Virus record (IMG/VR): IMGVR_UViG_3300025506_000039
Location: 1 to 29,011 of that record
Strand: one strand, 5' to 3'
DNA length: 29,011 nt
Source: a virus
Position numbers and translations under genes: made by a program. The notes below the pieces were generated by a model. It had not been told where the DNA came from and did no database searches. It saw only the letters and a program-made list of their open reading frames with translations. This document shows positions 1 through 29,011 of this stretch, piece after piece; position 1 is the first letter of the stretch, and each line of letters begins with the position of its first letter.

Positions 1-1046
1 CCGAGACGGGCCAGTGGGAGGAGAAGAAGTATTGGTATCGGCGGACCATCGACACCGAGGCGGATGTCCTGTGGAAACCGCAGGACGTGGGCGACGGTTC
101 GACGGAGCCCAAGTGGGACGACCCCACGACGGTCCAGCAGATGGTGAAGCACGGCTATGGCTTCGTGCCCATCGAGTGGATCCCGAATCTGCCGGTCAGC
201 GACGACATCGACGGCGATCCGGACTGCCTGGGCTGCTACGACTACTTCGACCGCATCGGCGAACTGGACTCACAGTGCTACACGGGTGCGGCCCGCAACG
301 CCGACCCGACACCCGTGCTGAGCAGTGACGGCATGTTCGAGCAGGTGAAGCTCGGCAGCGCCACGGCGGTCAAGACCGAGAAGGGCGGCAGCCTCGGGTA
401 CGCCGAGAGCACTGGCAGCAGCATCACGATCGCCTCCACGGAATCCGATCGTTTCCAGAAGAAGGCGCTGCAACTCGCCCGCTGCGTCCTGCCCGACGAA
501 GAGGGCGCGGAGGTCCGAGGCGCCGTGACGGCCACAGAGATCAACAAGCGCACCGCCAGTATGCACGCCAAGGCGTCGCTGCTGCGCCAGCAGTACGGCC
601 GCGGCGCCACGCTCCTGATGCAGAAGTTGCTGGAGGCGGCGCGCAAGATGGGGCGGGGTCAGCAGGCCGCCGAGCCCATCAAGACCACGACCGGCCAGGA
701 GATTCCGGCCGGCACGCTGGTGCGCTCCGAGATCAAGTTGCCGCCGAAGGTCGACAAGGAAGGCCATGCGCAACCCGAGCGGCTAGGCGACGTCCAGGGC
801 GTGACGCTCGAACTGGTGTGGCCGCCGTTCTCGCAGCCGACCGCCAGCGACACCCTCACGAAGACGCAGGCGACCGTCCAGGCCCGCGTCGGGCGGCTCA
901 TCTCGATCGACACGGCCGTGCGGCACCTGGCGCCTGACTTCAATATCGACGACACCAGCGCCGAGGTCGAAGCGCTCAAGAAGGAGCCGGCGCCCGGGGG
1001 AGACTTGGCGGCGCAATCGCTGAAGGAATTGCAAGAGGGTCGGTGA
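1..1046 (+). CDS. Phage portal protein, C-terminal part (5' end outside window)
   Basis: The reading frame is open from the window edge (first full codon at 3) to TGA at 1044-1046, so only the C-terminal ~347 residues are present. The portal forms the dodecameric channel at the head vertex through which DNA is packaged. I see the pattern of SPP1 gp6-type portals: a segment with GYAESTGSSITIA, then a long helical stretch (EINKRTASMHAKASLLRQQY) and a later W-P-P segment (ELVWPPFSQPTASD) followed by a helical tail. A GTG at 87 could be mistaken for a start, but coding sequence with a natural composition continues upstream of it. Its position upstream of a MuF-like gene, scaffold and capsid fits. 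Family assignment is by recognition; the missing N-terminus limits certainty. Confidence 0.82.
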   Translation, partial: ETGQWEEKKYWYRRTIDTEADVLWKPQDVGDGSTEPKWDDPTTVQQMVKHGYGFVPIEWIPNLPVSDDIDGDPDCLGCYDYFDRIGELDSQCYTGAARNADPTPVLSSDGMFEQVKLGSATAVKTEKGGSLGYAESTGSSITIASTESDRFQKKALQLARCVLPDEEGAEVRGAVTATEINKRTASMHAKASLLRQQYGRGATLLMQKLLEAARKMGRGQQAAEPIKTTTGQEIPAGTLVRSEIKLPPKVDKEGHAQPERLGDVQGVTLELVWPPFSQPTASDTLTKTQATVQARVGRLISIDTAVRHLAPDFNIDDTSAEVEALKKEPAPGGDLAAQSLKELQEGR

Positions 1047-1047
1047 G

Positions 1048-1089
1048 GTGAAAATCGCCGTAGACTTTGACGGCGCGGTCGCTGAATGA
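1048..1089 (+). pseudogene. Orphan N-terminus of a HAD-phosphatase gene
   Basis: GTG at 1048, one base after the portal stop, opens a 13-codon frame reading VKIAVDFDGAVAE before TGA at 1087-1089. The gene at 1440 begins MKIAIDFDGCLVE, so both carry HAD motif I (DFDG). The codons differ mostly at third positions, so this is not a recent copy but a fragment of a diverged allele. I infer that an ancestral HAD gene directly followed the portal and was cut off by insertion or recombination. Alternatively it is a translated leader peptide; its stop overlaps an ATG at 1086. Confidence 0.6.
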
Positions 1090-1121
1090 GAGATGAACCA
1101 AGGGAGATGAAGGAGAGGCCA

Positions 1122-1403
1122 ATGAACAGAATGATCTTCGTAGCAAGACCGAGAGACTACCGAGTAGCAGGCGGCTCCGAGCCGCGCATTTATCGCCCAT
1201 ATGTCAAGGGACGTCGACCAGTTCAGTGGGTCGTGGACTGCTACAACGCCCGCGGTGCATGGGAATGGACCCACTACGGCGAAGAAGTGATGGCCAAGCC
1301 GCAGGCCAAGCGGATGGCCAAGAAACTGACCGAGGAGCTGGAAATGCTGTTCAAGAATTCGGCCAAGCCGAAGGGGCGGGGTGACACAGGTTTGCATCAG
1401 TAG
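1122..1403 (+). CDS. Small basic protein of unknown function
   Basis: A 93-residue protein. I chose ATG 1122 because AGGAG at 1111-1115 sits six bases upstream; in-frame ATGs at 1086 and 1107 are possible but have weaker sites. It is rich in Arg/Lys and aromatics (RDYRVAGG, GRRPVQWVVDCYNARGAWEW), then a helical Lys/Glu segment, suggesting a compact fold with a C-terminal helix. No signal peptide or membrane segment is evident. It sits exactly between the orphan HAD fragment (1048-1089) and the intact HAD gene (1440), so it may be part of the DNA that separated them. I do not recognise a family. Confidence 0.6.
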   Translation: MNRMIFVARPRDYRVAGGSEPRIYRPYVKGRRPVQWVVDCYNARGAWEWTHYGEEVMAKPQAKRMAKKLTEELEMLFKNSAKPKGRGDTGLHQ

Positions 1404-1439
1404 CGTGGTTCGGCGTGAAACCTGGAAGCACGTGCTGCC

Positions 1440-2582
1440 GTGAAGATTGCGATCGATTTCGACGGCTGCCTTGTGGAACAAGATCGCCCATACGATGATG
1501 TCGTCACTCCGCTGCGCTTGATTCCAGGGGCGAAGGAAGCGCTCGCCAGTTTGCGATCAGCAAATCACCTTCTGCTGCTGTGGAGCGGCCGCGCTTCCCG
1601 GGCGCTGCTCCTGGACCCCCTACTAGACCCCTTCGTCCGTGCCGGCGTCGTGGACTGCGACCGTCGTCACTGGCTCGAATCCAGGGCCATCCACCGGGCG
1701 CGCTACGACCAGATGATCGAGTTCGTCGAGAGAGAACTCCCTGGGGTCTTCGACGCGATCGACGACGGCTTGGCCGGTAAGCCTAGCGTGGATCTCATCA
1801 TCGACGATAAGGCGATGGCGATGCGCGGCCCCGCCACTTGGGCGCGAATCGCCCGCGTGTACGGCGAAACCGAACCCTTGTATGACGCCGCGGTGGCGAG
1901 CGGCCTACTGGACCGCCCGGTCGAAAGCCTGAACCTTGTGCCACGTGGAACACTCCGGGCCGTCCTGGACCAGATTCATGGCGAGATGGTGGCGGCTGGC
2001 ATCGCGCACTACTGGCCGACCTTCGAGCTGGGGCAGGCGGGTTTCTGGGCGGCCGACCGCGCCACGAGCATCAACATCCCGTGGTTTCTCGCCAACGACG
2101 AACTGCGGGCGCTGGCGCAGGAGCGCTACCCGTGGACCTGGGAGACCGTCACCAAGAGCATCCGGCACGAGGTCGGGCACTCGGTCGGGTATGCGTTCGA
2201 GCTATGGCGGCGCCCCGACTGGCAGCAGGTGTTCGGCGACTTCCTGGCACCCTACCCGAAGTCGCAGCCCGCGCCGGTCGACCCCGCCAGCACCGAGTGG
2301 GTCAACTATGTGCCGGGCGTGGAGGTAGGTTACTCGGCGCGGCACCCCGACGAGGCGTGGGCCGAGGCTTTCGGCTGCTGGCTAGATCCGTCCACCGACT
2401 GGCGGGAACGCTACCAGGCGGGCACGGGCGCGCGCCAGAAGCTCGATTACGTGGACGGCATCGCCAAGGACGTGCTGCGGGGCCTGCCGAGCAACTGGGA
2501 CACTGGCAGTCCACGAAAACCACGTGCTGCTTATTCTGGACAAACGGTTAGGCAAGCACTAGGATTACCGTCCAGTGCATGA
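1440..2582 (+). CDS. HAD-like phosphatase fused to HEXXH metallopeptidase-like domain
   Basis: GTG start at 1440, 380 residues. The N-terminal third looks like a HAD-superfamily hydrolase: DFDG with D6 and D8 (motif I), LWSGR as a motif II-like segment, and LIIDDKA with D122/D123 as the acidic motif. The C-terminal half carries HEVGH at residues 243-247, a zinc-peptidase HEXXH motif, followed by HPDEAWAEAF (302-311), where E305 or E309 could supply the third zinc ligand. Similar HEXXH...E arrangements occur in phage-associated putative zinc metallopeptidases near portal/MuF genes. The two domains are joined in one uninterrupted frame. The cellular target is unknown: nucleotide or nucleic-acid end dephosphorylation, head maturation, or an injected effector are all open. 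Its stop overlaps the next gene as ATGA. Confidence 0.72.
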   Translation: MKIAIDFDGCLVEQDRPYDDVVTPLRLIPGAKEALASLRSANHLLLLWSGRASRALLLDPLLDPFVRAGVVDCDRRHWLESRAIHRARYDQMIEFVERELPGVFDAIDDGLAGKPSVDLIIDDKAMAMRGPATWARIARVYGETEPLYDAAVASGLLDRPVESLNLVPRGTLRAVLDQIHGEMVAAGIAHYWPTFELGQAGFWAADRATSINIPWFLANDELRALAQERYPWTWETVTKSIRHEVGHSVGYAFELWRRPDWQQVFGDFLAPYPKSQPAPVDPASTEWVNYVPGVEVGYSARHPDEAWAEAFGCWLDPSTDWRERYQAGTGARQKLDYVDGIAKDVLRGLPSNWDTGSPRKPRAAYSGQTVRQALGLPSSA

Positions 2583-3331
2583 AAAACCAAGAGTCACTTA
2601 AGACGCGCTTCTGGTCGAAGGTTAACAAAGAAGGCCCAGTTCCTATTCACGTTCCTGAACTTGGTCCGTGCTGGCTCTGGACAGGACACGTTACCGAAGA
2701 TGGATATGGGCAGTTGCAAGTTGGGAGCAGGACGGATGGATCCCGACGGAAAGAACTAGCCCATCGGGTAGCGTGGTATTTTGCGCACGGACGGTGGCCG
2801 ACCCCGTGTGGATTGCACAAGTGCGACACCCGGGCCTGTGTGCGGTTGGAGCATATTTTTGAGGGGACGAACGCTGACAATGTGCGCGACCGCAATATCA
2901 AGCAGAGACAATCGCGGGGAGAGGGCCGCCCAACGGCTAAACTGACCGAAGACAAAGCTCGCGAAATCATGCGCAGAAAGGCAGAGGGATGTACGACACG
3001 TGATCTGGCAAAAGAGTTCGGAGTCAGCAAAACCGTAGCCGCAAACGTCGGCCGTACCAGTTGGCTTCACGCTGCGGATCCCCAACTACTGCAGGGGATG
3101 GATAGATATAAGCGCCGTCGTGGCGCAGATCATAGTAATGCCAAGATCACAGAAGCGCAGGCCATGGAAATCCTCAGACGCAAAAAAGAAGGAGAGCGGA
3201 AGGCCACGCTAGCGCGCGAATTTGGCATCAGCGCCACCACGGTTGATCGCATCGGCAGAACGCAGTGGATTCATCTCCTTTCGAGACGAGACCACGCCGT
3301 TCCAACCGAAACAAACACCTTGACACCGTGA
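2579..3331 (+). CDS. HNH homing-type endonuclease with two C-terminal HTH repeats
   Basis: A 250-residue protein starting at an ATGA overlap with the upstream gene. The N-terminal half has the standard layout of free-standing phage HNH homing endonucleases: FWSKV, CWLWTG, GYGQLQV, AHR at 61-63, then H80, C82-D83, C87 and H92 forming the HNH/zinc region, and EGTNADN. Two tandem DNA-binding repeats follow, each starting AK(L/I)TE and ending with an FG(V/I)S...W(L/I)H block. Such enzymes cut cognate sites in alleles lacking them and so spread. Composition is visibly more AT-rich than its neighbours, consistent with recent arrival. It disrupts nothing obvious, having landed at the 3' end of the fusion gene. 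Assignment is confident; activity is not shown. Confidence 0.88.
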   Translation: MKNQESLKTRFWSKVNKEGPVPIHVPELGPCWLWTGHVTEDGYGQLQVGSRTDGSRRKELAHRVAWYFAHGRWPTPCGLHKCDTRACVRLEHIFEGTNADNVRDRNIKQRQSRGEGRPTAKLTEDKAREIMRRKAEGCTTRDLAKEFGVSKTVAANVGRTSWLHAADPQLLQGMDRYKRRRGADHSNAKITEAQAMEILRRKKEGERKATLAREFGISATTVDRIGRTQWIHLLSRRDHAVPTETNTLTP

Positions 3332-3348
3332 CAACTATGGCCTACCCT
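3320..3348 (+). promoter_or_regulatory. Candidate sigma-70-type promoter for a leaderless message
   Basis: A perfect TTGACA (3320-3325), a 17-base spacer and TACCCT (3343-3348, three of six matches to TATAAT, at positions 1, 2 and 6) overlap the end of the HNH gene. The ATG at 3356 lies eight bases beyond the -10, so transcription would begin at or next to the start codon. No good ribosome-binding site precedes that ATG. A similar arrangement occurs at 5561-5598. Confidence 0.45.
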
Positions 3349-3355
3349 GGATTTC

Positions 3356-3562
3356 ATGAGCAAACGAAAGGGCCAGGCCGTCCGGCTGACCGACGAAGCG
3401 TACCGGAGGCTCCGCGCATTGCATAAGGCGATAGTGGCGCGGGGTTGGCGGGTGGTCGGCGTGACGAGCGACGAGACCCCCACGATGGCCAGTGTGAACG
3501 CCATGACGATCGCCCAGGTGAGTGACCTGGTGCCCGAACTGGCCGCCAAGAGGGAGGGCTGA
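3356..3562 (+). CDS. Small protein of unknown function, possibly RHH-like
   Basis: A 68-residue protein. The N-terminus (KGQAVRLTDEAYRRLRALHK) reads as a short beta strand followed by a basic helix, which recalls ribbon-helix-helix DNA-binding proteins, but the middle (GWRVVGVTSDETPTMASVNAM) does not give a clear second helix, so I do not assign a family. No ribosome-binding site is visible before ATG 3356; a promoter-like TTGACA-17-TACCCT ends eight bases upstream, suggesting leaderless expression. It is followed after two bases by the zinc-ribbon gene at 3565, so the pair is probably co-transcribed. Confidence 0.6.
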   Translation: MSKRKGQAVRLTDEAYRRLRALHKAIVARGWRVVGVTSDETPTMASVNAMTIAQVSDLVPELAAKREG

Positions 3563-3564
3563 GC

Positions 3565-3864
3565 ATGGGAACGATCACCTACGAAACTTCGGGGCAGCCA
3601 TGGGCTTGTCCATGCCGGTCGGTAACGCGGACCTTCTACCCCACGGAGTTCGCATTCTGTCCCAACTGCGGCAAGAAGCAGCCTGAGCGGTTGCCCGAGG
3701 CCGGCGACTGGGTGTGGGTCAAGGCTCAGGTGAAGGAAGTCGACCAGGTATTCCCCGAAACTCTGACCAATGTGACCGGCTTCCGTCTGTTCGAGCGCAC
3801 GGGCCTGTACGTGCCGGCGGACTACGGCAAGACGTGGATGCGATGGCGATTCGCGAAGTGCTGA
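3565..3864 (+). CDS. Small zinc-ribbon-like protein
   Basis: A 99-residue protein starting two bases after the previous stop. Four cysteines, C15-x-C17 and C32-x-x-C35 (FCPNCGKKQ), form a plausible zinc ribbon in the first third. The rest (GDWVWVKAQVKEV, VTGFRLFERTGLYV) alternates hydrophobic and charged residues as in a small beta sheet. Small zinc-ribbon proteins of this size are common among accessory phage genes, where they may bind nucleic acid or host proteins. No catalytic motif is visible. Function unknown. Confidence 0.65.
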   Translation: MGTITYETSGQPWACPCRSVTRTFYPTEFAFCPNCGKKQPERLPEAGDWVWVKAQVKEVDQVFPETLTNVTGFRLFERTGLYVPADYGKTWMRWRFAKC

Positions 3865-3886
3865 AAGAGTGGAAGGAGGCCCCCTA

Positions 3887-4321
3887 ATGGGCCACGACGC
3901 CAAGATCAAGCGCGCCCGCAACGAAGCCGGCTTCCTCCGCAAGCTGTTCGGTGGCCGCACGGACGCGCAGTCGCTCTGGCGGCGCACGGTCCTGCACGGA
4001 GCCACCTGCAATCACTGCCAGACCGCAAAGGCCATCGGAACCATCAACATGTTTTGGCCCGCGGCCGACTTCCAGAAGGACCAGCCGAAGCTCGCCATCA
4101 AGTACGCGACCGAGTGCGGGGGTAGCATCCCGATCGTGAAGTTCCGCGTCTGCGGCGAGGAGCGCGCGTTCGTCGCCATGCCGGTCCTGTACTTCTGCGG
4201 AGCGTGCCAGTCCGAAATGGAGAAGTTCGCCGCGCATGCGCCCAGCTACGTGGTCAGCGAGGTCCGCACCGGGCCGGCGCCCGACAAGCTCATCATGCAG
4301 GTGAAGGGAGGATCGTCGTGA
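3887..4321 (+). CDS. Hypothetical protein with two CxxC pairs
   Basis: A 144-residue protein. ATG 3887 is chosen because AGGAGG at 3874-3879 is seven bases upstream; the longer frame from GTG 3869 would put that site inside the gene. The basic N-terminus is followed by CNHC (41-44) and, near residue 104, CGAC, with single cysteines at 77 and 89, so one or two zinc sites are likely. The region between (KLAIKYATECGG, PIVKFRVCGEERAFV) looks like beta structure. It ends at a GTGA overlap with the envelope protein gene at 4318. No family recognised. Confidence 0.65.
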   Translation: MGHDAKIKRARNEAGFLRKLFGGRTDAQSLWRRTVLHGATCNHCQTAKAIGTINMFWPAADFQKDQPKLAIKYATECGGSIPIVKFRVCGEERAFVAMPVLYFCGACQSEMEKFAAHAPSYVVSEVRTGPAPDKLIMQVKGGSS

Positions 4322-4806
4322 AGAATCTACTCGTTCTCGGTATTGCTCTATTGGCATTCGTTCCTGTCGTGGCTCGGGCCGAACCGCCGCGCCTCACGAT
4401 GGCTGACTTTCTGGACGATTCGGACATCGCATTCGACGACGGCGACGCAACCGACGTGCTCGATGCCGCGATGGTGACGGCGCTTGCGTCCAGTCGGGAC
4501 GGTCAGCGACTCGCGCTGTCGACTCTCTTGTGCGAGGCCCGACAATACCGCGAAGACGTGCAGGACCGACTGATCATCAAGGACGCGCTGCCGATGCGAG
4601 TTGAGGCTATGCGGACCGATGCGCGTATCGCCAGACTGAAAGCGAAGATCGGCGAACTCGGGCTAGAGACGATGGAGTGTGACTCGCCTGCGGTTGCGAA
4701 GCTGATGGAGTGTCGAGGCCTAGTCGCACCCACGGAATGCGGAGCCGGGAACTTGGCCACACAAGTGCGGGCCGTTGAGCGAGTCGCGGGGATTGTGCTA
4801 CCATGA
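4318..4806 (+). CDS. Exported protein with cleavable signal peptide
   Basis: GTG 4318 gives 162 residues beginning MKNLLVLGIALLAFVPVVARA, a typical Sec signal peptide with an ARA/E cleavage site, so this start is preferred over the longer frame from 4204 that would bury the signal. A purine-rich AGGGAGGA lies just upstream. The mature part is acidic at first (DFLDDSDIAFDDGDATDV), then helical with possible coiled-coil character around AMRTDARIARLKAKIGELG, with a few cysteines near the end. It overlaps the upstream gene (GTGA) and the lipoprotein gene downstream (ATGA). A periplasmic helical protein coupled to a lipoprotein recalls inner/outer spanin pairs, but cleavable signals are atypical of inner spanins and no endolysin is nearby. 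Function unknown. Confidence 0.68.
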   Translation: MKNLLVLGIALLAFVPVVARAEPPRLTMADFLDDSDIAFDDGDATDVLDAAMVTALASSRDGQRLALSTLLCEARQYREDVQDRLIIKDALPMRVEAMRTDARIARLKAKIGELGLETMECDSPAVAKLMECRGLVAPTECGAGNLATQVRAVERVAGIVLP

Positions 4807-5396
4807 GATGGCTCGCGGCCATTTGCTTTCTGGTGTCCTGCGTGGGGGCCATCAACGACCCGCCGCTCTTGCCCGATGCCGGCGCGACGAAGGCACAGAC
4901 CCCCGACGTTCAACCGACGGCGCCTCAATGCGTGCCTGGCACCAGCGCGGCCTGCTCGTGCTCGACCGGCAGGACCGGAGCCCAGGTCTGCGGCGCGGCT
5001 GGGACGTTCGGCGTCTGCGCATGTGAGGTCTCGACGACGGCCGCGACCACCAGCGTGACGACCAGCACGGTCACGACGCCAGATGCAGGGGCGCGGCCAG
5101 ACTTGCGACCAGCTTCACCCGACTCGCTCGTTGATCCGCTCCCGATCTGCCAGGGCGGCGGAATGCGGATCACCTGTGAGGACCCGTCTCAGATGGGCGG
5201 CTGGAACGACGCCGGGATCATGCTTCCGCCCACGGACGCGAGCCCATCGCCGATGATGCCAGCACTCTGGTATTGCCTGTACGGGTTGCGATGCCCGGCG
5301 TGTTGGAACGCAGGGACGGGGGCTTACTCCATCCCAGCGGCCATCATCTGCGACGCCTCGACGGGTGGCGTTCCGGCGTGCGCGCCGTGCGACTGA
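4803..5396 (+). CDS. Predicted lipoprotein with six-cysteine motif
   Basis: A 197-residue protein starting at an ATGA overlap. The N-terminus MRWLAAICFLVSC has a lipobox (L10-V11-S12-C13), implying lipidation at C13 and membrane anchoring. Residues 43-74 hold cysteines at 43, 51, 53, 63, 72 and 74 spaced around PGTSAAC, GRTGAQVCG and GTFGVCAC. This C-PG...C-C...G-x-Q-x-C...G...C-C pattern is one I associate with secreted proteins of Myxococcota. A Thr/Ser-rich linker follows (TTAATTSVTTSTVTT), then a cysteine-containing C-terminal domain. It could be a lysogenic-conversion surface protein, a superinfection-exclusion factor or an unusual outer spanin. The host-like motif suggests capture from a host genome. 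Confidence 0.7.
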   Translation: MRWLAAICFLVSCVGAINDPPLLPDAGATKAQTPDVQPTAPQCVPGTSAACSCSTGRTGAQVCGAAGTFGVCACEVSTTAATTSVTTSTVTTPDAGARPDLRPASPDSLVDPLPICQGGGMRITCEDPSQMGGWNDAGIMLPPTDASPSPMMPALWYCLYGLRCPACWNAGTGAYSIPAAIICDASTGGVPACAPCD

Positions 5397-5413
5397 GGAC
5401 GCCATGACGAAAG

Positions 5414-5578
5414 GTGCGAGCGGAATGCTTGGCGCGGAAGCCTGCCGGCGTCGAGCTTGTCGTGTTGTGGAAAGACGACGGCTTACGCGGTCGTGCCCTA
5501 GCCGCCCACCGCGCGCACGTGCATCCTGACGGGACGGTTGTTCTCCCTGACTGCGCCGTGATGACGAAGCTCTACTGA
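5414..5578 (+). CDS. Small protein, 54 residues
   Basis: GTG 5414 to TGA 5576-5578. The translated segment KPAGVELVVLWKDDGLRGRA and the following HVHPDGTVVLPDCAVM look like a genuine small beta-rich domain, unlike the other two frames, which are Arg/Ser/Pro-rich. The start is uncertain: an ATG at 5404 lies in another frame (41 codons, ending 5529), so either initiation is at GTG 5414 behind a weak AAAGG or the true start was lost by a frameshift. No family recognised. Confidence 0.42.
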   Translation: MRAECLARKPAGVELVVLWKDDGLRGRALAAHRAHVHPDGTVVLPDCAVMTKLY

Positions 5579-5590
5579 TTGGTGTACACT
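5561..5590 (+). promoter_or_regulatory. Candidate promoter for a leaderless message
   Basis: TACACT at 5585-5590 is a good -10 match preceded at 18 bases by ATGACG (5561-5566; TGAC matches the -35 core). The ATG at 5598 begins eight bases beyond the -10 and has no Shine-Dalgarno sequence. The geometry matches the promoter-like site at 3320-3356. Confidence 0.38.
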
Positions 5591-5597
5591 AGCCGCC

Positions 5598-6062
5598 ATG
5601 GGAAACGCCTCCGTCCAGTTCGCCAAGAGCCAGCAGCAGAAGAAGCAAGACCAGCACGACGACAAGCCCCGCTGGAACGCGCAAGAGAAACTCGCGCTGA
5701 AGAAGATGCGCCGGGAAGCCAAGGCCGCAGGCGCGACGCTGGAGAACAACGGCGAAGGAGGGCTTGCGCCGTCACTCGTGCTGGGGATTTTTCGGAGGGA
5801 TCATTTTCGTTGCGTGAACGAGGACTGTCCCACGCCGAAGAAGGATTTGTCGCTTGACCACATCAGTGGCCATCCGAAGGAGATTGCGGCGGATCCAGAA
5901 GCTCGTCACAGGAAAGACCTGAAGCTCGGGATCAAGCTTGGTCACGTCGCTAAGATGGAAGCCCTGAGGACCATTTGTGCGCGATGCCATGATCGTTGCC
6001 ACGACCGGGAACGAGAGATAGATGCTGGTGAGAAACCGCAACCCATGAGAGGCAAAGAGTAA
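5598..6062 (+). CDS. HNH nuclease-family protein
   Basis: A 154-residue protein. The N-terminal ~50 residues are highly charged and helical (Gln/Lys-rich). The HNH core follows: C72-xxxx-C77, LDHISGHP with D87-H88, then a helix ending in LRTICARCH with C127, C130 and H131. The paired cysteine positions form the structural zinc site and DH88 the catalytic part of the beta-beta-alpha-metal fold. Unlike the gene at 2579 it lacks AHR and the C-terminal HTH repeats, so it belongs to the general phage HNH group whose members include packaging-associated nucleases. Its C-terminal 18 residues closely match the end of the unrelated next gene. No ribosome-binding site; see the promoter candidate at 5561-5590. 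Confidence 0.75.
   Translation: MGNASVQFAKSQQQKKQDQHDDKPRWNAQEKLALKKMRREAKAAGATLENNGEGGLAPSLVLGIFRRDHFRCVNEDCPTPKKDLSLDHISGHPKEIAADPEARHRKDLKLGIKLGHVAKMEALRTICARCHDRCHDREREIDAGEKPQPMRGKE
6006..6062 (+). repeat. Shared C-terminal tail, copy 1
   Basis: Encodes REREIDAGEKPQPMRGKE and stop. Copy 2 at 6998-7054 encodes REREIDSGKKPEPMPGEK and stop: 12 of 18 residues agree while codons differ at many third positions. The host genes are otherwise unrelated (HNH and PD-(D/E)XK types). Confidence 0.75.
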
Positions 6063-6070
6063 CTTCCGTC

Positions 6071-7054
6071 ATGACGATCACTACGTTCATGCCGAGGATT
6101 TGTGCGAAGTGCGGATCTCCCTACGAGGGAACGAGAATGCTTTGCGATGCCTGCCGTGTCGGCAAGTGCCCGACGTGCGGAGGCCCGCTGATACAGACGA
6201 GGGGCGTCGGTCACGTCTACAGGTACTGCTCCTACGAATGCCGGAACAAGGGGCGCAAGGGCATCCCCCTCAAGGGTAAAGTGATTGTCTCTTGCGAAGT
6301 CTGCGGGGAAAGATTCCCAGTATTCCCGTCTCGGGTAGGCGAGACAAAGTACTGCTCTAAAAAATGCGGGCGTGTCGGGATGAGCAAGAGCCTATCTGCG
6401 GCTGGGTTGAAACTTCGCGCCGATCCGGCATATCGAGCGGCGCAGTCGACAAGGACAGCAGCCTCTTGGCTGGACATAGAGAAACGCGCAAAACACTTGG
6501 AGTCAGTGCGAACACCTGAGCATCGTAGGCTGAGATCCAAGATTGGCAAGGAGCAATGGGAAGCTCCCGATTGCAAAGCCAGAGTCGCACTACGCACCTT
6601 TCTGGATTCTCCGAAATTCCACCAAAGCATGCTCATGCGCAAGTTGCCAGCGTGGCCCAAGTGGACTTCCTACGTCGATTCAAGGGGAACCGAGCATCGC
6701 TTCCGTTCTTCGTGGGAAGCCGACTGGGCCAAGTGGTTCGACTATTTAGGACTCGAATGGAAGTACGAACCCAAGCGGTTCGATCTCGGCCCGCACCGTC
6801 TAGGTGTTTACACACCAGACTTTCACGTGCAGACACCGTTCGGTGCGTGCTACGTCGAGGCGCACCGGATGGAAACCATTCGTCCGGGAGATGAGAAGAA
6901 GGTCGCCAAGCTCAAGAAGATCGCCGCAGAAGGCATCTTGGATCTTCCGCTCGTGCTCATGGGAGAATCTCAGATCAAGGGCATGCGCAAGGCGATGCGG
7001 GAGCGCGAGATCGACTCAGGCAAGAAGCCCGAACCGATGCCGGGGGAAAAGTAG
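6071..7054 (+). CDS. Zinc-finger PD-(D/E)XK homing-type endonuclease
   Basis: A 327-residue protein. The N-terminal ~100 residues contain cysteine pairs typical of zinc ribbons or treble clefs (C11/C14, C25/C28, C33/C36, then YCSYEC, CEVC and YCSKKC), likely for DNA recognition. The C-terminal domain reads RSSWEADWAKWFDYLGLEW, YEPKRFDL, YTPDF and YVEAH, matching the order of PD-(D/E)XK nucleases: helix glutamate E216, D250 after the PD turn, and E263-x-H265. Histidine stands where lysine is usual, as in some Vsr-like/EDxHD-type homing enzymes, although I cannot confirm that subgroup. It follows an HNH gene by eight bases, shares that gene's C-terminal tail, and overlaps the next start by one base (TAGTG). 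Probably a selfish free-standing endonuclease. Confidence 0.7.
   Translation: MTITTFMPRICAKCGSPYEGTRMLCDACRVGKCPTCGGPLIQTRGVGHVYRYCSYECRNKGRKGIPLKGKVIVSCEVCGERFPVFPSRVGETKYCSKKCGRVGMSKSLSAAGLKLRADPAYRAAQSTRTAASWLDIEKRAKHLESVRTPEHRRLRSKIGKEQWEAPDCKARVALRTFLDSPKFHQSMLMRKLPAWPKWTSYVDSRGTEHRFRSSWEADWAKWFDYLGLEWKYEPKRFDLGPHRLGVYTPDFHVQTPFGACYVEAHRMETIRPGDEKKVAKLKKIAAEGILDLPLVLMGESQIKGMRKAMREREIDSGKKPEPMPGEK
6998..7054 (+). repeat. Shared C-terminal tail, copy 2
   Basis: The 3' end of the PD-(D/E)XK gene encodes REREIDSGKKPEPMPGEK, matching the end of the upstream HNH gene (6006-6062). Divergence is concentrated in synonymous positions, so the peptide has been retained longer than the nucleotide sequence. 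Confidence 0.75.
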
Positions 7055-7293
7055 TGGCCAGCCTCTTTCCCTGCGTCGACACCTTCATCGACGAGTTCGA
7101 GAAGCTCCTGCCGTGCGAGCGCGAGAAGGTTCTCGGCGAGATGGCCGCGTTCTTGACGGCCTACCACGAAGGCAGGGAGGAAGCGTTCGCCGATTCCGAA
7201 GACGAGCCACGGGTGCTGAGCGAAGCCTCGGCTCACACGCTGGCCGAGATGATGAACTACTTCGGGGTTCGCCCGAACGGGCCGCTGTCATGA
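7054..7293 (+). CDS. Small acidic hypothetical protein
   Basis: GTG start at 7054 shares its G with the TAG of the previous gene; 79 residues. The protein is acidic and helical (FIDEFEKLLPCEREKVLGEM, AFLTAYHEGREEAF, SAHTLAEMMNYFGV) with no signal peptide or metal-binding motif. It ends at an ATGA overlap with the 45-residue gene at 7290, so the two are translationally coupled. No family recognised; the tight packing and the native-looking composition support a real gene. Confidence 0.62.
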   Translation: MASLFPCVDTFIDEFEKLLPCEREKVLGEMAAFLTAYHEGREEAFADSEDEPRVLSEASAHTLAEMMNYFGVRPNGPLS

Positions 7294-7427
7294 TCCGTGA
7301 GGTCAGCAAGGGCCGCTTCCAACTCTGGACTTCCGACGGCAAGCGTCCACTCGGCAAGGTCGGAACGCGCGAGAAAGCGGTCTCCCAGGAGCGCGCCATC
7401 AAGGCCCGGCAGTCGAAGGGCAAGTAA
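7290..7427 (+). CDS. Small 45-residue phage protein (MIRE...GKRPLG type)
   Basis: ATG 7290 to TAA 7425-7427, overlapping the upstream stop as ATGA and the downstream start as TAATG. The protein begins MIREVSKGRFQLWTSDGKRP, continues LGKVGTREKAVSQERAI and ends in a basic tail. This layout (a short beta strand pair ending in GK-x-LG, then Arg/Glu-rich helix) resembles a family of very small proteins common in phages and prophages, read as strand-strand-helix. Their role is not established. A longer overlapping frame from 6804 is a shadow of the nuclease gene. Confidence 0.7.
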   Translation: MIREVSKGRFQLWTSDGKRPLGKVGTREKAVSQERAIKARQSKGK

Positions 7428-7675
7428 TGCTGAAGACCGTCTCGCTCCGACAGCTTCGGCGCTCGGTCACCGAGGCGGCGCAAGATTCTGAGTGCGCGTA
7501 TCCCCGCGGCGTCGTTCGTCCCATCACCCGGGCCGACTGCGCCGGTGGCCAGCGGCCCTGCCCGTTCGTGAGCTGCAGCGAATTCGGTATTAGTCTCCAG
7601 AGCATTCACCGAATTCTCAATCGCAGGCAATGGGCACATGTGCAACCGGAGGCACCCAATGGCGTCTTTATATGA
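7427..7675 (+). pseudogene. Chimeric ORF: RPCPFVSC gene start joined to homing-endonuclease HTH end
   Basis: An 82-codon frame starting at a TAATG overlap. Residues 1-~48 (MLKTVSLRQLRRSVTEAAQD ... TRADCAGGQRPCPFVSC) look like the beginning of a DNA-binding, sigma-region-4-related family that I associate with Myxococcota and phages, in which RPCP-x-VSC is usually followed by a longer helical domain. Here, directly after VSC, the sequence turns into SEFGISLQSIHRILNRRQWA, the recognisable last helix-turn-helix of an HNH homing endonuclease (compare REFGISATTVDRIGRTQWIH in the gene at 2579). The 3' part is also more AT-rich. I infer an endonuclease inserted here and was then mostly deleted. It overlaps the MuF start by 17 bases. 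It may still be translated. Confidence 0.55.
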
Positions 7676-8594
7676 GGACGTCATTTCGGCTCATCGTCGG
7701 ACATTGGACCGACTGATAGATCGTGGTTCCGTAGAGAGGTTGCGATCAGTTTACGTAAAGGCCGCTTCCGAGGTTATGGCCAAGTTGGAACGATTGGGGA
7801 AAGGTTCAACCAGTTTTTCTCACCATCACCTTCAGATGGCGCTGGCCCAATTGAAAGCCGGGCAACTCTATGTGGACGACCAGATGATCGGCGAACTGAA
7901 CTCAGCTACCAGAGAGGCCCAGGTCGAATCGCTCCACATGCTCGTCAGAGATTATAAACGCCTTGAAAAGCACTTCACGGGTCACGCGCCCGTCCTGCCC
8001 ATCGAGGAAGCGGCACGGTTTGCCGGGGTGATTGATAAGAGCAGAAGCTCACTCCTGCGCCAGCACGCCACCAGTATCAAGCGGTACGGCGCGGCCGTCA
8101 TCGACCAGACCCAGGACGCGATGGCGCTGTCGCTGGCGTCGGGGGAAAACCTCGACGGGGCCATCGGACGAGTTCACGAGGTCATCGGCGGGAACTTCTG
8201 GCGAGCGGAGATGGTGGCGCGTACGGAGTGCGCGTTCGGTGCCAACGTCGTCCACAGCGATGGCATCAAGGAGATTGCGACAGACGACGCGGATCTGTGG
8301 ATGCAGTGGACGGAGTTTTGCTCACCCGATGGAAAACCGCTTGATGATCGCGTAGGAGTTGATAGCATCAGTCTCGCGGGGCAGGTGGTGAAGCCGGGCG
8401 GACTGTTTGTCATGCCGCCGACGGCACCCTTCCCAGACGCGAAAGGAAACGTCAAAGTGAGCGAATCTTTGGTGGGAAAATCGTGGGAGTTTCCTCCGAA
8501 TCGCCCGAATGACAGGGCCACGATTTTGCCCTGGAAGAAAGAGTGGAGGAGCCCAGGTTGGCAATATAAAGCGGGCAGGAGAGTTCCGGTTTGA
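7659..8594 (+). CDS. Minor head protein, MuF/SPP1 gp7-like head morphogenesis protein
   Basis: ATG 7659 has GGAGG (7648-7652) six bases upstream, so it is preferred over the frame opening at 7638; 311 residues. The N-terminal two-thirds is helical. The C-terminal third has the hallmarks of MuF-type head proteins: FWRAEMVARTECAFGAN, then WMQWTEF, DGKPLDDRVGVDS, a GLFVMPP turn, and GKSWEFPPNRPNDRATILPW. These proteins enter the prohead in a few copies and act at the portal vertex in assembly or DNA ejection. It normally sits directly after the portal gene; here the accessory interval intervenes. Its stop overlaps a small gene at 8591 as TTGA. Confidence 0.85.
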   Translation: MASLYEDVISAHRRTLDRLIDRGSVERLRSVYVKAASEVMAKLERLGKGSTSFSHHHLQMALAQLKAGQLYVDDQMIGELNSATREAQVESLHMLVRDYKRLEKHFTGHAPVLPIEEAARFAGVIDKSRSSLLRQHATSIKRYGAAVIDQTQDAMALSLASGENLDGAIGRVHEVIGGNFWRAEMVARTECAFGANVVHSDGIKEIATDDADLWMQWTEFCSPDGKPLDDRVGVDSISLAGQVVKPGGLFVMPPTAPFPDAKGNVKVSESLVGKSWEFPPNRPNDRATILPWKKEWRSPGWQYKAGRRVPV

Positions 8595-8734
8595 ATAGCG
8601 ACAGCGAACTTCAACGGCGCTATGGAAGGTGGACCGTTGTCTCCGAGGAGGAATCTGGTCAGCGGAACGCGCTCAAGGCTCTCATGGCTCGGCGGCAACG
8701 CCTCGGCATCACCTTTTGGATGTTGTCTCGGTGA
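8591..8734 (+). CDS. Small 47-residue protein with TTG start
   Basis: TTG 8591 overlaps the MuF stop (TTGA) and has AGGAG at 8577-8581, nine bases upstream. The protein reads NSDSELQRRYGRWTVVSEEE and continues with a basic helical segment (NALKALMARRQRLG), ending FWMLSR. The YGRWTVV start looks like a genuine beta strand found in some small phage proteins, but the remainder does not resolve into a known domain, so it could be a 3'-truncated or frameshifted relic. It is the last + strand gene before the inverted cassette; the two stops are only 20 bases apart and I see no clear terminator between them. Confidence 0.5.
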   Translation: MNSDSELQRRYGRWTVVSEEESGQRNALKALMARRQRLGITFWMLSR

Positions 8735-8753
8735 ACGGCCGGCGCGCTCCCGC

Positions 8754-10025
8754 CTAGCCGCGCAAGTGGTGGTAGATCCCAGCCTCCGGGTTCTCCCCGG
8801 GCTTGATGTCCTGGCGAATCTCGACCGGCGGCTCGTGAGGTCCGTCGTAGAACATCGAGTAATCCCTGAACGCTCGCCCCAGCATCTTGCGTTCGGTGGC
8901 CGGGCCGGCGTCGAGCCAGTCGGCGCCCGCCTTGAGCTTACCGGCCCGCAGCCGCAGCAGTGACTCGAAGTACTCCTCGTAGGCGGCACCCACGCGCTCG
9001 AAGTTGTTGTTGCGCTCGACCCAGGCGCGGCACGTGAACGGGTCGATTCTGTCGGCGTTGCGGGCCGCCCACACGTACTCGTCGAAGGTGTTACAGCGCC
9101 ATCCCGTGTAGCCGTGAACGACCGTCTCGGTGAAGCCGCCGAAGTCGCTGGAGATCACAGGGCACCCCGACGCCATCGCTTCGAGCGCGACCGCGCCGAG
9201 CGGTTCCACGTAGCGAGTAGGCGACAGCAACGCCTTCGCGGATCGCATGAGTTCGCGACGCACCTTCAGCGACGAGATGCCGGCGTACTTGGCGCCCTGG
9301 GGCCACTCGGCCACGAACGGGGAAGCATCGCCGCGGCCCGTGAGGATGATGGGCGTCTGGAGTTCCCGCGCGACCTGCACGGCGATGCGGACCCCCTTGG
9401 GCTCCAGCATGCGCGTCTGCACCAGGAAGAAGTCTTGCTTGTCCCTTGTCGGCACGACCGGGCCGAACAGGTCCAGGTTGAGCCCCAGCGGAATGACCTG
9501 CCTGTACCACTTGTCGCCGCCCCAGTTGCCCTCGAGGCCCTCGTGGAAGTGCCGCCAAGCGTTCGACAGATACACGCGGAACGGTGAGACGGCCTTCGGG
9601 TAGCCGATCCCGACCTCCACCACGATCTGCGGCAGGTCCTTGATGGCGGGCTCGTAGGGGCAGAGCGTCGCCACGATAGAGCTGTAGGGCTCGCCCCCGC
9701 GGGCCAGGACGATCTGGCGGACCTTCGCCGCGAAGTCGTTCCAGTGCTTCCCGTAGGCGTGGTCGATCGACAGGATGAACGGCTCCAGCGGCCCACGCGA
9801 CCCGTACAGTACGCGCCAGACCTCCTCGCTGGCGCCGTCGACGTGCTCGACCCCGGCGGGCACCACGCTCCCAGGCATTCCGATGTGGATGACCTCGTGG
9901 CCGCGGTCCACCATCATCTTGGCGAAGTACCAGAGTTGCTCGGTGAACGGGCAGACGTTGACCAGGTCCTCGTCGCGAGGATCGATGGTCTGTGTATGGG
10001 CGAAACCTGTTACAAAAATTCGCAT
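8754..10025 (-). CDS. GT4-type glycosyltransferase (GT-B fold)
   Basis: A 423-residue protein. It starts MRIFVTGFAHTQ, the first Rossmann strand of a GT-B enzyme, and has a second nucleotide-sugar domain with FFLVQTRMLEPKGVRIAVQV, IILTGRG, SPTRYVEPLGAVALEAMASG and CPVISSDFGGFTE. The E-x7-E motif is E274/E282, typical of retaining GT4 glycosyltransferases that contact the nucleotide sugar. AAGGGG lies six bases before ATG 10025. The donor and acceptor cannot be read from sequence: host surface glycan, virion protein or modified base are all possible. It is the last gene of an inverted cassette that also has an FkbM methyltransferase, a common partner in glycan decoration. No transmembrane segment is apparent. 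Confidence 0.85.
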   Translation of the reverse strand: MRIFVTGFAHTQTIDPRDEDLVNVCPFTEQLWYFAKMMVDRGHEVIHIGMPGSVVPAGVEHVDGASEEVWRVLYGSRGPLEPFILSIDHAYGKHWNDFAAKVRQIVLARGGEPYSSIVATLCPYEPAIKDLPQIVVEVGIGYPKAVSPFRVYLSNAWRHFHEGLEGNWGGDKWYRQVIPLGLNLDLFGPVVPTRDKQDFFLVQTRMLEPKGVRIAVQVARELQTPIILTGRGDASPFVAEWPQGAKYAGISSLKVRRELMRSAKALLSPTRYVEPLGAVALEAMASGCPVISSDFGGFTETVVHGYTGWRCNTFDEYVWAARNADRIDPFTCRAWVERNNNFERVGAAYEEYFESLLRLRAGKLKAGADWLDAGPATERKMLGRAFRDYSMFYDGPHEPPVEIRQDIKPGENPEAGIYHHLRG

Positions 10026-10028
10026 GAG

Positions 10029-10220
10029 TTACCCCTTGAATCCCGGTGGCCTGCCCTGCCACGCCGGCTCGGGTGCCGGTGGCAGCGTGTCGCCGTCGTC
10101 CGGCATCGGGCAGGGCAAGACGATCATGCTGACCTTCTTCGCCCGGGCGTCGGCCTTGTCCCGATCCGACCAGACCGAATCGACGGCGTTGCAGCAGTGG
10201 ACGACATAGACGGTCTTCAA
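10029..10220 (-). CDS. Small hypothetical protein, 63 residues
   Basis: TTG start at 10220 overlaps the stop of the XRE-sigma gene as TTGA; the stop lies just upstream of the glycosyltransferase. The N-terminal half (MKTVYVVHCCNAVDSVWSDR, then DKADARAKKV) has the strand-helix pattern of small phage proteins whose first strand ends in a W/F and then D-K-A. The C-terminal half is Pro/Gly-rich and likely disordered (DDGDTLPPAPEPAW). No function can be assigned. Confidence 0.55.
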   Translation of the reverse strand: MKTVYVVHCCNAVDSVWSDRDKADARAKKVSMIVLPCPMPDDGDTLPPAPEPAWQGRPPGFKG

Positions 10221-10846
10221 TGCTCGGTGTCTTTCTTATAAGGATTTTCGCATCCGGCTTCCGACGCAAACGCGAAAAACTTCTTGCTGCGCGAGGGATG
10301 ACGTAGCTTGCGCAGGGCCATCTCTTGGATCTGGCGAATCCTCTCCGGGCTCTTACCTAGTGATACGCCTATTTCGTCCAATGTTTTGTCTGCATCTCCG
10401 CCAAGCCCAAACCGTTCCGTAAGGACTTCGCTCTCAATCGGACTCAAGCTCATCAGAGCCTCGCCCATTAGACCCTCTAGCTGCTTGCGTTCCATTTCAA
10501 ACTGCGGACCAAGTGCATCTCGCCTGAGCGAGTCTGGAATCAGCGCTCTTATTTCCTCAGCGTCGAATGAGCGCTCTGCCATTGGCTTGTCCACGGCCAG
10601 CACCACTTCTGGAAACAGATCCTCGGGCAGAACTCGGTAGAACTTCGCCAGCAACTGCGCACTCGGGCACCATCCGCTTTTGTCTTTCTTACTGGTGGGG
10701 GTACACCTGAGATTCTCCAGACTGACGTATACGCCATACGACATCCCAACTTTCTCGGACAGTTCGATCGTGCTGAGCCCGAGCGCTTCCCGCCTTGCCT
10801 TCAGCAAGTTGTTCTGAAGCTTCACGACCATACGAATCGCTTTCAT
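10217..10846 (-). CDS. XRE-type HTH fused to sigma-70 region 4-like domain
   Basis: A 209-residue protein from ATG 10846; ATG 10831 is an alternative. Residues ~12-50 (NNLLKARREALGLSTIELSE, then KVGMSYGVYVSLEN) form a Cro/C1-type HTH. Residues 134-~184 (LSPIESEVLTERFGLGG, then TLDEIGVSLGKSPERIRQIQ and ALRKLRHPSR) match sigma-70 region 4, which reads -35 elements and touches the RNA-polymerase beta flap. There is no region 2, so it is not a complete sigma factor. I infer a regulator that may redirect host polymerase or act as an activator with promoter-reading specificity, perhaps for the cassette or late genes. The gene is more AT-rich than its neighbours. Its 5' side abuts a strong palindrome at 10855-10885. 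Confidence 0.78.
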   Translation of the reverse strand: MKAIRMVVKLQNNLLKARREALGLSTIELSEKVGMSYGVYVSLENLRCTPTSKKDKSGWCPSAQLLAKFYRVLPEDLFPEVVLAVDKPMAERSFDAEEIRALIPDSLRRDALGPQFEMERKQLEGLMGEALMSLSPIESEVLTERFGLGGDADKTLDEIGVSLGKSPERIRQIQEMALRKLRHPSRSKKFFAFASEAGCENPYKKDTEH

Positions 10847-10854
10847 CGGGTTTT

Positions 10855-10885
10855 CGGGGCGGAAACCCCGTCCTTTAGGGCGGGG
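10855..10885. repeat. Palindrome resembling an IS200/IS605-family end
   Basis: CCCCGTCC (10866-10873) and GGGCGGGG (10878-10885) form an eight-pair stem (seven Watson-Crick pairs plus one T-G pair) around loop TTTA. CGGGG at 10855-10859 can instead pair with CCCCG 10866-10870. On the - strand, reading from the FkbM stop codon, the motif is TGACTTCCTCCCCGCCCTAA, which I recognise as similar to palindromic ends of IS200/IS605-type elements found across bacteria and archaea. No TnpA or TnpB gene is present. It may now serve as a terminator for FkbM or as a regulatory hairpin. Confidence 0.5.
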
Positions 10886-10891
10886 AGGAAG

Positions 10892-11596
10892 TCAAGGTAG
10901 GCACACGATGTCGTATTCCCGCTTGCCGTCGTAGGGGTTGAACGGAACCCCCGTGCGGATGTCATGGCAGCGCGGGTACTCCAGCCAGCACAGTTCCCGG
11001 TGTAGCCCCGCGATGGATGAGCCCGCGGCCTCCAGGGCGGCGCCGTTGACCTCGATGACCATGATGGGGCAGCACCGCAGGATCGTCATGCGGGCGCCCC
11101 GCAGTGCCCGGACCTCGTGCCCCTCGACGTCCCACTTGATGAGCGCGGGCGAAAGCCCCAACGAATCCAGCGTGCCGACGATGATCGTCGTGCCACCCCT
11201 CGGCGTGATGCGACTCGCGCCCACGTTCGGATCTCGCGCTATCGACGTCTGCACCTCACAGTCAGAGAGACCCCAGTTGTAGAGCTTCGCGTTCGCCAAT
11301 TCCCCGCAGTTATGCTGGAGGCACGCGAACGACTCGGGCTGTGGCTCGAACGCATGGACGACGCCGGCCTTGGTGGCATAGGCCGCCGTGTGGTCGCCGA
11401 GACTCGCGCCTGCATCGACCACCACGCTGCCCTCGGGTATCAAATCCAGCACCAGCGGAATGAGCCCGCACAGGTCGGCGTCGAGACGGTGTTCCTGTTC
11501 GATCCACCGGCTCAGGTGCGTGTCTTCCTTCAGGACGGCGATCCTTTGCTCGCCTTCGAGGCCGGGGATTGTGCCGGGGGTGTGGATGATGGTCAC
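10892..11596 (-). CDS. FkbM-family SAM-dependent methyltransferase
   Basis: GTG start at 11596 overlaps the upstream stop (GTGA); 234 residues. The SAM-binding core is clear: VVVDAGASLGDHTAAYA with D61-A-G-A-S-L-G, an acidic FEPQP after the second strand, then NWGLSD and IKWDVEGHEVRALRGA, which together are the signature of the FkbM family. These enzymes methylate sugars or polyketide hydroxyls; in phages and bacterial surface loci they usually accompany glycosyltransferases, as here (8754-10025). The likely role is capping or modifying a glycan, but the substrate is not predictable. The stop codon is the first base triplet of the IS605-like palindromic motif, so the C-terminus may have been set by that element. 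Confidence 0.85.
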   Translation of the reverse strand: MTIIHTPGTIPGLEGEQRIAVLKEDTHLSRWIEQEHRLDADLCGLIPLVLDLIPEGSVVVDAGASLGDHTAAYATKAGVVHAFEPQPESFACLQHNCGELANAKLYNWGLSDCEVQTSIARDPNVGASRITPRGGTTIIVGTLDSLGLSPALIKWDVEGHEVRALRGARMTILRCCPIMVIEVNGAALEAAGSSIAGLHRELCWLEYPRCHDIRTGVPFNPYDGKREYDIVCLP

Positions 11597-11811
11597 GGAG
11601 ACTTCCCCGCCGCGTCCCGCTCGGTCAGCATCTTCTCCAGCAGCAGCGCGGTCCCCGCGTGAATCAGCGACCCCTGGGCGGCGCGCTCTATCGAGTGCCG
11701 ACAGAGAGGCTTCAGGTGCCGGGCCGCTTGGCAGATGCCCTGATCGTCGATGATGGCCTTGAGCCTCGCCTGGTGCTCGGGCTTGAGCGCGACCGTGTTT
11801 TTCTGCTTCAT
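11593..11811 (-). CDS. Small HTH-like DNA-binding protein
   Basis: ATG 11811 gives 72 residues starting MKQKNTVALKPEHQARLKAI; the longer frame from 11865 would begin inside the inverted repeat and adds a cysteine-rich segment unlike a regulator. The middle (GICQAARHLKPLCRHSIERA) followed by AAQGSLIHAGTALLLEKML resembles minimal helix-turn-helix proteins in which a recognition helix precedes an A-x-G-x(4)-GT motif. Such proteins often repress their own divergent promoter. It is the first gene of the inverted cassette and lies next to the palindromic site at 11853-11873, which makes autoregulation plausible. The assignment rests on pattern only. Confidence 0.55.
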   Translation of the reverse strand: MKQKNTVALKPEHQARLKAIIDDQGICQAARHLKPLCRHSIERAAQGSLIHAGTALLLEKMLTERDAAGKSP

Positions 11812-11834
11812 GCCCGCCACGGTATCACAATCCG

Positions 11835-11880
11835 CAGCCAATAGACAACATGCAACAAACACCATGTTTGTTGGTGGCTG
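11835..11880. promoter_or_regulatory. Nested inverted repeats in divergent promoter region (candidate operator)
   Basis: CAACAAACA (11853-11861) and TGTTTGTTG (11865-11873) are perfect nine-base inverted repeats around CCA. CAGCCA (11835-11840) and TGGCTG (11875-11880) form an outer pair. A further pair, GTATCAC (11822-11828) and GTGATAC (11902-11908), flanks the whole, and TCGTGA is directly repeated at 11884 and 11900. The site lies between the - strand cassette and the + strand head-tail operon, in a 142-bp stretch (11812-11953) that is AT-richer than average. I could not fix unambiguous -10 and -35 boxes. Confidence 0.6.
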
Positions 11881-11953
11881 AAATCGTGAGGTAGCTTACT
11901 CGTGATACGCTGCCAGTCTGACCAAGTTGTGTTACCCGTAAAGGTACACGACC

Positions 11954-12502
11954 ATGGCCAGCCAAGTAGATCCGAAGAAACTCCAGGACCTATTGAAAAA
12001 CTCCCAGACGTCGGTGCCCGAGCCCGACGACGAGGAGGACGAGCCGGGAGGCACGACGGACGAAGCGGCTGGCGGCGACGAGGAAGAGACCGACGACGAG
12101 GAGCCCGAAAAGGAGGAGGCCACCGTCGAGTCGATCGCCGAGGACCTGAAGCCCGCCGTCGCGACCATCAACGAGATCATCGACGAGTTCCGCACCGGCA
12201 CCGACGCGCAGCCCAAGGCGGGTGTCGAGCAGCTCGAAGAGGAACTGGACGCCGAGACGATTCACGACTTCTGCGCCTGGACCGACGAGGCCGGCAAGAA
12301 GGACTTCCGGGCGTTGGGCGAGCAGCTCGACCTCGAAGACGTCGACGGTTTCGTGGGCTGGTGCCGCGCAGTTCGCAAGATGGAAGAGGAAGGCACCGGC
12401 GAAGGTGGAGGCGACGAGGAAGAGGTCGAGACGGAGCCCGGGGGTGACGAAGGTGGTGGCGGAGACGAGAACGAAGCCGTCGAGACACTCGAGGACGAGT
12501 GA
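11954..12502 (+). CDS. Highly acidic protein, probable virion-assembly component
   Basis: A 182-residue protein; AAGG at 11941-11944 precedes ATG 11954 by nine bases. It has long runs of Asp/Glu at both ends (residues ~25-55 and ~145-182) and a more ordered helical middle (EDLKPAVATINEIIDEFRTG, then an amphipathic segment around LEEELDAETIHDFCAWTDEA). The extreme acidity recalls scaffold or DNA-mimic proteins, but the dedicated scaffold is more likely the gene at 14084. It is the first gene of the rightward operon after the divergent promoter. It ends at a TGATG overlap. Function unknown. Confidence 0.65.
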   Translation: MASQVDPKKLQDLLKNSQTSVPEPDDEEDEPGGTTDEAAGGDEEETDDEEPEKEEATVESIAEDLKPAVATINEIIDEFRTGTDAQPKAGVEQLEEELDAETIHDFCAWTDEAGKKDFRALGEQLDLEDVDGFVGWCRAVRKMEEEGTGEGGGDEEEVETEPGGDEGGGGDENEAVETLEDE

Positions 12503-12753
12503 TGCCAGGCAACCTCAAGCGCCCCCAGGCCGAGCCCGCCATCGGGACCGTCAACACGGATTTGTCGCGGACCCAGGCGCCCGCCGATCCGCGATTCGTT
12601 CGCGACGACGAGGCGCTGCCGCCACCGGACGCCACGGGGCTCTCGGCCAGCGCAGGCAAGGTCGTGGCCAAGACGCCATCGCTCCCGAGCGACCTCGCGG
12701 GATACCCGAGAAACAAGCCGGCGTTCGTCGCGACGCCGAGAAAGCGCACCTGA
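12502..12753 (+). CDS. Small Pro/Ala-rich protein
   Basis: ATG 12502 overlaps the previous stop (TGATG); 83 residues. It is rich in Pro, Ala, Arg and Lys, with no hydrophobic core visible, and is probably disordered in isolation. The C-terminus reads YPRNKPAFVATPRKRT, similar in shape to the ends of the next two small proteins (a P, then N or E with K/R, then an aromatic flanked by P or A). A virion-associated or assembly role is inferred from position only. Confidence 0.6.
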   Translation: MPGNLKRPQAEPAIGTVNTDLSRTQAPADPRFVRDDEALPPPDATGLSASAGKVVAKTPSLPSDLAGYPRNKPAFVATPRKRT

Positions 12754-12754
12754 G

Positions 12755-12973
12755 ATGAGCACGCAAGCCATGTCCCCGGGCCGGCGCAGGGCGCTCGCGC
12801 TCTCGGGATCGAAGATTCGCCCGGACGTTCAGTACGCGGCACCCGACGGCCATCCGATGGGACCGGGCGTGCCGGCGCAACTGGCCACCAAAGTCGAGAA
12901 ACCTTTGCTCGAAACCGGGAGCACCAAAGCCCCCGCGGCCGAGCGTCGTTTGCCGTTCGCGGCGCGAAAGTAA
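12755..12973 (+). CDS. Small basic protein of unknown function
   Basis: ATG 12755 lies one base after the previous stop; 72 residues. The N-terminus is basic (SPGRRRALALSGSKIRPDVQ), the middle Pro/Gly-rich (DGHPMGPGVPAQLATKV), and the C-terminus ends ERRLPFAARK. Composition suggests a disordered peptide-like protein, possibly one that docks on a capsid or nucleic acid. It belongs to a run of three consecutive small genes sharing this style of ending. Confidence 0.58.
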   Translation: MSTQAMSPGRRRALALSGSKIRPDVQYAAPDGHPMGPGVPAQLATKVEKPLLETGSTKAPAAERRLPFAARK

Positions 12974-12990
12974 CCACCGAGGAGAACCCC

Positions 12991-13143
12991 ATGTCCGAGA
13001 TCAAAGACCCCGTGAAAGAGTACGACGCCCAGCACGGCACCCCCAAGGGCGAGACGCCGTTGGAGCCCGACACGGCTTCGACCGCGATGCCGACCAACGA
13101 AAAACCGTTCCCGTTCAAGTCCACGTCCGGCGGCGCTTCGTAG
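12991..13143 (+). CDS. Small 50-residue protein
   Basis: ATG 12991 has GAGGAG (12979-12984) six bases upstream, a strong site, and the frame runs to TAG 13141-13143. The protein begins MSEIKDPVKEYDAQHGTPKG, is acidic and Pro/Thr-rich, and ends NEKPFPFKSTSGGAS. It follows two genes with related C-terminal patterns. It is too small for a confident fold. The good ribosome-binding site and clean placement between neighbours support translation. Confidence 0.6.
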   Translation: MSEIKDPVKEYDAQHGTPKGETPLEPDTASTAMPTNEKPFPFKSTSGGAS

Positions 13144-13183
13144 TCGCGGGCTGGAACCATCACACCCTTCAGGAGAAGAACCA

Positions 13184-13885
13184 ATGTCCAGCACCGTCAC
13201 GAAAGTCAACACCGTCCGCGACAACATGAACTCCAGCAAGCTCGGCGTCCAGGCCGACGCAGAACTCAAGGCCCCGCTGGGTGACATCCTGTCGATCCTA
13301 CTCGACACCCGCAACCCCAGCGTGACGGTGTCGGGCACGACCGTCGGCAGCGCCGTCACGCCGTCGTCCGTCGCGGTCTCGGCCGCCACGGCAGTCTCGC
13401 CCGCGTCCGCCGCATATGCGACGGGCGACCAGACGACCCTGGCGAACCTGGCGAACGCCCTGCGGACAGAGCTGAACCTGGCCGTGACCGACATCGCCAA
13501 CATCGGCGCGCTGCTGAATCAGGCGCGAGCCGACATCCTGAATCTGCGGTCGGCTCTCGCGGCCGTCACGACCGGCGGGGTCATCGGCGGCGCGACCGAG
13601 ACCGGCAAGTCCGTCACATCCAGTACGGGCGTCTGCGCGGCACTCAGCCAGGCCCCGACGACCAACGGCCTCATCACCGTCAACGCCACCGCGGGCACCA
13701 GCACGGGCGTCAAGAAGATCATGACCAACCCGACCCGTCTGCCGAACCCCGGCGAAGTCTACTGGGACGGCGGCGTGAACCTGACGTTCAACATCGCCGA
13801 TGCCGTCACGTCCTGCGACGTGATCTACAGCAAGAGCGACCTGTCCCAGTCGGCCTCTTGCCTGATGCGCTCGATGCCCGAGTAG
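13184..13885 (+). CDS. Putative phage structural protein (unassigned)
   Basis: A 233-residue protein with AGGAG (13171-13175) eight bases before ATG 13184. The N-terminal ~110 residues are Ser/Thr/Ala/Val-rich (VTVSGTTVGSAVTPSSVAVS), followed by a helix (LANALRTELNLAVTDIANIG, then LLNQARADILNLRSAL) that could trimerise as a coiled coil. The C-terminal part looks like beta structure (NPGEVYWDGGVNLTFNIADA). This make-up is common in head decoration or short fibre-like virion proteins. It lies upstream of scaffold and capsid genes. I do not recognise a family. Confidence 0.55.
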   Translation: MSSTVTKVNTVRDNMNSSKLGVQADAELKAPLGDILSILLDTRNPSVTVSGTTVGSAVTPSSVAVSAATAVSPASAAYATGDQTTLANLANALRTELNLAVTDIANIGALLNQARADILNLRSALAAVTTGGVIGGATETGKSVTSSTGVCAALSQAPTTNGLITVNATAGTSTGVKKIMTNPTRLPNPGEVYWDGGVNLTFNIADAVTSCDVIYSKSDLSQSASCLMRSMPE

Positions 13886-13905
13886 TCCCCGAACCACCTT
13901 CAACA

Positions 13906-14064
13906 ATGAGTTTTCTTCGCGCGACATACGCCATCCCCGGATCCACCGGGGGCGTCTCTGCCGCGCACAACGTGACTCGATACCCCGCGAGCAGCCGCCC
14001 GTTGAAGTCGTCACTCGTGACGACGGCGACGATACAGCCGGATGACCGCGACGTAGACGAGTAG
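13906..14064 (+). CDS. Small 52-residue protein
   Basis: ATG 13906 to TAG 14062-14064. The ribosome-binding site is weak, and a longer frame from 13858 would overlap the upstream gene, so the start is uncertain. The protein (MSFLRATYAIPGSTGGVSAA, then NVTRYPASSRPL and TIQPDDRDVDE) has a native-looking start and an acidic end. It fits the gap between its neighbours. Function unknown. Confidence 0.42.
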   Translation: MSFLRATYAIPGSTGGVSAAHNVTRYPASSRPLKSSLVTTATIQPDDRDVDE

Positions 14065-14083
14065 CCCCGACGAGGAGCGAGTC

Positions 14084-14932
14084 ATGGCAACCGAACCAGT
14101 AGCAGCAAACCAACCAGCGAACCCACCCGACCCAGCAGCAGCCCCGCCCGGGGCACCAGCGGCAGCGGCCCCAGCGCCCGCGCAGCCGGCCCAGCAAGGC
14201 AAGAACGTCATCCTCCCGAGCCGCGCCTTCACCGAGCGATTGAAGAAGGCGGAGGAAAAGGGCAGGACGGCGTATCAGGCCGAGCTGGACAAGCAGGCGC
14301 AGGAGCGAGGCTTCGCCAACCATGCGGCCATGCTCCAGCACCTGGACGCACAGCGAACGACCCGAACGGCACCACGTCCGGCGGCCCCGGCCGCACCGGC
14401 GGCAGGTGATCCACCGGCCCCGCCCAAGAATCGCAATGACCGTCAGGCCATGGCGAAGTACGAGCAGGACAAGGCCAAGTGGAAGCGCGAGCAAGACCGG
14501 AAGGACGCCGAGATCCGCGAACAGAAGCGGCTGCGGCGCAAGGCAGAGAACCGGGCCAACGCCATTGAGGTGAAGGCCACCCTGGAACGCATCGCCCACG
14601 GCGTCGGGATCAAGGACACGGATTACGCCGTGACCTTGTTCACGCGCGCCCACGAAGGCAAGACCGAAGACGAACTGAAGGGGCTCGACGAAGAGGCGTT
14701 CTTCAAAGGTCTTCGGACACAGCATCCGTATCTGTTCGGCGAAGTCACTGTACCGGCCACCACGGGTACGAGCGGACCCGTGCCAGGCTCGCACGCGGCA
14801 CCACGACCAGGCGCCACGGCGGCAGCGGCAGGAGCAGCGGGCAAAGTCGACGTCAGGGAGATGACGAAGCCGGAGTTCGAGGAGTACAAGCGCGCCAGGG
14901 GGATCCGAACCGCATCGACCGGGCTGGGGTAA
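14084..14932 (+). CDS. Probable capsid scaffold protein
   Basis: A 282-residue protein with GAGGAG just upstream of ATG 14084. It has a Pro/Ala-rich N-terminus, then a charged helical stretch (AFTERLKKAEEKGRTAYQAE), a second Pro/Ala linker, and a long predicted coiled coil (KYEQDKAKWKREQDRKDAEI and following Arg/Glu/Lys-rich helix, ~residues 125-165). The C-terminus includes EMTKPEFEEYKRARGI, a short basic helix-turn-helix of the type scaffolds use to bind the capsid protein. Immediate placement before the major capsid gene is the classical scaffold position. No protease motif is visible, so it is scaffold alone rather than a protease-scaffold fusion. Assignment is from architecture and position. 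Confidence 0.72.
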   Translation: MATEPVAANQPANPPDPAAAPPGAPAAAAPAPAQPAQQGKNVILPSRAFTERLKKAEEKGRTAYQAELDKQAQERGFANHAAMLQHLDAQRTTRTAPRPAAPAAPAAGDPPAPPKNRNDRQAMAKYEQDKAKWKREQDRKDAEIREQKRLRRKAENRANAIEVKATLERIAHGVGIKDTDYAVTLFTRAHEGKTEDELKGLDEEAFFKGLRTQHPYLFGEVTVPATTGTSGPVPGSHAAPRPGATAAAAGAAGKVDVREMTKPEFEEYKRARGIRTASTGLG

Positions 14933-14987
14933 CGAGGGGCACGGGGGCTGACAGGCATCACCACAACCGAGAGAGAAAGAGGAAACC

Positions 14988-16406
14988 ATGGACTTCTCAG
15001 TCATTCAGCCAGATCCGACGATCCGAGCCCTCGTGCAAGACAACGCGCTCATCCGCGAGTTCAAGGACGCGCTGTACCCGCGCAACCTGTTCCGCGGTGA
15101 GGCCGCCCCGGTGTTGCAGCCGGGACAAGCCGGTGATCAGTTCATCTTCACCGGGAACGGCCTGATGGCGCCCTCCACCAATCCGCTGCCTCCAGGGAAG
15201 GAGCCCGAGCCGTCTCCGTTCGACAAGGAACAATGGAACATGCAGTTACACCAGTACGCGAACCGCTGCCCCGACACCAGCATGCCGACCAGCATCGTGG
15301 CGATCGCGAACCTGTTCACCAACAACGTCCACCAGCTCGGCCTGAACGCCGCGCAGTCGCTCAACCGCGTCGTGCGCGACCGGCTCTACAACGCCGGCAT
15401 GAGCGGTTGGACCGTCGCGAACGGCGTCACCGCCTCCGGGACCAGCCTCCCGGTCATGCGGCTCAACGGCTTCACGACCGCGCGTCGCCCCGACCTGACG
15501 GCCGGAAGCCCCGTGCAGTACTCGGCGGTGTCGTCCTCGAACCCGCTGCCCATCAGCTACATCGGCACCGATGGGAACGTTCACACGGTCAACGTCGTCA
15601 ACTTCACGTCGACATTCGAAGGCGACGTGGTTGGCCCCGGCACCCTCACGACCGACGTGAGTTTGCCGGTCGGGATCTTGAACCGCGGCGTGATCTGGAG
15701 CAACGACGCCACCTACATGGTGCGGAGCGGTGGCGGCAACGGCATCGACTCTCTGACGAGCACGACCAGCAACGGGTTTACGTTCGACCTGTTCCGCGCG
15801 GCCATCGGTCGCCTGGAAGACAGCAACGTGCCGAAGATGCCGGACGGCTTCTACCACAGCCACTTCAACAGCTACTCGAAGAACCAGCTTTTCAGCAGTG
15901 ACGAGAGCCAGAAGCTCCTGACCTCGCTGCCTGACTACTACTGGTTCAAGGAGTTCGCGCTGGGCGACATCCTCGGAACCCTCGTGTTCCAGGACACCGA
16001 GACCCCGCGGTCCAGCACCGTGGCGGGCGGCATCCAGAACGTCTACAACGGCGACGCCCGCAAGGGCGAGCGGTTCGGCGGCGAGATGTGGAACGCCAGC
16101 AAGCTGGAAGTCCAGCGCCCGATCTTCATCGGCGCCGAGGCGGTGTACGAGTACTACGCCGACCTGCGCGGCCTCATCACCGAGGCCGGGCTCAACGGCG
16201 AGGTGGGCGACTTCAGCCAGCTCACCAACAACGGCGTGGAAGTCAACGCCGACCGCGTGCAGGTCTACCTGCGCGCCCCCGTGAACGTGATGGGCGACCT
16301 CGTGACCGGCATCTGGAAGACCATCATGGACTGGCCCTGCAGGACCGACGGTGCGACCGGGGATACCGCTCGCTACAAGAGGATCTGCGTCGTCGAGCAC
16401 GTCTAG
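14988..16406 (+). CDS. Major capsid protein, HK97 fold, N4 gp56-like
   Basis: A 472-residue protein with a purine-rich site (AGAGG) before ATG 14988. The N-terminal arm (DNALIREFKDALYPRNLFRG) is followed by segments I recognise from N4 gp56-type major capsid proteins: FNSYSKNQLFSSDE after MPDGFYHSHF (the P-domain strand with its D-G-x-Y/F-H pattern), then QRPIFIGAEAVYEYY and a late beta strand near the C-terminus (VYLRAPVNVMGDL). Codon usage is strongly GC3-rich, as expected of a highly expressed gene. It sits directly downstream of the scaffold. There is no sign of a long N-terminal delta domain, consistent with a separate scaffold. It is followed by an unusual 547-bp gap. Confidence 0.85.
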   Translation: MDFSVIQPDPTIRALVQDNALIREFKDALYPRNLFRGEAAPVLQPGQAGDQFIFTGNGLMAPSTNPLPPGKEPEPSPFDKEQWNMQLHQYANRCPDTSMPTSIVAIANLFTNNVHQLGLNAAQSLNRVVRDRLYNAGMSGWTVANGVTASGTSLPVMRLNGFTTARRPDLTAGSPVQYSAVSSSNPLPISYIGTDGNVHTVNVVNFTSTFEGDVVGPGTLTTDVSLPVGILNRGVIWSNDATYMVRSGGGNGIDSLTSTTSNGFTFDLFRAAIGRLEDSNVPKMPDGFYHSHFNSYSKNQLFSSDESQKLLTSLPDYYWFKEFALGDILGTLVFQDTETPRSSTVAGGIQNVYNGDARKGERFGGEMWNASKLEVQRPIFIGAEAVYEYYADLRGLITEAGLNGEVGDFSQLTNNGVEVNADRVQVYLRAPVNVMGDLVTGIWKTIMDWPCRTDGATGDTARYKRICVVEHV

Positions 16407-16410
16407 TCAC

Positions 16411-16518
16411 GTGCGCGACCTCGGGACCAATCATGTTCGGACCAGGGACATGCTCGACACGAACGGCGACGGCGCCGTCGGGTATGTCCCTGTCGAGTTT
16501 GCCCTTCGGGGCAATTAA
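16411..16518 (+). CDS. Possible 35-residue ORF with EF-hand-like loop
   Basis: GTG 16411, four bases after the capsid stop, to TAA 16516-16518. The peptide contains DTNGDGAVGYVPVE, which resembles a calcium-binding EF-hand/dockerin loop (D-x-N-x-D-G) although the usual Glu at position 12 is displaced by two. There is no clear ribosome-binding site, and the frame overlaps the first stem-loops of a candidate structured RNA. It could be translated by re-initiation after the capsid stop, or be accidental. Confidence 0.25.
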   Translation: MRDLGTNHVRTRDMLDTNGDGAVGYVPVEFALRGN

Positions 16519-16845
16519 AGGGCCTGGGCTCTTTTTGAGCCGTAACCACTCGCGGTCGTGTCGCAGTGGTCTGGCCCGCCAGCGTGGTGGCGGCGCTTCG
16601 GCGCCTGCCCATACGAACGCGCTGGATAGCCGCACTTGTCGCCGGATGGTCGCGGATACGCGCTCGCTTGGTCTGGTCACTCAGCGAGAGCGCCCGCCTT
16701 TGATGGCGAACTCCAACGGGCCTCGTGCCTTGCTGGAGATGTTGTGCGGCGCTCGGGGAGCACGGAACCCTGCCTGTGGCATCGGAACCGCGATCCCCTC
16801 TGGCGGCCCCACTGCTAGTCGGTGGTCGGTGGCTTCGGCCATGAC
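16443..16845 (+). ncRNA. Candidate structured RNA downstream of the major capsid gene
   Basis: The 547 bases between capsid and the next gene (16407-16953) hold no convincing CDS. Stem-loops tile it: CAGGGACAT/ATGTCCCTG (16443-16451/16484-16492) enclosing the perfect palindrome CGACGGCGCCGTCG (16467-16480); TTGCCC-TTCG-GGGCAA (16499-16514); GGCTC-TTTTT-GAGCC (16527-16541); ACCACT-c-GCG paired with CGC-AGTGGT (16545-16570); CTGG-cccg-CCAG (16571-16582); GGCGC-TTCG-GCGCC (16592-16605); GCGCTCGCT paired with AGCG(AG)AGCGC (16660-16693); TGGC-TTCG-GCCA (16830-16841). Three loops are the very stable cUUCGg type. The first hairpins could also act as a terminator or mRNA-end stabiliser for the capsid message, though no U-tract follows. 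High GC makes chance pairing easier, so covariation is needed. Confidence 0.4.
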
Positions 16846-16953
16846 GTCGGACTCTCGCATGAGCAGAACCCATCGTCGTGGGACAAACGACGTATCTGCA
16901 CGCGCCGGAGTTCAACGCCCCGCCTCTTTTCGACCAGCAGCAGGAGAGACCCC

Positions 16954-17337
16954 ATGAGCCTACTGAGCGACAAGGCAGCGCAGCGAGCCGCGGCGACCCG
17001 CAAGCCCGCCGAACCATCGAAGACGAGTGAGCCTGCGGCCCCAGCGGACCCGCTGGCCGACGTCGTGGTGTCGGCTGAGGAGTTCACGCGGTCCAAGACC
17101 GAGGGGCTGGACGTGGTCGTGGACCCGCCACCCACGCCACCCCCTGCCGCCGAAGAACCGAAGGCCAAGGAGCAACCCAAGCCCACGCGCGTGCGGGTCC
17201 TGGAGCCCGGCAAGATCATGCTGGGCGGCTGCATGCAGCGATTCAAGCGCGGCGCCATTCTGGACCAGCGCCACTACGATCCCGAGCACTTCCGTCAGCT
17301 TCTGACGGTTCTCACGACGGAGCCGGTCACGGGGTAG
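16954..17337 (+). CDS. Hypothetical protein, disordered N-terminus with small C-terminal domain
   Basis: ATG 16954 with AGGAGA (16942-16947) six bases upstream; 127 residues. The same frame is open upstream to 16822, but the extra segment is Arg/Ser-rich and lacks a start site. Residues 1-~75 are Ala/Pro/Lys/Glu-rich and probably disordered. The C-terminal part (TRVRVLEPGKIMLGGCMQRF, then KRGAILDQRHYDPEHFRQLL) looks like a small beta-helix domain. It is the first gene of the connector group after the capsid gap and may be a head-completion or accessory protein. No family recognised. Confidence 0.62.
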   Translation: MSLLSDKAAQRAAATRKPAEPSKTSEPAAPADPLADVVVSAEEFTRSKTEGLDVVVDPPPTPPPAAEEPKAKEQPKPTRVRVLEPGKIMLGGCMQRFKRGAILDQRHYDPEHFRQLLTVLTTEPVTG

Positions 17338-17338
17338 C

Positions 17339-17758
17339 ATGCTGAGCCCCGCCGAAAGAGTCCGGGTCAAGTACCACCTGGGGTATCCCTTGCTGTCTGC
17401 TGTCCCGGCGCTGAACGCCGGCATCCCGGTCTCGACCCCCATGTTGAGCATCGTGGATCTGGCGATGAACAGCCTTCTGCCCGACGGCGAGCCGATGGTG
17501 CGGGAGCAAATCGCCCGCTGCGACCAACTCGACCAGGCCATCATCGACGCTCAGATCCGCATGCAGGTCAGCAAGGTCGACGGCGTGGAGATGCGGGAAC
17601 ACGAGACTGACCTCCTCGACGTGGAGTATGCGCGGCAAGCGGCGCGCCTATCGGACATCCTGCACGCCCCGTTCTATCCGTTCTCGACCCGCTACAGGTC
17701 GATGCAGCAGTTGGGGCTTGGTGGACGAGTTCAGACCGGCATGATCGGAGTCGCCTGA
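17339..17758 (+). CDS. Probable head-tail connector / neck protein
   Basis: A 139-residue protein, ATG 17339 one base after the previous stop. It begins MLSPAERVRVKYHLGYPLLS and is largely helical, with a C-terminal segment PFYPFSTRYR. Small helical proteins whose first motif is a short (K/R)YHLGYP stretch occur in the neck modules of contractile-tail phages, where they plug or extend the portal after packaging. Position (between capsid and tail completion genes) agrees. The exact connector type (gp6- or gp15-like) cannot be set from sequence alone. It overlaps the next start as TGATG. Confidence 0.55.
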   Translation: MLSPAERVRVKYHLGYPLLSAVPALNAGIPVSTPMLSIVDLAMNSLLPDGEPMVREQIARCDQLDQAIIDAQIRMQVSKVDGVEMREHETDLLDVEYARQAARLSDILHAPFYPFSTRYRSMQQLGLGGRVQTGMIGVA

Positions 17759-18153
17759 TGTCGATCCCATCGTTCGTCAAGCACTCGGGGGTCGCGGTCA
17801 GCCAGGACTGCTCGGGCGGCAACTTCGGCATCGGCCCAATCGACACCAGCTTCGGCATCACGTGCGCGGCGCAAAAGAGCGGGCAGGACGACGTCGTGAA
17901 CGCCACCAGCGGGTCGCCCCTGGTGCTCCCACTGGAGAATGTCGCGAAGGTGCGGGTCCTCATCATCGCCGTCTCGGGCAACAGCGTGACGCTGCAACTG
18001 ACGAGCGCCGCGGGCAACAACCAGGCGATCCCACTGAGCAGCGGCGGTATGCAGATTCACTTCGCGCCGACGGTAGGCGACGAGTACACCGCCATTTCGA
18101 TTATCGGCAACGGCGCGACCGTCAATTACTTCATCGCGGGGGACCTGTCCTGA
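17758..18153 (+). CDS. Small beta-rich virion protein
   Basis: A 131-residue protein from a TGATG overlap, ending in another TGATG overlap. It is almost entirely beta-like: SGGNFGIGPIDTSFGITCA, KVRVLIIAVSGNSVTLQLTS, then TAISIIGNGATVNYFIAGD. The regular alternation and Gly/Asn turns suggest a compact beta sandwich, as in capsid decoration or neck proteins. Location within the connector group makes a virion role likely; no precise assignment. Confidence 0.58.
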   Translation: MSIPSFVKHSGVAVSQDCSGGNFGIGPIDTSFGITCAAQKSGQDDVVNATSGSPLVLPLENVAKVRVLIIAVSGNSVTLQLTSAAGNNQAIPLSSGGMQIHFAPTVGDEYTAISIIGNGATVNYFIAGDLS

Positions 18154-18746
18154 TGCTGGCCGACCGCACGACCCCGAGCGACCCGCTGGCCGAAGTGCCG
18201 GCCCTGTCGGGGCAGGTGCATCCGGTGCCGGCCGGTCGGCGGACCCTCATGGAGTCGCTGGTGCCAGCAGTTGATCGCGCCCGTCAGACTCGCAACGACT
18301 TGGGGCTCGCGCCGTATCGCGTGTTCCTGGTTCACTGGCGCTGGCCCGGCAAGCGCGGCGTCGGACGACCCGTCGAGACTTCGCGAGTCGAGATCCTGCC
18401 GACTCCCAGGGTCCAGGACATGCTCAGCACGTCCATGGGGCTGTCGGCGTTCGGCATCACGGAGGCCGGCGGTCTGTTCGTGGATCGCATCAGCCCGCGA
18501 TTCAGCGAAGCGGACCTGCGCGGCTTGACGCCCGACCTTCTGGACCCGGTACGCCCGCAGACTATGAGCGGCCACGCCGAGTTCTTCTGGGAGGTGCGGG
18601 AGAGTCGCCGGACCAATCCGCCGACCAAGCCCCGTCGCTACACCGTGAGCGGCGTCCCGATGCTGGCCAAGGGCGGTCTTCAGTGGCGCGTGAATCTGGC
18701 GAAACAGGACACGTCGTTTGAAGTCGAGCCCGAGGTGGCGTCGTGA
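18153..18746 (+). CDS. Neck-module protein of unknown type
   Basis: ATG 18153 overlaps the previous stop (TGATG); 197 residues. The long frame open from 17862 is a shadow of the previous gene. After a Pro-rich start the protein has HWRWPGKRGVGRPVETSRVE, a turn-rich middle, and FFWEVRESRRTNPPTKPRRY at the C-terminal side followed by a beta strand. Conserved-looking Trp/Arg pairs suggest a structured domain. It ends with a GTGA overlap with the tail-completion gene. Role inferred from synteny only. Confidence 0.58.
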   Translation: MLADRTTPSDPLAEVPALSGQVHPVPAGRRTLMESLVPAVDRARQTRNDLGLAPYRVFLVHWRWPGKRGVGRPVETSRVEILPTPRVQDMLSTSMGLSAFGITEAGGLFVDRISPRFSEADLRGLTPDLLDPVRPQTMSGHAEFFWEVRESRRTNPPTKPRRYTVSGVPMLAKGGLQWRVNLAKQDTSFEVEPEVAS

Positions 18747-19357
18747 TTCGCACGGTCCACCTCCGGGATCTGGGCGGCTACGTGTCGCGCATCCCCAAGG
18801 AGCGCCACGCGGCGGCCGTGCGGGGAGTCCGCCGGTGTATGCGGCAGCGCGGGCGAGTCATCGTCAACGAGGAGATCAACGCCACGAAGCCCCGGCCGCC
18901 CGTCGACCGTCGCACCTACGCGAACTCCTGGGAGACGCTGGCGATCGAGAACGGTTGCCGCATCTACTCGACGGACCCCAAGGCGTCGATCGTGGACCGC
19001 GGCCGGCGCCCTGGCGCGGGCGTGAGCCGCGCCGGCATCGAGGCCCTGATGGGCTGGGTTCACCGGCATGGCATGGATACCGTGTCGGCTCCTGCCGCTC
19101 AGCGGGTCGCGCGCCAGCAGATGATGCAGCGGGCGCTGGGGATTCGCGCCATCACCAAGGCGGTCGCCAAACGTGAGCAAGTCGGCGCAGCGGCCCGTTC
19201 CATCGCCTACGCGATCGCGGGCGCCATCAAGAAGCGCGGTCTGTGGATGCCGAAGGGCCTACGGGTGTTTGAGCGCGCCAGCCGGAGGATCGTCGAAGAG
19301 TGCCGCGCGGCCGTCCACATGGCGATCGCGGGCGCCGAGTTCCAGGAGCGGCACTAA
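18743..19357 (+). CDS. HK97 gp10-like tail completion protein
   Basis: GTG 18743 overlaps the previous stop (GTGA); 204 residues. Residues ~50-95 carry the recognisable pattern RRTYANSWETLAIENGCRIY followed by VDRGRRPGAGVSR: a strand, Y-x-N-S-W, strand, then an E/D-x-G-RRPG loop as in HK97 gp10-family proteins that line the head-tail joint. The C-terminal half is helical and basic (ARSIAYAIAGAIKKRGLWMP). This position, before the tail terminator, is typical. Moderate to good confidence in the family. Confidence 0.65.
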   Translation: MIRTVHLRDLGGYVSRIPKERHAAAVRGVRRCMRQRGRVIVNEEINATKPRPPVDRRTYANSWETLAIENGCRIYSTDPKASIVDRGRRPGAGVSRAGIEALMGWVHRHGMDTVSAPAAQRVARQQMMQRALGIRAITKAVAKREQVGAAARSIAYAIAGAIKKRGLWMPKGLRVFERASRRIVEECRAAVHMAIAGAEFQERH

Positions 19358-20058
19358 TGTACGCCTCCCAATACTCGACCTCGGCCACGATGGACGTGCG
19401 GGACGCCTGCGCGCTGGCGCTCTCTCGGGTCATCGAGCGCATCGACACTATGATCGGCGGCCAGCGCATCAAGTTCAACCACGTGTTCGACGAGTGGCCG
19501 ACCACACAGGATCAGTACGACCCACCGGCCGCGTGCATCGTGGCGCCTCCCGAGTGGGAATACTCCGACAGTGGCGAGCCGAAACTGCTGGAGGACACGG
19601 TTCAAAGCGTCGTGACCGCCACGACGGATCCACCCTCCTATGGCCTCTACAAGACCGCCGAGATGCTCGACCAGTTCGGTCTGCAGATCCGGGCGGGCTC
19701 ATCGGCCATGCGGTCCATGCTGAAGTTGGCCGTCGAGGATGCCTTCCAGCTTCGCGAAGCCGCCATGTACCCCGCGGGGCAGCGGTACGGCCTGCAGTTG
19801 CCGCTCCCCGAGTATTGGGGGATGACGGCTCGGGCCTCACTGCAGAAGGGCAGCAACACCGACTCGGAAGACGCGGCCATGCGAAACCAGCGTGAGGCCA
19901 GCTTCGTGATTTCCATGCAGGCCCCCAAGGTACAGCTCATGGCCGTCTGGCCCATGAGCATCACTGTGACCGAAAAGACCCTCACCGGCGACGGGCGACT
20001 CATCAACAGCGCCAGCATCACGCCGACCTCCACGCCTCCCACCATGACCAGGAGCTAG
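19357..20058 (+). CDS. Probable tail terminator / neck protein
   Basis: ATG 19357 overlaps the preceding stop (TAATG); 233 residues. The open frame from 19300 is antisense to nothing but overlaps the upstream gene, so the later start is chosen. It starts with a helical region (DACALALSRVIERIDTMIGG) and then beta strands (FNHVFDEWPTTQDQ, AACIVAPPEWEYSD). The last gene before the sheath in contractile-tail phages usually encodes the terminator that caps tube and sheath. Sequence alone does not show the family; assignment is by position. Confidence 0.5.
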   Translation: MYASQYSTSATMDVRDACALALSRVIERIDTMIGGQRIKFNHVFDEWPTTQDQYDPPAACIVAPPEWEYSDSGEPKLLEDTVQSVVTATTDPPSYGLYKTAEMLDQFGLQIRAGSSAMRSMLKLAVEDAFQLREAAMYPAGQRYGLQLPLPEYWGMTARASLQKGSNTDSEDAAMRNQREASFVISMQAPKVQLMAVWPMSITVTEKTLTGDGRLINSASITPTSTPPTMTRS

Positions 20059-20062
20059 TCCC

Positions 20063-21913
20063 ATGTTCATTTACCGCACGACCACGATGCCGACCCTCGC
20101 GAAGCTCATGGAATTGGAGCGGATCGTCGCCATCGACGGAGCCGGCCCCAATCAGCCCGTCAGTGGCGGAACCGTTCGGGCCGTCGTGGTGGGGGAGTGT
20201 CTTCAGGGTCCGTTCGTCCCCACGGTCGTGAACGCCCCGAGCGACATCACCAACTACTTCGTCGGCAACCCCGACAACTTCGACATCATCAGCCAGAGCG
20301 GGTTCGACCCGACGACGGCCGTGCAGGACGGTTCCGGCGTGGCGTTCGACGGGAACCTCTCGGCAGAACTGAAGGGCAAGACGTTCAGTGGACTGGTGAT
20401 CCAGCGCGTCGACTGCGACATGGTCCAGGGCGATTCGTCGACCACCAAGGCGTACATGGCGTTCACCGTCACGGTGGCATCTGCTGACCAGGTGGCGACG
20501 GGCGGGACATACGGTTCGACCAACAAGGAGATCGTGATTCCGTCGGGCACGCGGTTCGGCAACGCCGCCCTCGGGAGCGCGGCCGAAATCGTCGCGCTGT
20601 CGCAACAGATCACGATTCCAGCCGGGACCCCCCTCACGGCCGCGAACGTCATCGCCTGCGCCATCAGTTTCACGCAAGACCCGGCGAGTGCCCAGCTCAC
20701 CTACGTGACCAGCGGAGCCACGACGGGCGCCACGGCGTTCTACGTGAAGGGCACGGCGGCGGCATCGGCCGTCATCACGACCGCCATCGACACCACGATC
20801 CCGGGTGTCCAGTCGACCATTTCGGCCAGTGGGGTCAGCACCATCGGACTCGCCGGAACCGGCGTTGCGGCCCACGCGCCCGCGGGCGGCGGCGCGGCCC
20901 CGAGTCCCGACACGCTCGCGAACCGCATCACCCTCAACTACGCGGCGGCCATCACCAAGACGTTGCCGGGTGTTCTCGCGACCAATGACATCGTGGCGAT
21001 CTGGTCGGCGCGCAACTACCAGACCAACGGCTTGACTCCCGACGGCGCCAAGACGATGCGGTTGAACCTCTGGAACAATGCGATTCAGTCCAGCACGGTC
21101 GGACGCGGGCGCGTCGCCTGCGTGACCTCGGCCCCGGCGACCAGCAGCACCAGCACCGAGCAGACGACCGTGAAGGGCGTCTACGAGGGCCTGGTGGCGA
21201 ACGACGTCATCACGGGCGCCGACGCCGACCGCTACTGGCTCAGTGGTCCCTACGTCCAGGTCTTCAGCACCGAACTGAACGCCGACATCGTCATCAGTGT
21301 CTGCGGCAGCCGGGCCTGCATGAAGGTCAATCTGGCGAACAACGGTCAGTCCGAATACCAGACCAGCGTGGGCAGCCCCGAGAACGCCAGCATCCAAGCC
21401 GTCGACGCTCAGGAGCCTTGCTTCGCCGCCAACCCCATGCAGGACGCGGACTTCGTCGCCATGAAGGCGGCTGGGGTCGCGTGGTTCGTGCAGGATCGCG
21501 TTGCCGGCTGGTGGTTCTACAGCGGCGTCACCGCGGCGAACCCGATCACCTACGAGAACCGCGTCTCCGACAACCGCCGCAGCTTCGCGGACGAGATCCA
21601 GGACATGATCTTCGGGCTGGGCACGCCCTACTCGAAGAAGCCCGGTACTCCGCAGCGGGCCGACTCCTACATGCAGGACATCACGACCTACGTGGACAAC
21701 CTCGTGAATCCACCGGTCGGCGACAGCCGCGCGATGGCGGCGCAGGTGCTCGACGGCGCAGCAGCGGGCAACAGCCAGGATCTCAACTCCCACGGCGTCT
21801 ATCTGTTCGAGGCCGACGTGACGATGTACGGCGATATGAACGACATCGTCATCAAGACCATGATCGGCCCGAACGTCATCATCAGCCAGGCCACCTCGAC
21901 GGCCGGCACGTAA
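20063..21913 (+). CDS. Contractile tail sheath protein
   Basis: A 616-residue protein with AGGAG (20050-20054) eight bases before ATG 20063. Near the N-terminus it has TVRAVVVGECLQGP and then PSDITNYFVG, the usual sheath opening (a V-G-x-x-x-x-G-P turn and a D-x-x-x-x-F-G loop). The C-terminal domain (NRVSDNRRSFADEIQDMIFG and TPQRADSYMQDITTYVDNLV) is the helical region that mediates inter-subunit contacts. A Ser/Thr/Ala-rich middle (~residues 130-300) is probably the exposed insertion domain. Length is close to T4 gp18 (659). It is followed at once by the tube gene, the standard myovirus order. This gene is the main evidence that the tail is contractile. Confidence 0.8.
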   Translation: MFIYRTTTMPTLAKLMELERIVAIDGAGPNQPVSGGTVRAVVVGECLQGPFVPTVVNAPSDITNYFVGNPDNFDIISQSGFDPTTAVQDGSGVAFDGNLSAELKGKTFSGLVIQRVDCDMVQGDSSTTKAYMAFTVTVASADQVATGGTYGSTNKEIVIPSGTRFGNAALGSAAEIVALSQQITIPAGTPLTAANVIACAISFTQDPASAQLTYVTSGATTGATAFYVKGTAAASAVITTAIDTTIPGVQSTISASGVSTIGLAGTGVAAHAPAGGGAAPSPDTLANRITLNYAAAITKTLPGVLATNDIVAIWSARNYQTNGLTPDGAKTMRLNLWNNAIQSSTVGRGRVACVTSAPATSSTSTEQTTVKGVYEGLVANDVITGADADRYWLSGPYVQVFSTELNADIVISVCGSRACMKVNLANNGQSEYQTSVGSPENASIQAVDAQEPCFAANPMQDADFVAMKAAGVAWFVQDRVAGWWFYSGVTAANPITYENRVSDNRRSFADEIQDMIFGLGTPYSKKPGTPQRADSYMQDITTYVDNLVNPPVGDSRAMAAQVLDGAAAGNSQDLNSHGVYLFEADVTMYGDMNDIVIKTMIGPNVIISQATSTAGT

Positions 21914-21922
21914 GGAGCGACC

Positions 21923-22369
21923 ATGTCGTCTGACTACCGAGTTCTAGGCCGAGACACCAACATCCGGGTCACTCAGAGCGGGATCCTCCTGACCGAGATC
22001 ACCGCCATCAAGAACCTGGACGTCGGCCCCGAGTTGACCTTGCTGTCCGAGGGCTTCCTGGGCGAGCAGGCCGACCGCCACCGGGAAGTCTTCAAGGCGG
22101 TGGATGTCAGCTTCGTCGTCGAGCCCGAGGGTGAGTCGATCTTCCAGCTGCAAAACGCCATCTACCAGCGGGCGCGAAGCGGGCAGGCCAACGCCCTCCA
22201 GATCAACCTGGGGTACAGAATCCAGTTCCCATCGGGCGTCATCTTCCGCATGACCCTGCCGGACCTGAAGTTCTCCGACCCCGGCAAGCTCGCGAACGCG
22301 GGCCGCGAGTCGTTCCTCGCCATGAGCTTCGCGGGCAAGACCGACCGCTACATCCCGAATTTTACGTAA
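21923..22369 (+). CDS. Tail tube protein
   Basis: A 148-residue protein with GGAG just before ATG 21923. It has the features of contractile-phage tube proteins: mainly beta, with an early strand (NIRVTQSGILLTEITAIKNL), a middle EVFKAVDVSFVVEPEGESIF leading into a short helix, and strands LQINLGYRIQFP and VIFRMTLPDL toward the end. Hexameric rings of this protein stack inside the sheath. Size (about 150) and position between sheath and chaperone are those expected. Confident from synteny and fold pattern. Confidence 0.78.
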   Translation: MSSDYRVLGRDTNIRVTQSGILLTEITAIKNLDVGPELTLLSEGFLGEQADRHREVFKAVDVSFVVEPEGESIFQLQNAIYQRARSGQANALQINLGYRIQFPSGVIFRMTLPDLKFSDPGKLANAGRESFLAMSFAGKTDRYIPNFT

Positions 22370-22396
22370 CCGACCCAACGACAGAGGAGGCCACCG

Positions 22397-22801
22397 ATGT
22401 CAGACAATCCGATGACCCTTGGGGCGCAGGCGGCTGCCGCCATCTCGTCCCTTCCCCGCAAGACCTGGACGATCCCGGAGTCGGCCCGCAATGGCACGAC
22501 CGACCCCGGCACCATCACGCTTCGCCACTTGACGTTTGCCGAAGAGAAGGCGGCGCTGGAAGCGCACGAGCACGGCGGTGGCAGCTATCTCCCCGAAGGA
22601 GCGATGCGCGCCCTCTGTGCCGCCGACGGCAAGCCCCTGACGTGGACCGACAATCAGATCGAGAGCTTCTTCAAATCTCTGTCACCCAAGACCCGCGACC
22701 TCGTCGAGCGTGCCTTCGGTAACTTCTGCATCCCGAACAAGAAGGAACAGGACGATTTTTTAGCCAGCGGGACAACCGAACCGTCAGCGCAAAACTCCTA
22801 G
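22397..22801 (+). CDS. Tail assembly chaperone, zero-frame product
   Basis: ATG 22397 follows GAGGAGG; 134 residues. It is Ala/Glu-rich with a helical core (TLRHLTFAEEKAALEAHEHG, then ALCAADGKPLTWTDNQIESF and LSPKTRDLVERAFGNF), as in chaperones analogous to lambda gpG or T4-like gp24-type products that keep the tape measure soluble. It lies between tube and tape measure. Near its 3' end a slippery T TTT TTA (22756-22762) allows a -1 shift into a second frame that continues to 22950, so two products are expected in a fixed ratio. Confidence 0.75.
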   Translation: MSDNPMTLGAQAAAAISSLPRKTWTIPESARNGTTDPGTITLRHLTFAEEKAALEAHEHGGGSYLPEGAMRALCAADGKPLTWTDNQIESFFKSLSPKTRDLVERAFGNFCIPNKKEQDDFLASGTTEPSAQNS

Positions 22802-22950
22802 ACTCACTGTGGGACGACGTCGTCTACATAGCTCGATACGGACACCAACCCTTCAGCGAAATAGTCAGCCGACCGCGTTCTGAAATCACCAAGATCAAAG
22901 AAGCCCTCGGGCGGCTGGTGGACCAAGAGAACAGCAAGCGAACCACCTAA
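22397..22950 (+). CDS. Tail assembly chaperone, -1 frameshift fusion product
   Basis: Ribosomes slipping back one base at T TTT TTA (22756-22762) enter the frame starting with AGC 22762 and read 62 further codons to TAA 22948-22950, giving a product of about 184 residues. The extension (SQRDNRTVSAKLLDSLWDDV, then VYIARYGHQPFSEIVSRPRS and a helical EITKIKEALGRLVDQE) reads as well-formed protein, while the extension has no start codon or ribosome-binding site of its own. This mirrors the lambda G/GT frameshift arrangement, where the longer form recruits the tape measure. Tape measure starts six bases after the fusion stop. The logic is strong; the frameshift rate and exact slip codon are inferred. 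Confidence 0.8.
22756..22762 (+). promoter_or_regulatory. -1 ribosomal slippery site T TTT TTA
   Basis: The heptamer fits the X XXY YYZ pattern in the frame of the chaperone gene (GAT TTT TTA). The palindrome GACGACGTCGTC at 22813-22824 lies about 50 bases downstream; it could contribute structure but is farther than the usual 5-9 base spacing. Confidence 0.78.
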
Positions 22951-22956
22951 GCCAGC

Positions 22957-24819
22957 ATGTCCGACAACACGACACACGTTGAGGGTCTGGACTTCACGGT
23001 CCAGGACCACGCGACGGCGCCCGCCGAGCACATGGCGAAGGCGTTCGAGCGCGTTCACCACGCGGCCGAGGCGACGACCCGCAAGCTCGGCGAGATGACC
23101 CATCACGCCGCCATGTCGGGGCTGGCGATGGTGGGACTCGGGTTCGGGTTCCGCGAAGTCGCGAAGTTCGCGGGCGACGCCAATCTCGAACTCGAACACG
23201 CGGCCAAGAAGATCGCGGGTGTCCAGTTCGCGTTCAGCAATTGGAAGGCGGGGACCACCGGACAGGAGAAGTGGAACGAGTCCATGGTGGACGCCTCCCG
23301 CATCCTGGCGAAGCTGGAGCCCGCCGTGTCCAGACTGAAGATGACCAGAGCCGATCTGGCCGAGATCTACAAGTCTCAGGCGATGATGTCGGAGCGGTAT
23401 CGGCAGAGCGAGGCCCAGCAGCTCGACCTGACGGAGAAGCTGGGCGCCACCCAGAAGGTGCTGGGCATCAATGCCGAGGCGGCCGGCGACATGATCGCCC
23501 GGGCCGCCATGACGGGCGCCATCCCACTGCGCAGTCAACTCGGTCGTTATCTGGCGGCCAGCGTCGGCGATCTCAAGAAGTTCAAGCACGAGTCGGAGGC
23601 GTTGCGGTTCGAGAAGCTCAAGAAGGCGCTGGGCGACATGCTGCCGGCTGCGGCCGGGATGGGGAAGGGGATCGAGGGCAGCATGTTCGACGCCAAGAAG
23701 GCCCTGAACGACTTGACCCGCGACCTGACCGGCCCGGTATTCCAGCAGGTCACGAAGGACGTGGCCGAATGGGCACACAAACTGGCCGAAGTGCGGGAGA
23801 ACGGCCAGAGTGCCGCGGCCGAATGGGGTGGGAAGCTCGTGACGGCGTTCGGCTACCTGAAGGACGCGACGGCCTTCATCGCCGACCACTGGAAGACCAT
23901 CGCGGGCATCTGGGTCGCGACGAAGCTCACTGGGGGGCTACAGGGGCTCTCGACGAAATTCGGCGCGGCAGGAGCGGCGGCGGGCGGCGCAAGCGCGACC
24001 GGCACAATGAACGTCTCGGCCGGCGTCGTGAACGTGTCGGGTGGCGCCGCCGCGGCCCTGGGCGGGACGACGGCCGCGGCCATCGGCGACAAGCTGAAGC
24101 CAGGACTCGCCAGCACGGTGGGGAAGCTGGCGGGCTTTGCCGCGAAGGCCGGCATGGTCACGGAAGCGCTTGGCGGGCTCTATCTGGGGCTCCAGGCCGC
24201 CGCCACCGAGCTGGACGAGTGGCACACCAAGAGCATCAACAGGGACGCGCAGTTCGGAGAGGGCAGCGCGATCCGAGGCGGACTAGGCGCCAACGCGGCC
24301 GAGGCCATCCAGGCGTTCCGCGAGGCCGCCGACAAGGACCTGCAGGCGGGAAGTGAAAGTCTCGCGACCGCCAAGGCTGCCAAAGCCGCCTACACGAAAC
24401 TGCGCGGCGTCTACGGCGCCGGGGTCATCGGTGAGGGCGGCAAGGTCAACATCGAGGCCGCCAAGGACGCCTACGGCGCGATGGACCTGGAGACGCGCAA
24501 GAAGCAACTCTCTGGCCTCGGGCTCGACATCGATAAAGCCTGGTACAACACCGACCAAGTGCAGACGGCGTTCGCCGACCGGCTCGCGCAGGTGTTGGCG
24601 ACTCTTCTTGGGGCTGGCGCGAACGCGCCCGGTGCGACTGCTGACAGCAAGAAGAAGCTCACGGCCGCGCCCGTCACTCAGATCAACGTCGCCCACATGG
24701 AGATCACGCAAGAGTTCAAGCAGGCCGATCCCGACCGCGTCTTCCACAATGTCCCGCGTGACATCGCCGACATGCTGCGGAACCCACGCGGTAGCAACGT
24801 CCCGGCGGTGCCAGGATGA
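22957..24819 (+). CDS. Tail tape measure protein
   Basis: A 620-residue protein. It has long Ala/Lys/Glu-rich helices, hydrophobic stretches near residues 45-70 (HAAMSGLAMVGLGFGFREVA) and around 300-320 (AFIADHWKTIAGIWVATKLT), and a Gly/Ala-rich low-complexity zone (~330-370), all usual for tape measures. At roughly 1.5 angstroms per residue the tail would be near 90 nm, short for a myovirus. The C-terminal part ends in a Pro/Gly segment. No lysozyme or peptidase motif is evident, so it does not look like a cell-wall-degrading tape measure. Position after the frameshifted chaperone confirms identity. Stop overlaps the next start (ATGA). Confidence 0.82.
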   Translation: MSDNTTHVEGLDFTVQDHATAPAEHMAKAFERVHHAAEATTRKLGEMTHHAAMSGLAMVGLGFGFREVAKFAGDANLELEHAAKKIAGVQFAFSNWKAGTTGQEKWNESMVDASRILAKLEPAVSRLKMTRADLAEIYKSQAMMSERYRQSEAQQLDLTEKLGATQKVLGINAEAAGDMIARAAMTGAIPLRSQLGRYLAASVGDLKKFKHESEALRFEKLKKALGDMLPAAAGMGKGIEGSMFDAKKALNDLTRDLTGPVFQQVTKDVAEWAHKLAEVRENGQSAAAEWGGKLVTAFGYLKDATAFIADHWKTIAGIWVATKLTGGLQGLSTKFGAAGAAAGGASATGTMNVSAGVVNVSGGAAAALGGTTAAAIGDKLKPGLASTVGKLAGFAAKAGMVTEALGGLYLGLQAAATELDEWHTKSINRDAQFGEGSAIRGGLGANAAEAIQAFREAADKDLQAGSESLATAKAAKAAYTKLRGVYGAGVIGEGGKVNIEAAKDAYGAMDLETRKKQLSGLGLDIDKAWYNTDQVQTAFADRLAQVLATLLGAGANAPGATADSKKKLTAAPVTQINVAHMEITQEFKQADPDRVFHNVPRDIADMLRNPRGSNVPAVPG

Positions 24820-26141
24820 CGACCTTCGCCGAACAAAACGCGCAGGGCAACGCCTCCGACCAGGACTCGACCTCGCAGGGCCACGTCCAGATCATCCCGC
24901 TCGAAGGCACGCTGCCCACCATCGACCTGTGGGCCAGCGCGTTGCCGCTCAAGGGGATGGAGTTCCCAGGCGAGCAACGAATCTCGACGGGATACTACGT
25001 CGGCAACCCGGTGGCGACGCAGCAGCTCGGCGGCCCCACGAAACCGCCCAGCACGTGGATGGGGCATTGGATGGACGTCGACCTGGGCGAAGGTGGCGCC
25101 CGCGCACTGGTGCTCCAGTTCGAGAACCTGCGGGATCTCGGGATCCCGGTCGAGGTCCGCTGGGGTGGGCGGAACCTCGCGGCCGGCGAAGACCCGGCGG
25201 TGGTTCGCCGCGGTCTCATCAAGAAGTTCACGCCGAAGTACAATCGGCTCCAGGACGTCGAGTGGACGTGCGAGTGGGCGTGGCGAGGCGAGACCCAGCA
25301 GACGAAGCCGCCCACGTTCGCGTCCGATTCGTTCGCGACCAGCAACGACTTCTCGGCCCTACAGGACCAATTGGTCACTACTCAGGCCGATACTGAATCG
25401 TGGATGGACGTCGCGTGGGGCATCCTCGGAACTGGCGCCAATGCGATGCTGACCGTCTCGGACGCGCTCGACGACGTGCAAAGTTCCATCGCGAGCGGCA
25501 TCAACTTGATTGATGGTGCCAGCGACATGCTGTCACAGATGGCCAGCCTGCCGAGCAACATCGCCGATCGCGTGCGCGGCATCTGTGCCCGCATCATCAT
25601 CGCGTGCGCGAACGGCCGCGCGGCCCTGGGGGAGTTCTGCGGGCTCTGGCCCGGCGTCGAGGGCATCGCGACTGGCCAGGACATCACGGCGACCGGCGCG
25701 TTCATCAACCAGCAGGCCGGGCAGGCGAAGCTGGCGATGTTCCCGCACGATGACCCGCTGGAGCACCTCGACGGGCAGACGGCACAGTACGACCTGATCC
25801 GGTCCTGGGATCTGCTGGCCCAGCAGGCTGCCACGGCCTCGGCGACCATCGCGAGCCAGCAGGTCCCGGACATTATCGCGATCGTGAGACCGGCGGCCGG
25901 GACGGACCTGCGGGATCTCGCCGTCACCTACTACGGCAACGCGGACGACTGGATAGTGATCGCCGACTACAACGACCTCGACAGCTCGGAGGTGCCCGCG
26001 ACCGCGTCCGGTCCTAGCGACGACGGAGCGCCGCCAATCTACATTCCTCGCCTGACGAGCGACGTGGCGCTGCTCAATGATCTGTGGGGCGACAGCGGCA
26101 CCACGACTTCTACATCCGGCTCGGGGGTGCCGTCGTCGTGA
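24816..26141 (+). CDS. Baseplate hub-proximal protein with LysM-like C-terminus
   Basis: A 441-residue protein from an ATGA overlap. The N-terminal ~190 residues form a probable beta domain (PGEQRISTGYYVGNPVATQQ, LVLQFENLRDLGIPVEVRWG), the middle is helical, and the C-terminus contains PAAGTDLRDLAVTYYGNADD and WIVIADYNDLDSSE followed by PIYIPR, which is the LysM-type/T4 gp53-type pattern of tail-baseplate connector proteins. The middle segment is rich in small residues with a cysteine-rich stretch. In P2- and Mu-like phages such proteins link tube and hub. It precedes the hub gene directly. Confident as a baseplate protein; exact homologue uncertain. Confidence 0.7.
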   Translation: MTTFAEQNAQGNASDQDSTSQGHVQIIPLEGTLPTIDLWASALPLKGMEFPGEQRISTGYYVGNPVATQQLGGPTKPPSTWMGHWMDVDLGEGGARALVLQFENLRDLGIPVEVRWGGRNLAAGEDPAVVRRGLIKKFTPKYNRLQDVEWTCEWAWRGETQQTKPPTFASDSFATSNDFSALQDQLVTTQADTESWMDVAWGILGTGANAMLTVSDALDDVQSSIASGINLIDGASDMLSQMASLPSNIADRVRGICARIIIACANGRAALGEFCGLWPGVEGIATGQDITATGAFINQQAGQAKLAMFPHDDPLEHLDGQTAQYDLIRSWDLLAQQAATASATIASQQVPDIIAIVRPAAGTDLRDLAVTYYGNADDWIVIADYNDLDSSEVPATASGPSDDGAPPIYIPRLTSDVALLNDLWGDSGTTTSTSGSGVPSS

Positions 26142-28270
26142 GCGAGCCTCGCCTTTATCGCCCAGCGTGGTTTATGCGTCTCTACGTCCGTCTGGAGGAC
26201 TTCGGACAGACCGACGACTCCAGCGCGCAGGACGGATCGAAGCCCTACAGCGACGCCTCGACGACGCAACTCACACAGTCGGCCGCCACCGAAAGCCAGC
26301 TCGCACAGGAGTCGGCTGGCGGTGGGTACTGTACGGCGACCCGGGCGAGTCTGATGTCTCTGTCGAGCCAACTTCAGCGCAGCGTCGCCAAGGGCAGTAC
26401 GAAGTCGTCGGCGGGCGACAACGGCAAGGCCGACGAGTTCTCGGTGAATTTCGTGACGGCCCCCATGGAGTTGTCGATCGAAGACAAAGGCTTCCGCGAG
26501 GCGGACGTCCTGGAGGCGTCGTTCCCGTTCGTCGACATGCCGCTGAATCCGTTGATCGTGCGCGAGATTCGCGTCGAGGGCTGGGTCGGGACCGTGAAGG
26601 CTGTCGACTTCGCGAGCCCGCAGAACTGGCACCTCGAACCCCGCATGTCGAAGACCAGTGTGCTGCGATTCAACGGCTACGTGGACCTGCCCGAGATGGA
26701 AGCCGACGAGAACGCCAACACGGTCCACATCAAGGCGCGCAGCTATATCGCAGTCCTGATCGACGGCAAGATTAACCCACACGCCAAGGCGTATCGCATC
26801 CAGGGCACCGAGGAGAAGCTGACCGCCTACATCAACCGCATTTTGTCGCTGTACCCGCCGACCTCGGGCGACACCGGCGGCGACCCTTTCCGCGCCTACT
26901 GGTACGCGAGCCCGGCCGAGAAAGAGCCGACGCTAGGGGCAAAGACGCTGTACCGCTCGCTCCAGACGGCCAAGAGCCGCAACCAGAACGCGGGCCAGCC
27001 ACAGACCCAGCAGGCCAACTCGCAAGCCGATCCGGCCAATGAAGGGGCAGACCCCCAGGGCCAGGGCGGAACCGCCGGCACCGCCACGATGCCCCCCAAG
27101 GCGGTGAGCGACGACGGCATGAGCATCTGGGATCTCATCACACAGGCGTGCGAGTTGTGCGGTGTCCTGCCGATGTACAAGCCCAGCCTGCCGCCGTTCG
27201 CAGGTCCAGACGGCAAAGACATCGACCCCGCGAACTGTCTGCTCATCACACCCCCCGAGGCGTTCGCCGACGACGTGTCGAGCGCGACTCAGATCGCCGG
27301 AGGCGCACGGGATGGGTTTTCCCGCCAGTTCACGAAGGACGGCGGCGGCATCATCAAGTCAGACGTCCGCTTCATGGTCTGGGGCCACAACTTGAGCAAG
27401 ATGAAACTGGCCCGCCAGATGGGGAAGTTGCGACCCGCTGGCGTCGAGGTGCGGGGCTACAACATCGACGCCGACACGCCGGCCCTGGTCGCGCGCTTCC
27501 CGCAGCACAACCCGAAGAAGCCCAAGGGCAAGGGACGCTCCGCCCACAAGATGACCGAGAAGGGGGGCGGCAAGATCGACGTGATCCGCACATTCGTCAT
27601 GAAGGGCGTGCGGAATCAGCAGATGCTCGATGATGCCGCCAAGTCGATCTACCAGCAGCTCTGCCGGCCCGAGCTGACGATGAGCCTGGAGACCGACGAA
27701 CTGGCCAGCTACATCGACCCCGCGGCGTCCATGCAGGCCGGCAGCCTCGTCGAGAACCACAACGACAACCCCGACATCCTGCGACTCTGCGCCGGCACGC
27801 CCGTGCATGTCGTGGTGGCGAAGAAGTCGACGAATCCGAACGACCTCACGATCTGTAGCCTCTCGGAGTTCTACGACCTTGGGGGCGATCAGATCACGGA
27901 ACTGCTGACCAAGCAGAACGACCGCTGGGGCGCGTTTCGCGTCGACGGGACGATGGGCCAGCAGAGTATCGAGGCCACGGCGCGAAAGATTCAGGCGGCG
28001 TACCGGGCGGCACGGCTCCCGAGCGTCTACTACTGCAAGGCCATCCGGCTGCAATTCAAAGCCGAGGACGAGTTCTTCCACTGTTCGATGGAGCTGGCGA
28101 ACTACATGCCGGTCAACGACCCGTCCAATATGGACGCCGACACGCAGGCCGCGAACGACGAGCGCAAGAAGAAGCCGACCTCACTGGCCGATAAGCAGGC
28201 GGCGGCACAGGCCCAGACGACGGCCGCCATCACCGACCGGGTCGCTCGCCAATCTACGGGGGGCATCTGA
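26138..28270 (+). CDS. Baseplate hub protein (gp27/gpD-like)
   Basis: GTG 26138 overlaps the preceding stop (GTGA), giving 710 residues; the frame open from 26084 is the wrong start because it overlaps coding sequence. Early it has FSVNFVTAPMELSIEDKGFR and then a strand-rich hub half (FNGYVDLPEMEADENANTVH, IKARSYIAVLIDGKIN). A Gln/Asn/Ala-rich insertion at about 285-320 separates it from the second half, and the C-terminus is Ala/Gln-rich and helical. The pair of similar beta domains is how T4 gp27 and P2 gpD hubs are built. It sits between the LysM-type protein and the spike, as expected. At 710 residues it is longer than typical hubs (~350-400), largely through insertions. Confidence 0.7.
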   Translation: MSEPRLYRPAWFMRLYVRLEDFGQTDDSSAQDGSKPYSDASTTQLTQSAATESQLAQESAGGGYCTATRASLMSLSSQLQRSVAKGSTKSSAGDNGKADEFSVNFVTAPMELSIEDKGFREADVLEASFPFVDMPLNPLIVREIRVEGWVGTVKAVDFASPQNWHLEPRMSKTSVLRFNGYVDLPEMEADENANTVHIKARSYIAVLIDGKINPHAKAYRIQGTEEKLTAYINRILSLYPPTSGDTGGDPFRAYWYASPAEKEPTLGAKTLYRSLQTAKSRNQNAGQPQTQQANSQADPANEGADPQGQGGTAGTATMPPKAVSDDGMSIWDLITQACELCGVLPMYKPSLPPFAGPDGKDIDPANCLLITPPEAFADDVSSATQIAGGARDGFSRQFTKDGGGIIKSDVRFMVWGHNLSKMKLARQMGKLRPAGVEVRGYNIDADTPALVARFPQHNPKKPKGKGRSAHKMTEKGGGKIDVIRTFVMKGVRNQQMLDDAAKSIYQQLCRPELTMSLETDELASYIDPAASMQAGSLVENHNDNPDILRLCAGTPVHVVVAKKSTNPNDLTICSLSEFYDLGGDQITELLTKQNDRWGAFRVDGTMGQQSIEATARKIQAAYRAARLPSVYYCKAIRLQFKAEDEFFHCSMELANYMPVNDPSNMDADTQAANDERKKKPTSLADKQAAAQAQTTAAITDRVARQSTGGI

Positions 28271-28998
28271 TGCCGCACGCATTCGGCACCGCGATTCGGC
28301 GGAACATCGATCCCCACGCGCTCGGCAAGGCGATCGCGCAGCCGGGGCTTGACCAGCGCTACTGGTGCAGCCAGGCGATCGTCGCCACCGTCGACACCGA
28401 GACGGGCGAGATAGACCCGACGGACAACCACGCGATCTACTGTGACAGTGCGGGCGTCGACGTGGACGTGGAGTTGCAGCCGCTCGGCCAGCCCTGTACC
28501 TGCAAATACGCCGGCATTTCGGCGGGCGACGTGACGATCTACGCGCCGATCCGACCCGGCGATCTCGTGCTGGCGGAGTGCCCCGACGGCGACCTGACGA
28601 CGCCCGTCATCACCCACATCTTTCACAGCCGCTCGCGCCGTCAGCCCGTCAGCGGCGGGAAGCCCATCTTCGACAACAACCGCTTGCTCGTCTACGCCAA
28701 GAATGTCCCGATCGACATCCGCAACGCGGGCGGCGTTCAGGTGTTGATCGAACAGGACGGAACCGTCACGACGACCGCCAAGGCGATCAAGCAGGGCTCG
28801 ACGAACGCCGCGAATCATGCCGTGCTGGGCGACACCTACACGACGCAGTGGCAGGAGTTTCTCACTGGCCTGCAGGCGTACATCGCAGGCATCAAGGCCG
28901 TGGCGGACCCGTCCAACGCTTCAACTCCGCCCTTCGCCGCAATCCTGACTCAGCTTCAAGGCGAGACATTCGTTTCACCCAAGGTGACACTCGAATGA
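28270..28998 (+). CDS. Baseplate spike protein (gpV/gp45-like)
   Basis: ATG 28270 overlaps the hub stop (TGATG); 242 residues. The N-terminal ~125 residues look like an OB fold used by spike proteins to join the hub (IYAPIRPGDLVLAECPDGDL, then TTPVITHIFH). The following part has short beta repeats (LLVYAKNVPIDIRNAGGVQV, LIEQDGTVTTTAKAI) compatible with the triple-stranded beta-helix needle. The C-terminal ~60 residues are helical (TTQWQEFLTGLQAYIAGIKA). No C-terminal His-x-His metal tip is visible. Confident as spike by order and pattern. Its stop overlaps the next start (ATGA). Confidence 0.72.
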   Translation: MPHAFGTAIRRNIDPHALGKAIAQPGLDQRYWCSQAIVATVDTETGEIDPTDNHAIYCDSAGVDVDVELQPLGQPCTCKYAGISAGDVTIYAPIRPGDLVLAECPDGDLTTPVITHIFHSRSRRQPVSGGKPIFDNNRLLVYAKNVPIDIRNAGGVQVLIEQDGTVTTTAKAIKQGSTNAANHAVLGDTYTTQWQEFLTGLQAYIAGIKAVADPSNASTPPFAAILTQLQGETFVSPKVTLE

Positions 28999-29011
28999 CC
29001 TCCAACCCATT
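28995..29011 (+). CDS. Start of next gene (truncated by window end)
   Basis: ATG 28995 overlaps the spike stop as ATGA and reads MTSNP before the window ends. In this gene order a gp25/gpW-like baseplate wedge protein often follows, but five codons cannot show that. Confidence 0.5.

Follow-up and report, generated by a model that had tools for sequence, protein, structure and literature searches.

A large structured RNA encoded directly after the major capsid protein gene in a phage lineage

INTRODUCTION

The phi29 pRNA is a phage structural RNA of head morphogenesis that is encoded at a genome end and oligomerizes by loop-loop contacts. The Mu-gpT-DE RNA (Mu-like gpT downstream element) is a structured RNA located downstream of the major head protein gene of Mu-like phages. 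Among the much larger RNAs of phages and prophages that have Rfam families, GOLLD is reported to rise during lysis and to form an RNA-only 14-mer cage, and an RNA-only cage is also formed by ROOL, one example of which is 659 nt long (PMC12286853).

Here, we analyzed a 29,011-nt stretch of viral DNA (positions 1 to 29,011 of IMG/VR record IMGVR_UViG_3300025506_000039), hereafter referred to as the window, in which an RNA of about 490 nt lies behind the major capsid protein (MCP) gene. Like GOLLD, this RNA is large, multidomain, and phage-encoded, is known largely through metagenomes, and has no known function. In contrast to GOLLD, which exceeds 800 nt and is often located near a tRNA or carries one, it is shorter and sits behind the MCP gene in a 29-kb window without tRNA, and the GOLLD covariance model matches neither the window RNA nor its homologues. 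With ROOL, it shares a similar size class, an elaborate conserved fold with pseudoknots, a phage origin, and an unknown function; however, its motifs are different, the ROOL covariance model does not match it, and it is fixed beside the MCP gene rather than lying near tRNA arrays. Mu-gpT-DE, a much smaller motif, resembles it in position only (downstream of the major head protein gene in 35 of 35 records), and no Rfam match to that element was obtained in the window or homologues, assuming that it is among the 4227 families searched. The phi29 pRNA is also much smaller and has no sequence or structure match to the RNA described here.

A first-pass annotation of the window, made from the sequence alone, had raised the possibility of a large structured RNA of unknown class at this place and had pointed to GOLLD and ROOL. 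The former suggestion is supported by covariation, by the lack of coding bias, and by the lack of Rfam matches. The comparison with GOLLD and ROOL is valid as an analogy in size and complexity but not as membership.

RESULTS

Location and distribution of the RNA

The product of the gene located upstream of the RNA weakly matches PHROG_1357, a major head protein family (E = 8e-4), and aligns at 28.8% by tblastn with the protein annotated as major capsid protein in Streptomyces phage Kromp. A scaffold gene is found upstream of the MCP gene in the window. The 547-bp gap after the capsid gene, which had been singled out in the first-pass annotation, is exact: the MCP gene ends with a TAG at 16404-16406, and the next ATG is at 16954 (Table 1). 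No PHROG or Pfam match was obtained for the product of the downstream gene.

To gather relatives, the MCP protein was searched against IMG/VR, and profile searches followed. There are 34 further viral contigs that extend past the MCP stop codon, with MCP identities of about 60 to 100%. The RNA interval is present in all of them, in one place, between the MCP gene and the same downstream gene, and an MCP homologue precedes every RNA copy found. Matches were scored with two covariance submodels of 132 positions each, R1 for the 5′ core and R2 for the 3′ domain. R1 matches all 35 MCP-family records, window included, and R2 matches 34 of the 34 records whose contig does not end before the 3′ domain. 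Fourteen of these sequences served to build the submodels, so that their own scores follow by construction, but the universality of the matches does not. Each of nine whole records (31 to 83 kb) contains a single copy of the RNA.

The RNA was also searched for without regard to the protein, using three DNA patterns taken from separate regions of the RNA, one of which was also applied in a relaxed form. Besides chance matches, only the set of MCP contigs was recovered. The sole exact pattern match in 84,980 prokaryote genomes, in a Chitinophagaceae MAG (L060), was rejected as a host-genome copy and is ascribed to chance because it matches neither RNA model. Eight extra viral contigs retrieved with the 3′-domain pattern (L082-L089) were likewise attributed to chance and do not represent copies of the RNA away from the MCP gene. 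A blastn search for relatives of the RNA in cultured phages found none. Two cultured phages with a distant MCP, Kromp (29%) and Komagataeibacter phage phiKX1 (26%), have no comparable gap, and the RNA covariance models do not match them. The Pfam terminase profile PF03237 yielded nothing in five related contigs, and the phage type is therefore not settled. As far as the searched records can tell, the RNA is limited to one phage lineage, with no phylogenetic sign of its moving independently of the MCP gene.

The linker between the MCP stop codon and the RNA is not conserved: the mean pairwise identity of the 5′ flank is 31% versus 67% for the RNA. In one relative, L071, a 166–amino acid HNH gene (L071:7444-7944; PHROG_3106, E = 3e-25) is inserted exactly between the MCP stop codon and the RNA, whose fold is retained despite the insertion. 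The unconserved linker and the fold kept behind an inserted gene indicate that the RNA is a separable unit. A strong inverted repeat (CCCCCACTGTA...TACAGTGGGGG) is located close by, upstream of the HNH gene of L071. Other genes of the window are listed in Table 1.

Table 1. Features of the window (coordinates are window positions).
Feature	Position	Strand	Remarks
ORF, N-terminal part matching a phosphoheptose isomerase (SIS-type) PHROG	1440-2582	+	E = 7e-13
HNH-family ORF	2579-3331	+	Strong
HNH-family ORF	5598-6062	+	Weak
HNH-family ORF	6071-7054	+	Strong
Sigma-70 region 4 domain protein	10217-10846	-	Pfam E = 5e-14; about 4 kb before capsid genes
MCP gene, 472 amino acids	14988-16406	+	Directly upstream of the RNA
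Unconserved linker, MCP stop codon to RNA	16407-16441	+	5′ flank identity
Whole structured RNA, about 490 nt, seven domains	16442-16930	+	Covariation; 35 of 35 records
P1, long fast-evolving hairpin with variable tip	16442-16492	+	Helices 74% and 93% paired
CACGA, proposed loop-loop partner of UCGUG (16556-16560)	16458-16462	+	Complementarity, invariance
P2, cUUCGg hairpin	16499-16514	+	97.6% paired; three double-change pairs
P3, GGGCC/GGCCC stem	16520-16577	+	P3a 16527-16541; P3b 16545-16570 (loop UCGUG)
P4, long hairpin with UUCG loop	16578-16626	+	Conserved AUACGAA internal strand
P5 domain, long-range stem GCCGCAC/GUGCGGC	16629-16750	+	Inner arms 16639-16709 and 16711-16738
P6, optional arm	16755-16798	+	Alignment
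3′ domain, closing stem GGCGG/CCGCC	16802-16924	+	Hairpins 16809-16825 and 16829-16842
H-type pseudoknot	16869-16892	+	Stems 16869-16871/16880-16882 and 16874-16878(9)/(16887)16888-16892
UCUUUU, conserved pyrimidine/U-rich tract	16925-16930	+	Right after the closing stem; same place in homologues
Downstream gene, 127 amino acids, function unknown	16954-17337	+	Same gene in relatives

Known RNA families

When Rfam 15 (4227 families) was applied at the gathering threshold, there were no matches in the window and none in 11 homologous loci (106 kb). Permissive Rfam searches returned chance eukaryotic or viral families below the threshold or nothing. The open-access literature contains no description of such an RNA that we could find; subscription papers were mostly outside this search. 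Rfam 15 has no entry for this family, while the kind to which it belongs, large ornate phage RNA, is already known.

These searches bear on the idea that the locus contains a catalytic or mobile RNA placed between genes, i.e., a self-cleaving ribozyme, a degenerate group I or group II intron, or an intron-like element. A complex fold with a pseudoknot would suit such an element, as would the HNH endonuclease gene adjoining the RNA in L071 and the several HNH genes found elsewhere in the window. However, no relevant Rfam match was obtained at any reported level, including self-splicing introns (no group I or group II core) and known ribozymes. In addition, the RNA lies between two complete genes and interrupts none, and it is present as a single copy in a constant place and never elsewhere. 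We consider a catalytic or mobile element improbable.

Covariation beyond phylogeny

Compared to shuffled sequences, the single-sequence folding energy of the interval gives a modest z of −2.4 for the plus strand, and the minus strand scores better (z = −4.5), so energy alone would not settle the matter. The fold was evaluated on a MAFFT alignment (A4) of 14 distinct sequences, with a consensus structure computed by RNAalifold to which the first stem of the pseudoknot and the loop-loop contact were added by inspection. In the 160-pair model, 92.4% of pair cells in the 14 sequences are paired; shifting the partners by one to three columns lowers this fraction to 37 to 43%. Changes on both sides are present at 90 of the 160 pairs, and 259 double-change cells are observed versus 75.4 ± 6.9 after shuffling.

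Since shuffles ignore ancestry, we also used a null in which alignments were simulated along the tree with per-column rates (150 simulations). Over the proposed pairs, covariation sums to 803, compared to 3.5 ± 23 in the simulated alignments (the largest of the 150 values is 65). Under this null, 19 proposed pairs have E < 0.05, and four of them are located in the pseudoknot. When all 140,715 column pairs compete, three pass, each of which is a proposed helix pair. The identity of the RNA is above the third-position identity of the MCP gene in 98% of sequence pairs. The interval thus contains a conserved secondary structure backed by covariation beyond phylogeny, as expected of a large structured noncoding RNA, and we regard the existence of the RNA structure as practically certain.

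Strand and coding potential

Read on the plus strand, the helices outside P1 contain 134 G-U cells versus 26 A-C cells. The excess of G-U over A-C cells places the RNA on the plus strand, and the cUUCGg loops also read on this strand. On the same 134 to 26 ratio, a minus-strand RNA was rejected, despite the better folding energy on that strand.

One plus-strand frame is open throughout the interval in the window (181 codons) and for 136 to 178 codons in more distant relatives, and in homologues it runs in nearly one register over most of the RNA. However, the three codon positions vary to the same extent (0.300, 0.321, and 0.295), single-base indels shift the register of the frame in four relatives (L045, L055, L063, and L071), and BLOSUM scores do not consistently favor any frame. 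The absence of codon periodicity and the register-breaking indels rule out a protein gene in the gap. The earlier remark that no frame in the interval reads as a convincing protein is therefore correct in substance, even though one frame is fully open, and ORF-based gene callers should be treated with caution here, since a false gene could be annotated at 16407-16953.

It could still be argued that the interval contains nothing more than a common terminator, hairpins formed by chance, or the remains of a protein gene, because C+G-rich DNA folds easily and the long open frame persists in the window and its more distant relatives. The lack of codon periodicity and the compensatory changes found throughout speak against this, and the sole terminator-like site detected by a scan is on the opposite strand, inside the MCP gene. 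We give this interpretation next to no weight. The first-pass annotation had listed a terminator and a decayed gene as alternatives, and both are refuted by covariation. Two of the three outcomes that it had named as disproof of a structured RNA, a lack of covariation across homologues and a coding frame with synonymous bias, can be set aside; covariation turned out to be strong, with nearly every helix covarying, and no such frame is present in the interval.

Architecture of the RNA

The domains of the RNA are presented in Table 1. Hairpins had earlier been traced to 16845, but the structure does not end there: it extends to about 16924 and includes the pseudoknot at 16869-16892. Three hairpins closed by cUUCGg loops were confirmed where they had been noticed (16499-16514, 16592-16605, and 16830-16841). 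A 14-base palindrome reported at 16467-16480 (CGACGGCGCCGTCG) is perfect but is not conserved among relatives and constitutes the window phage's version of the variable tip of the P1 hairpin.

P1 has the lowest pairing score (74%), owing to a one-column misalignment of four sequences. The sole invariant element of this otherwise fast-changing hairpin is an internal CACG(A/G). In every one of the 14 sequences, this element is complementary to the invariant UCGUG loop of P3b, with G in place of A only where a G-U pair is kept. These data are consistent with a contact between the two elements, either within one molecule or between molecules, but they consist of invariance and complementarity without covariation and cannot prove it.

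If formed between copies, the contact would resemble that of the phi29 pRNA, and the RNA could be a packaging or capsid-assembly RNA that forms a loop-loop oligomer located at the portal or within the head. Such a role, a specific form of the discrete trans-acting RNA favored below, is compatible with the strict link to the coat-protein gene and with the invariant CACGA/UCGUG complementarity. However, the pRNA is far shorter and has a different genomic location, no Rfam pRNA match was obtained, and there is no direct evidence of virion association. We therefore view a pRNA-like function as very doubtful.

The pair 16546-16569 in P3b occurs as CG, AU, and GC and has E < 0.05 even over the 140,715 column pairs. 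P4 helices are 96 to 100% paired, with double changes in ten pairs. In the P5 domain, pairs 16652-16697, 16654-16695, 16711-16738, and 16714-16735 are significant under the simulated null. L037, L038, L049, and L063 retain only a short hairpin in place of P6, which, as judged from this alignment, is a dispensable domain. The 3′ domain has a long stem (16843-16858 with 16904-16919), which carries the H-type pseudoknot. The second stem of the pseudoknot is 98.8% paired, with double changes in five of its six pairs, and its loop 3 is A-rich in the window phage (ACAAA).

The U-rich tract behind the closing stem is a possible 3′ end or weak terminator. In homologues, it is located 20 to 41 nt upstream of the next ATG, near the Shine-Dalgarno sequence. 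The scan for terminators and promoters revealed neither an ordinary hairpin terminator at the RNA nor a promoter-like site. Pairing between the U tract and the Shine-Dalgarno sequence was considered as a conserved feature and rejected, since only a few homologues have it.

This arrangement raises the possibility that the RNA is a cis-acting intercistronic element of a polycistronic late mRNA, which would protect the MCP message from 3′ exonucleases and/or lower downstream expression; reduced transcription or translation of the next gene would then set the ratio of coat protein to the downstream product. The RNA is always directly after the MCP gene and directly before the same gene, its 3′ end is close to the Shine-Dalgarno sequence of that gene, and a U-rich tract follows its G+C-rich closing stem. 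Precedents for regulation by 3′ untranslated regions in bacteria and phage have been mentioned (PMC2864571). On the other hand, protection or attenuation would call for far less than an RNA of ~490 nt in which seven domains are combined with a pseudoknot and invariant loops. The HNH gene of L071 parts the MCP gene from the RNA, base pairing between the U tract and the Shine-Dalgarno sequence lacks conservation, and the related MCPs of Kromp and phiKX1 manage without the RNA. Because of the strict synteny and the proximity of the 3′ end to the next ribosome-binding site, a cis role remains possible, but we hold it with limited confidence only.

DISCUSSION

Our preferred explanation is that the locus encodes a discrete noncoding RNA of ~490 nt, made from the MCP strand together with the late capsid transcript and acting in trans. 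We estimate its probability at roughly 0.55; expression and function are inferred, and the trans-acting role is the uncertain part. A discrete RNA is favored because of the size of the structure, the number of its domains, its invariant loops, and its tolerance of a gene inserted upstream.

According to this explanation, the RNA would be transcribed at a high level within the late capsid mRNA, which is inferred from its position in the absence of expression data. Its 3′ end would be set at or near the U-rich tract, and it would either be cut out of the capsid mRNA or survive as a stable 3′ fragment. The released RNA, compactly folded, may act in trans as an architectural RNA when particles assemble or when the host is taken over late in infection, and its copies may associate with one another through the CACGA/UCGUG contact. 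Coproduction with the coat protein would supply the RNA in matching amounts. The RNA would thus work like the ornate RNAs GOLLD and ROOL while being unrelated to them. Late transcription of the MCP-RNA unit could depend on the sigma-70 region 4 protein encoded in the window (Table 1), a putative phage sigma factor. More tentatively, and in our opinion with a low likelihood, this new class of RNA made with the coat protein may self-assemble through CACGA/UCGUG and serve as a structural partner of the capsid or form an RNA cage.

Few phage RNAs of such size and intricacy are known. Their functions remain open, although two of these RNAs form cages without protein. A further family that is not related to them and is bound to the coat-protein gene in a single lineage offers a handle on the function of ornate RNAs. 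Its genomic position predicts when the RNA is made, and structural and genetic work can start from the 14 aligned sequences and their tested fold.
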